Of a DNA stretch of 64,000 bases, positions 1-64,000 are shown piece after piece. Position 1 is the first letter of the stretch. Each line of letters starts with the position of its first letter. A program made the translations under genes and the position numbers. This DNA is from Salinispora oceanensis. GTDB taxonomy: Bacteria > Actinomycetota > Actinomycetes > Mycobacteriales > Micromonosporaceae. The stretch is from NCBI RefSeq assembly GCF_000383575.1, contig NZ_KB911579.1, positions 1,729,875-1,793,874 on the forward strand, in the 5' to 3' direction. Under the pieces are notes generated by a model that saw only the letters and a list, made by a program, of their open reading frames with translations, was not told the origin of the DNA and made no database searches.

Positions 1-630
1 CTCAAGGAGGAGGTGCCGGCCGGCTGGACCGGGCGGGCCCGGGCGGCCATCGGCGAGGTCCGGCAAAGCCTGCCCGACCTGGACAACCTAATCCGGCGCA
101 ACGAGATCTTCCTGGCCCGTACCGTCGGCGTGGGGGTGCTCTCGGCGGCCCAGGCCGCCGCGTTCGGCGCCTCCGGACCGGTCGCCCGCGCCTCCGGCCT
201 CGACCTCGACCTCCGCCGGGACGAGCCCTACCTGGCGTACGACCAGCTCGACGTGCCGGTGGTGACCCGCACCGCCGGTGACTGCCACTCCCGCTTCGAG
301 GTGCTGCTCGACCAGGTGTACGTCTCGCTCGACCTCGCCGAGCAGTGCCTGGACCGCGTGGACCGGCTCACCGGCCCGATCAACACTCGGCTACCGAAGG
401 TGCTCAAGGCGCCCGAGGGGCACACCTACGCCTGGACCGAGAACCCGCTCGGCATCAACGGGTACTACCTGGTGTCCCGGGGGGAGAAGACGCCGTGGCG
501 GCTCAAGCTGCGCACCGCGTCGTACGCCAACGTGCAGGCGCTGGCCACCCTCCTGCCCGGTTGCCTGGTGCCGGACCTGGTCGCCATCCTCGGCTCGATG
601 TTCTTCGTGGTCGGCGACATCGACAAGTGA
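1..630 (+). CDS. nuoD: NADH-quinone oxidoreductase subunit D, C-terminal part (cut by window edge)
   Basis: This is the last ~209 residues of a NuoD/49-kDa-type subunit of respiratory complex I, a peripheral-arm protein related to the large subunit of NiFe hydrogenases that helps form the quinone site. The frame is open from base 1, so the start lies outside the window. Recognisable family stretches are [19 protein letters not shown], a [16 protein letters not shown] segment and the C-terminal [12 protein letters not shown] with [15 protein letters not shown]. The protein ends GDIDK. No nuoE follows: the next gene is unrelated and convergent 37 bp away, so this may be a second, stand-alone or cluster-final nuoD paralog. 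Family assignment is firm; paralog status is inference. Confidence 0.9.
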
Positions 631-667
631 GCGGGCCGGCCGCGCCCGTTCGGCGTTGCCGCAACCG

Positions 668-2392
668 TCAACGCCACCGGTCGTCCCCGCTGCCGTACCG
701 GCCCGGCTCCCGCTGGCGCGGAGGCTCTGACCGCCACCGGGGCTCGGGCTGAGGCCCGGACTGCCACCGGGGCTCGGGCTGAGGCTCTGACCGCCACCGG
801 GGCTCAGGCTGAGGCCCGGACTGCCACCGGGGCTCAGGCTGAGGCTCTGACCGCCACCGGGGCTCAGGCTGAGGGCCGGACTGCCACTGAGGCTCGGGCT
901 GCCACTGAGGCTCGGGCTGACGTTGCCGGGGCGGCCCCCACTCGGCGGACGCCGGGGGCAGCGCGGATCTATCCGCCGGTTCGGACCACCCGCCCCCGCC
1001 ATCGGCGTGGCCGCGCGCGGGATCGGCGTGGCCGCGGCCGGGATCGTCCCGACGGACCGTGGCCCACCGCTGGTCCACCCGGTATTCGGCACCGCCGCGA
1101 TCCGTCCGCACCTGCGCCCGCTGCTCACCCAGCCGCAGTTCGTGCCCCCGCTCGTCCTCGCGGACGGCGGCCCAGCGGTTTCCGGCCCGCAGCTGCGACC
1201 AGTAATCGCCCTCCACGTCGCCGCCCGCCGCAAGCTCCCCGCCCTGCTGGTGGCCCCCATGCTGGTTGCCGCCGCCGCGGTCAGACCGCTCACCGCCCCA
1301 GCCCGGGCCGTCGGGCTGGTTGGCCCAGCCCTGGTCGTCCCACTGCGCTTCGGCCCGGGCGACCTCCGGCGGCTCGCCCAACCCATGATCGGCGCGCACC
1401 CGCCCGCCCCGGTCCGACCACGACCGGTCAACGGAGTCGCCGGCGCCCGGCCAGGAGCGGCGCTCCGGGTCCCGGGTCCCGGCCTCGGCCCCGGAGCGGC
1501 GCTCCCCGCCCTCAGACCACGAGGGTCCGTCTGGGCCGGACGCCCATCGTCGGTCATAGTCGCCGACGGGGGCGCTAGCGTGGCTCCCGCCGCCGTCAAC
1601 CACGGTGTGCCGGGTGACATGCACCGTCTCGGTATGCCGCACCACGCCGCGCAGGTGAGCCGCGTGCCGGCCATCCGGCTCCGGCGACCAGGCACCACCG
1701 TCGGTGCCGCCATAGGTGCCGGCGGTGCCGCCATGGGTGCCGGCGGTGCCGCCATGGGCTCCGGCGGCCCGCTCGGTGCCGGGCTGACCGGCGAAGCGGT
1801 CGCTGGCCCCATGCTCTCCGGCCGACGGGCGGAACGCGGCGTACGCCCCCGCCGCCCCGGCCGCGGAGTGGCCGCCCGGGGCGGGCGCCCGGGGCGGCGG
1901 GTCATCCGCGCGGCTCCGGTCGCGCTCGTGGTCACCCCGGTGATCGGCATCCGGAACGGCCGCCCGCCCGGCCGGCACGTCCACCGGAACCCGCGCCCGC
2001 TGCGCACCTCCGGTCTCGGCCGGTGCGGTGACACCGGCGTCGAGGCGTCGGCCGAGCGCGACAACCGCCTCCTGGGTGCGTTGCGTCTGGTCGAGCGCCT
2101 GATTGCCCCGTTGGGCGGCAGCCACGATCTCACCGTGCAGCTCATGGCGAAGCCGTTCGATCTCGCCCCGCAGCTCCCCGGCCCGGGCACCGCCGTCGGG
2201 ACGCAACGCGATCGACAGGCCGATCAGCACGACGGCCAGGATGGCCAGTACGGCGGCGACCCGTAACAGCCCGTTGCTGTCGGCGATGAGCAAGACCAGC
2301 GCCGCCACCGGGGCGCACGCCACCCCGACCCGGAACAGTGCCGTGGGCAACCGCGCGTTACGCGGGTCATCGGTCACGGCCGGGACGGGCAT
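668..2392 (-). CDS. Membrane-anchored protein with coiled coil and Pro/Glu/Arg/Trp repeat tail
   Basis: A 574-residue protein of unknown function. Two hydrophobic segments lie near the N-terminus (about residues 16-40 and 42-63). A charged, probably coiled-coil stretch follows (about 70-120, rich in Glu/Arg/Gln). The remainder is low-complexity hydrophilic sequence. It includes a 7-residue HGGTAGT repeat (21-bp DNA units at 1710-1751) and a C-terminal tail of alternating PEPRWRSEPQ and PEPRWQSGPQ decapeptides. A second long open frame exists on the opposite strand, but this frame has a plausible N-terminal membrane architecture and an ATG start. It lies 69 bp downstream of the glycine-betaine binding-protein gene on the same strand, so co-transcription is possible. 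No domain was recognised. Confidence 0.7.
   Translation of the reverse strand: MPVPAVTDDPRNARLPTALFRVGVACAPVAALVLLIADSNGLLRVAAVLAILAVVLIGLSIALRPDGGARAGELRGEIERLRHELHGEIVAAAQRGNQALDQTQRTQEAVVALGRRLDAGVTAPAETGGAQRARVPVDVPAGRAAVPDADHRGDHERDRSRADDPPPRAPAPGGHSAAGAAGAYAAFRPSAGEHGASDRFAGQPGTERAAGAHGGTAGTHGGTAGTYGGTDGGAWSPEPDGRHAAHLRGVVRHTETVHVTRHTVVDGGGSHASAPVGDYDRRWASGPDGPSWSEGGERRSGAEAGTRDPERRSWPGAGDSVDRSWSDRGGRVRADHGLGEPPEVARAEAQWDDQGWANQPDGPGWGGERSDRGGGNQHGGHQQGGELAAGGDVEGDYWSQLRAGNRWAAVREDERGHELRLGEQRAQVRTDRGGAEYRVDQRWATVRRDDPGRGHADPARGHADGGGGWSEPADRSALPPASAEWGPPRQRQPEPQWQPEPQWQSGPQPEPRWRSEPQPEPRWQSGPQPEPRWRSEPQPEPRWQSGPQPEPRWRSEPPRQREPGRYGSGDDRWR
731..919 (-). repeat. 30-bp tandem repeats encoding decapeptides
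   Basis: Five consecutive 30-bp units (731-760, 761-790, 791-820, 821-850, 851-880) alternate between two slightly different versions, giving a 60-bp higher-order period. Shorter degenerate 20-bp copies follow to 919. On the minus strand they encode PEPRWRSEPQ / PEPRWQSGPQ. Near-identity at the DNA level suggests recent expansion by slippage or unequal recombination, so copy number may vary between strains. Confidence 0.9.
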
Positions 2393-2461
2393 GGCTGTGC
2401 AGCCTACCGAGAGTTGCGCCGCGTGGGAACGCCAGCGCAGCTCGCCCTGCTCCTACGGGAC

Positions 2462-3466
2462 TCAGCCGGCGGTGAGGTCTCCATCGGAGGAGAAGACCAG
2501 ACCCACGCTGACCTCGCCGGTCCGCAGAGCGTTCTTCGTCTGCGGTCCGCCGGCGTCGAGTGAGCTGAACGACCCGGCCCGGAAGTCATAAACCTCGATC
2601 AGCCCGGCCTGGCACTTCGGCCGCTGCGGGCACTCCGGCGGACCGGCCAGCACGGTCTCCTGGCCAGAGCACTTCTCGGCCAGCTCGGAGAGCGTCCGCA
2701 CGCCGTGCTGGTCGGCGAAGGCACGCGTGACGGCGAAAGCGTTCTGGGTCTGGGCCGCGGCCGGCGCGCCGAGGGCCAGGTTGGCCTCCGCGCCGAGCGC
2801 CTTCAACACGGCGACCGTCTCGTCCAGGTCCGGCGAGGAGACCGGCTCGGCGTCCTCGCCGTTCGCCTTCGTGTTGAGGAACTCGGCCAGGGTGGCCGCG
2901 TACTCGGGGAAGACCTGGATCTCGCCCTTCTCCAGGGCGGGCTCGTAGAGTTCCCGGCTGCCAATCTGCTGCACCTCGACCTGGTAGCCGGCGGCGACCA
3001 GCACGATCTTGTAGAGCTCGGCGAGGGTTTCGCTCTCGCTGAAGTTGGCGGCACCGACCTTGATCGTGCCGCCGGGCCCCTTCGCGAGGCCGGCGGTGAG
3101 GTCGTGGGCGGTGGCGAACTCGGCCGCCGCGACCGCGGGCGTCTTGCGGTCCTCGTTCACGGCCTTGTTGAGCTGGATCAGCTTCGGCGTGTCCAGCGCG
3201 GCGGAGACCTGATCCAGGGCGGCGATGAGCGGCGGGGCCGCGGCATCGGCGTTGACCACGGGGATGATGTTGTCGCTGTTCTGCAGCGACTTGTCGTCGG
3301 CCAGCACGACCAGCTCGTCACCGGCGACCGGGGCACAGCCCACCCCCGTCGCCGCTGTCTCGGGCGCGTCCGTGCCCGACGAACCGGCCTCGCCGCAGCC
3401 GGTCAAGAGCCCGGCCGTGGTCAGGGCGCCGACCGCGCCGATCGCCAACCGTGTGCGTGCGTGCAT
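2462..3466 (-). CDS. Glycine betaine/choline-type ABC transporter substrate-binding lipoprotein
   Basis: Extracytoplasmic solute-binding protein of the OpuAC/ProX-like family, expected to capture quaternary ammonium compatible solutes such as glycine betaine for the adjacent permeases. The chosen ATG at 3466 gives an N-terminus with Arg residues, a hydrophobic core and the lipobox LLTGC, so a membrane-anchored lipoprotein of ~334 residues. Family-like stretches include IKVGAANFSESETLAELY, PEYAATLAEFL and a C-terminal VGLVFSSDG. An in-frame start 27 bp upstream is possible but would precede the signal peptide unusually. The two permease genes lie upstream on the same strand, 188 bp away. The substrate is inferred from family only. 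Confidence 0.85.
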   Translation of the reverse strand: MHARTRLAIGAVGALTTAGLLTGCGEAGSSGTDAPETAATGVGCAPVAGDELVVLADDKSLQNSDNIIPVVNADAAAPPLIAALDQVSAALDTPKLIQLNKAVNEDRKTPAVAAAEFATAHDLTAGLAKGPGGTIKVGAANFSESETLAELYKIVLVAAGYQVEVQQIGSRELYEPALEKGEIQVFPEYAATLAEFLNTKANGEDAEPVSSPDLDETVAVLKALGAEANLALGAPAAAQTQNAFAVTRAFADQHGVRTLSELAEKCSGQETVLAGPPECPQRPKCQAGLIEVYDFRAGSFSSLDAGGPQTKNALRTGEVSVGLVFSSDGDLTAG

Positions 3467-3654
3467 GCCTGCCCGCCTTCCGTGTCCCGGCACGGCTCCT
3501 GCGCCGGCCGCGTGTCCGACGGGCGATCGGTGCCCGCGCTTCCACCCAACATCCTCCAGCCGGGTACGACAAACTCCGGTCGGACTTCGTCACCGGATCG
3601 TCACCCGGTGCCGGGGCGAGGGCCCGGGCCAGCCGATGCGCGCTGCGAACGCGG

Positions 3655-4389
3655 TCAGGCGCCGCTGACCGCGTCGGCCGCGCGCCGCCCCGCCCGCCGG
3701 CCGCGGTTGCGCAGCGGGCGCGGGGTGACCAGCCGCTCGACCCGCGCCAACACCAGCTCCACCAGCAGGGCGAGCCCCGCCACCAGCAGCCCACCGGCGA
3801 GGATCTGCCCGCCGCCGGCGGCGATGTCCAGGCCGAACCCGGCCCGGATGATCTGCCCCAGGCCGCCCCCGTTGACGAAGGAGGCCAGCGCGGCGGTCGC
3901 CACGACCTGCACCGCAGCGGTGCGAAACCCCGCCGCCAGGTACGGCACGGCGAGCGGCAGCTCGACCCGACGCAGCAGCTGCCCGCCGGAGAAGCCCATG
4001 CCACGGGCCGCGTCCCGGGCCTCCGGATCCACCGCACGCACCCCGGTGTACGCGTTGGCCAGCAACGGTGGGATCGCGAAGACCGCGAGCGCCACCACCA
4101 CCGGGGGCCGGCCAAAGCCCAGGAAGGTCAACGGCAGGATGGTGAGCAGGGCCAGCGTCGGCACGGCCAGCGTCAGGTTGGCCACCAGCACGACCAGCCC
4201 GCCGCCGCGCCCGGTGTGCCCGAGCCAGAGCCCGATCGGCCACGCGACCAGGCAGCCCAGCAGCACCGCCGCCGCGGAGATGGCGAGATGCTCGCCGGTC
4301 CGATCCAGGATGCCGCCCGGATTTGTCCAGTTCAGCGGGTCGTTGAGCCAGACCACCGCCGCCTCGATCGGCCCCGCCGCCGCGGTCAT
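3655..4389 (-). CDS. Glycine betaine-type ABC transporter permease (second)
   Basis: Integral membrane permease of the binding-protein-dependent family (ProW/OpuCB/OpuCD type), about 244 residues with five to six hydrophobic segments. The cytoplasmic EAA-like loop reads EARDAARGMGFSGGQLLRRVELPLA and contacts the ATPase. The ATG at 4389 overlaps the upstream permease stop by 4 bp (ATGA), which suggests translational coupling; an in-frame ATG at 4413 is a weaker alternative. It is probably paired with the neighbouring permease as a heterodimeric channel. Its C-terminal tail is Arg-rich and cytoplasmic. Confidence 0.88.
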   Translation of the reverse strand: MTAAAGPIEAAVVWLNDPLNWTNPGGILDRTGEHLAISAAAVLLGCLVAWPIGLWLGHTGRGGGLVVLVANLTLAVPTLALLTILPLTFLGFGRPPVVVALAVFAIPPLLANAYTGVRAVDPEARDAARGMGFSGGQLLRRVELPLAVPYLAAGFRTAAVQVVATAALASFVNGGGLGQIIRAGFGLDIAAGGGQILAGGLLVAGLALLVELVLARVERLVTPRPLRNRGRRAGRRAADAVSGA

Positions 4390-5075
4390 GCCGCGCTCCG
4401 GCGACGCAGCCACGGGGTGAGCAGCCGCCCGGCACCGGCCAGGGCGAGGTCGAACACCAGGGCGAGCAGGACGCAGAGCAGCGTACCGGTCATGATCTGC
4501 GCCTTGTAGAAGTTGTTCTGGAAGCCGGCGAAGATCAATTGACCGAGCCCGCCCCGCCCCACGACCACCCCCACGGTGACCAGCGCCACCGTCGAGACCG
4601 TCGCCAGGCGCAGCCCGGTGAGGATGCCCGGTAGAGCCAGCGGCAAGTCGATCCGGAACAACCGCCCCCAGCGGCCGTATCCCATGCCCTCCGCCGCCTC
4701 CCGCACCTCGGGCGGCACCTGGGTGAGCCCGGCGAGCGCGTTACGGACAATCACCAGCAGCGCGTAGAGCACCACCACGGTGAGCACGGTCACCACCCCG
4801 ATCCCCAGGTACGGCGCGAGGAAGGCGAACAACGCCAGCGACGGAATGGTGTAGAGCACACCGGTGACGGCCAGGATGGGCCCGGCCAGAGCGCGGAACC
4901 AGTACGCGGCCACGGCCAGCGGCACCGCGATCAGCACCGCGATGAGCACCGCCCGCACGGTAAGCGAGGTGTGCTCGCGCAGTGCGGTGAGGATCGTGTC
5001 AGAGTTGTCCCGCACGTACTGCCAGGAGAACCACGGGTTACCCGGGTCGGCCCGGTAGCTCAAGCGGAAGGACAT
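4386..5075 (-). CDS. Glycine betaine-type ABC transporter permease (first)
   Basis: A 229-residue permease with several transmembrane segments and the EAA-type coupling loop VREAAEGMGYGRWGRLFRIDLPLA, followed by LPGILTGLRLATVSTVALVTVG, typical of the OpuCB/ProW group. It is the first gene of the leftward permease-permease-binding protein operon. Its ATG lies 2 nt from the GTG of the divergent ATPase gene, so there is no spacer for a conventional promoter or ribosome binding site outside the neighbour's coding sequence. Confidence 0.88.
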   Translation of the reverse strand: MSFRLSYRADPGNPWFSWQYVRDNSDTILTALREHTSLTVRAVLIAVLIAVPLAVAAYWFRALAGPILAVTGVLYTIPSLALFAFLAPYLGIGVVTVLTVVVLYALLVIVRNALAGLTQVPPEVREAAEGMGYGRWGRLFRIDLPLALPGILTGLRLATVSTVALVTVGVVVGRGGLGQLIFAGFQNNFYKAQIMTGTLLCVLLALVFDLALAGAGRLLTPWLRRRSAA

Positions 5076-5077
5076 GT

Positions 5078-6133
5078 GTGGACGCTACCCCGCGGGGATC
5101 CGCCGCCGACGAGGCGCGTGCGGCCTCGATCTCCCTTGACAAGATCGGCAAGCGTTACCCGGACGGCACCGAGGCGGTCCACGAACTGACCCTGGAGGTC
5201 GCCGCCGGTGAGCTGGTGGTGCTGATCGGCCCCTCCGGCTGCGGCAAGTCGACCGTGCTCCGGATGGTGAACCGCCTGATCGAGCCGACCGGCGGCCGGA
5301 TCCTGCTCGACGGGGAGGACGTCACGCGAGTGGACCCGGTCCGGTTGCGCCGCCGTATCGGCTACGTGATCCAGAACGTCGGCCTCTTCCCGCACCAGAC
5401 CATCAGCGCGAACGTCGCCACCGTTCCGCAGCTGCTCGGCTGGCCCCGCGACCGCCGCCGGCAGCGAGTCACCGAGCTGTTGGAGCTGGTCGGTCTGGAC
5501 CCGGCCCAGTTCGGCACCCGCTACCCGCACGAACTCTCCGGCGGTCAGCGGCAGCGAGTGGGGGTGGCCCGGGCGCTCGCCGCGGACCCGGTGGTCCTGC
5601 TGATGGACGAGCCCTTCTCCGCGGTCGACCCGATCGTCCGGACCCGGCTCCAGGAGGAGTTCCTGCGGTTGCAGGCCGAGGTTCGCAAGACCATCGTGCT
5701 GGTGACGCACGACCTCGACGAGGCGGTTCGGCTAGGCGACCGGATCGCGGTGCTCTCCGAGGGCGGCCGCCTGGAGCAGTTCGACACCCCGGCCGCCGTG
5801 CTTGGCGCGCCGGCCACCCCGTTCGTCCGGGAATTCGTCGGTGCCGACCGGGGCATCCGACGCCTGGCCGTCACCCGGGTCACCCGGGAGACGGTCGAGC
5901 CGCTCTCCGCCGCCCCGATCTCCGCCGGACTCCCCACGGTGCCGCTCGGAGCGTCCGCGTACGACGCGCTGGGGGTTCTGTTGACCTCCGCGGCGGACCG
6001 GGTGGTGGTGACCGACCAGGAGCAGCCCGTGGGTGTCCTCACCCGATCCCGCCTGCTCGACCTGGGCCACCCCGACCACCAGAGCCGGCCCCCCGTTCCC
6101 AACGGGGCGGTCACCCCCGCAGATAGTCGATGA
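5078..6133 (+). CDS. Glycine betaine-type ABC transporter ATPase (OpuCA/ProV-like)
   Basis: ATP-hydrolysing subunit expected to energise the two divergent permeases. The 351-residue protein has all ABC motifs in order: Walker A GPSGCGKST, Q-loop YVIQNVGLFPHQT, signature LSGGQRQRV, Walker B VVLLMDEP and H-loop THDLDEA. About 100 residues follow the ATPase domain and resemble a single degenerate CBS-like unit (VVVTDQEQPVGVLTRSRLLDL). OpuCA-type proteins normally carry a pair of CBS domains for ionic-strength sensing, so this one looks shortened. The GTG start is the only sensible in-frame start before the conserved domain. The 3' end overlaps the next, convergent gene by 23 bp. Confidence 0.9.
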   Translation: MDATPRGSAADEARAASISLDKIGKRYPDGTEAVHELTLEVAAGELVVLIGPSGCGKSTVLRMVNRLIEPTGGRILLDGEDVTRVDPVRLRRRIGYVIQNVGLFPHQTISANVATVPQLLGWPRDRRRQRVTELLELVGLDPAQFGTRYPHELSGGQRQRVGVARALAADPVVLLMDEPFSAVDPIVRTRLQEEFLRLQAEVRKTIVLVTHDLDEAVRLGDRIAVLSEGGRLEQFDTPAAVLGAPATPFVREFVGADRGIRRLAVTRVTRETVEPLSAAPISAGLPTVPLGASAYDALGVLLTSAADRVVVTDQEQPVGVLTRSRLLDLGHPDHQSRPPVPNGAVTPADSR

Positions 6134-6416
6134 AGGCCGCTCGCAGCAGCGGCGCCGACTCCTCGTAGCCGTGGCCGGTCAGCTCCCGCCACAGCGCCAC
6201 CGCCTCGTCGACGGTCGGCCCGACCGAGTTCGGCGCGCCATCCAGAGCGGCGGCCTCGTCGGCGTTCGGCAGGTGCCGCAGAACCGACCAGAAGAACCGC
6301 ACGTCACGGCGCTCCCGCGCCACCGCGAACGCCTGGTTGCGCAGCTCCTCGGTGGAGAGTGCGTCCAACTCCCCGAACGACCGGCCGGCGGGGAAGGTCG
6401 AAGGTGTGTCGGTCAT
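6111..6416 (-). CDS. Small conserved hypothetical protein (101 aa)
   Basis: A 101-residue soluble, mostly helical protein beginning MTDTPSTFPAGRSFGELDAL. No known motif or domain was recognised. Its composition is balanced and acidic/basic rather than the Arg/Pro-rich pattern of shadow frames, and it has a clean ATG. The last 23 bp overlap the end of the ABC ATPase gene on the other strand, so the two genes share a convergent end without room for a separate terminator. Function unknown. Confidence 0.7.
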   Translation of the reverse strand: MTDTPSTFPAGRSFGELDALSTEELRNQAFAVARERRDVRFFWSVLRHLPNADEAAALDGAPNSVGPTVDEAVALWRELTGHGYEESAPLLRAAFIDYLRG

Positions 6417-6512
6417 GCGGCCGAGCCTAACCGTCGAACTCCCCGCCGACCTGCCAGAACGCGGGTCCGCGCCGACCTGCTGGACGGGTCAGCGGCGACC
6501 TGTTGGACGAGG

Positions 6513-7715
6513 TCAGCGACGGCTGGGGTCCCAGTGCCGTCCGGTCCCCCAGTCCGGGAGCTCCCACTGATCTGTCGGGCTCTCGGCCGGCTGGGGCGGC
6601 AGGGCCGCGGCCCAGTCCGGGAGCGGCTCGGGCCGCCGCACGTTCCAGTCGGCGGGCAGCTGCTCATCGACGTCGGGGCGGTCGGCGGCCGCCTCCCGAT
6701 CGTCCCGCGACCCCCCATACGCCTCGACCAGCCGGGTGACCACCAGCCCCACCCCGAGCACCACCGCCCCGACCGCCCAGCGACTCGCCGAGAGGCCGCT
6801 CGCCCGCAGGTCCGCGAGGACGAGCGTGACCAACGAGACGGCCAGCAGGGTACCGAGGACGCCACCGCGGCGGCCGAAGGCACTGGTGCCGGCGAGCAGC
6901 GCCGTTCCCACCGCCAGGACGGTCCAGTCCAGCCCCGACCCCACCGCGACCGAGCCGACAGCGGGAGTCCCCAGTAGGGAGCCGGCCAGCACGGCCAAGA
7001 CGCTGGAGCTGACCAGCGCCCAGCCGGCCACCACCGGGGCCAGCACGCCCTGCCGGCGGGCCGGATCGGTAACCGGACGGAACCGGCCGACCAACCGACG
7101 GATCGGCCGTAACGCGCCGAACAGCCCGCCGAGCACGGCGAGCGCTGCGAACCCGGCGAACAGAAAGAGCGCGTCGCTCGTCGGGTCGTAGCTACCCTGC
7201 GGCAGAACCGGGTCACTGTGCCGCTCGATGTACCCGACCAGCGCCGCGCCGGCGGCGAGGCTGGCCGCCCAGGCGGGGACGTGCAGCACCGTCACCACGA
7301 ACGCCAGCAGCAGCCCGCCGAGCACCCCGACGGCGATCGCCGGGCCGAGGGCGGCCAGCGCGCCCCGGTCCCCCTGCTCCGCCATGTGCAGCGCCGCCGC
7401 GACGGCCGCCGGCCCGATCGCCAGATTCACCGCCGCGGTACGCAGGCTCAGCCCGGCGGCGAGGGCCAGCAGCCCGAGGACGGCACCGTCAACGAGCAGC
7501 GACCGCAGGCCGTCACCCCGCAGGGTGTCCGGGTTGTCCCGCCAGAGCAGGTACGCGACTCCGGCCGCGCCCACCAGGAGCAGGAGCTCCCAGACGAGGT
7601 GCACGCCGAGCCGGTCCCGGCCAGACTCGACCTGGACGGGATCCGGGCCAGGGACGACGGGGTGGGCACCGGGGGAGAGCTCCGCACTGCCTCGCACCGA
7701 CTCGTCGTACCCCAT
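6513..7715 (-). CDS. Polytopic membrane protein resembling sugar-ABC permeases (RbsC-like fold)
   Basis: About 400 residues with some eight to ten hydrophobic segments and a hydrophilic Pro/Trp-rich C-terminal tail of ~65 residues. The stretch LAAGLSLRTAAVNLAIGPAAVAAA resembles the conserved N-terminal region of BPD_transp_2 (RbsC-type) permeases. No ATPase or binding-protein gene is adjacent, so an active transport role is uncertain. ATG at 7715 (MGYDES) is chosen; an in-frame ATG at 7730 is possible. It follows the DUF3180 gene on the same strand and may be the distal part of the folate operon. Confidence 0.65.
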   Translation of the reverse strand: MGYDESVRGSAELSPGAHPVVPGPDPVQVESGRDRLGVHLVWELLLLVGAAGVAYLLWRDNPDTLRGDGLRSLLVDGAVLGLLALAAGLSLRTAAVNLAIGPAAVAAALHMAEQGDRGALAALGPAIAVGVLGGLLLAFVVTVLHVPAWAASLAAGAALVGYIERHSDPVLPQGSYDPTSDALFLFAGFAALAVLGGLFGALRPIRRLVGRFRPVTDPARRQGVLAPVVAGWALVSSSVLAVLAGSLLGTPAVGSVAVGSGLDWTVLAVGTALLAGTSAFGRRGGVLGTLLAVSLVTLVLADLRASGLSASRWAVGAVVLGVGLVVTRLVEAYGGSRDDREAAADRPDVDEQLPADWNVRRPEPLPDWAAALPPQPAESPTDQWELPDWGTGRHWDPSRR

Positions 7716-7835
7716 GCAGCCGCCCTCCACCTGGCCGTCCGTCCCGGGCCCGATGCGCGAAACGGTCCGGGGGCAGCCGTTACTCTCCGGTGGCAGGCAC
7801 CGTACCCGCGCGGCAAGCGCGGCGGAAGCCCAGGC

Positions 7836-8375
7836 TCAGCGCTGGCCGGAGCGGCCTTCCCGGTCGCCGGGCTCGCGGTCCTGGTCATCCTCCTGCTCCG
7901 GAACCCGGCAGGAGCGCTCCAACCAGAGCGCGGCGGCCACCAGCGCCAGGGCGGCGAGCAGGCTACTCCCAGCCACGTTCCGGTCGCTCGCCGCGACCTG
8001 GGTGGACTCCACGAACAGCCACCCGGTCAGGCCCGCGTAGAAGCCGACGAAGATCGCCCCCGCCAGCGCGGACGCCTTCGCCAGCACCACGAGGCGGGCA
8101 ACCAAGAGCGGGTTCACCGGCTCCTTCCCCGGCCGGCGCGCGATCCGGGCCCGGGTGTTCACCGCGGCGTACGCCTCCAGCACGGCGAGCCCGGCCAGGG
8201 TGACCACCGGCAGCCAGGGCAGGTCGCCGGGGAGGTAGTCGTAGTAGAAGAAGCTGATCAGCAGCCACGCCACCCCGGCGGCGGCGAGGCCGGCGACCAC
8301 CAGTGTGGAGACCCGGGTGGGGCCCAACCGGCCGGGGCCCGCGCCGTCCGGAGGTGATGACCTCGACCGCGTCAT
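7836..8375 (-). CDS. DUF3180 family membrane protein
   Basis: A 179-residue protein with four predicted membrane segments (roughly residues 24-42, 55-72, 95-115, 128-148) and a charged C-terminal tail rich in Glu, Asp and Arg. Sequence and position immediately downstream of folK match the actinobacterial DUF3180 family, which is commonly found there. Function is unknown. It begins 19 bp after the folK stop and is very probably in the same transcript. Confidence 0.8.
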   Translation of the reverse strand: MTRSRSSPPDGAGPGRLGPTRVSTLVVAGLAAAGVAWLLISFFYYDYLPGDLPWLPVVTLAGLAVLEAYAAVNTRARIARRPGKEPVNPLLVARLVVLAKASALAGAIFVGFYAGLTGWLFVESTQVAASDRNVAGSSLLAALALVAAALWLERSCRVPEQEDDQDREPGDREGRSGQR

Positions 8376-8394
8376 GCCCGCCGGCTCCGCTGCC

Positions 8395-8922
8395 TCATGC
8401 CGTTGACTCTAGCCCCACTTCGGGGCAGGGACGCAGCTGCAACGCGTCCGCACCGACCGGCGCCGAGTTCAGCAGGTCGGTTACCCAGCCGTGGCCCGGC
8501 AGCCGCCCGTACGGTTGCAGGTCGAGCCAGGGCCGCAGGACGAAGGCGCGCAGGTGGGCGCGGGGGTGCGGCAGCGTCAGCTCGGGATCGTCCCGGAGCA
8601 CCGGCGTGCCGTCCTGGGTCCAGACCGCGATGACGTCAACGTCGAGGGTGCGGGGCCCGAACCGCCGCGCCGGATCGCGCTCCCGGCCGGCCGCACGCTC
8701 GGCCGCCCGGGCCCGCGTCAGCCAGTCCTCCGGCGCCGCTGCGGGATCTACGGCCAACACCACGGCGTTCAGGTACGCGGGCTGGTCGCGGTCGCCCCAG
8801 GGCGGAGTCTCGTAGACGCCGGAGACCAGAAGCACGGACTCACCCAGCGCGGTGACCGCCGACCGCAGGTGGTCGGCCCGGTCGCCGAGGTTGCTACCGA
8901 GCGAGAGCAGGGCGCGGGTCAC
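8395..8922 (-). CDS. folK: 6-hydroxymethyl-7,8-dihydropterin pyrophosphokinase
   Basis: Folate biosynthesis enzyme that transfers pyrophosphate from ATP to 6-hydroxymethyl-7,8-dihydropterin. The 175-residue protein carries the N-terminal SLGSNLGDR motif, YETPPWG, the pterin/Mg region RFGPRTLDVDVI and the LPHPRAHLRAFVLRP segment. The GTG at 8922 overlaps the folB stop by 4 bp (GTGA), indicating translational coupling within folP-folB-folK. Confidence 0.95.
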   Translation of the reverse strand: MTRALLSLGSNLGDRADHLRSAVTALGESVLLVSGVYETPPWGDRDQPAYLNAVVLAVDPAAAPEDWLTRARAAERAAGRERDPARRFGPRTLDVDVIAVWTQDGTPVLRDDPELTLPHPRAHLRAFVLRPWLDLQPYGRLPGHGWVTDLLNSAPVGADALQLRPCPEVGLESTA

Positions 8923-9281
8923 GAGACGGACCTGGTCATGGTGACGGCCACGTCGGTGAAGCTACCCGAGATCGGAGCCTGCGGCTTGTGCACCGTCACC
9001 GTGGCGCTACGGACCCGGGGGTCGGCCAGACAGACCGTGAGGAGCCGGTCGGCGAGGGTCTCGATCAGATTGACCGGCTCCCCGGCCACCACCGCGGTCA
9101 GCCGCTCGGCCAGCTCGCCGTAGTGGACGGTGTCGGCCACCTCGTCCGAGCGGGCGGCCGGGGCGAGGTCCAGCTCCAGCAGCGCGTCCACGACGAAGTC
9201 CTGCCCGTGCGCCCGCTCGAAGTCGTACACCCCGTGCCGGCCGTGCACCCGCAGGCCGGTCAGCTCGATCCGGTCGGCCAT
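8919..9281 (-). CDS. folB: Dihydroneopterin aldolase
   Basis: Converts 7,8-dihydroneopterin to 6-hydroxymethyl-7,8-dihydropterin and glycolaldehyde. About 120 residues, the usual FolB length. Recognisable stretches are IELTGLRVHGRHGVYDFER, VHYGELAERL, the LIETLADRLL helix and VTVHKPQAP. The start is ATG 9281 or the adjacent in-frame GTG 9284; both lie directly at the folP stop (9284-9286). It is followed by folK with a 4-bp overlap. Confidence 0.95.
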   Translation of the reverse strand: MADRIELTGLRVHGRHGVYDFERAHGQDFVVDALLELDLAPAARSDEVADTVHYGELAERLTAVVAGEPVNLIETLADRLLTVCLADPRVRSATVTVHKPQAPISGSFTDVAVTMTRSVS

Positions 9282-9283
9282 CA

Positions 9284-10198
9284 CTACTCTCCCCCGGCCC
9301 GGGCGCCGCCGGTGGCGGCCGGCCCGGACGATCTGGTGCCGGCTGGCCCGGACGACCTGGTGGCGGCCAGCCGGGGTGATCCGGTGGCCCGCCAGACGGC
9401 CAGCGCGTCGGCGGTGGCGCGGACGTCGTGCACCCGTACTCCCCAGGCGCCGGCCGCGACCGCGAGCACGCTGGTGGCGACGGTGGCGACCTCCCGACCC
9501 TCGGTCGGCCGCGGCGTGCCGTCAACGGCGAGCAGCGCGCCCAGGTGGGACTTGCGGCTGGCGGCGAAGAGCAACGGGTAGCCGAGCGCCAGCAGCTCCG
9601 GCAGCCGGGCGCTCAGCTCCCAGTTGTGGGCGGCGGTCTTCGCGAAGCCGAGCCCCGGGTCGATGACGATGCGGTCGGCCGCCACCCCGGCGGCGAGGGC
9701 CGCCTCGACCCGCTGCGCCAGCTCAGCCTTGACGTCGGCGACGACGTCGCCGTAGCGGGCCAGCTCCCGCATCTCGCGGGAGTGCCCGCGCCAGTGCATG
9801 AGCACCCAGGGGCAGCCGGCGTCCCGGACCACCCGGGCCATGTCCGGGTCGGCGAGCCCACCGGAGACATCGTTGACCACCTGCGCCCCGGCGGTGAGCG
9901 CCAGCTCGGCCACCCGCGCCCGGGTGGTGTCGATGCTGACCGGCACGCCGGCGGCGGCCAGCTCCCGGATCACCGGTCGCACCCGGGCCGCCTCGATGTC
10001 GGCGGCCACCCGGTCTGCCCCGGGTCGGGTGGACTCGCCACCCACGTCCACCAGGTGGGCACCGTCGCCGTGCAGCCGCACGCCGTGTGCGATGGCGGCA
10101 TCGAGATCGGCGTAGCGTCCGCCGTCGGAGAAGGAGTCCGGCGTGACGTTCAGGATGCCCATCACCACCGGGGACGCGGCCTGCACCAGATCGGTCAC
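9284..10198 (-). CDS. folP: Dihydropteroate synthase
   Basis: Condenses 6-hydroxymethyl-dihydropterin pyrophosphate with p-aminobenzoate, and is the target of sulfonamides. Family signatures are MGILNVTPDSFSDGG, the VDVGGESTRPGA motif, ISIDT-like SIDTTRA, VNDVSGG, LMHWRG and the C-terminal GVRVHDV. The GTG at 10198 is chosen because it sits just before the conserved core, giving ~304 residues. The frame stays open upstream, but that sequence has no family similarity. The C-terminus has an extra low-complexity tail of ~30 residues. In most actinobacteria folP directly follows folE; here folE is ~12.8 kb away, so folP needs its own promoter. Confidence 0.93.
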   Translation of the reverse strand: MTDLVQAASPVVMGILNVTPDSFSDGGRYADLDAAIAHGVRLHGDGAHLVDVGGESTRPGADRVAADIEAARVRPVIRELAAAGVPVSIDTTRARVAELALTAGAQVVNDVSGGLADPDMARVVRDAGCPWVLMHWRGHSREMRELARYGDVVADVKAELAQRVEAALAAGVAADRIVIDPGLGFAKTAAHNWELSARLPELLALGYPLLFAASRKSHLGALLAVDGTPRPTEGREVATVATSVLAVAAGAWGVRVHDVRATADALAVWRATGSPRLAATRSSGPAGTRSSGPAATGGARAGGE

Positions 10199-10319
10199 AA
10201 GGAGACCGTACCGGTCCTCGTTGGCGCTCCCGCGGCACCCGGCCCGGGGGCGCTGACGTGCGGTTCGGTGCAGGTGTGGGGTCGGACGACAGAGTCGGAT
10301 CGGGGTCATTCTTCGTGGC

Positions 10320-10348
10320 TTGTCGCAGACAGTGGGTGGCCGTACGCT
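10320..10348 (+). promoter_or_regulatory. Housekeeping-type promoter for the secretion-like operon
   Basis: TTGTCG at 10320-10325 and TACGCT at 10343-10348 are separated by exactly 17 bp, a good match to the actinomycete vegetative consensus (TTGACN-17-TANNNT). Transcription would begin near 10355, leaving a leader of about 185 nt before the first gene at 10538. Found by inspection only. Confidence 0.6.
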
Positions 10349-10378
10349 TTGGAATTGCCGAGCATCGAGATGGCGAAG

Positions 10379-10459
10379 CCTGGAGGGAGGGCCGAAGCGG
10401 GAAAATCCGCCCAGGACCCACCCGCTCGTGGTGGGTGACGACCGCGGCGGCCTAGCCGC
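10379..10459 (+). promoter_or_regulatory. Structured 5' leader with three adjacent hairpins
   Basis: Three perfect stem-loops lie back to back in the leader. The first has an outer stem CCTGG (10379-10383)/CCAGG (10411-10415) enclosing GCGG (10397-10400)/CCGC (10407-10410). The second is ACCCACC (10416-10422)/GGTGGGT (10430-10436). The third is GCGGC (10444-10448)/GCCGC (10455-10459). The arrangement suggests a cis-regulatory RNA or attenuator, but it fits no riboswitch class I could match with confidence. The surrounding intergenic region (10199-10537, 339 bp) also has to hold the leftward folP promoter, which I could not identify. Confidence 0.45.
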
Positions 10460-10537
10460 AACGTGAGCACCGTTCCCGCCAGGCATGCCTACTGCACCGC
10501 CGCGGCGCCGCCGGCCGCGAAATGGGGAGGTTTTCCA

Positions 10538-10849
10538 GTGATCGCCATCGAGCTGACGGAGGCGGCATCGTCCGCCGCCCACGCTCTCACCGCCCTGAGC
10601 TCGACACCGCTCGCCGAGCCGGCGCCCACCGGCATCGACACCGAAGGCGTCGTCGGCTTCTTCGCCAGCAAGATCGCCCCGATCCTGTTGGCCGTCCTGG
10701 GCGTCATCTTCATCGGGCGGGCGAGCCGGGGCGAGATCTCCAAGGTGCTGACGAGCTCGGCCATCGCGATCGTCGGCCTGGCCTTCATCGCCGGGGCCGC
10801 CACCCTCTTCTTCGTCGGTGACTACCTGATCGACCTGATCTTCGAATAG
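10538..10849 (+). CDS. Small two-helix membrane protein, VirB2/TrbC pilin-like
   Basis: A 103-residue protein. The GTG at 10538 is supported by a GGGGAGG ribosome binding site ending 8 nt upstream. An amphipathic N-terminal ~40 residues precede two hydrophobic helices (about 45-60 and 72-92), separated by a short positively charged loop (GRASRGEISK). Size and topology match VirB2/TrbC-type pilin subunits of type IV secretion systems, but small membrane proteins carry little family signal, so this is inferred mainly from its place ahead of VirB3-, VirB4- and VirB6-like genes. It is the first gene after the promoter and structured leader. Confidence 0.65.
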   Translation: MIAIELTEAASSAAHALTALSSTPLAEPAPTGIDTEGVVGFFASKIAPILLAVLGVIFIGRASRGEISKVLTSSAIAIVGLAFIAGAATLFFVGDYLIDLIFE

Positions 10850-10863
10850 GCGCGGGCACGAGC

Positions 10864-11226
10864 ATGCGGCTGCGCACCGACGACGACATCTACCGGGCTC
10901 GCCTGGTCTACCTCGGGCCCCCCGGCTACACCCTCCCGGTCCACCTCCCGTACGCCCAGTACGGGCTCTTCATGCTGCTCGTTCCCCTCTACATGTTCGT
11001 CCACTGGTTGTTCACGCTGCAGGTCGAGCTCTTCCCGGCGTGGGAGATCGCCCTCGCGATCGTGACCACCTCGTTCGTCTTCCGGTACGTCGACCCGGAC
11101 CGGCCCGCGCGGATGGTGATCCACACCGCGCTGACCGACTGGCGACGCACCCGGGAGCCGGCCGCCGAGCAACGTGACCCCCGCCTGGTCGGCAGCCGGA
11201 TCAGGATCCGAGAGGAACTGGCATGA
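10864..11226 (+). CDS. VirB3/PrgI-like small membrane protein
   Basis: A 120-residue protein with two adjacent membrane helices (about 32-50 and 56-74) and a basic cytoplasmic C-terminus. Length, topology and position directly before a VirB4 ATPase match VirB3/PrgI-family subunits, which anchor the VirB4 ATPase at the inner membrane. The gene starts 14 bp after the preceding stop and ends 34 bp before the ATPase start, so co-transcription is likely. Family membership is inferred from architecture and context rather than motifs. Confidence 0.62.
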   Translation: MRLRTDDDIYRARLVYLGPPGYTLPVHLPYAQYGLFMLLVPLYMFVHWLFTLQVELFPAWEIALAIVTTSFVFRYVDPDRPARMVIHTALTDWRRTREPAAEQRDPRLVGSRIRIREELA

Positions 11227-11260
11227 CCGGGCAGTGCAACGACGCGGGTGAGGCGGTCGC

Positions 11261-14200
11261 ATGAGTTCCCACTACGCGCCGGGATCTCCGGCCGGGCAGT
11301 CGGCCGCGACCCAAGGTGACGCAGCGCAGTCTGTTGGCTACGCTGCGGAGCTCGAGGAGGCCCACCACGACCCGACCCGGGCCACCTCCCCGGGCCACGG
11401 CGGAGTCGGCGTCTTCCAGGCCCCTCGCCCACTGCAGCAGCGGACGCCCACGGATCCGTCGCCGACCGCCGGCACCGACATCGACTCCCCCTTCCTCGAC
11501 CTGTTCGGCGCGACCCGCCCAGCGCGATCCACCCCGAGCCGGGTAGCGACGCGCGAACAGCAGCCGACCATCCCCCAGCAGCTCGGCGCCGGAGATCCGC
11601 CCGCCGCATCGACCGCTCCCGCTGCACCACCCGCTCCCGCCGCACCGGCCGAGGTGGAGCGGTCGCCCGCCGGGTCGCCCCGGCGCTCCACCCGGGTACC
11701 ACACCAAATCGGCGAACGGCTCGCCCCGACAGAGACCGGGGCAGCGCCGCTGCCGGCAGAGACCGGGGCGGCGACCCCACCGGTAGAGACCGGGGCGGCC
11801 GACCCGCCGCCGGCCGACACCACGCCGCGGCGCCACCCCGGCGAACGGTCCGATCCAGACAGCCGAGACGCGCCTCCGTCCAACCGGCGCTCCACCGGCC
11901 GTCGGGACCGCACCACCAAACCGGCACGAGTCCGGCCACCAAAGATCAAATTCAAGGACCGGGACCCGTCGGTGGAGCTGGCCATCACCGAGATCGCCGG
12001 CCACCTGACCTTCACCCCCAACACGGTCACCGCCTGGTACTGGCTACCCGAGGTGCGCTGGGCCTTCCGCCCCGACGCCGAGCGGGAGGCACTGCTCGCG
12101 GCGATCTCCGAGCAGTACGCCGGGCTGGCCGGATTCCGCCTGCACCTGCGACGCACCACCCGCCCCTTCCCGGCCGACGAGTGGGCCCGCACCATCGACA
12201 CCCACACCCGGGCACCGCTCCCCGACGTCCCGGGGACACCGAGCTGGGCAGATCACCTGGTCGCCGCGCAGCGGCACCTGCACTCGGTCAACCACGCCGA
12301 GGGACAGACGTACCTGGGGGTGACCTTCGCCCGGCGCTCGTTGGGCGACTCGCTGGTGGAGCGGGTACGACGCAGCTTCGGTCGCGGCGTCGCCGAAGGC
12401 GAACGACGCAAACTCGGCCGCACCGTCGAGCAGTTCGACGAGGTGCTGGGCGCCTTCGGTATGCGCGGACGCCGGGTCACCACACCGGAGCTGGAGTGGC
12501 TTCTCTACCGCTCGGTGGCGCTCTGCATGGCCCCGCCCGGGCGGCTCTCTCCGGTCACCGACGGGCACTGGGAACGCGGCGACCTGCTCGCCCTGACCGA
12601 ACAGGTGGAGCGCTACCGCACCCCGTACGGGTCCACGGTCAAGCTGGTCAACCGGATGACCGGGGAGGAAGGGCACGTCGCCGTCCTCGCCGTGGGTCGG
12701 ATGGAACCGCTGGAGATCCCCGAACGACACGAGCCCTGGCTGCACTTCCACGAGCGCCTGCCCTGGCCGATGGAGCTGTCCAGCCGGGTCGACATCCTCG
12801 GCTCCGGCGACTCCTTCCGGAACCTGGAGCACCGGCTGCGGATGATCCGCTCCCAGCAGCTCGACTACGCCGAACACGGCATCGACGCCCCACCCGAGTT
12901 GGAGCGCCTCGCAGAGCGAGCCCTCGTCATCGGCGACGAGATGACCACCGGGCTGCCGGTTGAATCCGCCCGCGCGCACGGCTGGCACCGGCTCGCCGTC
13001 GGCGGGCGGACCCGAGAGGAGTGCCTGGAACGCGCCCGACGGCTGATCCAGCTCTACTCCCGAGAGCTACGGGTCTCGCTCCAGCACCCGAAGAACCAGG
13101 ACTGGCTGGCCCGCGAGTTCATCCCCGGAGAGCCGATCGCCAACACCGGCTACGTCCGCCGGATGCCGGTCAACCTCTTCGCCGCCGCGCTCCCGCAGGC
13201 CGCCTCCACCGTCGGCGACCGCCGGGGCGACCTGATCGGACGTACCGCCGGCACCTGCCGCCGGCCAGTCTTCCTCGACCTGCACTTCCCGATGGAGGTC
13301 CGGGAACGCTCGGGGCTCGGGGTCTTCGTGGCCGAGCCCGGCGGCGGCAAGTCCACCCTGCTCGGCGCCCTCGGCTACCTCGCCGCCCGCCGCGGCGTAC
13401 AGGTGACGCTGCTCGACCCCTCCGGCCCGCTCGCCCGGCTCTGCGCCATGCCGGAGCTGGCCCCGTACGCACGGGTGCTGAACCTGACCGGCTCCGAGCC
13501 CGGCACCCTCGCCCCGTACTCGCTGATCCCCACGCCGCTGCGCAGTGAGTTCAGCACCGGTGACGCGGGCGATCGGGAGTTCGAGATCGCGGTCTCCAAC
13601 GCCCGGGCCGAGCGCCGGATGCTGGTCCAGGACATCTGCATGATGCTGGTGCCGCCACAGGTCGCGCGGGAGGCCTCCACTGCCACGCTCTTCCGGCACG
13701 CCGTACGCCAGGTGCCGGCGGAGGAGACCGCCACGCTGGACGATGTGGTCGCCACCCTGGGCAAGCTCGACGACGACGCCGGCCGGGAGCTGGCCAACCT
13801 CCTGCTGGACACCGCCGAGATGCCGCTGGCCATGCTCTTCTTCGGTCGCCCCCCGGCGGGGCTACTCGGGCCGGATGCCACCCTCACCGTCATCACGATG
13901 GCCGGCCTCCGCCTCCCCGACCTCAAGATCGAGCGAGAGTACTGGTCGGCGGAGGAGGCGCTCGCCCTGCCCATGCTGCACACCGCGCACCGGCTCGCCG
14001 TCCGCCGCTGCTACGGCGGCTCGATGTCCTCGCGCAAGCTGGTCGGGCTGGATGAGGCGCACTTCATGGAGGGTTGGCGTTCGGGACGGTCGTTCCTGGT
14101 CCGGCTGGCCCGGGACTCCCGCAAGTGGAACCTGGCCGCGTTGGTCGCCTCGCAGAACCCGAAGGACATCCTCGGCCTCGACGTACAGAACCTGGTCTCC

Positions 14201-14503
14201 ACGGTCTTCGTCGGGCGAATCGCCGAGGACGAGGAGATCGCCTCCGAAGCGCTGCGCCTGCTGCGGGTCCCGGTCAACGACGGGTACGAGGCCACCCTCG
14301 CCTCCCTCTCCGCCGCCGACAGCTCCTCGGCCGCCCGCCTCGGCTACCGCGAGTTCGTCATGCGCGACGTGGACGGGCGGGTGCAGAAGGTCCGGGTCGA
14401 CGTCTCGTACGTCGATGGGTTGCTCGACCACCTCGACACCACACCGGCGGCGATCGCCGCCGCGGCTGGAGTGCTACCCGTCGTAGCGGATCTGGAGGCG
14501 TGA
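11261..14503 (+). CDS. VirB4/TraC-like secretion ATPase with long disordered N-terminus
   Basis: A 1080-residue ATPase of the VirB4/TraC type that should power a type IV secretion-like machine. The first ~220 residues are low-complexity Pro/Ala/Thr/Arg sequence with short ETGAA-type repeats, unusual for VirB4. A VirB4-like N-terminal domain follows (about 230-660), then the RecA-like motor. Walker A is AEPGGGKST with Lys697; Walker B is KLVGLDEAH with Asp931-Glu932; further conserved stretches are LDPSGPLARL and ASQNPKDIL. The catalytic motifs are intact, so activity is expected. The stop is separated by one base from the next start. The C-terminal third is clearly an ATPase; assignment as VirB4 rather than VirD4 rests on overall architecture and the VirB3-like gene before it. 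Confidence 0.82.
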   Translation: MSSHYAPGSPAGQSAATQGDAAQSVGYAAELEEAHHDPTRATSPGHGGVGVFQAPRPLQQRTPTDPSPTAGTDIDSPFLDLFGATRPARSTPSRVATREQQPTIPQQLGAGDPPAASTAPAAPPAPAAPAEVERSPAGSPRRSTRVPHQIGERLAPTETGAAPLPAETGAATPPVETGAADPPPADTTPRRHPGERSDPDSRDAPPSNRRSTGRRDRTTKPARVRPPKIKFKDRDPSVELAITEIAGHLTFTPNTVTAWYWLPEVRWAFRPDAEREALLAAISEQYAGLAGFRLHLRRTTRPFPADEWARTIDTHTRAPLPDVPGTPSWADHLVAAQRHLHSVNHAEGQTYLGVTFARRSLGDSLVERVRRSFGRGVAEGERRKLGRTVEQFDEVLGAFGMRGRRVTTPELEWLLYRSVALCMAPPGRLSPVTDGHWERGDLLALTEQVERYRTPYGSTVKLVNRMTGEEGHVAVLAVGRMEPLEIPERHEPWLHFHERLPWPMELSSRVDILGSGDSFRNLEHRLRMIRSQQLDYAEHGIDAPPELERLAERALVIGDEMTTGLPVESARAHGWHRLAVGGRTREECLERARRLIQLYSRELRVSLQHPKNQDWLAREFIPGEPIANTGYVRRMPVNLFAAALPQAASTVGDRRGDLIGRTAGTCRRPVFLDLHFPMEVRERSGLGVFVAEPGGGKSTLLGALGYLAARRGVQVTLLDPSGPLARLCAMPELAPYARVLNLTGSEPGTLAPYSLIPTPLRSEFSTGDAGDREFEIAVSNARAERRMLVQDICMMLVPPQVAREASTATLFRHAVRQVPAEETATLDDVVATLGKLDDDAGRELANLLLDTAEMPLAMLFFGRPPAGLLGPDATLTVITMAGLRLPDLKIEREYWSAEEALALPMLHTAHRLAVRRCYGGSMSSRKLVGLDEAHFMEGWRSGRSFLVRLARDSRKWNLAALVASQNPKDILGLDVQNLVSTVFVGRIAEDEEIASEALRLLRVPVNDGYEATLASLSAADSSSAARLGYREFVMRDVDGRVQKVRVDVSYVDGLLDHLDTTPAAIAAAAGVLPVVADLEA

Positions 14504-14504
14504 G

Positions 14505-16430
14505 ATGGCCGGGGCCCGGGCTCGGACGGTGGCGCTCCTGCTGGCTCTCGGCGTCCTCGCCGGGGCCACGGTCAGCTGGCCGGGGGTCGGCGCGGCGGCG
14601 GCACCGGGCCCGGAGCTATCCACCCAGGCCCCAGCCGGCCCCTGCACCACCGAGGAGTGGCAGGCCGGCTTCCGCGCCTGTGTCGCCCGGCTCGCGGAGG
14701 TCGCCGAGGACGACGTCACCTGCCGCAACGCCCCGACGCCGACGGCGCCGGACTCCGGCCTCGCCGGCTGGTTCGCGGCTCGTCCGGAGGCCGCGAAGGA
14801 GCCCGGCCCGAAGGGGTTCTACAGCGACTACGGCTACGCGGGATACAGCTACTCCACCTACGACATCGACACCGGCTGCGCCACCGCGGTGCTGCACCCG
14901 GACTACAAGTTCACCAACACGGTCGCCAACGGCGAGTTCATGATCGCCACCGCGATCATCGGCGCCTCGAACGCCCTGCGGGAGCGGGCCTGGGACCCGC
15001 GGTCGATGTGGGGCTGGGCCGATCCGTTGGTGGAGCAGGCCACCACGGCGGTCTACCAGAAGGTGTTCAGCGTCTTCGGGATCGTCACCCTCTGCGTGGT
15101 CGGGCTCTACCTGCTCTGGCGGTCCCGCCAGTCGGACATGAGTAACGCCATGACGACCGCGGGCTGGGCCCTGCTCGTGATGGTGGCGGTGACCGCGCTG
15201 GCCGCCTGGCCGGTGAAGTCCGCCAACGTCGCCGACGGCACCCTGGTCACCACGCTGGGGGTGGTGCACGACGCGGTCGGACCGGCCACCCGGGACGCAC
15301 CACCGGGCCAGTGCGTGCTTCCAAATCCGGAGGCCTGCATCGACAAGCGGCCACCGGCGGTGCGGGCGAGCGACACGGCCACCGAGACGATGCTCTACCG
15401 CAACTGGCTGCGCGGGGTGCTGGGCTCGGCCGACAGCGAGACCGCGAAGAAGTACGGACCGGCGCTCTACGACGCGAAGTCCTTCTCCTGGCAGGAGGTG
15501 GAGAAGCTCCGAGAGTTCCCCGCCACCCGAGAGGCCACCGTCCGGGCCAAGCAACAGCAGTGGGCGCGGGTCGCGCAGCAGATCAAGCAGGAGGATCCGG
15601 AGGCGTACGAGTACCTGCAGGGGCTCCGGGACATGGACCGGGTCGGTGCCGGCTTCATCGCGGTGCTCGCCGCGCTGCTCTTCGCGATGTTCGATCTCAC
15701 CGCGTCGGTGCTGGTACTGCTGGGCTTCCTGCTCTTCCGCTGGGCGGTGATCGCCGCGCCGATCCTCGGCACCGTCGGCCTGCTCCGCCCGGCCAGCGCC
15801 GGGCTGCGCCGGCTGGGTAACGCGGTGGTCGCGGCGGTCTTCAACATCGCCATCTTCGGCACCGGCGCCGCGATCTACCTCTTCGCCGTGGACCTCATCA
15901 TGAGCACCCCGACCCTGCCCGGCTGGCTCCAGGTGGTGCTGGTCTGGCTCTGCGGCGTGGTCGGCTGGCTGCTGCTGCGCCCCTACCGACGGGTCACCCA
16001 GCTCGGCGGCAAGGGCGGGAGTGCGCCGGGCGGCCCAGCCAGCTCCTGGCACCGCCGGTTCTTCCGGGACATGCGCGCCGCGTCCCGCCTCGACGCGGAG
16101 CCCCGCGGTGCCGGCGAGCCGAGCTCGGGTCGCCGCGGGGCGGTGGTGGCGGAGCAGAGCAGGCTGCGGCCGGAGGCCCGGCACGAGGAGCTGGTGCCCG
16201 CGACCGCGGCCCGGTCGGAGCACCGCGAGCGGCCGGACGGGGCGTCGGCGTCCGGGGAGTCGCGTTCCCCGGACCGCACCACCCCCGCCCCGCGGCAGCG
16301 GCGGGCGCCGGCGAGCTGGACCGAGCCGGAGGGCCCGCAGGAGAGCCCCTCCTTTGTCATCTACCGACCCGGTGCGACGAAGCCCGCGCCGGAACGGAGC
16401 ACCCCCCGGATCCGCTCCGAGGCCCGGTGA
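14505..16430 (+). CDS. VirB6/TrbL-like polytopic membrane protein
   Basis: A 641-residue protein with an N-terminal signal-like segment (residues 8-30), an exported Cys-containing region, two membrane helices (about 185-205 and 215-235), a second extracytoplasmic region of ~140 residues, then a cluster of hydrophobic helices (about 382-500) and a long disordered, charged C-terminal tail. This resembles TrbL/VirB6 channel proteins. It starts one base after the VirB4-like stop and its stop overlaps the next GTG by 4 bp. No catalytic motif is visible. The tail (about 505-641) is rich in Arg, Glu, Pro and Ser and probably cytoplasmic. Confidence 0.68.
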   Translation: MAGARARTVALLLALGVLAGATVSWPGVGAAAAPGPELSTQAPAGPCTTEEWQAGFRACVARLAEVAEDDVTCRNAPTPTAPDSGLAGWFAARPEAAKEPGPKGFYSDYGYAGYSYSTYDIDTGCATAVLHPDYKFTNTVANGEFMIATAIIGASNALRERAWDPRSMWGWADPLVEQATTAVYQKVFSVFGIVTLCVVGLYLLWRSRQSDMSNAMTTAGWALLVMVAVTALAAWPVKSANVADGTLVTTLGVVHDAVGPATRDAPPGQCVLPNPEACIDKRPPAVRASDTATETMLYRNWLRGVLGSADSETAKKYGPALYDAKSFSWQEVEKLREFPATREATVRAKQQQWARVAQQIKQEDPEAYEYLQGLRDMDRVGAGFIAVLAALLFAMFDLTASVLVLLGFLLFRWAVIAAPILGTVGLLRPASAGLRRLGNAVVAAVFNIAIFGTGAAIYLFAVDLIMSTPTLPGWLQVVLVWLCGVVGWLLLRPYRRVTQLGGKGGSAPGGPASSWHRRFFRDMRAASRLDAEPRGAGEPSSGRRGAVVAEQSRLRPEARHEELVPATAARSEHRERPDGASASGESRSPDRTTPAPRQRRAPASWTEPEGPQESPSFVIYRPGATKPAPERSTPRIRSEAR

Positions 16431-16981
16431 TCGCGGTGCGGCGGGCAATCGAAGAGCTCCTCACCCGGGTGTTCCGGTCTCGGGTGGGGATCGCCCTGGC
16501 GCTCGCCGTGGTGGTGGTGGGCATCATCGGCACCACCCGGCTGGTCGTCGGGGCGGGGGAGCCGGGGAGCGGCCTCAGCAACCGCCCGGAGCAGCCGATC
16601 ACCACGGTGCACCCGACGGTCGGCGACGACGGGCTGATCGACGAGCGCGCCCCCACGCCGGTGACCGCGCCCGGTGCGGCGACGCCCGAGCAGGTCGCCG
16701 ACGAGTTCGTCACCGCCTGGAAAGGGCGCCCGGGAATGACCGCCGCGGCCTGGCACGCCGGGCTGCGTCCCCTGGCCACTCCGGCGTTGGCCGAGCAGCT
16801 CGCCGAGGTGGATCCGGTCGAGGTCCCGACCGGTGAGGTGGCAGGCACCGTGACGGTCACGGCCCGGTCGGAGCGGGTGGTCGAGGCGCGGGTGCCCTTC
16901 GACACCGGCCGGCTCCGGCTGGAGCTGGTGGCGCCGGACGGCCGGTGGCGGGTGGACGCGGTGGACTGGGAGCAGGCATGA
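16427..16981 (+). CDS. Single-pass protein with NTF2-like domain, VirB8/TcpC-like
   Basis: A 184-residue protein with a short cytoplasmic N-terminus, one membrane helix (about 20-40), a linker and an extracytoplasmic domain (about 85-184) beginning ATPEQVADEFVTAW. That pattern resembles NTF2-like folds of VirB8/TcpC scaffold proteins. The GTG start overlaps the upstream stop by 4 bp, and the stop overlaps the next ATG by 4 bp (16978-16981). A role as a periplasm-side assembly factor for the secretion-like apparatus is inferred from fold type and position. Confidence 0.6.
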   Translation: MIAVRRAIEELLTRVFRSRVGIALALAVVVVGIIGTTRLVVGAGEPGSGLSNRPEQPITTVHPTVGDDGLIDERAPTPVTAPGAATPEQVADEFVTAWKGRPGMTAAAWHAGLRPLATPALAEQLAEVDPVEVPTGEVAGTVTVTARSERVVEARVPFDTGRLRLELVAPDGRWRVDAVDWEQA

Positions 16982-18141
16982 GCGACGCAGTCGAGCCGAA
17001 GCACGGTCGCCTGCGCCTCGGCGTGCTGGCCTTCGCACTCACCGCGACGCTGACCCTGCTCTGCTGCGCCGGCGGCGCGGCCGCCTTCTTCCTCACCGAA
17101 CTCGGCGGCGACGACGAGCTCCGGCTCACCAACCAGGAGTGCACCGACGACTTCCGGGTCGAGGTCGCCGGGGCGATGCCGCAGATGTCGCAGTACGGTG
17201 AGCTCCAGCTCCGCAACGCCGCCCGGATCATCCAGGTCGGGCAGGAGCTGCAGGTGCCGCCCCGCGGGTGGGTGATCGCCGTGGCGACCGCCATGCAGGA
17301 GTCCCGGCTGCGCAATCTCGCCAACCCCACGGTCCCCGGGTCGGAGCAGCTCCCCAACGAGGGCGTCGGCTCGGACCACGACTCGGTGGGGCTGTTCCAG
17401 CAGCGGGCGGGCTGGGGCTCGGTCCAGGAGCGGATGACGCCGGAGTACGCGGCCCGCAAGTTCTACGAGAAGCTGGTGGAGGTCCCCGGTTGGCAGCAGC
17501 TGCCGCTGACCCGGGCCGCGCAGGCCGTGCAGGTCAGCGCCTTCCCGGACGCCTACGCGAAGCATGAGGCGCTGGCGTCGAAGATCGTCAACTCGCTGGC
17601 GGGTGGCGCGGCCCGGACCGTGCCGGTCGACGGCGGGCACGCCTGCGACGCCGCGGAGGATGGCCGGATCGCCGCCTCCGGCTGGACCGCTCCGATCCCC
17701 GGTGACGTCGGCTCCGGCTTCCGTACCCAGGAACGGCCGGCGCACCAGGGGGTGGACATCGCCGCCGACAAGGGCACCCCGATCCAGGCCGCCGCCAGCG
17801 GGCGGGTCCTGGTCGCCCGCTGCGACCCGGACCGGGCCGGGGAGCTGAGCTGCGACGTGGACGGCTGGCCGGGCAAGGGCGGCTGTGGCTGGTTCGTCGA
17901 CATCGCCCACGCCGGGAAGATCATTACCCGCTACTGTCACCTGGCGGAGAAACCCAAGGTCAGCGCGGGCGATTCGGTGCGCGCCGGGGAGGAGATCGGG
18001 GTGATCGGCAGCAGCGGCAACTCCTCCGGCCCGCACCTGCACTTCGAGGTGCACACCGATGGTGACCGAAGCAGCGACGGCGCGATCGACCCGGTGCGCT
18101 TCATGCGGGAGCAGGGCGCGCCGCTGCGGAGCGTGGAGTGA
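16978..18141 (+). CDS. Membrane-anchored M23 peptidase with lytic-transglycosylase-like domain (VirB1-like role)
   Basis: Wall hydrolase of about 387 residues. An N-terminal membrane helix (about 15-40) is followed by a lysozyme-like domain with the AMQESRLRN stretch (candidate catalytic Glu108) and DSVGLFQQR. The C-terminal LytM/M23 domain has its zinc motif HxxxD (His256, Asp260) and HLH (His353, His355) intact. It should open the peptidoglycan layer, the job of VirB1-type enzymes in secretion systems. The ATG at 16978 overlaps the previous stop; the alternative upstream in-frame ATG lies inside the preceding gene. Confidence 0.85.
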   Translation: MSDAVEPKHGRLRLGVLAFALTATLTLLCCAGGAAAFFLTELGGDDELRLTNQECTDDFRVEVAGAMPQMSQYGELQLRNAARIIQVGQELQVPPRGWVIAVATAMQESRLRNLANPTVPGSEQLPNEGVGSDHDSVGLFQQRAGWGSVQERMTPEYAARKFYEKLVEVPGWQQLPLTRAAQAVQVSAFPDAYAKHEALASKIVNSLAGGAARTVPVDGGHACDAAEDGRIAASGWTAPIPGDVGSGFRTQERPAHQGVDIAADKGTPIQAAASGRVLVARCDPDRAGELSCDVDGWPGKGGCGWFVDIAHAGKIITRYCHLAEKPKVSAGDSVRAGEEIGVIGSSGNSSGPHLHFEVHTDGDRSSDGAIDPVRFMREQGAPLRSVE

Positions 18142-18154
18142 GGCACCGACGGCG

Positions 18155-18748
18155 ATGACAGACCCCCTCCCCGACCCCTTCCTGGACCAGCCGGACTGGA
18201 CGCCGCTGCCGCCCCGACCGATCGCGGTGCTGCCGGCCTCCGGCCGGGTCGAGCTGCGCGGGCGTCGGGTGCGGGTCGGCCAGCCCGGGCTGGGCTGGCG
18301 CGGCGACCTCCGCGCGGACGACCGCGTGGTCCAGGGCGCCCGCACCTACGTGCCGGTCATCGCCGAGCACGAGTGGTACCGCGCCGAGGCCGATCAGGTC
18401 GAGGTCTTCGCCCCTCTCGTCCCGGTCGACCGGGTCTGGGTGGAGACAGTCGGGCAGCGGCCGGAGCTGCCGCCCGCGGAGGCCGACCGGCTGGTCTCCC
18501 TGGACGCGCCGACGCACCGGGCGCCGACGCCGGTCTTCGAGGCCGACGCCGTCGCCGGCCGGCGGGTCGTGCACGTGGAGGGCGCGGCCGAACACCGGGA
18601 CCTACGCGCGGTCACCGAGACCTACTCGAGCGCCGAGGGGGACATCTGCGTCCGGGTTACCCCCGAGGTGGAGTGGTATCGGTGGGCCTGGCGCGGGCAG
18701 ACCCCGACCACGCTCGAGGTCCCCGTCCACCTGCTCTGGATCGAATAG
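18155..18748 (+). CDS. Conserved hypothetical protein of the secretion-like cluster
   Basis: A 197-residue soluble protein rich in Pro, Val and acidic residues, without signal peptide or membrane segment. Two similar HEWYRAEADQ / EVEWYRWAWR motifs and alternating hydrophobic pattern suggest a beta-rich fold with an internal duplication. No known domain was recognised. It begins 13 bp after the peptidase gene, so it is probably the last gene of that operon. It ends 2 bp from the convergent gene at 18751. Confidence 0.65.
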   Translation: MTDPLPDPFLDQPDWTPLPPRPIAVLPASGRVELRGRRVRVGQPGLGWRGDLRADDRVVQGARTYVPVIAEHEWYRAEADQVEVFAPLVPVDRVWVETVGQRPELPPAEADRLVSLDAPTHRAPTPVFEADAVAGRRVVHVEGAAEHRDLRAVTETYSSAEGDICVRVTPEVEWYRWAWRGQTPTTLEVPVHLLWIE

Positions 18749-18750
18749 GG

Positions 18751-19335
18751 TCAGTCCATCCGCGCGCCGGCGCAGACCCGCCAGTCCTCGCCCAGCCGGG
18801 TGGTGAAGCGCCACGGCTGCTGGTCACTCTGGAAAACACCGTCAACGTGAGCGGAGATCACCAGTTCCAGCTCGACGACCGCCTCGTCGCCCTCGCGCCC
18901 AATCACGAGATTTCCCCAGCTGACGGAGATCGGCACCGCGAACCGCGCCTCCCGCGCGACCAGGTCCTCGCGCAACGCCCCCAGCTCGGCGAGGGACGCT
19001 CCCTCGGCGCAGACGAACAGATCGGCGAGTGTGTCATTCCGATCCACGAGGAACGCGCGAAGGTAGTTGTCCACGACTACCTCCGGGGCGCTGCGGTCGG
19101 GGGTGGTGGCCCGGTCGTAGAGGACGTAGCCGCCGACGATCCCGCCCAGCACGAGCGCCGTCAGCACGGCGGCGGTCACGGTGAGGACGGTGCGAAGTCG
19201 TTGCCGCCGCGGCGGGACCGGCGTCCCCGCTCCTGGTGCGGGCGCCGCTGGTGGGGCCGCCAGCTGCTCCGAGGGAGGCCGCTGCGCCGGTAGGCGGGAC
19301 ACCTGGGAACCGGCGGGGGGCTGCACTGATTCCAC
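18751..19335 (-). CDS. Single-pass membrane protein with NTF2-like extracytoplasmic domain
   Basis: A 194-residue protein with a Pro-rich cytoplasmic N-terminus, one strong membrane helix (about 48-72) and an exported domain (about 80-194) starting APEVVVDNYLRAF and ending in an EDWRVCAGARMD segment. Layout parallels the VirB8/TcpC-like protein encoded at 16427 but on the opposite strand. It is the only leftward gene within the cluster. Function unknown; a structural partner of the apparatus is one possibility. Confidence 0.65.
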   Translation of the reverse strand: MESVQPPAGSQVSRLPAQRPPSEQLAAPPAAPAPGAGTPVPPRRQRLRTVLTVTAAVLTALVLGGIVGGYVLYDRATTPDRSAPEVVVDNYLRAFLVDRNDTLADLFVCAEGASLAELGALREDLVAREARFAVPISVSWGNLVIGREGDEAVVELELVISAHVDGVFQSDQQPWRFTTRLGEDWRVCAGARMD

Positions 19336-19528
19336 CCCCTGAGGCTAGCGGCTGCCGGCCGCTGGCCCAATGCCCAGATTAGGCAGATCGTGACGGCTTC
19401 CTCCCCGCTGGTGACATCGGCAACAACACCGAAGCAGCACCGCGGCGCCTCCGTCGGAACCGGCTCGTCCTGCGCTACGGTCTTCGCGCGGGGTGGGTCG
19501 CCGACCTCGCGAAAAGGGGGTGGACGCG

Positions 19529-22060
19529 GTGGGTCCGAGGAGGCGGGCAAACCGGGCCGCCGCCCTACACCGGCAGGCTGCCGCCACCGCGCTCGCCGCC
19601 GCCGACGTTCTCGACGACATCCGCCCCGCTCCCGCCGACCACGCCCGCCAGTACGAGCTCGCCGACCGGCTGCGGAGCGCCGCCAGTCAACTCGCCCCCG
19701 GCTGGGCGGGAGCCGCGCTGGAGACCCTGCCGGCGGAGACCCTCGCCGGGGAGGGGTCGCCGCGCTTCGTCCGGGTCGGCACCGCCGCCCCGCTCGACGA
19801 GGCACGCTTCCCCGCGCTGGTCCCGCTGATCGGCGCCGGGAACCTGACGATCGACGCCGACACCGGGGATCCGCGGGTGGCCGGCCTGGTCCGGGCCGTC
19901 CTGTTCCGACTGCTGGCGGCCACGCCGGCCGGGGCGCTGCTGGTACGCGCCGTTGACGGTACGGGTACCGCGCTGGCCCCGTTCGCGGCGCTCGCCGACG
20001 CCGGCCTCCTGCCGCCTCCGGTTACGGACGTCGCCGGCCTGCGGGCGGTGCTGGCGGAGGCGGAGCGGTGGGTGGCCCCGGCCGGAGACGACCGACGCCG
20101 GCACGACCGAATCCTGCTCCTGGTCGTCGCCGCGCTGCCCGAGTCCACCGGCCCTACCGACCTGGCCCGCCTGGAAGCGCTCGCCGAGCAGGGCAGCGCG
20201 AGTGGCCTGCACCTGCTGGTGGCGGGGTGGCCGGCGGGCCTCGCTCCGCTGCCACGCGCCGCCGCGCTGGCGGTCCGCAGTGCGTACGCGCTACTCACTG
20301 GCCCGCCCGGCACGGTCTTCGGGGCTCCGGAAGCAGACCCACCAGGCGGGTTGAACTCGCCGGTCTTCCTCGAGCCGGACCCCCCGGCAGGCCTCGTGGA
20401 CAAGGTCTGCCGTCGCCTCGCCGAGCAGGTGGAGGAGGGTTCCCGGCTGGCCCTGGCCGAGCTGCTTCCGGAGCCGAGCGAGCCGGTGTGGACGACGAGT
20501 TCCCGGGCCGGGATGGCGACGACGGTAGGGGACGCCGGGGGGCGACCGGTCTCCCTGGGCTTCTCCGAGCTGACGCCGCACTGGTTGGTGAGCGGCCGCT
20601 CCGACACCAGTCGATCGACGTTCCTCGCCACCGCCCTGCTCGGTCTGACCGCCCGCTACGGTCCCGAGGAGCTCGTCCTCTACCTGGCCGACCTCGGCGC
20701 CGGGGAGTCCTTCACCGAGTTCCTCCAGACCGAACGCGACCGCTCCTGGATTCCACAGGTCCGGGCCGCCGCCATCACCGCCGACCGGGAATACGTGCTG
20801 GATCTCTTCGACCTCCTGGCCACCGAGGTCCGCCGCCGCGAGGAGGCCGGTGCGCGAGCCGGCGGGCAGCGCTACCAGGAGCTGCGGCAACACCGGGAGC
20901 TGCCCCGGATCGTCGCCGTGGTGGACGGCCTACCGCGGCTACTCACCGGCCGGGACCGGATCGCCACCAAGGCCCGGGCCCTGCTCGAGGCCGTGGCGCG
21001 CACCGGCCGGTCGTACGGCGTGCATCTGCTCCTGGCCGGGGAGGGAGACCTGGGCCTTCGGGCGCGCGGTGAGCGGGATCCACTGCTCGGGCAGTTCCCG
21101 GTACGGGTGGCGCTTCCCGGCGGGGGCGCGGTGCTGGCCTCGACCAACGACTCGGCGGCTGGGCTGGCGGTGGGGAGTGCGGCGGTCAACACCGCGGGCG
21201 GCCTCGGGGGGCCGCGGGGCGCCATCCGGGGACACGAACGGGTGGTCCGCTTCCCCGATCCGCTGGATCACTGTGCGGTGGTGGAGGGCCTGCGGCACCG
21301 GCTCTGGGCGGCCCGCCCGGAGCGAAGCGCCCCACCAGTCGTCTTCGCCGGTTATGCCCAGCCGCAGCTCCGCAACGATCCCCGCTACCGAGCGGCGGTG
21401 GCCGGTGGGGCGACCGGGCCGGTGGCGTTGCTGGGCCGGGCGGTGGATGTGACCCGGTCCACGGTGACGGTGTCGCTCGACGCCGCCCCGGGGCGCAATC
21501 TGGCGGTACTCGGTGGCAGTGTGGCGGCAGCTGGCCTGCTGGTCACCGCGGCCCGCAGCGTCGCCGCCCACCACCAGCCGGGTTCCGCCCGGTTCGTGGT
21601 GGTGCCTTCCGCGGACGAGGCGGGGCCGCTCGCCGCGGCACTCGCCGCCGAGTTGGCCACCCAGCACTCGGTCGAGGTGGTGGATCAGGCTGACCTGCCG
21701 GCCGCCCTCGACTCGGCCGAGCCGGCCTACCTGGTCGTCTTCGACCTGGGCGGGCCGGGCTCCGGGCCGGTTCCGCCGGAGCGACTCGCCACCCTGCTCC
21801 GGGAGGGGCCACCGGCCGGTCGTCACCTGCTCGGCCGGTGGGGCACCGTACCCTCATTCGCGTCCCTACTCGAGCCAGGAGACGAGTTGACCAAACTCGC
21901 CACGGTCGCCGTCGTGGACGTGCCGGGGGCCCAGCTCGGGGCGCTCTTCGGCCGGCCGGTGGAGTGGCGTCCTCGACCAGACCGCGCGCTGCTCTGGGAC
22001 GGCCACAGCGAGCAGGGCGTCGTCCTGGTTCCGTTCGCCACGAAGCCGGTCCTGACGTGA
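19529..22060 (+). CDS. FtsK/SpoIIIE-like protein with degenerate nucleotide-binding motifs
   Basis: An 843-residue soluble protein with two regions that align by pattern with FtsK/SpoIIIE-HerA motor domains. In the first, the Walker A position reads GRSDTSRST, with Arg362 in place of the essential Lys, and the Walker B region reads IVAVVDGLP, with Gly467 in place of the catalytic Glu. In the second, the P-loop is replaced by LAVLGGSVAAAGLL and Walker B by LVVFDLGG. Both sites therefore look inactive, as in the non-catalytic domains of EccC or coupling proteins. The GTG at 19529 is chosen because AAGGGGG ends 8 nt upstream. It overlaps the next gene by 4 bp. A scaffold or substrate-docking role is speculation. 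Confidence 0.75.
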   Translation: MGPRRRANRAAALHRQAAATALAAADVLDDIRPAPADHARQYELADRLRSAASQLAPGWAGAALETLPAETLAGEGSPRFVRVGTAAPLDEARFPALVPLIGAGNLTIDADTGDPRVAGLVRAVLFRLLAATPAGALLVRAVDGTGTALAPFAALADAGLLPPPVTDVAGLRAVLAEAERWVAPAGDDRRRHDRILLLVVAALPESTGPTDLARLEALAEQGSASGLHLLVAGWPAGLAPLPRAAALAVRSAYALLTGPPGTVFGAPEADPPGGLNSPVFLEPDPPAGLVDKVCRRLAEQVEEGSRLALAELLPEPSEPVWTTSSRAGMATTVGDAGGRPVSLGFSELTPHWLVSGRSDTSRSTFLATALLGLTARYGPEELVLYLADLGAGESFTEFLQTERDRSWIPQVRAAAITADREYVLDLFDLLATEVRRREEAGARAGGQRYQELRQHRELPRIVAVVDGLPRLLTGRDRIATKARALLEAVARTGRSYGVHLLLAGEGDLGLRARGERDPLLGQFPVRVALPGGGAVLASTNDSAAGLAVGSAAVNTAGGLGGPRGAIRGHERVVRFPDPLDHCAVVEGLRHRLWAARPERSAPPVVFAGYAQPQLRNDPRYRAAVAGGATGPVALLGRAVDVTRSTVTVSLDAAPGRNLAVLGGSVAAAGLLVTAARSVAAHHQPGSARFVVVPSADEAGPLAAALAAELATQHSVEVVDQADLPAALDSAEPAYLVVFDLGGPGSGPVPPERLATLLREGPPAGRHLLGRWGTVPSFASLLEPGDELTKLATVAVVDVPGAQLGALFGRPVEWRPRPDRALLWDGHSEQGVVLVPFATKPVLT

Positions 22061-22953
22061 GCCGGATACCCATCCAGGATCGGGGCCCGGATCGGCAGCA
22101 ACCGCCGACCGCCCCGCCGCCGCCGATCCACGTACCGCAGCCGGTCCATCCGCCGGCGGCGGCCCACCAGCCGCTGCCCGACCACGAGCCGGAGCCGGAG
22201 CCGGCCCACAACGAGGAGCCGACCCACCAGCCGGAGCCCACCCACGACGGGAAGGCCCAGGAAGAGGCGGCGGCACACGACGAGGCGGCGGCCCAGGACG
22301 AGGCGGCGGCACACGAGCCGGTCGAGGTGGCGTGGGCCGAATACCTCGCGGCGACCCGGCAGCTCGACGAGGTACGCCGAAGTGCAGCCACCGTCGCGGG
22401 CGAGCAGGCTCGCGCGGTCGCGGCCGCCCGGGAGGAGTTGGCGACAGTCCGGGCCCAGCTGGCCGGGCAGGAGGCGCGGCTGCGCGAGTCCGGCGTACCG
22501 CCGATCTCGCTGGCACCGACGCCACCGGAGCTCTCGGCGGCGAGCCGGTCGATGGCGAGTGGGCCGGCGACGGTGCTGGCCGCGCTGCGGGAGGCGGCCG
22601 GCCGGGTGGAGTCGGCGGACGCCGCCCTGGCCGCCCGCGGGCTGGTCAACCTGGCCGGCTGGCCCGTCATCGCCCGTAACCTGCTCTGCTACGCCCCGCT
22701 GGCTCTGCTGATGCCGTTGGTCCAGCTGATCCTGCTCGTCGTCACCGGCCCCAGCACGGTGAGCGCCGCCGCGCTGGTCGTCGGGCTGGCGACGCCGGCG
22801 GGGGCGTTCGCGGTGGGCTGGTGGTGCGTGGGGCGCCTCGCCGGGCCGGACGCGGCCGGGCAACCGGACCGCACTCCCCGGCTCGGGGCGTTGGTCTGCC
22901 TCGTCCCGGCGGTTCTGGCCAGTGCGGTGCTCCTGCTCGCCCTGCTGGGCTGA
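22057..22953 (+). CDS. Hypothetical membrane protein with acidic repeat linker
   Basis: A 298-residue protein. The GTG at 22057 overlaps the FtsK-like stop by 4 bp, so the two are translationally coupled. The first ~90 residues are Pro/Gln/Glu/His-rich and include DEAAAHDEAAAQDEAAAH-type repeats. A coiled-coil region follows (about 90-150), a helical segment (about 165-205), then four hydrophobic helices toward the C-terminus. No domain recognised; partnership with the FtsK-like protein is inferred from coupling. Confidence 0.65.
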   Translation: MSRIPIQDRGPDRQQPPTAPPPPIHVPQPVHPPAAAHQPLPDHEPEPEPAHNEEPTHQPEPTHDGKAQEEAAAHDEAAAQDEAAAHEPVEVAWAEYLAATRQLDEVRRSAATVAGEQARAVAAAREELATVRAQLAGQEARLRESGVPPISLAPTPPELSAASRSMASGPATVLAALREAAGRVESADAALAARGLVNLAGWPVIARNLLCYAPLALLMPLVQLILLVVTGPSTVSAAALVVGLATPAGAFAVGWWCVGRLAGPDAAGQPDRTPRLGALVCLVPAVLASAVLLLALLG

Positions 22954-23011
22954 ACTCGGCGGAGACGTAGCGGTGTCCCGGGGCGGCGGTTGACCCGCCG
23001 GGTGGGCGGGG

Positions 23012-23698
23012 TCAGCGCGAGTTAATCAGGGCCATCGCCTCGGCGCGGGTCCTCGCATCCGCTTGCAGGCTGCCGCGTACGGCGGAGGTGATCGTGCGGG
23101 CTCCCGACTTCTGGATGCCGCGCATCGCCATGCACATGTGTTCGCACTCCAGGACGACGATCACGCCACGCGGCTGGAGCTGCGCCATCAGCAGGTCGGC
23201 GACCTGCGCGGTGAGTCGCTCCTGCACCTGGGGACGACGCGCGAAGACCTCTACCAGCCGGGCCAGCTTGGAGAGACCGGTGATCCGGCCGTCCGTGCCG
23301 GGAACGTACCCGATGTGGGCGCTGCCCCGAAACGGCAGCAGGTGGTGCTCGCAGAGGCTCATCACATCGATGTCCCGGACCAGCACCAGCTCGTCGTGGC
23401 TGGCCTCGAAGGTGGTGCTGAGCACCTGCGCCGGATCGACCCGGAGCCCGGCGAACAACTCGGCGTAGGCCCGGGCGACCCGGGCCGGGGTCTGCTGGAG
23501 CCCGTCGCGGTCCGGGTCTTCGCCGACCGCGATCAGGATCTCGCGGACCGCCTTCTCCAGCCGGGCCAGGTCAACGCTCTCCTCGACCGGACGGCCGGCG
23601 AGCCGGCCGCTGACCAGCCGAGCGGCGACGTGGTCCAGGTCGCCGTCGGGCTCGGTGGCGGAGGTGGAGGTGGCCAACCCCGGCGGGAGGTTGGCCAC
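23012..23698 (-). CDS. folE: GTP cyclohydrolase I
   Basis: First enzyme of folate synthesis: converts GTP to 7,8-dihydroneopterin triphosphate. The 228-residue protein has a variable N-terminus, then the family core with [14 protein letters not shown], the zinc/active-site motif [39 protein letters not shown], and [12 protein letters not shown] with the second zinc Cys. The GTG at 23698 follows the ftsH stop by 14 bp, so folE is probably translated from the ftsH transcript. It ends convergent with the secretion-like cluster rather than running into folP. Confidence 0.95.
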
Positions 23699-23712
23699 CT
23701 CGTCGTCGCTGT

Positions 23713-25722
23713 TCAGTGCGGGCCGTCCGAGTTGTTCGAGGCGGCGCCGCTGATGGAGGCGGTGTCGGCCGAGCCCTGCGCCTTGAGCGCCTCGTTCTCG
23801 GCGGGCGTCAGAACCGGCGGCTCGGTGGAGGGCTGACGTTTGCCAAACCCGTTGTACGGAGCCATCGGCGGGCGCTTCGCCACCCGGTCGCAGATGCGAG
23901 CCATGTCGGCCGTGGAGAGCGTCTCCTTCTCCATCAGCTCCAGCACGATGTTGTCCAGGACGTCGCGGTACTCGACCAGGATCTCCCAGGCCTCGTCGTG
24001 CGCCAGCTCGATCAGGGCCCGCATCTCGGCGTCGATCTCGGCGGCGACGGCGTCGGAGTAGCCCCGCTCGTTGCCCATGTTGCGGCCCAGGAACGGCTCG
24101 TCACCGCTGCTGCCGTACTTGAGCGCACCGAGCTTGGAGCTCATCCCGTACTGGGTGATCATCGCGCGGGCCAGCTGGGTGGCCTTCTCGATGTCGTTGC
24201 CGGCGCCGGTGGTCGGCTCGTGGAACACGAGCTCCTCGGCCGCCCGGCCACCCAGCGCGTAGGCCAGGGTGTCGACCATCTCGGCCCGGGTCTGGGTGTA
24301 CTTGTCCTCGGTCGGCAGGACCAGGGTGTGCCCCAGGGACCGGCCCCGGGACAGGATGGTCACCTTGTGCACCGGAGCGGCGTGCGGCAGCGCCCAGGCG
24401 ACCAGTGCGTGCCCGCCCTCGTGGTACGCCGTGATCTTCTTTTCGTTGTCACTCATCACCCGGGTACGGCGCTGGGGGCCGGCGATCACCCGGTCGATCG
24501 ACTCTTCCAGCGACTCGTCGGTGATCGCCCGCTTGTCCCGGCGGGCGGTGAGCAGCGCAGCCTCGTTGATCACGTTGGCCAGGTCGGCACCGCTGAAGCC
24601 AGGGGTGCGCCGCGCCACCGCATCGAGATCAACATCGGGGGTGAACGGCTTGCCCTTGGCGTGCACCCGCAGGATCGCCTTACGACCCTCCATGTCCGGC
24701 GCGTCCACCGGGATCTGCCGGTCGAAGCGGCCCGGCCGCAGGAGCGCCGGGTCGAGGATGTCCGGCCGGTTGGTGGCGGCGATCAGGATGACGCCGCCCT
24801 TGGTGTCGAAGCCGTCCATCTCGACGAGGAGCTGGTTGAGGGTCTGCTCCCGCTCGTCGTGACCGCCGCCCATGCCGGCGCCGCGGTGCCGGCCGACCGC
24901 GTCGATCTCGTCCACGAAGACGATCGCCGGGGCGTTCGTCTTGGCCTGCTCGAAGAGGTCCCGGACCCGGCTGGCGCCGACACCGACGAACATCTCGACG
25001 AAGTCCGAGCCGGAGATGGAGTAGAAGGGCACCCCGGCCTCCCCGGCGACCGCGCGGGCCAGCAGGGTCTTACCGGTGCCGGGCGGGCCGAAGAGCAGCA
25101 CACCCTTCGGGATCTTGGCGCCGAGCGCCTGGTACTTCGCCGGGTTCTGCAGGAAATCCTTGATCTCGTGCAGCTCCTCAACGGCCTCCTCGGAGCCCGC
25201 CACGTCAGCGAAGGTCGTCTTCGGCGTGTCCTTGGTGATCATCTTGGCCTTGGACTTGCCAAAGTTGAGCACCCGGGAGCCGCCGCCCTGCATCTGCGAC
25301 ATGAAGAACACCAGCAGGGCCACCAGCAGCAGGATGGGGAGCAGGCTGACCAGCAGGGTCATCCAGATGCTGTCGGACGAGACCTCCGTGTCGGCCGGGC
25401 CGGTGACGCGGTTGTTCGCCTTGGCGTCGAGGACGTCGTCCCAGACCTGGGCGCCGTTCTCGTACGGGAACTGTGCCTCGATCCGGTTGGTGGTGGTGTC
25501 ACCGAACTTGGCCTGCTCGGCCAGGTCAAGCCGGATCGTCTGCTCCTTGTCGGCGAAGACGACCTTCTCAATGCCACCCTTGTCGAGCTGCTCCAGCGCG
25601 ACGGAGGTTTCCACCTGGTGGTATTCGGGCTCATTGAAGGCCACGGCATAGAGAAAATACGCGCCGACGATGACCAGCAAGATCCAGAACACCGGTCGGC
25701 GGAAGAAACGCGTACGTTCCAT
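23713..25722 (-). CDS. ftsH: ATP-dependent zinc metalloprotease FtsH
   Basis: Membrane-bound AAA+ protease that degrades misfolded and regulatory membrane proteins. About 669 residues with two membrane helices (about 10-28 and 110-135) flanking an extracytoplasmic domain. The AAA+ module has Walker A GPPGTGKT (Lys218), Walker [12 protein letters not shown] and the second region of homology [17 protein letters not shown]. The zinc protease site is HEGGH beginning at His434. ATG at 25722 (MERTRFF) is chosen; a longer in-frame start at 25845 is possible but adds Arg-rich sequence atypical of FtsH. It lies within hpt-ftsH-folE, usual in actinobacteria. Confidence 0.96.
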
Positions 25723-26082
25723 ACTATTGTCGAGCGCCGAGACGCTCGCATCCTCCTGATCGACGTCTGGACCGTCTGAAAGGTGTCGCCGCCAGCGCGG
25801 CGGCTGGGCCGCCGTGCGGGCCGATCTGACCCCCCGGGGCACCACATCGCGCCACGGTCACTCGACCGTACACCGTTCGTGCCGGATGCGAGCATGCCAG
25901 CCCCAGCACTTACGCGTAGGGCGAACCGGGGTTCCCGCCAGCGGGGCGGGAGCTCCGCACCCGGCTCCGCAACCGCCCGGTCCCGCGGTTGAGGAGGTCG
26001 GGCGGGGAGATTTGCTCCACGCCGCCGGTCTCCACCCTAGTCCGTGCGGCTGAGAGTCCGCTGAGCGTCGAAGCAAGCGCTC
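25723..26082. other. 360-bp region between hpt and ftsH without a gene
   Basis: No convincing gene on either strand. It presumably holds the ftsH promoter and 5' leader. A strong purine run, AGGAGG, lies near 25755-25760 on the minus strand but is too far from the chosen ATG to act as its ribosome binding site. A hairpin (GCGGCGG/CCGCCGT) sits near 25797-25817. I could not identify a convincing -35/-10 pair. Confidence 0.5.
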
Positions 26083-26655
26083 CTACCGGGCGTAGACCTC
26101 CGGTCGGAGTACGCCGACGAAGGGCAACTCCCGGTAGCGCTCGCCGAAGTCGAGCCCGTAGCCGACGACGAACTCGGTCGGGATGTCGAAGCCGACGTAC
26201 TTGACCGCGACCGGCACCTTCACCGCCTCCGGCTTGCGGAACAGCGCGACCACCTCGACGCTCGCCGCCGAGCGGGACTCCAGATAGCGCAGGAGCCAGG
26301 AGAGGGTCAGCCCGGAGTCGACGATGTCCTCCACCACGACCACATGCCGGCCGGCGATGTCCCGGTCCAGGTCCTTGAGGATCCGCACCACGCCGGAGGA
26401 GGTGGTGCCCTGCCCGTACGAGGAGATCGCCATGAACTCCAGCTCGGCCGGGGGGCCCTGCCGGCCCAGCTCCCGGGCGAAGTCGGCCATGAACATCACC
26501 GCGCCCTTGAGGACGCAGACGAGCAGCAGCCCGTCCTCAACGTCGGCGTAGTCCGCCGATATCTGCTTGGCCAACTCCGCCGTCTTTTCGCGGATCTGCG
26601 CCTCCGAAATGATCACGTGGTCGATATCGGCGTCGTACCAGGAGCCGTCAGCCAT
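26083..26655 (-). CDS. hpt: Hypoxanthine phosphoribosyltransferase
   Basis: Purine salvage enzyme making IMP (and GMP) from hypoxanthine (guanine) and PRPP. 190 residues from the ATG at 26655, the usual length. The PRPP-binding signature VVVVEDIVDSGLTL, the LVCVLKGAVMFMADF loop and the C-terminal YVGFDIPTEFVVGYGLDF with YRELPFVGVL are clear. Longer in-frame starts would add non-family sequence. It sits between tilS and ftsH, 134 bp after the tilS stop. Confidence 0.95.
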   Translation of the reverse strand: MADGSWYDADIDHVIISEAQIREKTAELAKQISADYADVEDGLLLVCVLKGAVMFMADFARELGRQGPPAELEFMAISSYGQGTTSSGVVRILKDLDRDIAGRHVVVVEDIVDSGLTLSWLLRYLESRSAASVEVVALFRKPEAVKVPVAVKYVGFDIPTEFVVGYGLDFGERYRELPFVGVLRPEVYAR

Positions 26656-26789
26656 GGCTCCTAGCCTGCCGTACGCACGATGGTCTCCGTCGGCGGGGCC
26701 GCTCCTTTTATACGACCCAGGCCGGGTTTCTCCGCAAAGACCGGCAAACAGGACCGGCCCCGCTCCGCTGACCAGGGAAACTCCTCCGG

Positions 26790-27791
26790 TCACCCCTGCG
26801 CGTCCGGGTTGACCGCGGCGAGCCGACCCGCCCGGCGGAGCACCCGTAGCCCGCCCGGCAGGTGCGCCGCCCCCTGCCCACGCCAGCCGGTGATCAAAGC
26901 CTCCAACGCGCCCACATGCCGGTGCGACAGGGCGGCGGGGCGCGCCCCCAGCTCCCGGGCCCAGGCGTGCAACACCCGCCCCCGGACCGCCGGCGCCAGC
27001 TCCGCGAGCCCGCCCACGCAGAGCCCGCCGTCAGGGTGCCGTACCCCGTCCAGCGCAGCGCTGGCCTGCTCGTCCAGCGCCGCCGTGTCAACGGCGACCA
27101 GCCGGGCGGTACGGGCCAGGTTGTCCAGCACGGCCGGGCCGAGGGCCCGCACCAGCACCGGCAGTACCTCGGCCCGGACCCGAGCGCGGGCGTACGCCGG
27201 ATCGGCGTTGTGCGGGTCCTCCCAGGGGTCGAGCCCCAGCGCCGTACAGGCCGCCCGGGTCTGCTCCCGCCCCACCTCCAGCAACGGGCGCAGCAGCAGC
27301 ACCGGGCCGAGCCGCCGCTGCGCCGGCATCCCGGACAGGCCGCGCGGGCCGGCGCCGCGCGCCATCGCCAGCAGCACCGTCTCCGCCTGATCGTCGCGGG
27401 TGTGTCCGGTGAGTAGCGCCGCCGCCCCAACCCCGCCGGCCACCTCGGTCAACGCCCGGTAGCGGGCCGCCCGGGCGGCGGCCTCCGGGCCCCCGGGCCG
27501 CCCAGACACGTCCACCCGGACCACCTCGACCGGGGCGAGGCCGGCCGCCCGGGCCCAGTCGGCCACCGCCGCCGCCCGCTGCGCGGAACCCTCCTGCAGG
27601 CCATGGTCAACGGTGACCAGACCGGCGGATCGCCCGAGTCGGGGTGCCACGAAGGCGGTCGCGGCGGCGAGAGCGAGCGAGTCGGCTCCCCCGGAACAGG
27701 CCACCAGGACCGGCCCCGGACCGGGTAGCTCGATCAGCGCATGCCGGATCGCGCGGCGGATCGCGGCGACCGGTGGGGCGAGTGCGGCCAC
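26790..27791 (-). CDS. tilS: tRNA(Ile)-lysidine synthase
   Basis: Modifies C34 of the CAU-anticodon isoleucine tRNA to lysidine, changing codon and aminoacylation identity; essential in most bacteria. The 333-residue protein has the PP-loop ATP pyrophosphatase motif VACSGGADSLAL near residue 30, VDHGLQEGS, LLTGHTRDDQAETVLL and RPLLEVGREQTRA. The C-terminal substrate-binding domain is short, as in other actinobacteria. The GTG start lies 10 bp after the upstream metalloprotease stop, consistent with co-transcription. Confidence 0.93.
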   Translation of the reverse strand: MAALAPPVAAIRRAIRHALIELPGPGPVLVACSGGADSLALAAATAFVAPRLGRSAGLVTVDHGLQEGSAQRAAAVADWARAAGLAPVEVVRVDVSGRPGGPEAAARAARYRALTEVAGGVGAAALLTGHTRDDQAETVLLAMARGAGPRGLSGMPAQRRLGPVLLLRPLLEVGREQTRAACTALGLDPWEDPHNADPAYARARVRAEVLPVLVRALGPAVLDNLARTARLVAVDTAALDEQASAALDGVRHPDGGLCVGGLAELAPAVRGRVLHAWARELGARPAALSHRHVGALEALITGWRGQGAAHLPGGLRVLRRAGRLAAVNPDAQG

Positions 27792-27801
27792 GGGCGGTCG
27801 G

Positions 27802-28872
27802 TCAGTCGCCGGCCGGGAGCGGGCCGGCCGGCCCGTGCACCCGGGCCACCCAGGCGTCCGGGTCGCTGAGCTCGGCGAGGCGGGGCAGGGTCAGCGGTGA
27901 CGCGAAGACCCGGTTGAAGCCCGCCATGCCAACCCGCTCGACGACACCGTGGACGAACCGCCGCCCCTCGGCGTACTGACGCAGCTTGACGTCCACCCCG
28001 AGCAGCCGACGGAGCGCCTTCTCCACTGGGTTGCCCGACTCCCGACGGCGGTTGAACGACGCCCGGATCCGCTCCACGCTCGGGATCACCTGCGGCCCCA
28101 CGCCATCCATCACGAACTCGGCGTGCCCCTCGAGCAACGTCATCAGCGCGGTGAGTCGATCCAGCACCGCCTTCTGGGCCGGGGTCTGGACGATGTCCAG
28201 GACGCTGCTGCGACCGGCCGGCTCCCGCACCGCGTCGGCGAGGAGGGCGACCCCGCGCCGCAGCCGCTCGACCAACGGGTCCGCGCCGGCGCTGGAGGCG
28301 TCGACGAACGCCTGTACCTCACCGAGAAAGTAGGCCCGCAGCCACGGCACCGCGGTGAACTGGGTGCGGTGGGTGACCTCGTGCAGACAGACCCAGAGCC
28401 GAAAGTCGCGGGGCTCGGCGGCCAGCTTCCGCTCCACCTCGACGATGTTCGGCGCGATCAGCATTAGCTGGCCCGGTTCGCCGGAGAAGACCTCGTACTG
28501 GCCGAGGACCCGGCCGGAGAGGTACGCCAGCACCGTGCCGGCCTGCACGCCGGTGATCCGGGAACCGATCGCCTCGGTCAACACACCGGGCTGCTTGTCT
28601 CCCGCGAGGCGACCGACCAGGGGGCCGATGACCTCGCGCAGCCCGGCGATGTTGGTCGCCGCCCAGTCTCGACGGTCCACCACCTGCACCGGCGGATGCG
28701 ACACCTGCGATCGGAGCCCGGTGAAGTCGCCGACGTGCTCGGCCGCCTCGTCAGTCAGCCGTCGCAGGTCGCCGACGACCTCCGTGGCCTCGGCGTAGGA
28801 GACGCGCGGGCCCGTCTTGCCGAGCGTCCCCGCGGTCGCCGCGGCCAGATCCCAGTCCACGAACTGCGCCAT
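27802..28872 (-). CDS. Zinc-dependent metalloprotease-like protein (DUF2342 family)
   Basis: A 356-residue protein of the actinobacterial DUF2342 / F420-associated zinc metalloprotease-like family. The motif CLHEVTHRTQF (HExxH) marks the metal site near residue 165. Other family-like stretches are SRITGVQAGTVLAYLSGRVLGQYE and HAEFVMDGVGPQVIPSVERIR. The physiological substrate is not established. It stands directly upstream of tilS with a 10-bp gap. Confidence 0.85.
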   Translation of the reverse strand: MAQFVDWDLAAATAGTLGKTGPRVSYAEATEVVGDLRRLTDEAAEHVGDFTGLRSQVSHPPVQVVDRRDWAATNIAGLREVIGPLVGRLAGDKQPGVLTEAIGSRITGVQAGTVLAYLSGRVLGQYEVFSGEPGQLMLIAPNIVEVERKLAAEPRDFRLWVCLHEVTHRTQFTAVPWLRAYFLGEVQAFVDASSAGADPLVERLRRGVALLADAVREPAGRSSVLDIVQTPAQKAVLDRLTALMTLLEGHAEFVMDGVGPQVIPSVERIRASFNRRRESGNPVEKALRRLLGVDVKLRQYAEGRRFVHGVVERVGMAGFNRVFASPLTLPRLAELSDPDAWVARVHGPAGPLPAGD

Positions 28873-28965
28873 GGGCCCACCGTACCCGTGCGCTCGTGCG
28901 CCGACCGGGCCACGACGGTCGCGACCCGGTCCCTCCCCACCGCGCCGGAGCGCACCGGGCCGAGG

Positions 28966-30636
28966 TCAGCGGCAGCCGCAGGAGGCGAGGGCCGCGGCGA
29001 TCCGGTCCAGCTCATACCGGGTCGCCTTAAGCCCGTCGCTGGGTGCCCGGTCGGTGAGCACCGCGAAGGTGAGCAGGCGCCCGTCCGCGGTCGTTACCAA
29101 CCCGGCGATCGCGTGGACTCCGGTCAGCGTGCCGGTCTTGGCGCGGACCATCCCAGCCCCGGCCTGCGCCGCGACATCGGTGTAGCGATCGGCGAGGGTG
29201 CCCGACCAGGCGGCGACCGGCAGGCCACCGAAGAGCGTCGCCAGCTCGGGACGGCTGCCGTCGGCGGCGAGCCGGATCAGTTCGGTGAGCAGCGACGGGC
29301 TGATCCGGTTACTGCGGGACAGGCCACTGCCGTCGGTAAGGGTGAGCGCGTCAACCGGCAGCCCCAGCTCCCCCGCGACCGCCTCCATCGACTCCCCCGC
29401 ACCGGAGAAGGACGCCGGCTGCTCCCGGGCCAGGGCCACCTGCCGGGCCAGGGCCTCGGCCACCACGTTGTCGCTATCGGCGATCATGATGTCGACCAGT
29501 CGCACCATCGGCAACGACTGCACCACGCCCAGCTCGCTACCGGGCGCACCCGCCGTCGCATCCGCGCCGGCCTCGGGCGCCGGGCCCAGCTCGACCGCCT
29601 CCACCGGTACGCCCAGCAACCGGGCGAACGCCTCGCCGGCGTGCAGGTCCGGCTCCGGCACCCGTTCGGCGGCGTGGGCACCGTTGTCGTGGTCCCGTTT
29701 CGCCTGCTCCAGGTCACTGCGGGCGCCGTCGGTCATCAGCGCGGTGATCGCCGAGCCGTACCCGCCCGTAGGAATGTCGTCGTCCCAGCCGGACGCGTGC
29801 ACCGGCCCGGAGTACAGCGACGAGTCGACCACGACCCGGGTCGGGGCGACGCCACCAAGCGCGGCCTTCACCTGCGCGGCCAGCTCATCAAGGCGCGCCG
29901 CGCCCGGGTAGAAACCGGCGTCGTCCACGGCGAGCGTCGGGTCGCCGCCACCGATGAGCACGACCTCGCCGGGGGCCGTCCCGGCGACCGCCTGGGTGGG
30001 GATCCGGTGCCCCGGGCCACGCGCGGCGAGTACGGTCGCGGCGGTGACCAGCTTGGTCACGGAGGCGGGCACGGTGCCGTCCCCAGCACCCTGGTCATAC
30101 AGAATCGTCCCGGTCGCGACGTCGGCGACGGAGACGTTGACCCGGTCGCCCAGCGCGGCGGAGCCGACCAGCGGGTCGAGCACGGCACGCACCTCGGCGG
30201 CGGCAGGCTCGGGCGCGTTCTGGTCGGCCACGGCCAGCACCGCCGGCGGCGGCGCCGCGGCGGGCTGCTCCCCGGCATCGCCGGCACGCCACTCGGCCGC
30301 CGGGCCCGACCACACCACGGTCACCCCGACCGCGGCCAGCGCGAGGAGCACCACCGCGGCCAGCACGGCCGGCAGTAACCAGCGCCGAGGCCGACCGGAC
30401 GAGGCCGGCCCGGACGGTACGGGGACGCGGCTGCCGCGGTCGGCGGACGCCGCCGACGGCGGCTGCCCGGCCGGGCCAGGTCGATCCGGCGGCGTTCCCG
30501 GTTCCGGGCCGGCGGGGCGGTGGTCGGGGTGGGCCTCGGGCACCGGCACCCGCCCAACCGCGCTGTCGCCAGCAGATCTACCGGTCTCCCGTCCAGGTCC
30601 CCCCGCCGGACGGTAGTGTGAATCTTCCCTCCCCAC
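28966..30636 (-). CDS. dacB: D-alanyl-D-alanine carboxypeptidase/endopeptidase (PBP4 class)
   Basis: Serine peptidase of family S13 that trims or cleaves peptidoglycan cross-links outside the membrane. About 556 residues. A long Pro/Gly/Arg-rich cytoplasmic N-terminus precedes one membrane anchor (about 86-105). Catalytic motifs are SVTK (Ser192, Lys195), SDN in MIADSDNVVAE, and KTG (Lys500). The GTG at 30636 is chosen over the in-frame ATG at 30675 because GAGGAGG lies 5 nt upstream of it. The gene is divergent from ppa. Confidence 0.92.
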   Translation of the reverse strand: MGREDSHYRPAGGPGRETGRSAGDSAVGRVPVPEAHPDHRPAGPEPGTPPDRPGPAGQPPSAASADRGSRVPVPSGPASSGRPRRWLLPAVLAAVVLLALAAVGVTVVWSGPAAEWRAGDAGEQPAAAPPPAVLAVADQNAPEPAAAEVRAVLDPLVGSAALGDRVNVSVADVATGTILYDQGAGDGTVPASVTKLVTAATVLAARGPGHRIPTQAVAGTAPGEVVLIGGGDPTLAVDDAGFYPGAARLDELAAQVKAALGGVAPTRVVVDSSLYSGPVHASGWDDDIPTGGYGSAITALMTDGARSDLEQAKRDHDNGAHAAERVPEPDLHAGEAFARLLGVPVEAVELGPAPEAGADATAGAPGSELGVVQSLPMVRLVDIMIADSDNVVAEALARQVALAREQPASFSGAGESMEAVAGELGLPVDALTLTDGSGLSRSNRISPSLLTELIRLAADGSRPELATLFGGLPVAAWSGTLADRYTDVAAQAGAGMVRAKTGTLTGVHAIAGLVTTADGRLLTFAVLTDRAPSDGLKATRYELDRIAAALASCGCR

Positions 30637-30677
30637 GACCCCCTCCTCGTCCCACGGAACCTGCTTGGGTGACACTA

Positions 30678-30690
30678 CTTCGGTCCGAAG
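30678..30690. promoter_or_regulatory. 13-bp palindrome between divergent dacB and ppa
   Basis: CTTCGG-T-CCGAAG is a perfect 6+1+6 inverted repeat in the 150-bp spacer between the two divergent genes, where both promoters should lie. It is a candidate regulator site, with no known family consensus that I recognise. Confidence 0.3.
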
Positions 30691-30786
30691 ACTATGCGGC
30701 TACCGGACCGGCGGGCGGGGATTCCACCCTGTCCGGCGACGAACGCCGCCGGTCAATGCCAGCGTGGGCAGACGAGGAGCGTGCAG

Positions 30787-31293
30787 ATGGATTTCGACGT
30801 CACGGTTGAGATCCCGAAGGGTCACCGCAACAAGTACGAGGTTGACCACGTGACCGGTCGGATCCGGCTGGACCGCACCCTCTTCACCTCCACGCAGTAC
30901 CCCGCCGACTACGGCTTCATCGAGGGCACCCTGGGCGAGGACGGCGACCCGCTGGACGCCTTGGTGCTGGTCCCGGAGCCGACCTTTCCGGGCTGCCTGA
31001 TCCGGTGCCGCACCATCGGCATGTTCCGGATGACCGATGAGAAGGGTGGCGACGACAAGGTCCTCTGCGTCCCGTACGAGGACCCGCGTCAGGAGCACCT
31101 CCGCGACATCCACCACCTCGGCGAGTTCGACCGCCTGGAGATCCAGCACTTCTTCGAGGTGTACAAGGATCTCGAGCCCGGCAAGTCTGTCGAGGGCGCC
31201 ACCTGGGTGGGCCGGCAGGAGGCGGAGGAGGAGATCGTCGCGTCCATCCGGCGCGGCCGGGAGGCCGAGGAGCACGGCGGCTCCGCGCACTGA
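30787..31293 (+). CDS. ppa: Inorganic pyrophosphatase (family I)
   Basis: Hydrolyses pyrophosphate to drive biosynthetic reactions. 168 residues from the ATG at 30787, the expected size. The signature [11 protein letters not shown] carries the metal-binding acidic cluster; [25 protein letters not shown] and [21 protein letters not shown] are also diagnostic. Longer in-frame starts add non-family sequence. A strong terminator hairpin follows 14 bp after the stop. Confidence 0.96.
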
Positions 31294-31307
31294 CCCTCAA
31301 CCACCGG

Positions 31308-31346
31308 CGGGCCCGGGGGCGCTCAACCGAGCAGCCCCCGGGCCCG
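31308..31346 (+). terminator. GC-rich hairpin terminator after ppa
   Basis: A perfect 13-bp stem (31308-31320 with 31334-31346) can extend through GCTC/GAGC in the loop. No T-tract follows, as is common for actinomycete terminators. Confidence 0.75.
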
Positions 31347-31424
31347 TTCGTATGGTCAGCCGACGACCGAGAGCACCCGCCGCCGACGTGGCCGATGTTG
31401 CCGGGATACACCTGCGGGGCCGCG

Positions 31425-31447
31425 GGAACCGGTAATCTCCGAATGTT
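31425..31447 (+). promoter_or_regulatory. Possible ECF (sigma-E-like) promoter for the S8 protease
   Basis: GGAAC at 31425-31429 is followed after 15 bp by GTT at 31445-31447, resembling the GGAAC-N15/16-GTT pattern of envelope-stress ECF sigma factors. The start codon is 18 bp downstream. Seen by eye only; short motifs like this arise by chance. Confidence 0.3.
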
Positions 31448-31464
31448 ATGGCTAGGTTGGTCGA

Positions 31465-32745
31465 ATGCGAATGGTCAAGGACGTGACCGGGGTACGGCGT
31501 GGTAGCAGGTCCGCCACCCGCCGGGGCGCCGGGCGGACGTGGCTCTCGCTGACGTCGGTCGCCGTCGCCGTCGCCGTGCCGGTCGCCGTCGTCCCGCACA
31601 CCGGGCAGGTCAGCACCGCCCTCCCCGACCACATTGGGCAAATCGCCGCCGGCGGCCCCGGCCACTCGGCTGGCCGGATCCTGGCGGAGCAGACCGAACA
31701 CTCCGCCGACCAGGTTCGCGACGACCAGTGGCAGCTGGACATGTTGCGCGCCAGCACGGCGTGGCGCACCTCGACCGGGGCCGGGGTGGTGGTGGCGGTC
31801 ATCGACTCCGGTGTGGATGCCAGCCATCCGGACCTGGCTGGGCGGGTGCTACCCGGTCTCGACCTGGTCGAGTCGGCGAGCACCGCCGACCCGGATCCGG
31901 TGGGGCACGGGACGGCCGTGGCCGGGTTGATCGCGGGCCGCCAGGACGACGACCGCGGGGTGGTGGGCCTCGCCCCCGATGCCCGAATCCTGCCGGTACG
32001 GGTCCTGGACGCGGAGAACCGCTACGACGACGCGTTGATCGTGGCGAACGGCGTACGGTGGGCCGTCGACAACGGCGCCCGGGTGATCAACCTGTCGCTC
32101 GGTGGCAGCAGCGCCAGCCCGGCCCTGGCCGCCGCGCTGGACTACGCGTTCGCCCGGGACGTGGTGGTCGTCGCCTGCACCGGCAACGAGACCGCATCGA
32201 ACTCCAGCACGGTCTGGTACCCGGCCCGGGAGCCGGGGGTGGTCGCGGTCTCCGGGCTGGACCGGGAGAGTGAGCAGCTCTGGTCCGGCGCGATCACCGG
32301 CCGGGAGACGGTGCTCTCCGCGCCCGCGAGCGGTCTGGTGGGCGCGCGGCCACCGGACGGGTACTGGCGGGTTCAGGGCACCAGCTTCGGCACGCCACTG
32401 GTTTCGGCCACCGCCGCGCTGATCCGGGCCCGGTATCCAGAGATGCCCGCCGGCGATGTGATCAATCGAATGCTGCGTACCGCTCGGGACATCGGTCCCG
32501 CCGGGCGGGACGACAGCTTCGGGTACGGGCTGGTTGACCCGGTCGCGGCGCTGACCGACGAGGTGGAGCCGATCGGGCTCAACCCGCTGGATGACCAGTC
32601 CTCGCCGGGGGTGGTCGGCTTCGGTCCGGCACCGAGCGCGGCCAGCACGGATACCGGCCCGGCTGGGCTCGAGTTCATCCCGGCTGCCTCGTGGGAGCCG
32701 GGGCCGGCCCCACCGCACCAGAATGCCCGGTCGCGATCCGGGTAG
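31465..32745 (+). CDS. Secreted S8 (subtilisin/mycosin-like) serine protease
   Basis: A 426-residue exported protease. An N-terminal twin-arginine-containing, hydrophobic signal segment (about 8-45) precedes the S8 domain with the full catalytic triad: VIDSGVD (Asp114), GHGTAVAG (His148) and GTSFGTP (Ser307). NLSLGGSS and the oxyanion-region ACTGNE are also typical. The catalytic domain is like mycosins (MycP), the proteases of type VII secretion, but there is no C-terminal membrane helix and no ESX genes nearby. The tail is Pro/Ser/Gly-rich. Start ATG 31465 or 31471. Confidence 0.88.
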   Translation: MRMVKDVTGVRRGSRSATRRGAGRTWLSLTSVAVAVAVPVAVVPHTGQVSTALPDHIGQIAAGGPGHSAGRILAEQTEHSADQVRDDQWQLDMLRASTAWRTSTGAGVVVAVIDSGVDASHPDLAGRVLPGLDLVESASTADPDPVGHGTAVAGLIAGRQDDDRGVVGLAPDARILPVRVLDAENRYDDALIVANGVRWAVDNGARVINLSLGGSSASPALAAALDYAFARDVVVVACTGNETASNSSTVWYPAREPGVVAVSGLDRESEQLWSGAITGRETVLSAPASGLVGARPPDGYWRVQGTSFGTPLVSATAALIRARYPEMPAGDVINRMLRTARDIGPAGRDDSFGYGLVDPVAALTDEVEPIGLNPLDDQSSPGVVGFGPAPSAASTDTGPAGLEFIPAASWEPGPAPPHQNARSRSG

Positions 32746-32753
32746 ACGGAGGT

Positions 32754-33476
32754 ATGCGCGCGCCCGGCCACGGTACCGCCGCCCGGCCGTCGTGGCGCGA
32801 CCGCCGCCTGCACCCCGACGACGGGTTGGGTTTGCGGCTGACCCTCGCCGTTGTCTCCGCGTTCCTGGTGCTGGTGCCGTTCCTACTCGCGCTGCTGGTG
32901 CTGGCGTCCTGGTCGCCGCTGCGGCGGCTGGACCGGGTGGTGACCGAGGCGCTCGTCGGCTACGGGCTGCGGCATCCGGGGTGGGCCGAGGCGCTGAACA
33001 TGTGGACCGAGGTCTTCGCACCGATGCCGCTACGGTTGGGCGCGCTGGTGGTGGTTGGCTGGCTGGCCCGGCGTCAGGCTCGGCAGCTGGCGCTCTGGGT
33101 GACCGTCACCATGACGGTCGGCGGGCTGCTGAGCCCGCTGCTCAAGCTGCTCGTCGGGCGTCCCCGGCCGGAGTTCCCGAAGCCCCTGGCCCAGGCGGTC
33201 GGGCTCGCGTTTCCGTCCGGGCACGCGCTGAACGCGACGCTCGCCGCGGGCGTACTGCTGGTGGTCTTCCGCCCTGGGCCGGGCCGCTCCGTCAAGCGGT
33301 ACGCGGTCTGGGCCGCCGCGCTCCTCCTCGCCCTGGTGACCGGATTCAGCCGGGTGGCGTTGGGCGTGCACTGGAGCAGCGACGTGGTTGCCGGATGGTT
33401 GCTGGGTACCGCCGTGGTGGCCGCGACCGCCGCGGTGTTCACGGTCTGGCGGGCCACCCCACCGCACCGTCGTTGA
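32754..33476 (+). CDS. PAP2-superfamily membrane phosphatase
   Basis: A 240-residue integral membrane phosphatase, probably acting on undecaprenyl pyrophosphate or a phospholipid phosphate on the outer membrane face. The three motifs are intact: KLLVGRPRPEF, PSGHALN and SRVALGVHWSSD. Five to six hydrophobic helices are visible. ATG at 32754 is preceded by GGAGGT almost immediately. It lies 8 bp after the protease gene, so co-transcription is likely. Substrate cannot be told from sequence. Confidence 0.9.
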   Translation: MRAPGHGTAARPSWRDRRLHPDDGLGLRLTLAVVSAFLVLVPFLLALLVLASWSPLRRLDRVVTEALVGYGLRHPGWAEALNMWTEVFAPMPLRLGALVVVGWLARRQARQLALWVTVTMTVGGLLSPLLKLLVGRPRPEFPKPLAQAVGLAFPSGHALNATLAAGVLLVVFRPGPGRSVKRYAVWAAALLLALVTGFSRVALGVHWSSDVVAGWLLGTAVVAATAAVFTVWRATPPHRR

Positions 33477-33481
33477 GGCGC

Positions 33482-34660
33482 TCAGGTGCACTCACCGGTG
33501 CTGACGCCGCGCACACTCTCGGCTCCGGCCAGGGCCACCGAACGGGCCTCGGCCGCGGTCACCGCGAAGCCGGTGTTCGGGTCGTCAGCCGCCGCCGCGA
33601 AGATCACCCCGAGCACCAGGCCGTTCGTGGAGACCAACGGGCCGCCGGAGTTCCCGCTCTGCACCAGGGCCCGGATCGTGTAGACCTCCCGGGTCACGTT
33701 CCCGCTGGAGTAGATGTCCGGGCCGGTGATCTCGTCAACCTCCCGGACCCGGGCCGACTGCGCGTTGTACGGGCCGTCGAGCGGGAAGCCGAGCACGATC
33801 GCGTCCGCGCCGCTGCCCTCGTTGCCGGCGGCGAACCGCATCGACGGGCCGGGCAGACCCGGGACGTGCAGGACTGCCAGGTCCCGGTCCGGGTCATACA
33901 CCACCACCTGAGCGTCGTACCGTTCGCCGTTGAGCTCGACGACGGTGGAGCGGGTTCCGGCCACCACGTGCGCGTTGGTCATCACCCGGTCGTCGGCGTA
34001 GACGAAGCCGGAGCCCTCCAGGCGGCGGGAGCAGCTCGGGGCGGAGCCGAGCACCTTGACCACGGAGCTTTTGCTGTTGGCCACCACCTGCGATCCGATG
34101 AGTGCGGGGTCGGGCGGGGCGACCTGCCGGGCGCGGGTGGGCGCCAGCGCACCGAAGACATCCGGGAAGCCGTTGGTGTCGACGGTCTCCCGCAGCGCGG
34201 CGGAGAGCTCCTGGGCCTGGTCGGGCAGGACCCGGTCCACCACGGTGAGCAACGCGCTGTTGCGGACCGCGGAGGCCAGCCAGGGCAGCGATGACGAGCC
34301 CAGTGGGACCGCGACCAGCCAGGCGACCAGAAGCACGGCGAAGAGCGAGACGAAGGCGCCGCCGATATCGTCCGCCTGCCGCCCGACGTCACTGTTGATC
34401 GTGCGTCGCAGGCGCGTACCGAGCCAGCCGGCGAGGGCCTGCCCCACCACCGCCAGCCCGAAGATCGCCACCAGTGAGACCAACACCCGGGTGCCGCTGT
34501 CCAGGAACTGCTGGGCGAGCCGGGGGCCGAGTTGTAGGCCGGCCAGCGCTCCGAGAAAGAGCCCGGAGAGCGACAGCACGCCGGTGACGAAACCCTGGCG
34601 GTATCCGCTGATCGCGAACACGAGCATGAGCAGGAGCAGTACGAGATCCACGGCGGACAC
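33482..34660 (-). CDS. MarP-type membrane serine protease (CvpA domain + trypsin-like domain)
   Basis: A 392-residue protein with an N-terminal CvpA-like domain of four membrane helices (residues 1-130), a linker and an extracytoplasmic trypsin-like domain. Catalytic residues visible are TNAHVV (His231), DPDRDLAVLHV (Asp) and SGNSGGPL (Ser338). Two Cys in the protease domain (APSCSRR and the C-terminal GECT) could form the disulfide known from MarP of mycobacteria, a protease needed for acid resistance. Same strand as the NUDIX, tlpA and nth genes. Confidence 0.9.
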   Translation of the reverse strand: MSAVDLVLLLLMLVFAISGYRQGFVTGVLSLSGLFLGALAGLQLGPRLAQQFLDSGTRVLVSLVAIFGLAVVGQALAGWLGTRLRRTINSDVGRQADDIGGAFVSLFAVLLVAWLVAVPLGSSSLPWLASAVRNSALLTVVDRVLPDQAQELSAALRETVDTNGFPDVFGALAPTRARQVAPPDPALIGSQVVANSKSSVVKVLGSAPSCSRRLEGSGFVYADDRVMTNAHVVAGTRSTVVELNGERYDAQVVVYDPDRDLAVLHVPGLPGPSMRFAAGNEGSGADAIVLGFPLDGPYNAQSARVREVDEITGPDIYSSGNVTREVYTIRALVQSGNSGGPLVSTNGLVLGVIFAAAADDPNTGFAVTAAEARSVALAGAESVRGVSTGECT

Positions 34661-34723
34661 GGGTCAAGCCTACGGGGCCCGAACCCACGGGACGGCTGCT
34701 GCCGCTACGCAAAGTCACGGGAG

Positions 34724-35416
34724 TCAGCGCAAAGCGCCCTCGTCCGCCTCATCAGTCCCGGCGGAGGGCGCCGGATCGGCGCCCACCGGGGGAAGGTCCA
34801 GCACTGGCCCCGGGCGCCACGGGCGGGCCCAGCCCCCCATGTCGAGCAAGGCGGAGAGCACCCCCGCGGTGAACCCCCACACCAGCATGCCGCGGGCGGA
34901 GAAGGCTGGGCCGATCCAGCCACTCGGGTGGCGTACGCGCAGCCGGTTCTCCGGGTCAACCAGTTCGGTGATCGGCATCCGGGCCACCTGTGCCACCTCG
35001 GCTGGCTCCCGGGGGTGCACCGGGTGGGGGGCGTGCCACCAGCCGAGCACCGGGGTCACCACGAAGTCGCTGACCGGAATCCACAGCTTCGGCAGTTCGG
35101 CGAGGACGGTGACGGTTCCCGGGTCGAGGTCAACCTCCTCGTTCGCCTCGCGGAGCGCGGTCGAAGAGGCGTCCGTGTCCTCCGGGTCGGCGGCACCACC
35201 GGGAAAGGCCGGCTGCCCCGCGTGATTGCGTAGGGTAGCGGCTCGCTGCAGGATCAGCACGTCCGGGCCGGTGCCGGGTGCCTCGCCGAGCAGTACCAGC
35301 ACGGCGCTTTCCCGCCCACCGCTTTCCGGGGTGGCCAGCCGGGTGAAGTCCTCCGTCCGAGCACTGCCCAGCCGGGTCAGCAGCGGATCGAGCCAGGACG
35401 GCGGCTGCCGGCTCAT
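34724..35416 (-). CDS. NUDIX hydrolase, CoA pyrophosphatase type
   Basis: About 230 residues from the ATG at 35416. The stretch RNHAGQPAFPGGAADPED followed by ALREANEEVDL matches the extended motif of CoA-diphosphatase NUDIX enzymes (UPF0035), which cleave CoA or its derivatives. The REANEE metal-binding acidic residues are intact. It lies in the conserved crp-nth-tlpA-NUDIX-marP neighbourhood. An in-frame start further upstream would run into the tlpA gene with low-complexity sequence and is not favoured. Confidence 0.9.
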   Translation of the reverse strand: MSRQPPSWLDPLLTRLGSARTEDFTRLATPESGGRESAVLVLLGEAPGTGPDVLILQRAATLRNHAGQPAFPGGAADPEDTDASSTALREANEEVDLDPGTVTVLAELPKLWIPVSDFVVTPVLGWWHAPHPVHPREPAEVAQVARMPITELVDPENRLRVRHPSGWIGPAFSARGMLVWGFTAGVLSALLDMGGWARPWRPGPVLDLPPVGADPAPSAGTDEADEGALR

Positions 35417-35459
35417 CCCGGCACCCCCGCACCCGGGTAGCGGGCGAGGTCCGGGCGGC

Positions 35460-36071
35460 TCATTCCGGCACCGCCACGCCCAGGTGCACCCGGACCAGCT
35501 CGGCGAGGCGGGCGTCGTCGAGCGCCCCGGAGACATCGACGTGCCGGATCCGGCTGTTCGCGTCAACGAGGACGGTCATCGGGATGGCCTTACGTCCCAA
35601 CGCCCGTTGCAGCGCCTCGCCCTGGTCGATCAGGCTGGGGAAGCGGACTCCGAAGTCCTCACCGATCGACTGGGCGCCGCTGCGGGTATCCCGCATGTTC
35701 ACCCCGACGACCGTCAGCTGCCCTTCGGCCTGCTCGCTGAGCCGCTGGAACGCGGGCAGCTCGGCCCGGCAGGGGGCACACCACGAGGCCCACAGGTTGA
35801 TCACGGCTGGGCCCTGGATCTGGTGCAGATCGACCGGAGCACCACCGGTGAAGCAGGGCAGCGTCAGCTCCGGCAGGGGCGTGCCACCGGGGGCCGGAGT
35901 GGCGGGTGGGGCGCTGGGCTGGTCGGTAGTCAGGCCGGAGCAGTCCGCGAACGGGGAGGGCCGGTTCTGCGCCACCTCATCCCGGGTGCTGGCCTGCTCC
36001 GGCCCGGCGTCGGTGCAGCCGGCCACCGCCAGCAACGCCGGGACGAGCAGGGCTACCAGCCGCTTCCTCAC
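35460..36071 (-). CDS. TlpA-like thioredoxin-fold lipoprotein
   Basis: A 203-residue exported thiol-disulfide protein. The N-terminus has a signal peptide ending in the lipobox AVAGC, so it is probably lipid-anchored. The redox motif [15 protein letters not shown] (CxxC) lies in a TlpA/ResA-like domain. It probably reduces or delivers electrons to exported thiols, for example in cytochrome c maturation. The GTG start overlaps the nth stop by 4 bp (36068-36071). Confidence 0.9.
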
Positions 36072-36847
36072 GGCGCCTCCACCGCCTGGTCCGGGGCCGG
36101 CACCAGCTCCGGATCAACGCCGGCGGCCACTGCAAGCTCCCGGGCCCGGGGGCCCTTGAGCAGCCGCGCGGCCACCGCCGGATCGGTCGGCCCGGTCCCG
36201 TAGGACGGGCAGAGCTTGGTCAGGGTGCAGGCGCCGCACGCCGGCTTTCGGGCCGCGCAGACCCGGCGCCCGTGGAAGATGATCCGGTGCGACAGCATCG
36301 TCCAGTCGCGCTTCGGATAGAGCGCCCCGATCGCGTGCTCGATCTTGACCGGGTCGGTCTCGGTGGTCAGCCCCCACCGCCGTACGAGTCGGTTGAAGTG
36401 CGTGTCGACGGTGATTCCCGGCACGTCGAACGCGTTGCCGAGGATGACGTTCGCCGTCTTGCGGCCGATTCCGGGCAGGGACACCAGGTCGGTCAGCTTC
36501 CCGGGAACCTGGCCGTCGTGTCGTTCGACCAGCCCCTGGCCCAGCCGGATCAGGGAATCTGCCTTGTTGCGGTAGAAACCGGTGGAGCGGATCAGCTCCT
36601 CCAGCTCGGTCCGGTCGGCGCCGGCGTAGTCGGCCGCCTGCGGGTAGCGGGCGAACAACTTCGGGGTGACCTCGTTGACCCGCTTGTCCGTGCACTGGGC
36701 GGAGAGGATAGTCGCGACGGCCAGCTCCAACGGATTGGAGTGGTCGAGTTCGCAGTGCGCGTCCGGGTGGGTCTCGGCCAGCACCCGCCCGATCCGCCGG
36801 GCGCGGCGCGTCCGAGCGAGGTCGGTCTCCCTGAGACTGATGGTCAC
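36068..36847 (-). CDS. nth: Endonuclease III (DNA glycosylase/AP lyase)
   Basis: Base-excision repair enzyme removing oxidised pyrimidines. The helix-hairpin-helix [11 protein letters not shown] carries the catalytic Lys, VDTHF the catalytic Asp, and the C-terminus has the four-Cys iron-sulfur pattern [17 protein letters not shown] (C-x6-C-x2-C-x5-C). GTG at 36847 is chosen; an ATG at 36880 in the same frame is the alternative and adds 11 basic residues. A C-terminal extension of ~45 residues follows the cluster. Coupled to tlpA by a 4-bp overlap. Confidence 0.95.
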
Positions 36848-36910
36848 GCCGGCCAGCCTACGTCGCCGGCCACCGGTCACCGCTGCGTGCCCGTGTCGTG
36901 GGCTCGACCG

Positions 36911-38050
36911 TCACGGCAGGCTAATCTTCCCCTGGTCATCGAAGACCGCACCGGTATCCGGGAAGTCCGCGGCACTGAGCTCGCGCACCAGCCCCAGGCC
37001 CCGGCCGTCCGGGTCCACCGTCGGCAGCCCCGACTCGTCCATCCGCGTCGAGGCGAACGACCCACCGTCCCAGGTGCCGTCGGGCTGCAACGACACCTTG
37101 AGCACGCCGCCCCAGCCAAGCCGGCCGCTGCGGTTGAGCGTGTTCCCACCGCCGGCGAAGTTGCCCAGGCTGTACGCGATCAGCCGGCCCTGGTAGAACT
37201 CCATGCCGCGGAGGACGTGTGGGCCGTGCCCGACGATCAGATCCGCGCCAGCGTCGATCATGGCCTTGGCGAACCGGACCGGGTCGCCCCGGTTTTCTCC
37301 CAGGTACTGCTCGGTGCCCGGTTTGACCTGGGTCTTGTCGGCTCCCTCCGCACCCATGTGCACCTGCACCACCACCAGATCCGCCTGCTCAGCGGCCTTG
37401 GCGACGACCTGTTCCCCCGCCGGGATGTCGGTCAGCGGGTTCGACCACGCGTACGACGAGAAGCCAACCACCGCCACCTGGACGCCGCGCACGTCCACGA
37501 CGGTGATCTGGTCCGGCGCGCCCGTGTGCGCCAGTTCGTACTGCTCAAGCGCCTGTCGGGTGTTCTCGAGGCCCTTCGAGCCGAAGTCGTTTCCGTGGTT
37601 GTTGGCCAGGTTGAGCAGGCCGAATCCGCCGTCGCGCAGGTGCGCCGCGTACTCCGGTGGGGCCCGGAACTGATAACAGTTGGTGGAGTCCGCGCCGCAC
37701 TTGCCGGTCCCGGTGTCGACCGTGAGCGGCTCCTCCAGGTTGCCCATCACCAGGTCGGCGGCGAGTTCCGGGCGCACCTCGTCGAAGAAGCCCTCCCCGT
37801 CGTTGGGGGGCAGCCGGTCCGGGGCGTTGCCCAGAATGATGTCACCGGTGGCGGTGAGGGAGACTGTCGCCGCCACGGTGGGGGACGCGGAGGGGGCGGC
37901 AGTGCCGGGCTGCCACGCCCCGCCGGACCCGCCCGTATCGGGGCCGGCCGTACTGCAGCCGGCGACGACCAGCACGGCGAGCAGCGCGCCGGCCGACCGG
38001 AGTCGACGCAGACGGTCCGCGAACGTGAATTTCCTGAGGTGGGCGCGCAT
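36911..38050 (-). CDS. CapA-family (poly-gamma-glutamate synthesis-like) lipoprotein
   Basis: A 379-residue exported protein with basic N-terminus, hydrophobic segment and lipobox VVAGC. The CapA/PGA_cap domain follows: TATGDIILG, GNLEEPLT, LLNLANNHGNDFG, VVQVHMGAE, VGHGPHVLRGMEF and SLGNFAGGG. These residues form a calcineurin-like metallophosphoesterase site. In this genus the substrate is not known; a role in cell-surface polymer metabolism is inferred from the family only. Confidence 0.88.
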   Translation of the reverse strand: MRAHLRKFTFADRLRRLRSAGALLAVLVVAGCSTAGPDTGGSGGAWQPGTAAPSASPTVAATVSLTATGDIILGNAPDRLPPNDGEGFFDEVRPELAADLVMGNLEEPLTVDTGTGKCGADSTNCYQFRAPPEYAAHLRDGGFGLLNLANNHGNDFGSKGLENTRQALEQYELAHTGAPDQITVVDVRGVQVAVVGFSSYAWSNPLTDIPAGEQVVAKAAEQADLVVVQVHMGAEGADKTQVKPGTEQYLGENRGDPVRFAKAMIDAGADLIVGHGPHVLRGMEFYQGRLIAYSLGNFAGGGNTLNRSGRLGWGGVLKVSLQPDGTWDGGSFASTRMDESGLPTVDPDGRGLGLVRELSAADFPDTGAVFDDQGKISLP

Positions 38051-38107
38051 CGCCGCGACCTTACCGGGCCCTCGCCCGGCCGACGAGGCCTAATCTGGCG
38101 AGATCAC

Positions 38108-38833
38108 TCAACCGGACGGCCGCTGCGACCAGGGCACCAACGGGCGGGTGCCCCCAGCCAGGACCGCCCGGTGCACCGCCCGGGCCAGCGGTGCGCCCCA
38201 GGTGGAGCGGGGACCACCGTACGGCGCCTCGGGCCCTTTAGTCGGGCAGCAGACAACGACCGCGTCCGTCGGGGTGCCGGTGCCGGGCACTCCCAGCTCG
38301 GCGATGGCCTGCGCCTTCGCCTCGGTGGCGGTCGCCACGGCGTTGATCAGCGCGGCGGGACCCAGCCGGGCCGGCACGTACACCACGGTGTTGACGGTGC
38401 CGACCGGATGACCACCTGCGCCGGGCCCGGCCACGGCCGGGACGCGCTCGGGCCCGGCCTCGGGTGGGACGCGCTCGGGCCCGGCCTCGGGTGGGGCGGC
38501 GGCCCAGATCGGCACGCCGAGCCCGACGGTCGCCCAGACCCGTACTCCGGTGTCGGTTCGGGTCACCACCTCCGCGACGTCCACCCCGGTCAGCAGCCCC
38601 ACTCCAGGGCCGTCGAGGCCGAACCCCGCGGCCAGTTCGGCCAGGTGGGAGACGGGGTCGTCCCGGTCGTACGACATCGGGACGGTCGCGTTGAGCACCC
38701 AGCTCCGTACGCCCAGCCCGCCGCCGAGCGCCGCTGAACTCGCGCTGAGTAACGGCCGCTCGGCCCGCCAGACCAGCACCGGAAGGTCCCGCCCGTCCTC
38801 ACGACGGGTGCACAGCGACGGTTCGTTCAGCAC
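38108..38833 (-). CDS. cbiZ: Adenosylcobinamide amidohydrolase
   Basis: A 241-residue CbiZ-family enzyme, which cleaves the aminopropanol side chain of adenosylcobinamide to salvage cobinamides into cobyric acid. Characteristic stretches are ASSAALGGGLG, the VPMSYDRDDP region, VGLLTGVDV and NTVVYVP with an ATEAKAQAI helix. A perfect 27-bp tandem duplication (38439-38465 and 38466-38492) repeats PEAGPERVP in a surface loop. No other cobalamin genes lie in the window. Confidence 0.85.
   Translation of the reverse strand: MLNEPSLCTRREDGRDLPVLVWRAERPLLSASSAALGGGLGVRSWVLNATVPMSYDRDDPVSHLAELAAGFGLDGPGVGLLTGVDVAEVVTRTDTGVRVWATVGLGVPIWAAAPPEAGPERVPPEAGPERVPAVAGPGAGGHPVGTVNTVVYVPARLGPAALINAVATATEAKAQAIAELGVPGTGTPTDAVVVCCPTKGPEAPYGGPRSTWGAPLARAVHRAVLAGGTRPLVPWSQRPSG
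38439..38492 (-). repeat. Two perfect 27-bp tandem repeats inside cbiZ
   Basis: The two units are identical base for base and in frame (nine residues each), indicating a recent slippage duplication in a loop of the enzyme. Confidence 0.9.
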
Positions 38834-38962
38834 GGGGCGACCCTACGGCCCGTTCCTGCGCCCGGCACACCTCACCTGGTGCGGCGGGGTACCGTAACGT
38901 TGACGACGGCCGGCAGGTTACGCCCAACGATCACGTTTCCCGGGGTGCACCTCGGAATATCC

Positions 38963-38981
38963 GCGCACGTGCGCCTAGACT
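38963..38981 (+). promoter_or_regulatory. Palindrome GCGCACGTGCGC adjoining a -10-like box upstream of crp
   Basis: A perfect 12-bp palindrome (38963-38974) is followed one base later by TAGACT (38976-38981), a good -10 element. The crp start is 68 bp downstream. A regulator bound at the palindrome would block the promoter. It is not the TGTGA-N6-TCACA site usual for this family, so autoregulation is not shown. Confidence 0.4.
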
Positions 38982-39049
38982 GACCGAGCGCGAGGGAGAA
39001 GCGGACGGCGGACCCGCCGACGGACGGCACGCGCAGGCGGAGGTGCGCG

Positions 39050-39727
39050 ATGGACGAGGTACTGGCCCGGAGTGGGATCTTCCAGGGGGTCGACCCGGAG
39101 GCTGCCGAGGCGTTGGCCAAGGAGATGGAGACGATCGAGGTCCGCAAGGGCGATGTCGTCTTCAACGAGGGCGAGCCCGGTGACAGCCTGTACATCCTCC
39201 TCTCCGGCAAAATCAAGGTCGGACGTCGGGCGGCCGACGGGCGACAGAACCTGATCGCGGTCATGGGCCCGTCGGACATGGTCGGTGAGCTGTCGCTCTT
39301 TGACCCGGGGCCCCGGACGGCGACGGCGACGGCGGTAACCGACACCCGCCTGGTGCGGCTCCGTAAGCAGGCGCTGCGCCCCTGGCTGAACAACCGGCCC
39401 GAGATCGCCGAGCAGTTGCTGCGGGTGCTCGCCCGTCGGCTGCGCCGGACCAACGACTCACTGGCCGACCTGATCTTCACTGACGTGCCCGGTCGGGTCG
39501 CGAAGAACCTGCTCCAGCTGGCGGGGCGCTTCGGCACCCGGGACGGCGGCGTACTGCGGGTGACCCATGACCTGACCCAGGAGGAGATCGCCCAGCTCGT
39601 GGGCGCCTCCCGGGAGACGGTCAACAAGGCCCTTGCCGACTTCGCCTCGCGGGGCTGGCTGCGCCTGGACGGCAAGAGCATCATCATCCTGGACCCGGAG
39701 CGCCTGGCTCGCCGCGCCCGCGTCTGA
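39050..39727 (+). CDS. crp: Crp/Fnr-family transcriptional regulator
   Basis: A 225-residue global regulator of the GlxR/Crp type. The N-terminal cyclic-nucleotide-binding domain has [17 protein letters not shown] and the phosphate-binding cassette [15 protein letters not shown]. The C-terminal helix-turn-helix reads [30 protein letters not shown] ribosome binding site lies 8 nt before the ATG. Position opposite nth is the usual actinobacterial arrangement. A strong intrinsic terminator follows. Confidence 0.93.
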
Positions 39728-39777
39728 TCGCCCCGCCCACCCGCGGGTCTGGAATCCACGGGGGTGTTACCGCTGTA

Positions 39778-39807
39778 ACGGCGGCCGGTTCGCCGGCCGC
39801 CGTTTTT
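39778..39807 (+). terminator. Intrinsic terminator after crp
   Basis: An 11-bp perfect stem (39778-39788 with 39793-39803) with a TTCG loop runs directly into a T-tract (39803-39807), a textbook rho-independent terminator. A smaller hairpin, GTTAC/GTAAC, sits just upstream (39766-39779). Confidence 0.92.
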
Positions 39808-39828
39808 GCTCGCCCAAAAAAATCAGGC

Positions 39829-39857
39829 TTGACTGTTTGTTTTGGGAACGGCACGCT
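39829..39857 (+). promoter_or_regulatory. Promoter for the TetR gene, possibly giving a leaderless mRNA
   Basis: TTGACT (39829-39834) and CACGCT (39852-39857) are spaced 17 bp apart. The -10 is imperfect at its first base. Transcription would start close to 39864, the GTG itself. The AT-rich stretch just upstream (39816-39845) is a likely regulator site. Confidence 0.42.
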
Positions 39858-39863
39858 GAGGCC

Positions 39864-40469
39864 GTGTCCGGAACATCGACCCGCGTCCCCCAACAGGAAC
39901 GTAGCCGCGCCACCCAGGCCCGACTACTTGAGGCCACTGTGGCGTGCCTGGTCGAGCATGGCTGGTCCGGCACCACGACGACCGTGATAGCGACCCGGGC
40001 CGGAGTGTCCCGGGGCGCCCAACTGCACCACTACCCCACCAAGGCGGCCCTGGTCACCGCCGCGGTCGCGCATCTCGCCGAGCGGCGCGCGGAGGAGCTG
40101 CGCGTCGAGGCGAAGGCCCTGCCCGCCGGCCCACAGCGGTTGGACCGGGTGGTGGACCTGCTCGCCGCGGCCTTCACCGGACCGCTCTTCATCGCCGCCC
40201 TCGAGCTGTGGGTCGCCGCCCGCACCGACCGCGAACTACGGGCGGCGCTGGTGCCGCTGGAGGCCCGACTCGGCCGGGAGATGCACCGACTGACCGTCGC
40301 CCTGCTCGAGGTTGACGAGCGCCAACCCGGCGTACGGGAGGCGGTGCAGGCCACCCTCGACCTGCTCCGCGGCCTCGGCGTGGCGAACCTGCTCAACGAC
40401 GACTCCGCCCGGCGCACCACACTGCTCACCGCCTGGAAACGCCAACTCACCGAGCTCCTCGCCCCCTGA
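39864..40469 (+). CDS. TetR-family regulator of the acyl-CoA catabolic operon
   Basis: A 201-residue TetR-type repressor. The N-terminal helix-turn-helix spans ATRAGVSRGAQLHHYPTKAALV (about residues 33-55), followed by an all-helical ligand domain. It is the first gene of a rightward run of overlapping catabolic genes, so it likely represses them and is relieved by an acyl-CoA or terpenoid intermediate; that is inference from position. GTG at 39864 lacks a clear ribosome binding site. The stop is 37 bp before the next gene. Confidence 0.88.
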   Translation: MSGTSTRVPQQERSRATQARLLEATVACLVEHGWSGTTTTVIATRAGVSRGAQLHHYPTKAALVTAAVAHLAERRAEELRVEAKALPAGPQRLDRVVDLLAAAFTGPLFIAALELWVAARTDRELRAALVPLEARLGREMHRLTVALLEVDERQPGVREAVQATLDLLRGLGVANLLNDDSARRTTLLTAWKRQLTELLAP

Positions 40470-40506
40470 CCCGTCCCGCACCACCGCCGACTCCCCCGGA
40501 GGCACC

Positions 40507-41316
40507 ATGGTCAACCTGACGGACCTGCTGACCGATCTGGCCGCCGAGTCAGCCGAACTGGACGCGCTCGTGGCGCCGCTGTCGACCGCCGAGTGGGCCC
40601 GCGCCACGCCCGCACCCGGTTGGACGATCGGCCACCAGATCGCGCACCTGGCCTGGACCGATCACGCCGCGCAGCTCGCCGCGACGGACGCCGACGCGTT
40701 CTACGCCTCCGTCGCCACCGCAGCCGACCCGACCCGGCTGGTGGACGCGGGCGCGGAAGAGTTCCTCGCCCCGGCGGCCGAGCTGCTGCCCCGCTGGCGC
40801 TCCGGCCGGGCGGCGCTGGCCAGCGCCCTCGCGGCCACCCCGACTGGCGAGAAGCTCCCCTGGTACGGCACCAGGATGTCCCCCGCGTCGATGGCCACCG
40901 CACGGATCATGGAGACCTGGGCACACGGCGCGGACGTGGCCGACGCGCTCGGGATCACCCGGCCGGCCACGGCACGGCTGCGGCACATCGCGCACCTCGG
41001 CTTCCGGACGCTGCCGCACTCCTTCGCCGCACACGGTCACCCGCTGCCGACCGCACCGGTCCGAATCGAACTGACCGCACCACCCACCAGCGCCGACACC
41101 GCCGGCGCGACCTGGGCCTACGGTCCCGCGGACGCCGCCAACCGGGTCACCGGACCGGCACTGGACTTCTGCCTGCTGGTGACCCAGCGCCGGCACCGCG
41201 CCGATCTCACCCTCACCGCGACCGGTCCGGTCGCCGAGGCCTGGCTGGACGTGGCCCAGGCCTTCGCCGGCCCACCCGGCGCAGGCCGGACGCCACAAGC
41301 GCAGGCCACGGCGTGA
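40507..41316 (+). CDS. TIGR03084-like metal-binding protein (DinB/maleylpyruvate-isomerase fold)
   Basis: A 269-residue protein of the DinB-like/mycothiol-dependent isomerase-like superfamily. The N-terminal helical bundle has GHQIAHLAWTDH and METWAHGADVAD, supplying His ligands for a divalent metal; a C-terminal domain of ~90 residues follows. Members of this group occur beside AtuA-type genes, and the exact reaction is unknown. ATG at 40507 follows a GGAGG sequence. The stop overlaps the AtuA-like GTG by 4 bp. Confidence 0.78.
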   Translation: MVNLTDLLTDLAAESAELDALVAPLSTAEWARATPAPGWTIGHQIAHLAWTDHAAQLAATDADAFYASVATAADPTRLVDAGAEEFLAPAAELLPRWRSGRAALASALAATPTGEKLPWYGTRMSPASMATARIMETWAHGADVADALGITRPATARLRHIAHLGFRTLPHSFAAHGHPLPTAPVRIELTAPPTSADTAGATWAYGPADAANRVTGPALDFCLLVTQRRHRADLTLTATGPVAEAWLDVAQAFAGPPGAGRTPQAQATA

Positions 41317-43025
41317 GCGCCGGCACCGCCGACAGCACGCATACCCCGCTGCGGGTCGGCAACGCCTCCGGCTTCTACGGCGACCGCTTCTCCGCCTGGC
41401 AGGAGATGCTCGCCGGGGGTGACCTGGACGTGCTCACCGGGGACTACCTCGCCGAGCTGACCATGCTCATTCTGGGTAGAGACCGGATGCGGGACCCCGA
41501 CCTCGGCTATGCGCGGACCTTCCTGCGGCAACTCGAGGGGACCCTCGGCACCGCGCGGGAACGCGGCGTCCGGATCGTCACCAACGCCGGCGGGCTGAAC
41601 CCCGCCGGGCTGGCCACCGCCGTCCGCTCCCTCGCCCAACGGCTCGGGCTCGACCTCAAGGTCGGATACGTCGAGGGCGACTCCCTCTCCCGGCCGAACG
41701 CGCTGACCGCGAACGCGTACCTCGGGGCGTTCGGGATCGCCGCCGCGCTCGACGCCGGCGCCGACGTGGTGATCACCGGGCGGGTCACCGACGCCTCCCT
41801 GGTGGTCGGGCCGGCGATCGCCCGGTTCGGCTGGGACCACGACGACCTGGACGCCCTCGCCGGCGCGACCGTCGCCGGGCATCTCCTCGAATGCGGCGCG
41901 CAGGTGACCGGCGGCAACTTCAGCTTCTTCACCGAGCTGCCAGACGGTGGGCACCGGCCCGGCTTCCCCCTCGCCGAATTACACGCCGACGGCTCGGCGG
42001 TGCTCACGAAGCACCCGGGCACCGGGGGCGCGGTCACCATCGAGACGGTCACCGCCCAGCTCCTGTACGAGGTGGGCGCGCCGGCCTACCTCGGGCCGGA
42101 CGTCGTCACCCACCTGGACTCGGTGCGCCTCACCAAGGACGGGCCGGACCGGGTTCGGGTCTCCGGGGTTCGGGGGACGCCACCACCGGAGACGCTCAAG
42201 GTCGGCGTCAACAACCTCGGCGGCTTCCGTAACTCGATGACCTTCGTACTCTGCGGGCTGGACATCCCGGCCAAGGCGGCCCTGGTCCGCGGGCAACTCG
42301 AGGAGACGGTCGGCAAGGAGGGGCTGGAGTTCGTCCTCGCCCGCACCGATCACCCCGACACCGCGGACACCGAGGCGGCGAGCGCCCTGCTCCACGTCCA
42401 CCTGCGGGACGGGGACAAGGCGCGGGCCGGGCGGGCCTTCTCGGCCGCGGCGGTGGAGCTGGCCCTGGCCTCGTACCCGGGTTGCACCCTGACCACGCTG
42501 CCCGGCGACGCGACACCGTACGGGGTCTTCACCGCCGACACGGTCGCGCAGGACGGCGTCGAGCACGTGGCGGTCCTGCCCGACGGCACCCGCGTACCGA
42601 TTCCCCCGCCGCCGCGGACGCAGCCGGCCCCGCCCGCGCCGGGGACGCCGGTGCCGAGCGAGGGCCCCGCCGCGTACCCAACCCGACGCCGGCCCCTCGG
42701 AGAGCTGGTGGGGGCGCGGTCCGGGGACAAGGGGGGCGACGCCAACCTGGGGGTCTGGGCGCGAACCGACGCGAGCTGGGAGTGGCTGCGGGGGTGGCTG
42801 ACCGTGGACCGCCTCGCCGAGTTGCTGCCGGAGACCGCCCCGCTGACCGTCGAGCGGTACGAGTTACCGAACCTGCGGGCGGTCAACTTCATGATCCGAG
42901 GACTGCTCGGGCCGGGGGTGGCGGCCACGACCCGCTTCGATCCGCAGGCGAAGGCGCTGGGGGAGCTACTCCGCTCCCGCATGGTTCAGGTTCCGGCCGA
43001 GTTGATCCCGGAGGGGGCATCATGA
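41313..43025 (+). CDS. AtuA-family acyclic terpene utilisation protein
   Basis: A 570-residue protein with the AtuA N-terminal domain (about 10-445; RVGNASGFYGDR, NAGGLNPAGL, ITGRVTDASLVVGPA, LECGAQVTGGNF) and a C-terminal AtuA-like domain (about 465-565; ELVGARSGDKGGDANLGVWAR, LPNLRAVNFMIRGLLG) joined by a Pro-rich linker. AtuA is required for citronellol/geraniol catabolism in Pseudomonas, but its biochemical activity is not established. The GTG start and the stop both overlap neighbours by 4 bp, so it is translationally coupled in the operon. Confidence 0.88.
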   Translation: MSAGTADSTHTPLRVGNASGFYGDRFSAWQEMLAGGDLDVLTGDYLAELTMLILGRDRMRDPDLGYARTFLRQLEGTLGTARERGVRIVTNAGGLNPAGLATAVRSLAQRLGLDLKVGYVEGDSLSRPNALTANAYLGAFGIAAALDAGADVVITGRVTDASLVVGPAIARFGWDHDDLDALAGATVAGHLLECGAQVTGGNFSFFTELPDGGHRPGFPLAELHADGSAVLTKHPGTGGAVTIETVTAQLLYEVGAPAYLGPDVVTHLDSVRLTKDGPDRVRVSGVRGTPPPETLKVGVNNLGGFRNSMTFVLCGLDIPAKAALVRGQLEETVGKEGLEFVLARTDHPDTADTEAASALLHVHLRDGDKARAGRAFSAAAVELALASYPGCTLTTLPGDATPYGVFTADTVAQDGVEHVAVLPDGTRVPIPPPPRTQPAPPAPGTPVPSEGPAAYPTRRRPLGELVGARSGDKGGDANLGVWARTDASWEWLRGWLTVDRLAELLPETAPLTVERYELPNLRAVNFMIRGLLGPGVAATTRFDPQAKALGELLRSRMVQVPAELIPEGAS

Positions 43026-44190
43026 CGATCCTCGACACCCCGGAACGTCGGCAGCTCCGTGAGCTGACCCGGGCGTTCATGGACAAAGAGGTGCTACCAC
43101 ACTTCGATGACTGGGAGCGGGCCGGCGAGGTCCCCCGAGAGCTACACGCCACGGCCGCCAAGATCGGTCTGCTCGGCATCGGCTTCCCCGAGGAGGTCGG
43201 TGGCAGCGGCGGCGACCTGCTCGACTCGGTCGTCGTCACCGAGGAGATCATCCGGTCCGGCGGCTCCTCCGGGCTGGTGGCGGCGCTCTTCACGCACGGC
43301 ATCGCCCTGCCGCACCTGGTGGCCGCCAGCGACTACGCCGGGGCGGGAACCGCGTCGGACGACGGCACCGACCTGATCGCGCGCTTCGTTCGACCAACCC
43401 TCGCCGGGTCGATGATCGGGGCGCTGGCGGTCACCGAGCCGGGGGGCGGCTCGGACGTGGCCGGGCTGCGCACGACGGCCCGCCGGGACGGTGACCACTA
43501 CCTGGTGAACGGGGCCAAGGCGTACATCACCAGCGGGCACCGGGCCGACTTCGTGACCACCGCGGTACGCACCGGCGGGCCGGGTGCGGAGGGCGTCTCC
43601 CTACTGGTGATCGAGAAGGGCACGCCGGGCTTCACCGTCGGCCGACGGATGGAGAAGCTCGGCTGGCACTGCTCGGACACCGCCGAGCTCTCCTTCGCCG
43701 ATGTCCGGGTGCCGGTGACGAATCTGGTCGGCGCGGAGAACACCGGCTTCCTCGCCATCATGCAGAACTTCGCCGCCGAGCGGGTCTCCCTGGCCACTCA
43801 GGCGTACGCGACGGCGCAGCGCTGCGTGGAGCTGACCCTGGGCTGGTGCCGGGACCGGGAGACCTTCGGCCGCCCGCTGGCGAGCCGGCAGCTCGTCCGG
43901 CACCGGCTGGCCGAGATGCACACCCGCGCCGAGTCGGCCCGCGCCCACGTGCTCGACGTGGCGGCCCGGGTCGCCGCCGGGGAGATGGTGATGACCGAGG
44001 TGGCGATGGCCAAGAACACCGCCGTCGCCGCCTGCGCCGAGGTGGTCGACGCGGCGTTGCAGCTGCACGGCGGCTTCGGCTACCTGCGCGACTCCGAGGT
44101 GGAGCGGCACTACCGCGATCAGCGCATCCTCGGCATCGGCGGCGGTGCCACCGAGATCATGAACGAGATCATCGCGAAGGGCATGGGGCT

Positions 44191-44194
<4 letters not shown>
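43022..44194 (+). CDS. Acyl-CoA dehydrogenase (first, AtuD/branched-chain type)
   Basis: A 390-residue FAD enzyme introducing an alpha-beta double bond into an acyl-CoA. Family signatures are ALAVTEPGGGSDVAGLRTTA and the C-terminal LQLHGGFGYLRDSEVERHYRDQRILGIGGGATEIM. In the Atu pathway, citronellyl-CoA dehydrogenase fills this place; leucine or other branched acyl-CoA substrates are equally possible from sequence. ATGA overlap with the upstream gene and GTGA overlap with the carboxylase downstream. Confidence 0.9.
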
Positions 44195-45792
<1,598 letters not shown>

Positions 45793-45851
45793 CAGCCACA
45801 CAGCACAGTCAGGCCCGGTCCGTAGTCGCGAACGAAGGAGACGCAGCGCGG

Positions 45852-47846
45852 ATGATCAGCAGACTTCTGGTCGCCAACCGGGGCGAGATCGCCCGCCGGA
45901 TCTTCACCACCTGCCGGGCACTCGGGATCGAGACGGTCGCCGTGCACTCCGACGCGGACGCCGATGCGCCCTTCGTCGCCGAGGCCGACCACGCCGTCCG
46001 GCTGCCCGGGAACACGCCCGCCGAGACATACCTGCGGATCGACCTCGTCCTGGCCGCGGCCCGGCGGGCCGGCGCCGACGCCGTCCATCCGGGCTACGGC
46101 TTCCTGGCCGAGAACGCCGAGTTCGCCACGGCGGTCACCGACGCCGGGCTGGCCTGGGTCGGGCCACCGGCCAAGGCGATCGCCGCGATGGGGGACAAGC
46201 TGGCGGCGAAGACGCTGCTCGCCGAGGCCGGCGTCCCCATGCTGCCCAGCTGGACCGACGCCGACCAGGTCAACGGCTTCCCGGTGCTGGTGAAGGCCGC
46301 CGCCGGAGGTGGTGGGCGGGGCATGCGGGTGGTCCACGCCGCCGACGGTCTCGCCGACGCCATCGCCAGCGCCCGCCGCGAGGCGGCCTCCGCGTTCGGC
46401 GACGGCACCGTCTTCATCGAGCGGTACGTCGAACGTGGCCGGCACGTCGAGGTGCAGATCCTGGGCGACCAGTTCGGGACGGTGGTGGCCCTGGGGGCGC
46501 GGGACTGCTCGATCCAACGCCGACATCAGAAGATCGTCGAGGAGGCGCCGGGCGTACTCGCGCCCGAGGTGCGCCAGCGGCTCCACGCGGCGGCGGTGGC
46601 CGCCGGCCGGGCGGTCGACTACCTCGGTGCGGGCACCGTCGAGTTCCTGCTCGCCTCGGACGGGGAGATCTACTTCCTGGAGATGAACACCCGCCTGCAG
46701 GTGGAGCATCCGGTGACCGAGCTGACCACCGGCCTGGACCTGGTCCGCCTGCAGCTCCTCGTCGCCGAGGGCAACCCGCTGCCGATCGACACGACCCCAC
46801 CGGCCACCGGGCACGCGATCGAGGTACGCCTCTGCGCTGAGGAGCCCGCCCACGGGTACCGGCCAGCGACGGGCACCCTGCACCGGTTCACGGTCCCCGG
46901 GGTGTCGGCCGAGTTCGGGCCGTTGACCGGGACCGGGCTGCGGCTGGACTCCGGCGTCACGGACGGCTCAGTGGTGGGCGTCCACTACGACTCGATGCTC
47001 GCGAAGGTGATGGCCTGGGCACCCACCCGGGGCGAGGCCGCCCGCGCGCTGGCCGGCGCGCTGGCCCGGGCCGAGCTGCACGGGGTCGCCACCAATCGGG
47101 ATCAGCTGGTCCGCATCCTGCGCAGCCCGGAGTTCACCGCCGTCGACCTCGACACCGGCTTCCTGGACCGGCATCCCGAGGTGCTCGCGCCGCTGGTCTC
47201 CGCCGGGGAGCTGCCCGTGGTCGCGGTGGCGGCGGCGCTCGCCTCGGCCGCCGACCGGCGGGCCGCCGCCCCGGTGTTGGCCGGGTTCCCCTCCGGTTGG
47301 CGAAACGTGCCCGCCTTCGCGCAGGTCACCCGCTACGCCAGCGCCGACGGCGACGAGATCGAGGTGCGCTACCGCCTGGACCGCCGCGGCGCGCTCGTCG
47401 AGTGGACGGTGGAGGGCGGCGCCGCCGCGGACGCGGCGCCGGCCCTCACCCTGGTCGAGGCGCAGCCGGACCGGGTGGTGCTGGAGGTCGCCGGGGTACG
47501 CCGGACCTACCGCGTACACCGGGTGGGCGCGGAGGTCTTCGTGGACGGCCCGGACGGGGCGGTGCGCCTGGCCGAGCTGCCCCGCTTCCCGCTACCCGGC
47601 GCGGAGCTGGCGGCCGGGTCGCTGCTCGCGCCGCTGCCCGGCACGGTGACCCGGGTGCAGGTCGAGCTCGGCCAGCGGGTCGCCGCCGGTGACCTGCTGC
47701 TGACCCTGGAAGCGATGAAGCTGGAACACCCCGTGCTCGCCCCCACGGACGGCGTCGTCGCCGAGCTACCGGTGTCCACCGGCGGCCAGGTCGAGACCGG
47801 CGCCGTGCTGGCCGTGGTCAACCCCGACGAGGAGGCACAGTCATGA
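45852..47846 (+). CDS. Acyl-CoA carboxylase biotin-carrying alpha subunit
   Basis: A 664-residue protein combining biotin carboxylase and biotin carrier domains. Biotin carboxylase motifs: LLVANRGEIARRIF at the N-terminus, the ATP-grasp loop KAAAGGGGRGMR, ARDCSIQRRHQKIVEEAP and EMNTRLQVEHPVTE. The carrier domain ends with LEAMKLEHP, biotin-accepting Lys623. Length and order match AtuF/MccA. GAAGGAG about 13 nt upstream may serve as ribosome binding site. The stop overlaps the next ATG by 4 bp. Confidence 0.92.
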   Translation: MISRLLVANRGEIARRIFTTCRALGIETVAVHSDADADAPFVAEADHAVRLPGNTPAETYLRIDLVLAAARRAGADAVHPGYGFLAENAEFATAVTDAGLAWVGPPAKAIAAMGDKLAAKTLLAEAGVPMLPSWTDADQVNGFPVLVKAAAGGGGRGMRVVHAADGLADAIASARREAASAFGDGTVFIERYVERGRHVEVQILGDQFGTVVALGARDCSIQRRHQKIVEEAPGVLAPEVRQRLHAAAVAAGRAVDYLGAGTVEFLLASDGEIYFLEMNTRLQVEHPVTELTTGLDLVRLQLLVAEGNPLPIDTTPPATGHAIEVRLCAEEPAHGYRPATGTLHRFTVPGVSAEFGPLTGTGLRLDSGVTDGSVVGVHYDSMLAKVMAWAPTRGEAARALAGALARAELHGVATNRDQLVRILRSPEFTAVDLDTGFLDRHPEVLAPLVSAGELPVVAVAAALASAADRRAAAPVLAGFPSGWRNVPAFAQVTRYASADGDEIEVRYRLDRRGALVEWTVEGGAAADAAPALTLVEAQPDRVVLEVAGVRRTYRVHRVGAEVFVDGPDGAVRLAELPRFPLPGAELAAGSLLAPLPGTVTRVQVELGQRVAAGDLLLTLEAMKLEHPVLAPTDGVVAELPVSTGGQVETGAVLAVVNPDEEAQS

Positions 47847-49006
47847 ACTTCGACCCCACCCCCGAGCAGGAGCAGCTCCGCGACGCCGTACGGGCGCTGG
47901 GCAAGCAGTACGGCCACCGGTACTTCGTCGAGAAGGCCAAGGCCGGCGAGCGCACCACCGAACTGTGGAACGAGGCCGGCGGGTTGGGCTACCTCGGCGT
48001 GAACATCCCGACCGAGTACGGCGGCGGGGGCGGCGGCATCACCGAACTCGCCATCGTCTGCGAGGAGTTGGCCGCCTCCGGTTGCCCGCTGCTGCTGCTG
48101 GTGGTCTCTCCCGCCATCGTCGCGACGATCATCACCCGGCACGGCACCGAGGAGCAGCGCAAACGCCACCTTCCCGGCATCGCCGACGGCTCCCAGCGGA
48201 TCGCCTTCGCGATCACCGAGCCGGAGGCCGGGTCGAACTTCCACCGGCTCGGCACGGTGGCCCGTCGGGACGGCGACGACTGGTTGATCTCCGGCCGCAA
48301 GTGCTACATCTCCGGCGTCGACCAGGCGGGGCACGTACTGGTGGTGGCGCGGTCCGAGGACGCCACGACCGGCAAACTGAAGCCGGCGCTGTTCCTCGTA
48401 CCGACGGATGCGGCGGGGTTGACCTACTCCAAGCTGGACATGGAGATCCTCTCCCCGGAGGACCAGTTCCTGCTCTACCTCGACGACGTACGGGTGCCGG
48501 CGGAGGCGTTGGTCGGCGAGTCCCTGGACGCCGGCCTGCCGGCGCTCTTCGCCGGGCTGAACCCGGAGCGGATCACGATCGGCGCGATGAGTGTCGGCTC
48601 CGGCCGGTACGCGCTCGAACGCGCCTCGGAGTACACGGCGACCCGGAAGGTGTGGGGTGGCCGGTCGATCGGCTCCCACCAGGGGGTGTCGCATCCCCTG
48701 GCGCACGCGGCGGTGCAGGTGGAGTTGGCCCGGCTGATGGTCCAGAAGGCGGCGGTGCTCTACGACGCCGGGCGGGACCTGGAGGCGGGGGTCGCCGGCA
48801 ACATGGCCAAGTACGCCTCCGGGGACGCGGCGGCGCTGGCCGTGGACACGGCGATCCAGGCCCACGGCGGGGCCGGCATGACCACCGAGTACGGGGTGGC
48901 GACGTTGCTCGGGGCTTCCCGGGCCGGGCGGATCGCCCCGGTCACCCGGGAGATGATCCTGAACTTCGTGGCCCAGCACGTCCTCGGCCAGGAGAAGTCG
49001 TACTGA
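47843..49006 (+). CDS. Acyl-CoA dehydrogenase (second)
   Basis: A 387-residue FAD-dependent acyl-CoA dehydrogenase, distinct from the one at 43022. Signatures are FAITEPEAGSNFHRLGTVA and QAHGGAGMTTEYGVATLLGASRAGRIAPVTREMILNFVAQHVLG. Two dehydrogenases in one operon suggest two oxidation rounds or substrates, for example before and after carboxylation and chain cleavage. It is the last gene of the operon, followed by a long hairpin. Confidence 0.9.
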   Translation: MNFDPTPEQEQLRDAVRALGKQYGHRYFVEKAKAGERTTELWNEAGGLGYLGVNIPTEYGGGGGGITELAIVCEELAASGCPLLLLVVSPAIVATIITRHGTEEQRKRHLPGIADGSQRIAFAITEPEAGSNFHRLGTVARRDGDDWLISGRKCYISGVDQAGHVLVVARSEDATTGKLKPALFLVPTDAAGLTYSKLDMEILSPEDQFLLYLDDVRVPAEALVGESLDAGLPALFAGLNPERITIGAMSVGSGRYALERASEYTATRKVWGGRSIGSHQGVSHPLAHAAVQVELARLMVQKAAVLYDAGRDLEAGVAGNMAKYASGDAAALAVDTAIQAHGGAGMTTEYGVATLLGASRAGRIAPVTREMILNFVAQHVLGQEKSY

Positions 49007-49046
49007 CCTCGGGCCCCGCTCTGCGGTGACCAGGTCGATCCCGCGA

Positions 49047-49085
49047 GGGGAGCGGGCCGCCAGGTGTTCTGGCGGCCCGCTCCCC
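49047..49085. terminator. 17-bp perfect hairpin, bidirectional terminator
   Basis: 49047-49063 pairs perfectly with 49069-49085 around the 5-nt loop GTGTT, between two convergent genes. No T-tract on either side. It should terminate both transcripts. Confidence 0.85.
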
Positions 49086-49095
49086 GTTACGACGC

Positions 49096-50211
49096 TCAGT
49101 AGAACTCCACGCCGTACTCGTCGAGCACCTCTCCGATCGGCTGGTAGAAGGACCAACTGGTGGTCGGGAACAGGCACAGCGGGACGCCACCGGAGGTCAT
49201 GCCGAGTGCGGTGTTGCCGGCGAAGAGCGGGCCACCGCTGTCGCCCTTCTGGCTGCAGATGTCCGTGCCGATCAGGCCTTCCACCACATCGTCCTCGCCG
49301 TCTTCGCCTCGGTAGACGGCGGTGGCGTTCACCTGGGTCACCTCGCCGCTGAGCAGCCCAGAGGTGCTGCCGTACTGCTCAACCGACTCGCCCACGTGGG
49401 CTTCTCTGTGGCCGTGGATGGGCCGAACAGCACCATCACCAAGGGTGACCATGCTCCAGTCCTGCGCCTCGCTCCCGGTCCAGATGAGGCCGTAGTCGTC
49501 TCCTGGGAAGCTACTGTCGAGGTCGAGACCCAGCAGATTCTTGTCGGGATCGGAGGGGTCCGGGAGGTCCGTGTACCACTTGGCCAAGCTTCCGTCGGTG
49601 CAGTGCCCGGCAGTGACGGAGAAGAAGGCGGACCGGTCCGAATTGGTGACGTTGAATCCTAGACTGCACCTGAAGTCGGAGCTGTAAATCGCCTCCCCGC
49701 CCAGCGCCAGGGCGCTCAGATCACCGTTCATGGCCTCCAGCCGGAGCGCGCCATCGGCATCGTCGACCACGTCCTGGAGCGTCTCGAGCTCTTCGTCGGT
49801 GACAGTCGTGTCGTAACCGAGCGCGACCTGGTTGGCGACGGGGTCCACCCACCAGGAGGTGCCCGGGATGCTCATCGCCTTCAGCGTGCCCCGGAGGTCG
49901 CGGAGCTGTTTCGCATCCCGGTTGACCCGCTTCGCTTTCAGACCCTGATCGCTGACCTGCTGGGCCGCCGCGTCGTCGGTGACCGTGACGACAAACGCGC
50001 CGTCATCGTCGAGGTACATCCCGGGGGCCTTGTCGCCGAGGAGGTCGACCAAATATTCAGCGACCGCCGGAGACGGGGCGGGTGCGGAGGCGTCGGGAGA
50101 GGGGGGCGCGGGGGCGGCCTGAGTGGGCGTGCCCAGCAGCACGCCGGCGGCCAGAGTTCCGGCCGCTGCAGCGGCGGCGACCCGCTTGCGCGAGGAGCTT
50201 GAGGGCTTCAC
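49096..50211 (-). CDS. Secreted S1 serine protease (alpha-lytic/streptogrisin type) with prosegment
   Basis: A 371-residue preproprotease: signal peptide (about 1-32, ending near TQAAPA), an alpha-lytic-type pro-region (about 40-170) and a chymotrypsin-fold catalytic domain. His203 lies in VTAGHC, the Asp in GDDYGLIW and Ser325 in KGDSGGPL; Cys pairs are present (FRCSL/AGHC and ICSQ/LCLF). The domain lacks a substrate-binding extension. The GTG start is supported by GGGAGG 8 nt upstream. An imperfect inverted repeat lies ~50 bp upstream of the start. Confidence 0.93.
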   Translation of the reverse strand: MKPSSSSRKRVAAAAAAGTLAAGVLLGTPTQAAPAPPSPDASAPAPSPAVAEYLVDLLGDKAPGMYLDDDGAFVVTVTDDAAAQQVSDQGLKAKRVNRDAKQLRDLRGTLKAMSIPGTSWWVDPVANQVALGYDTTVTDEELETLQDVVDDADGALRLEAMNGDLSALALGGEAIYSSDFRCSLGFNVTNSDRSAFFSVTAGHCTDGSLAKWYTDLPDPSDPDKNLLGLDLDSSFPGDDYGLIWTGSEAQDWSMVTLGDGAVRPIHGHREAHVGESVEQYGSTSGLLSGEVTQVNATAVYRGEDGEDDVVEGLIGTDICSQKGDSGGPLFAGNTALGMTSGGVPLCLFPTTSWSFYQPIGEVLDEYGVEFY

Positions 50212-50261
50212 GGAGTGAACCTCCCAAAAACGGCAGAGGGGGATGGGTGAGGAACTTCCTC

Positions 50262-50294
50262 CCTAGACGGTTCAACCACCTGAAACCATCTAGG
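50262..50294. promoter_or_regulatory. Inverted repeat upstream of the S1 protease
   Basis: CCTAGA (50262-50267) and TCTAGG (50289-50294) are a perfect inverted pair, with inner partial complementarity GGTTCA/TGAAACC. It is placed where the protease promoter or leader should be. The rest of the 249-bp gap up to 50460 shows no gene. Confidence 0.4.
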
Positions 50295-50460
50295 TCGACT
50301 CATGCTTGCGCATAGATGAATATTCCTCAACCCCCATCTCATCTGATAGCGGTCGACCTGTCCAAATTCGCCCTACACCTGGGCGAACAGCTGGCAGTGG
50401 GGTCCGGCGTGGTGGCTGCTCGCCACCGAGGGGTGCGCTTCCGGACCGGGGTGCCGCCGC

Positions 50461-50901
50461 TCAGCTCCCGGACGCGGACGACAGCCGGGCCAACACACCG
50501 GCCGGATCGTGCACAACGCGGTGCCCGTCGCAGATGACCCGGCGGGTACCCGCGTCAACCGGGTCCGTGTCGGCCCAGCTCACCGGCGCGACGCCGAGCT
50601 CCACCACCAACCCCGACGGGCGTCGCAGGCGGACCTCCCGGAGCGGGCCCCACTCGGCCGATCGGAGCACCTCGCCGCCGAGCAGCCCCGTCCACACTCC
50701 CGCCACGGAGTAGCGGACCTGGTCCGTCAGGACCACAATGTCGACATCGGAGTCCATCCGCGCGGCCCCGCGCGCCCACGAGCCGACCACCACCACCCCG
50801 CGTACGTCCTCGCGCTCAGCCGCCCACCCGACGACCACGTCGAGGACCAAACGAACCTCCCGAAAGCGCGCCGGAGTCACCACGGGGATGGATTCTGACA
50901 C
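50461..50901 (-). CDS. Nucleotidyltransferase-fold protein
   Basis: A 146-residue protein with the minimal nucleotidyltransferase motif GSWARGAARMDSDVDIVVL (GS...DxD), as in kanamycin-nucleotidyltransferase/MNT-like proteins. The GTG at 50901 has GAGGTGG about 5 nt upstream; longer in-frame starts would overlap the divergent sigma-factor gene. No HEPN partner is adjacent, so toxin-antitoxin function is not supported. Substrate unknown. Confidence 0.75.
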   Translation of the reverse strand: MSESIPVVTPARFREVRLVLDVVVGWAAEREDVRGVVVVGSWARGAARMDSDVDIVVLTDQVRYSVAGVWTGLLGGEVLRSAEWGPLREVRLRRPSGLVVELGVAPVSWADTDPVDAGTRRVICDGHRVVHDPAGVLARLSSASGS

Positions 50902-50954
50902 GCCAACCACCTCAAACGACTCAACTTCTACGACAGCTGCGGCGTTATCAGGAC

Positions 50955-51482
50955 ATGGAGCCACCGCTGAGCGTTCCGGACTTCGAGGACTTCGTCCACG
51001 GCAGCGGCCAACGTCTCCTCAGGTTCGCCATCCTGATGTGTGGCGATCCATCCGACGCCGAAGACCTCCTGCAGACGGTCCTGGAGCAGACCTATCCGCG
51101 GTGGAGTCGGTTACGCGACGGCGACCCCGAGCGCTACGTGCGCCGCGCGATCGCCAACCGGGTCATCAGCCAGTGGCGGTCGCCCTGGATACGCCGGCGC
51201 GTTGCGGAGGTGCCGGAGACGGCCACGCTGGGGGACGAGATGGCCCGTGCGGACGACCGCGCTCTCCTACTGCGGGCGCTGCGTTCGCTGCCGCCCCGGA
51301 TGCGTGCGGTCGTGGTTATGCGGTACTGGGCGGGCTGGTCCGAGAAGGAGACAGCAGCCGCACTCGGCTGCTCGGTCGGCGCGGTCAAGAGTCAGTCGTC
51401 GCGCGGCCTCGACCGGCTGCGGGACCTGTTGTCCGGAGCCGGGTCCGTGTCGGCCGGAACCAGTGGAGGGGGAACGCCATGA
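50955..51482 (+). CDS. SigE-family ECF RNA polymerase sigma factor
   Basis: A 175-residue ECF sigma factor. Region 2 spans FEDFVHGSGQRLLRFAILMCGDPSDAEDLLQTVL, and region 4 RALRSLPPRMRAVVVMRYWAGWSEKETAAALGCSVGAVKSQSSRGLDRLRD. It should direct polymerase to a small stress or envelope regulon. The upstream CAAC...CGTTA elements (about 50928-50952) could be its own autoregulated promoter. Its stop overlaps the next ATG by 4 bp, the usual arrangement with an anti-sigma gene. Confidence 0.93.
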   Translation: MEPPLSVPDFEDFVHGSGQRLLRFAILMCGDPSDAEDLLQTVLEQTYPRWSRLRDGDPERYVRRAIANRVISQWRSPWIRRRVAEVPETATLGDEMARADDRALLLRALRSLPPRMRAVVVMRYWAGWSEKETAAALGCSVGAVKSQSSRGLDRLRDLLSGAGSVSAGTSGGGTP

Positions 51483-52225
51483 ACCACGCCGACCTGCGGT
51501 CACTTATGGAGCGTGCGGTCGAGGCGTACGAGGTGCCCGGCGACTTCGCGGCCCGGGTTGTCCGGGGCACCCGGGCACGACGGCGGCGACGGCAAGGAGT
51601 GGTGGTGGGGCTGTCGCTCCTGGTGGTGGCCGTCGGCGGGCTAGGGGTGGCCAAAGCTGATCTCGGCCAGCGGGCGCCCATCGCGAATCAAGCCACCCCA
51701 CCTGAACCGGACCTGGATGAAGCCGCCCGGCGACTCAGCCGGGACACCGGATCAGTGGTAACCGCGCAACAGGTACTGGCTGCCGGACGCGCGGGGGATG
51801 AAGACCTGGTGCTGGTGAAACGGTCCGCGCGACCGGAGGAGGCGGCGGCTGGCGGCAAGGCGGCCGAGCTCTGGGTCGCGACCGGGTCGGGGAAGTTCAG
51901 CCGTAGCTCGGACTACATCTCCTATGATCTCGCCTGCGTTGATGGGGACGCCGTCTGCCCGGTCGAGCGACCAACGGGCTTGGGGGTGTTGGTGGTGCGA
52001 CACCTTCCGGGCCGTGGAAGCTACGTCTTCGTGGCCGTTGCAGCGGGCCGCCAGGTCGAGGTGACCACGGTGGAAGGCCAAACGTCGGCCGCGCCCGGCA
52101 ACCCCTACGGCACCGTGGTCAAGGTCGAAACGGCGGAGCCTTGGCGCATCCGGGTTCGGGTAGAGCTACCGGACACGAAGGCCTACGAGTTGCCGCTGCC
52201 ACCTGGCGGCGTCATCACCGACTAA
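51479..52225 (+). CDS. Probable membrane anti-sigma factor partner
   Basis: A 248-residue protein with a short cytoplasmic N-terminus (LRSLMERAVEAYEVPGDFAARVVRGTRARRRRR), a single membrane helix (about 39-58) and an extracytoplasmic domain of ~190 residues. No zinc-binding anti-sigma motif (HxxxCxxC) is present. The role is inferred from the ATGA overlap with the sigma gene and the topology. Confidence 0.75.
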   Translation: MNHADLRSLMERAVEAYEVPGDFAARVVRGTRARRRRRQGVVVGLSLLVVAVGGLGVAKADLGQRAPIANQATPPEPDLDEAARRLSRDTGSVVTAQQVLAAGRAGDEDLVLVKRSARPEEAAAGGKAAELWVATGSGKFSRSSDYISYDLACVDGDAVCPVERPTGLGVLVVRHLPGRGSYVFVAVAAGRQVEVTTVEGQTSAAPGNPYGTVVKVETAEPWRIRVRVELPDTKAYELPLPPGGVITD

Positions 52226-52264
52226 CGGAGGATTCCCGCCGCACTGCTGCCCTTCGCGCGACGG

Positions 52265-53254
52265 CTAATGAGGTATTTCTCCTGCGGCAGGCGGTACGAG
52301 ATCGGGTGCGCCCCAGCCGTCGGGAACCGACAGCCCGGCCTTCCGCCGCGCCAGGATGGCGGCACCGACCTGTGCTGCCTGGGTGCCGAAGGCGGAGCGC
52401 AGCACCGGGGGCGGGGGGCGCCAGGCGAGGGCGTCGCGCATCGCCTCGCGTACCGGGTCGAGGAAGAACGCGCCCGCCTCGGCCAGCCCACCTCCCAATA
52501 CGACCCGGGCCGGGTCGAGGGCCAGGGTGAGGGTGGCCAGGGCGGTACCCAACGCCCGGGTCGCGTCGTCCCAGACGGCGCGGGCATCCGGATCGGTGGC
52601 CACCGCGTCGGCGATAGCTTGGCTGTCCGCCCCCGACCCGCCGACGCGCCGGGCATAGCGACGGGCCATCCCACCGGCCGAGGCGTACACCTCCAGGCAT
52701 CCCCGCTGCCCGCAACTGCACGGCTCCCCGCCCGGGTAGACCGGCATGTGGCCGACTTCTCCGGACGCACGGGTCGCGCCGGCCAGCGGGACGCCGTCCA
52801 CCACCACCGCCGCGGCGATGCCGGTACCCAGGGGCAGCAGCAGGAAGTTGTCCAACCCGACGGCCACGCCCGCCGTGGCCTCCGCGACGCCGGCCGCCCG
52901 GGCGTCGTGTCCGATCGCCACGGGCAGTCCGAGGTCGCCGCTGATGAGGTCGCGCAGTGGCACGTCACGGAGGCGGAGGTTGGCCGCGTACCGCACCACT
53001 CCGTCCCGCTCGTCCACGAGGCCGGGCGTCACCACGCCGATCGCGGCGGGCTCACCGCCGAGGGAGAGGGCGTGCTCGCGCAGTTGGTGGCACAGGGACC
53101 GAATCGCCCGGACGGGATCGTCGTCCGCCTGCGACGGCGCGGTCAGTGCGCTCAGGAAGCGGCCGTCCTCGCCGACCACGGCCGCCTTGATGGTCGTCCC
53201 GCCGACATCAACGGCGAGGACGCAGCGGCCCTCGGGCTGGGTCACGCCGCTCAC
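52265..53254 (-). CDS. ROK-family sugar kinase
   Basis: A 329-residue kinase of the ROK family (glucokinase/N-acetylhexosamine kinase-like). The ATP-binding DVGGTTIKAAV begins the protein; VIGHDARAAG and GLDNFLLLPLGTGIAAAVVVDG carry the substrate region; the zinc motif CSCGQRGCLEVYAS with a preceding GEVGH is intact. It overlaps the M81 peptidase stop by 4 bp (53251-53254), so a hexose, amino sugar or related product of the same pathway is a likely substrate. No terminator was spotted at its end. Confidence 0.9.
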   Translation of the reverse strand: MSGVTQPEGRCVLAVDVGGTTIKAAVVGEDGRFLSALTAPSQADDDPVRAIRSLCHQLREHALSLGGEPAAIGVVTPGLVDERDGVVRYAANLRLRDVPLRDLISGDLGLPVAIGHDARAAGVAEATAGVAVGLDNFLLLPLGTGIAAAVVVDGVPLAGATRASGEVGHMPVYPGGEPCSCGQRGCLEVYASAGGMARRYARRVGGSGADSQAIADAVATDPDARAVWDDATRALGTALATLTLALDPARVVLGGGLAEAGAFFLDPVREAMRDALAWRPPPPVLRSAFGTQAAQVGAAILARRKAGLSVPDGWGAPDLVPPAAGEIPH

Positions 53255-54720
53255 CCGAGCACCACGGCGAGGTCCGGGTCGAAGTCACGGTCCAGGGGGA
53301 ACATGGGCCGCTCCACATTCTGGTACGGCAGCCGCGCGAGATCCTGGTCGACACCGCCCGGGGTCAGGGCGAGCAGCCAGTCACCGGCCGCCGCGAAGAG
53401 TTCCGGCTCCAGGTAACCGATCTTCACCACGACCACGTCCACCTCGTCGACCCGGACCCCCAGCCGGGCGTACGACGCCAACAGCCGGTACTGCATCCGG
53501 CGGGAGGTGACGAAGACGCTGAGCCCGCCGACCCGTACGCTGACGCAGCGCCCGCCGTCGGGGTCGTCGGCGACCGCCTCCAGGATCCCGTCGAGCTCCA
53601 GCGGGCCCGGCGGCCGGGAGTCGATCAGTCCGCCGACTGTCACCCGGACCGGAGAGCCGACCGGTTGGTCGGCGACCAGCGCCACCGCCTGCGGGTCGAC
53701 CAGCGAGGCGAAGACGGCCCGCCGGGAGCCGTCGCGCAACTCGGGGCGGGCCAGCATCCGGTCGAGAGCGAAGGTGACATCATCGGCGCCGCCGGCGCCC
53801 GGGTTGTCCCCGGAGTCGCTGATGAAAAACGGCCGCTTCGCCCGATCGGCGACGGCGGCCAGGGCGGTGTCGAGGCACTCGTCCATCGAGCCGGTGGGGG
53901 CGACGAAGGTGAACTCGTCGCGGTCCGCCCAGAAGTGCCCGCCCAACTCGCGGGCGGCCGCGGCGGCGACGGTGGCGTCGGTGCCGGTGACGACGACCGC
54001 GCCCTGGCAGCGTGGCTGGTCGGCCCAGGCGAACCCGACCCAGATCGCCGCGTCGATCACGCCTTCTCGGGCCTCGATCTCGGGGATCCGCGCGTAGAGT
54101 CCCCGGGCGGGTTCCTCCCGGGTGCTGGTCATCTCGCCAGGTAGCAGGATCGGCACGTGGACCAGTGCCTTGTGCGGACGCTGCTGGCGGCGCAGCGCCG
54201 CGACGAGGTTGCGCGCGGCCCGCTCCCGGGTCTCCCACACGTCGACGTGCGGGGCGGTGCGGTAGCAGGTGAGCAGGTCACAGGCGTCGAAGAGCACCGA
54301 GGAGACGTTGCCGTGCAGGTCCATCGCCGCCGACAGGTACGGCTCGGGCCCGATCACCGACCGGATGGCGGTGACCAGGTCGCCCTCCGCATCGGAGCGG
54401 CCAACCACGCTCATCGCACCGTGGATGTCCAGCAGCATGCCGTCCACCGGCCCGGCCGCGGCGAGCTTCTCCATGATCTCCGCTGCCCATTCCTCGTACG
54501 CTGCGGCGTCGACCACGCCGCCGGGCAGGGCCCGGGCATGCACGAGTGGGACCCACTCGACGTCGGCGGCCCACGGCTGCGGGGGCGAGAGCCAGCCGTA
54601 CCGCGACAGCAGCGCCGCCTCCCGGGTCACCTCGAAGTCGTCGGCGGTGCTCAGGTGCGGGGAGAAGGTACTGGACTCGATGTGGATGCCGCCGATGGCG
54701 ACACGAAGGGGACGAGGCAC
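53251..54720 (-). CDS. M81-family metallopeptidase (MlrC-like)
   Basis: A 489-residue protein matching the M81/MlrC family, named after the enzyme that finishes degradation of linearised microcystin. N-terminal domain: IGGIHIESSTFSP, LDIHGAMSVVG and AAMDLHGNVSS, which supply metal ligands; later SDSGDNPGAGG and the MlrC C-terminal domain ending VERPMFPLDRDF. Its neighbours (peptide-type importer, ROK kinase) suggest hydrolysis of an imported amide or peptide-like compound. Starts 14 bp after the regulator's stop. Confidence 0.88.
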   Translation of the reverse strand: MPRPLRVAIGGIHIESSTFSPHLSTADDFEVTREAALLSRYGWLSPPQPWAADVEWVPLVHARALPGGVVDAAAYEEWAAEIMEKLAAAGPVDGMLLDIHGAMSVVGRSDAEGDLVTAIRSVIGPEPYLSAAMDLHGNVSSVLFDACDLLTCYRTAPHVDVWETRERAARNLVAALRRQQRPHKALVHVPILLPGEMTSTREEPARGLYARIPEIEAREGVIDAAIWVGFAWADQPRCQGAVVVTGTDATVAAAAARELGGHFWADRDEFTFVAPTGSMDECLDTALAAVADRAKRPFFISDSGDNPGAGGADDVTFALDRMLARPELRDGSRRAVFASLVDPQAVALVADQPVGSPVRVTVGGLIDSRPPGPLELDGILEAVADDPDGGRCVSVRVGGLSVFVTSRRMQYRLLASYARLGVRVDEVDVVVVKIGYLEPELFAAAGDWLLALTPGGVDQDLARLPYQNVERPMFPLDRDFDPDLAVVLG

Positions 54721-54733
54721 GGGGGTCGGCTCC

Positions 54734-55879
54734 TCAGCTGGGTCGTACGTCGGCGGTCGTGCGCAGCAGGTGCCCGAGGCCGATGAGGGCCGCGTCCGAA
54801 CCGGCGACGCTGGCCTCGATGGTCAAGGACTGGGTCATGGACGGTAGGCAACGTTCGTAGAGCATTCCGCGGGTCGCCGCCACGTAGACGTCGAGGCTGG
54901 ACAACACGCCGCCGATGACAATGGCGTCGGGGTTGAGGAAGTTGACCAGACCGGAGAGCGCCACGCCCAACAGTCCACCGGCGTGGCGCACCATGGTCAC
55001 GACGGTCGGGTCGGCGTCGCCGACCGCCGTGATGATCTCGGGGACGGTGGTAGCCGGGGAGCCCTGCTCGGCCAACTGGCGGGCCAGAGCGGCACCGCTG
55101 GCGACGGTCTCCAGGCAGCCCTGGCTGCCGCAGGAGCAGTGCCGCTCGCCGCTGTCGGCTACCCGTACGTGGGTGACGTCGCCGCTGAGTCCGCGCCCGC
55201 CACGGTGGATCTGCCCGCCGCTGACCAGGCAGGCACCAATGCCGGTGCCGGCCTTGACGTAGATCATGTCGCCGATTTCCCGCCGCCGGGTGACGTACTC
55301 ACCCATCGCCGCCGCCTTGGCGTCGTTCTCGACAATCACCGGCACCTGGAAGCGGTCGGTGAGGTGGGCGCCGGCGTCCACGCCGCTCCAGCCGGGCATC
55401 CGGGCCGGGCCCACCAACCGCCCTCCCGGGAACCCCACCGGGCCTGGGAGGGCGACGCCGACCCCGAGCAACGCCTGACCCGGAGCGGTCGCCGCCAGGA
55501 GCCGGGTGAAGGTGGCTTCGACGACGGCGAAGACCTCCTCGGGCCCGACGGCGATGTCGATCGCCACCTCCTCGGTGGTGCGCAGCTCGCCGCCGGGCGC
55601 GCACAAGCCCACCCTGGCGTGCCTGCCGCCGAGTTCCGCGACGGCCAGGACTCCCTTGCTCTCTCGCAGGCGCAGGATCCGGGGGGGTCGACCACCGGTG
55701 GAGCGGCCCATGCCCTCCTCGGCGACGATGCCCTCCTCCAACAGCCGGCGCACCACGGCGGTGACGGTTGACGGAGCGACCTGCAGGGCCTCGACGAGGT
55801 CGGCGCGGGACGTGGCCGCACCTCTGGAGAGCAGGTCGAGGGTCTGGTCGCGCAGCGTGGCGGAGATCGGGGACTCCAA
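54734..55879 (-). CDS. ROK-family transcriptional repressor
   Basis: About 381 residues: an N-terminal winged helix-turn-helix (SRADLVEALQVAPSTVTAVVRRLLEEGIV) and a ROK sugar-sensing domain with VENDAKAAAMGEY, AGTGIGACLV and the zinc motif CSCGSQGCLETVAS. TTG at 55879 is chosen because GGGAGAGG lies just upstream; an in-frame TTG at 55939 is also possible. It is divergent from the ABC importer operon and most likely represses it through the palindrome at 56031-56060. Confidence 0.88.
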   Translation of the reverse strand: MESPISATLRDQTLDLLSRGAATSRADLVEALQVAPSTVTAVVRRLLEEGIVAEEGMGRSTGGRPPRILRLRESKGVLAVAELGGRHARVGLCAPGGELRTTEEVAIDIAVGPEEVFAVVEATFTRLLAATAPGQALLGVGVALPGPVGFPGGRLVGPARMPGWSGVDAGAHLTDRFQVPVIVENDAKAAAMGEYVTRRREIGDMIYVKAGTGIGACLVSGGQIHRGGRGLSGDVTHVRVADSGERHCSCGSQGCLETVASGAALARQLAEQGSPATTVPEIITAVGDADPTVVTMVRHAGGLLGVALSGLVNFLNPDAIVIGGVLSSLDVYVAATRGMLYERCLPSMTQSLTIEASVAGSDAALIGLGHLLRTTADVRPS

Positions 55880-56030
55880 AGTTGCCTCTCCCTTGGTCGG
55901 GTGGTTCTCGAGTGCCCGCCCCAGTCGTGTGCAGCTCAAAGTCGGGGGGTGGACTCCGGCCGCCCAGGCGAGGAGTAACCGTCAATGTTTCGGGCGACTT
56001 TGATCGTACACCGGCCAAACTCCGTGAATG

Positions 56031-56060
56031 AAGTGGGTAATTTTCGTTGACGTACCACTT
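56031..56060. promoter_or_regulatory. Palindromic operator candidate over the importer -35 box
   Basis: AAGTGGGTA (56031-56039) mirrors TACCACTT (56053-56060) with one extra G. The repeat surrounds the -35 box at 56047-56052, so bound repressor would occlude polymerase. The likely ligand is the adjacent ROK-family repressor. Confidence 0.5.
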
Positions 56061-56075
56061 ACACCTGGATAGATT
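56047..56075 (+). promoter_or_regulatory. Vegetative-type promoter of the ABC importer operon
   Basis: TTGACG (56047-56052) and TAGATT (56070-56075) separated by exactly 17 bp match the consensus very well. Predicted start near 56082, about 92 nt before the binding-protein ATG. The rest of the 294-bp spacer between the regulator and importer genes holds no gene. Confidence 0.7.
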
Positions 56076-56173
56076 CTTCGCGTTGATCGCCGAGGCAGCG
56101 CCCGGCGGGGGTACCCGGCAAGGCGCCGACACCCGGTGACGTAGGGGCACGTGCACATCACACGAGGAGACTC

Positions 56174-57976
56174 ATGACGAGCAGATTTCCCGGCCGCGCC
56201 CTGCGTGGCGCGGTGGCGGCAGCCGCCACGATCGCCCTCGGGGCAGGTCTGGTCGGCTGCGGTGACAACAGTGGATCGTCCAAGGACGGCGGCAGTCAGG
56301 GCAAGGACACCGTGACAGTCGCCTTCCGTACCCCCAACTGGATTCTGCCGATCTCAGCGCCCGGCTTCACCCAGGGGGAGAACGCCATCTTCGGCCAGGC
56401 GCTCTACCGCCCCCTCTACCAGTACCGGCTGGACGGCACCGCGCAGTACAACATCGACCCACAACGCTCGATGGCCGAGCCACCACAGGTGAGCGACGAC
56501 GGCCGGACGCTGACGATCACGTTGAAGGACAACTCCTGGTCCGATGGCACACCCATCACCACCGGGGACATCCAGTTCTGGTACAACCTGGTCACGGCGA
56601 ACAAGGACAAGTGGGCGTCCTACCGGGCCGGCGGCTTCCCCGACAACGTCGAGGAGTGGTCGATCAAGGACGAGAAGACCTTCTCGATCACCACCACGGA
56701 GGTCTACAACACCGCGTGGTTCGTCGACAACCAGCTCAACCGCATCACACCCCTACCCCGGCACGCCTGGAACAAGGACTCCGCGACCGCCGACGTGGGC
56801 GACCTCGCCAGCAGCCCGGAGGGGGCCCAGAAGGTCTTCGACTTCCTCACCGCCGCCGCGAAGGACCCCAAGACGTACGACTCCAACGAGCTGTGGCAGG
56901 TCACCAGCGGCGCGTGGAAGCTGGAGAAGTACGTGCCCAACGGTGAGGTCACCCTCGCCGCCCAACCGAACTACTCCGGTACGGACAAGCCGAAGCTGTC
57001 CAAGGTCGTGTTGCGGCCTTTCACCAGCGATGACGCCGAATTCAACGTGCTCCGCGCCGGCGACATCGACTACGGGTACGTGCCGGCGGCCAACATGTCC
57101 CAGACGAGCTACCTCGAGTCCAGGGGATACACGGTCTCACCGTGGTACGGCTGGTCGATCACCTACCTCCAGCTCAACTACAACAACCCGAAGTCCGGCG
57201 TGCTGTTCAAGCAGCCCTACCTTCGGCAGTCGTTGCAGATGCTCATCGACCAGCCGACGATCAGCAAGGTCATCTGGTCGGACACCGCCGCGCCGACCTG
57301 CGGCCCGGTACCGGCCAAGCCCGGCACCAACACCGACACCGCCGGGTGCGTGTACTCCTTCGATCCGGCGAAGGCCAAGGAACTGCTGGAGAGCCACGGC
57401 TGGAAGGTAACCCCGGACGGGCAGACCACCTGCCAGTCGCCGGGCACCGGCCCGAACCAGTGCGGTGCGGGAATCGCCGCCGGCACACCGCTCGAGTTCA
57501 CGGTGACCAGCCAGACCGGGTTCGCCGCCACGACCAAGATGTTCGCCGAGATCAAGTCGCAGATGGCCAAGCTTGGTATCCAGCTGACGATCAAGGAGGT
57601 GCCCGACTCGGTCGCGGTAACGCCAACCTGCGCGCCGACCGAGGCGAGCTGCTCCTGGGACATGTCCTTCTTCGGCTCGCAGGGCAGCTGGTACTACCCG
57701 GCCTTCGCCAGCGGCGAGCGGCTCTTCGCCACCGACGCCCCGGTCAACCTGGGCAGCTACAGCAATCCTGAGGCGGACAGGCTCATCGAGGCCACCCAGT
57801 TCGCCGGCGACGAGAGCGCACTCACGGCGTACAACGACTTCCTGGCCAAGGACCTGCCCGTGCTGTGGATGCCGAACCCGGTGTACCAGGTCTCGGCGTA
57901 CCGCTCCGGCCTGCAGGGGGTCGAGCCGCAGGACCCGATGAACCTCATGTACTTCCAGGACTGGTCCTGGAAATAG
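56174..57976 (+). CDS. Peptide/opine-type ABC transporter substrate-binding lipoprotein
   Basis: A 600-residue family-5 solute-binding protein (DppA/OppA-like). Signal peptide and lipobox LVGC near residue 28 indicate a lipoprotein. A GAGGAG ribosome binding site precedes the ATG. Family stretches include QALYRPLYQY, LTITLKDNSWSDGTPITTGD, GDIDYGYVPAANM and YLQLNYNN. Such proteins bind oligopeptides, but several bind sugars or glycosides, so the ligand is open. First gene of the importer operon; a strong hairpin separates it from the permeases. Confidence 0.92.
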   Translation: MTSRFPGRALRGAVAAAATIALGAGLVGCGDNSGSSKDGGSQGKDTVTVAFRTPNWILPISAPGFTQGENAIFGQALYRPLYQYRLDGTAQYNIDPQRSMAEPPQVSDDGRTLTITLKDNSWSDGTPITTGDIQFWYNLVTANKDKWASYRAGGFPDNVEEWSIKDEKTFSITTTEVYNTAWFVDNQLNRITPLPRHAWNKDSATADVGDLASSPEGAQKVFDFLTAAAKDPKTYDSNELWQVTSGAWKLEKYVPNGEVTLAAQPNYSGTDKPKLSKVVLRPFTSDDAEFNVLRAGDIDYGYVPAANMSQTSYLESRGYTVSPWYGWSITYLQLNYNNPKSGVLFKQPYLRQSLQMLIDQPTISKVIWSDTAAPTCGPVPAKPGTNTDTAGCVYSFDPAKAKELLESHGWKVTPDGQTTCQSPGTGPNQCGAGIAAGTPLEFTVTSQTGFAATTKMFAEIKSQMAKLGIQLTIKEVPDSVAVTPTCAPTEASCSWDMSFFGSQGSWYYPAFASGERLFATDAPVNLGSYSNPEADRLIEATQFAGDESALTAYNDFLAKDLPVLWMPNPVYQVSAYRSGLQGVEPQDPMNLMYFQDWSWK

Positions 57977-57991
57977 CCCGCTGATCGTCCC

Positions 57992-58024
57992 GGCCCCGGC
58001 GACGCACCCTGCGTCGTCGGGGCC
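57992..58024 (+). terminator. Intra-operon hairpin between binding-protein and permease genes
   Basis: 57992-58005 pairs with 58011-58024 (13 pairs plus one G-T wobble) around a 5-nt loop. No T-tract follows. Probably a partial terminator or 3' stabiliser that makes binding-protein mRNA more abundant than permease mRNA. Confidence 0.65.
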
Positions 58025-58049
58025 CTGACCAGGGAGAGGAAGCCGCACA

Positions 58050-59009
58050 GTGGCCCGGTACCTCATCGCACGTCTGGGACAGGCGCTCATCGTCATCGTG
58101 CTCGTCACGGTGATCGCGTTCCTCATCTTGCACCTGCTGCCCGGAGGCGCCGCACGAGCCACCCTCGGCAAGGAGGCGACGCTGGCGCAGTTGGCGGCGT
58201 TCAACCACGAGATGGGCTACGACCGGCCGTTGATCCAGCAGTACGGCATGTACGTGCAACGCCTGCTGCAGGGCGATCTTGGCTACTCCTACCAGCTCAA
58301 CCAGTCTGTCCTCGAGGCGATCGAACAGCGGCTACCCAAGACGATGGTGCTGTCGCTGCTGTCGACCCTGCTCGCCGTCGTGTTGGCGATCCCGCTCGGC
58401 GTGCTCCAGGCGATCCGCCGCAACCGCTGGCCCGACTACGCCATCACCGCACTGTCGCTGCTGGCGTACGCCACGCCCATCTTCTTTCTGGGCCTCATGA
58501 TGATCATCGTCTTCTCGCAGGTCTGGCCGATCCTGCCCCCGGAGGCGCCGCAGGGGTTCACGGTGGCCGAGTTGCTCGCCGATCCGGCCGGGCTGGTCCT
58601 GCCCACGGCCACCCTCGCCATCGTCACCATCGCGGTCTACGCACGGTACGTACGGTCATCGATGATCGACAACCTGAACGAGAACTACGTGCGCACCGCC
58701 CGCAGCAAAGGGCTCTCCGAGCGACGGGTCGTGCTACGCCACACCCTGCGCAACGGGCTGTTCCCGGTTATCACGCTGCTCGGGATGTACCTACCCGCGC
58801 TGTTCAGCGGGGCGCTGGTCGTCGAGTCGCTGTTCAACTTCCCCGGAATGGGCCAGTTGTTCTGGCAGGCGGCGCTGAAACGTGACTTCCCGATCCTGCT
58901 CGGGGTCACCGTCATCATCTCGATCGCCACCGTCGTCGGCGCGCTGGTCGCCGACCTGCTCTACGCCGCCGTTGACCCCCGAGTCCGACTCCGTGGGAGC
59001 GCCACATGA
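58050..59009 (+). CDS. ABC transporter permease, DppB type
   Basis: A 319-residue permease with six membrane helices. N-terminal ARYLIARLGQALIVIVLVTVIAFLI and the coupling loop YVRTARSKGLSERRVVLRHTLRNGLFPVITL are typical of DppB/OppB. GTG at 58050 follows a GGGAGAGGA ribosome binding site. It overlaps the second permease by 4 bp (59006-59009). Confidence 0.93.
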   Translation: MARYLIARLGQALIVIVLVTVIAFLILHLLPGGAARATLGKEATLAQLAAFNHEMGYDRPLIQQYGMYVQRLLQGDLGYSYQLNQSVLEAIEQRLPKTMVLSLLSTLLAVVLAIPLGVLQAIRRNRWPDYAITALSLLAYATPIFFLGLMMIIVFSQVWPILPPEAPQGFTVAELLADPAGLVLPTATLAIVTIAVYARYVRSSMIDNLNENYVRTARSKGLSERRVVLRHTLRNGLFPVITLLGMYLPALFSGALVVESLFNFPGMGQLFWQAALKRDFPILLGVTVIISIATVVGALVADLLYAAVDPRVRLRGSAT

Positions 59010-59908
59010 GCACGCTATCCGAAGCGGTCGGCCCGGCCGAGCCAAACGACACGCCACCGCGTGGCCTCTGGCGGCAGGGGCTGACCGTCTTCTGCGAGAA
59101 CCGGCTTGCCCTGGTGGGACTGGGCCTGTTCGTCCTGCTGGCCGGGGTTTGCTTCCTCGGACCGCTGGTCTACCAGACCGACCAGGTGCACACCGACCTC
59201 ACCGCCGTATACCGGGCCCCGGGAGAGCAGGGACATCTGCTCGGTACCGACGGGGTCGGCTACGACCAGCTGGGACGGCTGATGCTCGGCGGCCAGACCT
59301 CCATCATCGTCGGACTGGCCGCCGGGGTCCTCGCCACCATCGTCGGCACGCTCCTGGGCGCCATCGCCGGCTTCTTCGGCGGTTGGGTGGACGCCGCGGT
59401 GATGCGCGTGGTCGACGCGATGATGTCGATCCCCTCGTTGTTCCTGTTCATGCTGCTCGCCGCCATCGTCACGCCGAGCGCGCCGATGCTCATCCTCATC
59501 ATCGGCGCCTTCGCCTGGCTGGGCCCGGCCCGGCTCGTGCGGGGTGAGGCACTGACACTGCGCTCCCGTGAGTACGTCCAGGCGATGCGCGGGATGGGCG
59601 GCACGGGCGGCCGGGCGGTCCGCCGACACATCATCCCCAACGCCATCGGCACGGTTATCGTCAACGCCACCTTCCAGGTCGCCGACGCCATCCTCTACGT
59701 CGCCTACCTGTCCTTCCTCGGCCTCGGCATCCCCCCACCGGCAGCGAACTGGGGCGGCATGCTCTCCGATGGCCTCGCGGACACCTACAGCGGCCACTGG
59801 TGGCTGTTGTACCCGCCCGGAATCGCCATCATCCTCATCGTCCTCGCCTTCAACTTCATCGGTGACGGACTCAGGGACGCCTTCGAGGTTCGCCTCCGGC
59901 GACGCTAG
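59006..59908 (+). CDS. ABC transporter permease, DppC type
   Basis: A 300-residue permease of the DppC/OppC group with the N-terminal OppC-like helix (about 28-52), HLLGTDGVGYDQLGRLMLGG and the coupling loop YVQAMRGMGGTGGRAVRRHIIPNA. Partner of the preceding permease, with which it overlaps by 4 bp. Confidence 0.93.
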   Translation: MSTLSEAVGPAEPNDTPPRGLWRQGLTVFCENRLALVGLGLFVLLAGVCFLGPLVYQTDQVHTDLTAVYRAPGEQGHLLGTDGVGYDQLGRLMLGGQTSIIVGLAAGVLATIVGTLLGAIAGFFGGWVDAAVMRVVDAMMSIPSLFLFMLLAAIVTPSAPMLILIIGAFAWLGPARLVRGEALTLRSREYVQAMRGMGGTGGRAVRRHIIPNAIGTVIVNATFQVADAILYVAYLSFLGLGIPPPAANWGGMLSDGLADTYSGHWWLLYPPGIAIILIVLAFNFIGDGLRDAFEVRLRRR

Positions 59909-59921
59909 CAAGGGGCAGAAA

Positions 59922-62096
59922 ATGAGCGAATCGATCGGTCTAACCGCCCGGCACTCCGCGCCGGCTGTGCACGCGGCAGCCGGCCGGCCCCTGCTGGAAC
60001 TACGGGACCTCGACACCGACATCGCGCTGCGCCGGGGCACGGTACACGCCCTCGACGGCATCAGTCTCGACGTCGCGCCCGGGCAGACCCTCGGCGTCGT
60101 GGGCGAGTCCGGCAGCGGCAAGACGATGACCGCACTGTCGATCATGGGGCTGCTTCCGTCCGGCGGTCGCGTCACCGGTGGCCAGATTCTGTTCGAGGGA
60201 CGGGATCTGCGATCGTTGCCAGCCGATGAGGTGCGCCGGATCCGAGGTGTCCGGATGGGCATGGTCTTCCAGGACCCGCTCACCTCGCTCAACCCCACCA
60301 TTCGCATCGGCGCCCAGGTGGCCGAGCCGCTGCGCGTACACAAGCGGGTCGGCCGGGCGGAGGCCAGGGACCGGGCCATCCAGATCCTGCGCCGGGTCGG
60401 GATGCCGCGGCCGGAACGGATCGTCGACAACTATCCGCACGAGCTGTCCGGCGGAATGCGGCAACGGGTCGCCATCGCCATGGCCCTGGTCTGCTCGCCA
60501 AGCCTGCTGATCGCCGACGAACCGACCACCGCACTCGACGTCACCACCCAGCGGCAGATCCTCGAACTCATCGACGACCTCCGGGAAGAGTTCGGGATGG
60601 CCGTCATCCTGGTCACCCACGACCTCGGGGTGATCGCCGGTCGGGCGGACCGGGTAGCCGTCATGTACGCCGGACGGGTTGTGGAGACCGCGGCTACTGA
60701 GCAGCTGTTCCACGCACCCCGACACCGCTACACCGAGGCCCTGATGCGGGCGCTACCCGAGTCGGCCATCCGGGACAGCGGCGGACACGACCGACTGATC
60801 AGCATCCCGGGGCTGCCACCGGACCTGTCCGGTCCCCTGACCGGATGCCGGTTCGCGGCGCGGTGCTCGTATGTCAGCGACGAATGCCGGACCACCGACC
60901 CGTCCCTGATCCCGGGCACGCATCAACACGCGTGTCTGCACCCGGTACCCACGCCCGCCGGGGCCGTCACCGGGCCGGCCGGGGCCGTCACCGGGCCGGC
61001 CCGGGCGCGGGTCGAGCCGGCGGCGGAGCCGACACGGGTCGAACCGGCGGCGAAGCCGGTCACCGCGGCGCCGGCCGAAGTCACGGAGTTGCCTGTCCTG
61101 TCGGTGCGGAACCTGGTCAAGGACTACCCGGTGCACGGCCGTGGGCTGCTGCGCCGGGCCGCCGGGCAGGTAAGCGCGGTGGCCGACGTCTCCTTCGAGG
61201 TCAGGGCCGGCGAGACCTTCGGGCTCGTCGGTGAGTCCGGCTGCGGCAAGTCCACCGTGGGACGGCTCTCCGTCGGCCTGGAACGGCCCTCCGCCGGGCA
61301 GATCGTGTTGGACGGTACGGATCTCACCGACCTCACCGGTCGGGAACGACGCCGGATGCACCGACAGGTCCAACTCATGTTCCAGGACAGCTACGCCGCG
61401 ATGAACCCCCGGATGCGGGTTGACGCCATCCTCGCCGAACCGCTCGAGATCCAGAAGGTGGGTGACAGTTCGGCCCGGCAGGCACGGATCGCCACTCTCC
61501 TCGACCAGGTGGGGTTGTCCCGGCGCGCGCTGGAACGCTACCCCCACGAGTTCTCCGGCGGTCAGCTGCAGCGGATCGGGCTGGCCCGGTCGCTGGCGTT
61601 GCACCCCCGGCTGATCGTCGGCGACGAGCCGGTGAGCGCGCTGGACGTGTCGATCCAGGCGCAGGTGCTCAACCTGATGCGGGACCTGCAGCGCGAACTC
61701 GGTCTGGCGTACATCTTCATCAGCCATGATCTGTCCGTGGTCGACTACATGGCTGACCGGATCGGTGTGATGTACCTCGGCAAGCTCGTCGAGATCGGGC
61801 CGGCCCGGGAAGTGGTGCGGGCTGCCCGGCACCCCTACACGCAGGCACTTGTCGACGCGGTCCCGTCCATCACGCCGGATCGGGTAGCCACTCGCGACGG
61901 CACGACCATCCGGGGCGAGCTTCCCAGCGCCCTCGACCCACCCAGCGGGTGCCGGTTCCGTACGCGCTGCCCGCGCGCGGCGGACATCTGCACGACCGAG
62001 CCCCCGCTGGTCGGCGGCCTACACCAGGTGGCCTGCCACCTGCCGCTACGCCCGGAGCCGACCGGCACGCCCACCCAGGACCAGGCCGTCGGATGA
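59922..62096 (+). CDS. Fused double ABC ATPase (DppD-DppF in one chain)
   Basis: A 724-residue protein with two complete ABC ATPases. The first (about 20-340) has [17 protein letters not shown] and [12 protein letters not shown]. The second (about 390-715) has [18 protein letters not shown] and [12 protein letters not shown]. Each is followed by the Cys-rich oligopeptide-transporter C-terminal motif (CRFAARC...C and CRFRTRC...C). The linker contains a 21-bp tandem duplication (60957-60998). Usually these are two genes (dppD, dppF). Start ATG 59922. Confidence 0.93.
60957..60998 (+). repeat. Two perfect 21-bp tandem repeats in the ATPase linker
   Basis: Two identical units in frame encode a repeated AGAVTGP in the hinge between the ATPase halves, consistent with a flexible, recently duplicated linker. 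Confidence 0.9.
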
Positions 62097-62800
62097 CAAC
62101 AGTGGAAATCTGCGTCAGTGACGTGCCGTCCGCACTGGTGGCCGAGGCGGCCGGGGCCGACCGGCTGGAGCTCTGCGCCGACCTCGGCCAGGGCGGCACC
62201 ACGCCGAGCCTGGGGACGGTTGAGGTCGCCCTGCGTACGCTGCGTACGGCCGATTTACGCGTGATGGTCAGGCCCCGGGGCGGTGACTTCCGGGTGAGCG
62301 AGATCGAGCAGCAGGTCATGCGCGCCGACATCGCGGCCCTCCGCGCCCTGCCCAACCCACACGGGATCACGGTCGGCGTGGTGGTCGGCGCGCTCACCCC
62401 CGACAACAAACTCGACCTGGCCGTGCTACGGGACTTGATCGAGGCAGCGGGGCCGTTGCCGGTAACCGTCCACAAGGCCTTTGACGAGGTTGACGACCAG
62501 CTCGCGGCGATCGACGAGATCATCGACCTCGGGGCGGACGCCGTGCTCACCTCGGGGGCGGCGGCCACCGCGCTGACCGGCGCCGCCCGCATCGCCGCCC
62601 TGCGGCAGCGGGCCGGCGATCGGCTTCGGATGATCGCCGCCGGCGGTATCCGCTCGCACAACGTCCGGCAGGTGCTCGCCGAAACCGGCGTACGGGAGGT
62701 CCACCTGCGTGCGCCCGTCCGGCGCGATGGACGCGAGGCGACCGACGGCGATGAGGTGAGCCGCCTCCTCACCGCGGCGCGGGATGAATGGATGCGCTGA
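62093..62800 (+). CDS. cutC: CutC-family protein
   Basis: A 235-residue TIM-barrel protein of the CutC family: VEICVSDVPSALVAEAAGADRLELCADLGQGGTTPS, VMVRPRGGDF, VTVHKAFDEV and a VLTSGAA loop. The family was named for copper homeostasis, a role that is disputed; its place here, coupled by an ATGA overlap to the importer ATPase, favours a catabolic role with the imported compound. The copper function is not assumed. Confidence 0.88.
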   Translation: MTTVEICVSDVPSALVAEAAGADRLELCADLGQGGTTPSLGTVEVALRTLRTADLRVMVRPRGGDFRVSEIEQQVMRADIAALRALPNPHGITVGVVVGALTPDNKLDLAVLRDLIEAAGPLPVTVHKAFDEVDDQLAAIDEIIDLGADAVLTSGAAATALTGAARIAALRQRAGDRLRMIAAGGIRSHNVRQVLAETGVREVHLRAPVRRDGREATDGDEVSRLLTAARDEWMR

Positions 62801-62871
62801 CCCGTTCCAGCTCATAGCCGTCGCTGACTGGAACGCAGTTCGGGTGCCCGCCGACGTTACGGATTCACGAA

Positions 62872-62910
62872 GGGGCCCGTTCCCACCGGGTCACGGCAGG
62901 AACGGGCCCC
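62872..62910. terminator. Bidirectional hairpin terminator after cutC
   Basis: A perfect 12-bp stem (62872-62883 with 62899-62910) and 15-nt loop lie between convergent genes. A weaker 7-bp stem (62804-62810/62828-62834) lies closer to cutC. Confidence 0.8.
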
Positions 62911-62931
62911 CGAGCCAACGCGAGCAGGCCG

Positions 62932-64000
62932 CTATCCGGCGCAGCCGGGCACGTTGACGCAGTTGTTTGGCCGATTCTTGATGACGACGGTACCGGTCGC
63001 CGAGTTCAGGTTCACCGTACCCGCCACGTTGAGAATACCTCCACCGTTACCGGTGGCGATATTCTTGACAATCTTCGTGTTGAACAAGTTGACGGTGGCC
63101 ACCCCACCTACTGCGATGTTGAATATCCCACCCCCCGATACGCTCTGGTTGGCCGTGATCAGGGTGTTTCGGACAACTACTGTGGAGTCGAAGGAAAGGG
63201 CCGAGTTCACGATCCCGCCACCGTTCGCGCCCGGCGCGACGTTACCCGCGATCTTGCTGTCTTCGACGGTGACCGCAGCCGCCTCGGTGAGCGCCTGGAT
63301 ACTGAGTCCGCCGCCCTGAAGGGCGGCGGTGTTGTCTGCGGCGGTGACCCGCCGCACGGTCAGCATTCCCCCTTCGGCGAAGACCCCACCACCGTTACTG
63401 CCGGTGTTGTTCGTGATGGTGGAGTCGGTGAGGGTGACGTTCGCGTTGAAGCTACCGACTCCTCCGCCGGCGTCACCGGTGCGGTTGCCGCTGATGGTGC
63501 TGCCGGTCACGAGGGTCGTGCTACCCGGTGAACCACCGATACCTCCGCCGGAGCCGAGGGCGTTATTGACCGTGTTCGCGGTGACGGACGACTTTTCGAC
63601 GGTGAGCAGACCATCATTGTCGATTCCGCCACCCACGCTTTCTGCGATGTTATGACCGATCGTGGAGTGCTTGGTGGTGGTGATGCCGTCGTTGGCGATG
63701 CCACCGCCCCTGCTGCTGGCGATATTGCGGGTGACGGCGCTGTTCTTGACGGTCAACGCTCCGCCGGTGTTGACGAGCACTCCCCCACCGTCACCGTCGG
63801 CCTGCCCGCCGGTGATCTTCAGGTGGTTGAGGGTGAGGTCACCACCGACATCGACGGTGATGATACGAAACTCCTCCACTGCGGCGGCACGGGTGATGGT
63901 GGTGTGTTTGCCACCGTTGAGGGTGATGGGGGTGATGATCGCGGGCAGGCCGGCACCGTCGATGTTGGCGGTGAGGGTGTAGGTGCACTTCTCGGCGAGG
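62932..64000 (-). CDS. Secreted parallel beta-helix repeat protein (N-terminus outside window)
   Basis: At least 355 residues are visible; the frame is open to the window edge, so the start and any signal peptide lie beyond it. The sequence is built of ~20-25-residue rungs with GGGI/GGGV turns (SRGGGIANDG, SVGGGIDNDG, NGGGVFAEGG, SGGGIFNIAV) and Asn-rich NTxxxN strands, typical of polymorphic-outer-membrane-protein-like or pectate-lyase-like right-handed beta-helices. A short non-repeat C-terminus ends NCVNVPGCAG with two Cys. Codon use is visibly less GC-rich than in neighbours. Likely a surface adhesin or carbohydrate-binding/degrading protein; function not determinable. Confidence 0.82.
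   Translation of the reverse strand, partial: LAEKCTYTLTANIDGAGLPAIITPITLNGGKHTTITRAAAVEEFRIITVDVGGDLTLNHLKITGGQADGDGGGVLVNTGGALTVKNSAVTRNIASSRGGGIANDGITTTKHSTIGHNIAESVGGGIDNDGLLTVEKSSVTANTVNNALGSGGGIGGSPGSTTLVTGSTISGNRTGDAGGGVGSFNANVTLTDSTITNNTGSNGGGVFAEGGMLTVRRVTAADNTAALQGGGLSIQALTEAAAVTVEDSKIAGNVAPGANGGGIVNSALSFDSTVVVRNTLITANQSVSGGGIFNIAVGGVATVNLFNTKIVKNIATGNGGGILNVAGTVNLNSATGTVVIKNRPNNCVNVPGCAG

Follow-up and report, generated by a model that had tools for sequence, protein, structure and literature searches.

A relaxase-less conjugation-type secretion cluster in the Salinispora chromosome, probably kept as a cell machine across the Micromonosporaceae

Described relatives of the cluster

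Nearly all of the known functions of Gram-positive type IV secretion systems (T4SSs) are limited to DNA translocation, and whether some of these systems are dedicated effector translocators is a long-standing question, according to the available text of a 2025 review (PMC12857230). The same text describes the T4SSs of S. suis 89K and of Patescibacteria as Gram-positive systems with proposed functions beyond self-transfer. Both are described with VirD4, and neither comes from an actinomycete. The cluster considered here lies in the Salinispora chromosome, within a window of 64,000 nucleotides, which is the whole stretch of DNA that was analysed. It resembles systems of the MPF-FATA/FA kind (class names as in the consulted parts of PMC12857230 and PMC3158045), such as pIP501, pCF10 and Tcp, in having a VirB4/TcpF-like ATPase, a VirB8 with an NTF2 fold and an anchored wall hydrolase. 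In contrast to these, neither a relaxase nor an intact coupling protein was found among the open reading frames (ORFs) scanned.

Close relatives are found on actinomycete plasmids. Blocks from Streptomyces, Nonomuraea, Pseudonocardia, Rhodococcus and Prescottella (pVAPN type) have the same order, VirB2-VirB3-VirB4-VirB6-VirB8-wall hydrolase, and their VirB4 proteins, which in five loci are 32-37% identical to that of the window, form its sister group in the VirB4 tree. The window locus differs in being a fixed part of the chromosome. Among seven plasmid loci whose flanks are wide, six have an FtsK or T4CP gene nearby and five a ParA gene; one of the seven, L004, has neither. The hydrolases differ as well, with NlpC/P60 in five of these plasmid loci and an M23-containing protein in two. 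In the available text of PMC5434932, pVAPN is called conjugative. For the plasmid blocks, transfer is unproven because PLSDB types seven of the nine fetched records as non-mobilizable.

By analogy of kind only, the nearest functional precedent would be cmdABCDEF (SCO4126-4131) of Streptomyces, a VirB4-containing cluster that is needed for normal sporulation and whose deletion impairs sporulation and chromosome segregation (PMC2782261, as far as its available text goes). Like the window cluster, it is chromosomal, is conserved, in its case within the genus, and encodes a VirB4-like ATPase together with membrane proteins; three of its genes resemble transfer genes of plasmid SLP2. In contrast, a wall hydrolase is not mentioned in the part of PMC2782261 available, and searches with the window queries gave no match at 1e-3 in the probable cmd loci (L131 and L132). 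The probable CmdB of L131 is only 475 aa long; it has its Walker lysine at position 90, as published, but lacks the second published lysine at residue 404, so that the name is tentative. A virB4 gene has also been noted in Micromonospora lupini (PMC4182475, available text), which may or may not be the orthologue of the window gene. Beyond that gene, no description of the window cluster appears among the literature matches listed. The initial sequence-only reading had proposed it as a candidate for an undescribed system; chromosomal VirB4 clusters of actinomycetes are not entirely new, given cmd and the virB4 gene of M. lupini.

Anatomy of the cluster

The six genes occupy positions 10538-18141 of the window, within the folate gene cluster between folP and folE, tightly packed on the + strand and in the order of the plasmid blocks (Table 1), as the sequence-only reading had placed them. 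A candidate promoter precedes them. All 67 of the upstream regions aligned, which are related rather than independent sequences, contain the pattern TTGNNN-17-TACNNT with a spacer of always 17; this pattern is matched by 0.8% of mononucleotide shuffles. A stricter sigma-70 scan did not report the element. A riboswitch in the conserved leader was considered and rejected, with no credible Rfam match and no folding signal (consensus folding -2.8 against -1.05 for shuffled columns, sd 1.10, lowest -4.3).

Table 1. Features of the cluster and its surroundings, with positions in the window
Feature	Position	Strand	Basis or remarks
Putative promoter TTGTCG-N17-TACGCT	10320..10348	+	upstream of operon; housekeeping-sigma type
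VirB2-like pilin candidate, 103 aa	10538..10849	+	GTG start; two hydrophobic helices, 41-59 and 75-93
VirB3-like membrane protein, 120 aa	10864..11226	+	tblastn to plasmid loci
VirB4 ATPase, 1080 aa	11261..14503	+	Pfam AAA_10, TcpF, Walker motifs
VirB6/TrbL-like channel protein, 641 aa	14505..16430	+	about seven hydrophobic segments; tblastn
VirB8-like protein, 184 aa	16427..16981	+	one TM; predicted NTF2-like outer domain
Membrane-anchored wall hydrolase, muramidase domain and M23 endopeptidase	16945..18141	+	M23; 8b2e
Conserved protein, 197 aa	18155..18748	+	predicted tandem SH3/Tudor-like barrels
Rv0361-like membrane protein, single TM	18751..19335	-	convergent; NF051431
FtsK/EccC-like accessory protein	19493..22060	+	FtsK_SpoIIIE; P-loop degenerate in window
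Fast-evolving protein, hydrophobic C-terminus	21838..22953	+	adjoins FtsK-like gene; hydrophobic segments

VirB4 matches Pfam AAA_10 at 4e-23, above the cut-off, and NCBIfam TcpF at 1.2e-17, although its 63 bits fall far short of that model's cut-off of 1100. The Walker motifs had been read as intact, and indeed the GKS of Walker A and the DE of Walker B are kept in all 81 aligned rows. VirB4 and the VirB6-like protein match all five plasmid loci in tblastn (VirB4 at 32-37% identity, VirB6 at 7e-51 to 2.8e-22), as does the wall hydrolase. The VirB3-like protein, which has a length of 120 aa in all 66 loci where it was found and a median identity of 94%, matches four of the five (best 1.6e-8). 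Among profile searches of the window proteins, VirB4 was recovered by AAA_10, while the Pfam families VirB3, VirB6 and VirB8 gave no match. Sequence searches of the PDB were likewise without a convincing match for VirB4, the VirB6-like protein and the VirB8-like protein.

The VirB8-like protein is predicted to adopt an NTF2 fold, for which TraM of pIP501 is the closest match. In the AlphaFold2 model, residues 81-180 mostly have pLDDT over 90, and VIA-align gives Z 11.2 (rmsd 2.7, 96 aligned) against TraM (4ec6) and Z 10.0 (rmsd 3.2, 94 aligned) against Brucella VirB8; on re-alignment, NTF2-like folds that are uncharacterised come to within about 1.3 Z of the top value. Foldseek returned nothing under 1e-3, though the VirB8 protein PrgL ranked first. 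Direct comparison with a plasmid counterpart gave 6e-13 in hhalign, and tblastn matched two of the five plasmid loci. The sequence-only reading had related all of the small proteins to VirB families, which is borne out for VirB3 by tblastn and for VirB8 by predicted structure and hhalign, with VirB2 as the weakest case. Position and topology suggest that the 103-aa protein is a VirB2, and its ORF is closed in 66 of 66 loci where it was found. However, none of the five plasmid loci gave a tblastn match, a profile comparison with one plasmid protein was unsuccessful, and there is a weak 38% match to locus L120 of another family (E 1.9e-4).

The wall hydrolase combines an M23 domain (Pfam, 1.2e-25) with an N-terminal muramidase domain at residues 86-215 (PDB 8b2e, 3.1e-25), behind a single hydrophobic segment at 25-43. 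In 80 aligned rows, the H..D and HLH motifs of M23 are always kept and the muramidase-domain Glu is kept in 79. The M23 domain had been recognized from the start; the second domain, labelled lytic-transglycosylase-like, proved to be a muramidase, so that label was close.

Components of a Gram-positive T4SS core are present: a Walker-intact VirB4 with adjoining VirB3 and VirB6, an NTF2-type VirB8 and an anchored hydrolase. Pfam was run on 40 of the 242 window ORFs of 100 aa or more, and among these 40 no relaxase, integrase or intact coupling ATPase was found. A functional coupling ATPase of the VirD4/TcpA type is absent at the locus, where the window holds only the FtsK/EccC-like protein with its degenerate Walker A. 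Homology, gene order and the ORF scan agree with the proposal of a Gram-positive conjugation core lacking DNA-processing genes, for which VirB2 is the weakest element. Two other readings were also set aside. For a defence system, PADLOC gave just generic ATPase matches (mad8, SspH), and for a phage, the PHROGs matches were to the wall hydrolase, plus single VirB4 and generic FtsK matches.

Two conserved genes follow the core. The 197-aa protein probably starts near 18155 according to the alignment, rather than at 18059, and its family is unassigned. Its model (pLDDT 86.9) gives weak Tudor/SH3-like fold matches (best Z 5.5), and a PDB sequence search had no convincing match. The Rv0361-like protein matches NF051431 at 9.8e-5, below that model's cut-off. 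Both genes are present in all of the best 80 of 261 loci; the former was not found in L148, and neither was found in L154, a locus from one genome of group g147 that has the six-gene core alone.

Conservation and inheritance in the family

A VirB4-domain (PF12846) match is present in 245 of 250 genomes of the Micromonosporaceae, actinomycetes of soil and sea, 243 of them over the cut-off, spanning 42 of 44 genera and 232 of 234 good genomes. The five genomes lacking a match are drafts of 360-1080 contigs and 69-94% completeness. A PF12846 match is not always an orthologue of the cluster: two further regions from the family both have an orthologous cluster, as do 18 of 20 more, the other two of these 20 being different VirB4 clusters. 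One genome (G415) has only a single match, of this different kind, and the best matches in G450 and G476 are weak (E about 3e-4).

For the detailed comparison, the best 80 of 261 loci were kept and hence are a selected set. VirB4, VirB6, VirB8 and the hydrolase are present in all 80, which excludes a chance arrangement. VirB2 and VirB3 are present in 66 of these 80, and 12 of the misses are at contig ends. In the other two, L061 and L068, the upstream VirB2, VirB3 and folP are missing, and assembly breaks are suspected; in L077, the ORFs of VirB6 and of the hydrolase are short. All 66 loci that have a folP match agree in the order and strand of the genes from folK to the Rv0361-like gene, judged by match midpoints and with loci lacking that match left out. 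Of the 71 loci that extend more than 9.7 kb downstream, 8 gave no folE match.

The cluster appears to have been inherited vertically with its neighbors. The distances obtained for the cluster genes follow those of folB and folK (Mantel r 0.71-0.88, with 0 of 499 permutations as high), as do those of folE itself (0.75). In the VirB4 tree, a quick tree with long-branch warnings that does not include L131, L132 and L138, the family and group g147 form one clade (SH-aLRT 100), sister to the VirB4 of the plasmids and of family f3. Median dN/dS, from a simple count over pairs that are not independent of one another, is 0.09 for VirB3, 0.18 for VirB4 and 0.20 for VirB6, against 0.15 for folE, 0.26 for folB and 0.29 for folK. 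The constraint on VirB3 and VirB4 is similar to that on the folate enzymes, and VirB8 (0.37) and the hydrolase (0.35) are more loosely constrained than the fol genes.

These data bear on whether the cluster is left over from an integrative conjugative element in decay, as its homology to transfer modules and the absence of a relaxase or integrase among the 40 ORFs scanned could suggest. This is very improbable, because the core genes are under purifying selection and contain no internal stops apart from one hydrolase match, PF12846 is nearly universal in the family and the site is fixed in every locus with folP. An ordinary or decaying element was rejected, as the constraint and fixation data argue against it. 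Instead, the earlier suggestion of a domesticated device is strongly supported by the near-universal presence, synteny, single clade and purifying selection, and the set is conserved across family genomes as that suggestion implied.

Possible functions

The cluster is probably a relaxase-less T4SS of the conjugation type that was domesticated in the chromosome of the family ancestor and kept as a cell machine. Its anatomy, homology, near-universal presence, vertical inheritance and constraint are observed, and they point to its use by the cell itself. Judging by the homologues, VirB4 would power assembly or transport through an inner-membrane channel of VirB3 and VirB6, VirB8 would be the scaffold of this channel, the muramidase/M23 protein would open the wall and the VirB2-like protein would line the channel or make a short pilus. 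Transfer of its own DNA is not expected, because no relaxase is encoded alongside and the P-loop lysine of the FtsK-like protein is lost here.

That protein, which matches FtsK_SpoIIIE at 1.7e-10 and EccCa at 2.7e-15, the latter below the cut-off, bears on the proposal of a trans-acting mating channel. Such a channel would move chromosomal DNA, or help resident plasmids or ICEs to move, between hyphae, and would obtain a relaxase or FtsK/TraB-type translocase from the neighboring gene or from elsewhere. In five loci, the homologous plasmid block has an FtsK/SpoIIIE gene in its vicinity, and here the FtsK-like gene adjoins the cluster. Moreover, the P-loop of the latter is intact (GK[ST]) in 10 of 77 rows, which make up all of the rows from four genera other than Micromonospora (Plantactinospora, Phytohabitans, Asanoa and Actinoplanes), where the sequence leaves room for a DNA-motor role. 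However, the Walker lysine column reads R in 65 of the 77 rows, K in 10, V in one and a gap in one, and the protein is not specifically similar to the FtsK of the Nonomuraea plasmid, being closer to EccC models. Of 71 loci long enough to include the gene, it was found in 68 (all but L028, L035 and L050), and of 18 further loci in 13 (all but L139, L150, L152, L153 and L154, of which L150 and L153 extend only a few kb further). A role of this gene as an essential coupling protein is not supported, given the loss of the P-loop lysine in 66 of 77 rows and the loci in which the gene was not found. In addition, deletion of the whole cmd cluster left transfer of an SLP2-derived plasmid unchanged (PMC2782261, available text, data not shown there), though this is a different cluster. 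A mating channel therefore seems rather unlikely. The adjoining gene at the end of Table 1 has a median dN/dS of 0.50.

A dedicated exporter of effectors that act on other cells or on hosts, as with the S. suis 89K T4SS, is quite unlikely. In Proteobacteria, the majority of MOB-less T4SSs belong to clades that include known exporters of proteins (PMC3158045, available text), and there is one Gram-positive case in the portion of PMC12857230 at hand. On the other hand, the conserved block contains no gene recognisable as toxin-like or variable cargo, and near-universal presence in the family favors a general role.

Returning to a domesticated cell machine, its task can be proposed only tentatively. 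The most likely one, though by itself less likely than not, would be to move a protein or build an envelope channel in mycelial growth or differentiation, since the analogous cmd cluster of Streptomyces affects sporulation. It is also quite possible, if somewhat short of likely, that conjugation machines were fixed separately and repeatedly as core envelope machines in actinomycete families, for mycelial development or cell-cell exchange without self-transfer. The clusters that would belong here are that of the Micromonosporaceae, a TcpE-VirB4-VirB6-NlpC/P60 cluster (family f19), a further type (f22) and Streptomyces cmd.

With a relaxase-less T4SS in almost every genome of a family that produces antibiotics, the wider question of T4SSs without a transfer function becomes testable by clean deletion. 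Given the cmd precedent, the cluster may connect the machinery of conjugation with development and with antibiotic production.

Anatomy and identity of the core proteins

The cluster forms an opposed operon between folate genes, in which VirB2-like, VirB3-like, VirB4, VirB6, VirB8 and wall hydrolase genes are followed by the gene for a 197-aa protein. Downstream come a convergent Rv0361-like gene and then an FtsK/EccC-like gene paired with a hydrophobic-protein gene. The flanks are folP-folB-folK-DUF3180 on one side, with folB assigned by position and similarity, and folE-ftsH-hpt-tilS on the other. The genes folE-folP-folB-folK lie next to one another in Mycobacterium tuberculosis, so the cluster would break into an old gene order.

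Positions of the cluster and associated features in the window
Feature	Position	Strand	Remarks
Leader	10349-10537		Between promoter-like element and VirB2; untranslated, partly conserved; no Rfam match or clear structure found
VirB2-like ORF	from 10538	+	
Six core genes	10538-18141	+	
197-aa protein	18155-18748		
FtsK/EccC-like protein	19493-22060		

The gene order proposed in the sequence-only reading was confirmed. Comparison with five plasmid loci from Nonomuraea, Streptomyces, Pseudonocardia and Rhodococcus gave matches for VirB4, VirB6 and the hydrolase in all five, VirB3 in four and VirB8 in two. The kinship of the small proteins with VirB families held for VirB3 and VirB8; the VirB2-like protein matched none of the five loci and is so called from its topology. 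VirB8 was tied to one further plasmid VirB8 by profile comparison (6e-13), and the outer domain in the predicted structure of this 184-residue protein gave its best re-alignment with pIP501 TraM (Z 11.2, rmsd 2.7, 96 residues). VirB4 contains an AAA_10 domain (Pfam), with a TcpF match below that model's cut-off, and its Walker motifs, earlier described as intact, retain GKS and DE in 81/81 rows. The hydrolase combines muramidase and M23 domains, whose catalytic residues are retained in 79-80 of 80 rows. This anatomy indicates a working trans-envelope type IV secretion system, for which protein export is a live alternative use.

As the sequence-only reading had also held, nothing DNA-processing was seen: no relaxase, integrase or VirD4 occurred among the 40 window ORFs scanned by Pfam, all from the first 56 kb, out of 242 ORFs of at least 100 aa in the window. 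Because these genes are missing, the cluster is considered to be without self-transfer.

Distribution and inheritance in the Micromonosporaceae

In the window genome (5.45 Mb, two contigs) this VirB4 is the sole PF12846 match above cut-off; it shares 99% identity with its counterparts in Salinispora cortesiana and S. pacifica. A Pfam search gave VirB4-domain matches in 245 of 250 family genomes (243 above cut-off; 42/44 genera). A scan of genome contigs confirmed 261 relatives, and the best 80 of these, all Micromonosporaceae, share 89-99% identity over up to 835 VirB4 residues. VirB4, VirB6, VirB8, hydrolase, 197-aa and Rv0361-like genes were each present in all 80 of these loci, and VirB2 and VirB3 in 66, with 12 misses at contig ends and two without explanation. 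Order and strand matched the window in all 66 loci having a folP match, and 67/67 upstream regions retain the promoter-like element TTGNNN-17-TACNNT.

Among 20 further regions, two of them picked for odd-looking scores, 18 held the orthologous cluster, with the six core genes complete in 17 and truncated at a contig end in one; 16 of the 18 adjoin fol genes. Both odd-scoring regions carry other VirB4 types. L138, from family member G415 (genus g159), is a divergent VirB4-type cluster (31% identity) in a genome with no other PF12846 match, possibly a replacement of the orthologous cluster. In L154, from one g147 genome, the fetched stretch contains all six core genes and no accessory or fol gene, which suggests that these six constitute the minimal module.

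Distances for ten locus genes correlated with those for folB+folK at r 0.71-0.88, as closely as the folE distances (0.75). In a quick VirB4 tree, which carried long-branch warnings, the family groups with g147 in a single clade whose sister group consists of plasmid and f3 sequences, with the types of families f19, f22 and f2 distant. Median dN/dS was 0.09 for VirB3, 0.18 for VirB4, 0.20 for VirB6, 0.25 for VirB2, 0.35 for the hydrolase and 0.37 for VirB8 (folE 0.15, folB 0.26 and folK 0.29 for reference). Based on these comparative data, the cluster belongs to the chromosome.

Accessory genes

The FtsK/EccC-like protein has GRSDTSRST at the Walker A position. Across 77 rows, the Walker lysine column holds R in 65, K in ten, V in one and a gap in one. 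GK[ST] is present in every one of the ten K rows, which comprise all the rows of Plantactinospora, Phytohabitans, Asanoa and Actinoplanes; because they are confined to these genera, the Micromonospora-Salinispora line seems to have lost the P-loop, and apparently ATPase function with it, while other genera kept it. The gene was not found in 3/71 loci with room for it or in 5/18 further loci. In three Micromonospora species (L028, L035, L050) a different ORF of 1259-1430 aa occupies its usual site. The 197-aa protein is strongly conserved, with predicted tandem SH3/Tudor-like barrels; it matched no known family and was not found in L148 or L154.

Related clusters and possible role

Conserved VirB4 clusters also occur in f22 and the Streptomyces-like genus g27. 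Across 394 genomes sampled from the class, the matches listed include 40 genomes of another actinomycete family, f19, with VirB4-domain matches of about 221-242 bits. The seven fetched f19 loci, L120-L126, carry a chromosomal cluster conserved in that family, in which a two-TM protein, a TcpE-domain ORF, VirB4, VirB6/TrbL and NlpC/P60 are encoded. With L122 as reference, VirB4 (78-90%) and a 110-aa two-TM protein were found in all six others, and the TcpE-domain ORF, the NlpC/P60 protein and a 230-aa protein with one TM segment each in five. A single conserved VirB4-like gene is described for Frankia genomes (PMC2266912).

L131 of g27 is probably the cmd locus, the chromosomal VirB4-containing cluster of Streptomyces; its 475-aa ATPase agrees with published CmdB in the position of the Walker lysine (90) and differs from the published residue at 404. 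According to PMC2782261, cmd gene deletion delayed and impaired sporulation and disturbed chromosome segregation, and deletion of the whole cluster left plasmid transfer unchanged. PMC6585502 links cmdBCDEF to actinorhodin output by a transposon screen. A mating machine acting in trans is a live alternative for the Salinispora cluster. Our reading is that the cluster is a domesticated machine of the cell and, by analogy with cmd, its most likely use would be a role in the envelope or in differentiation.
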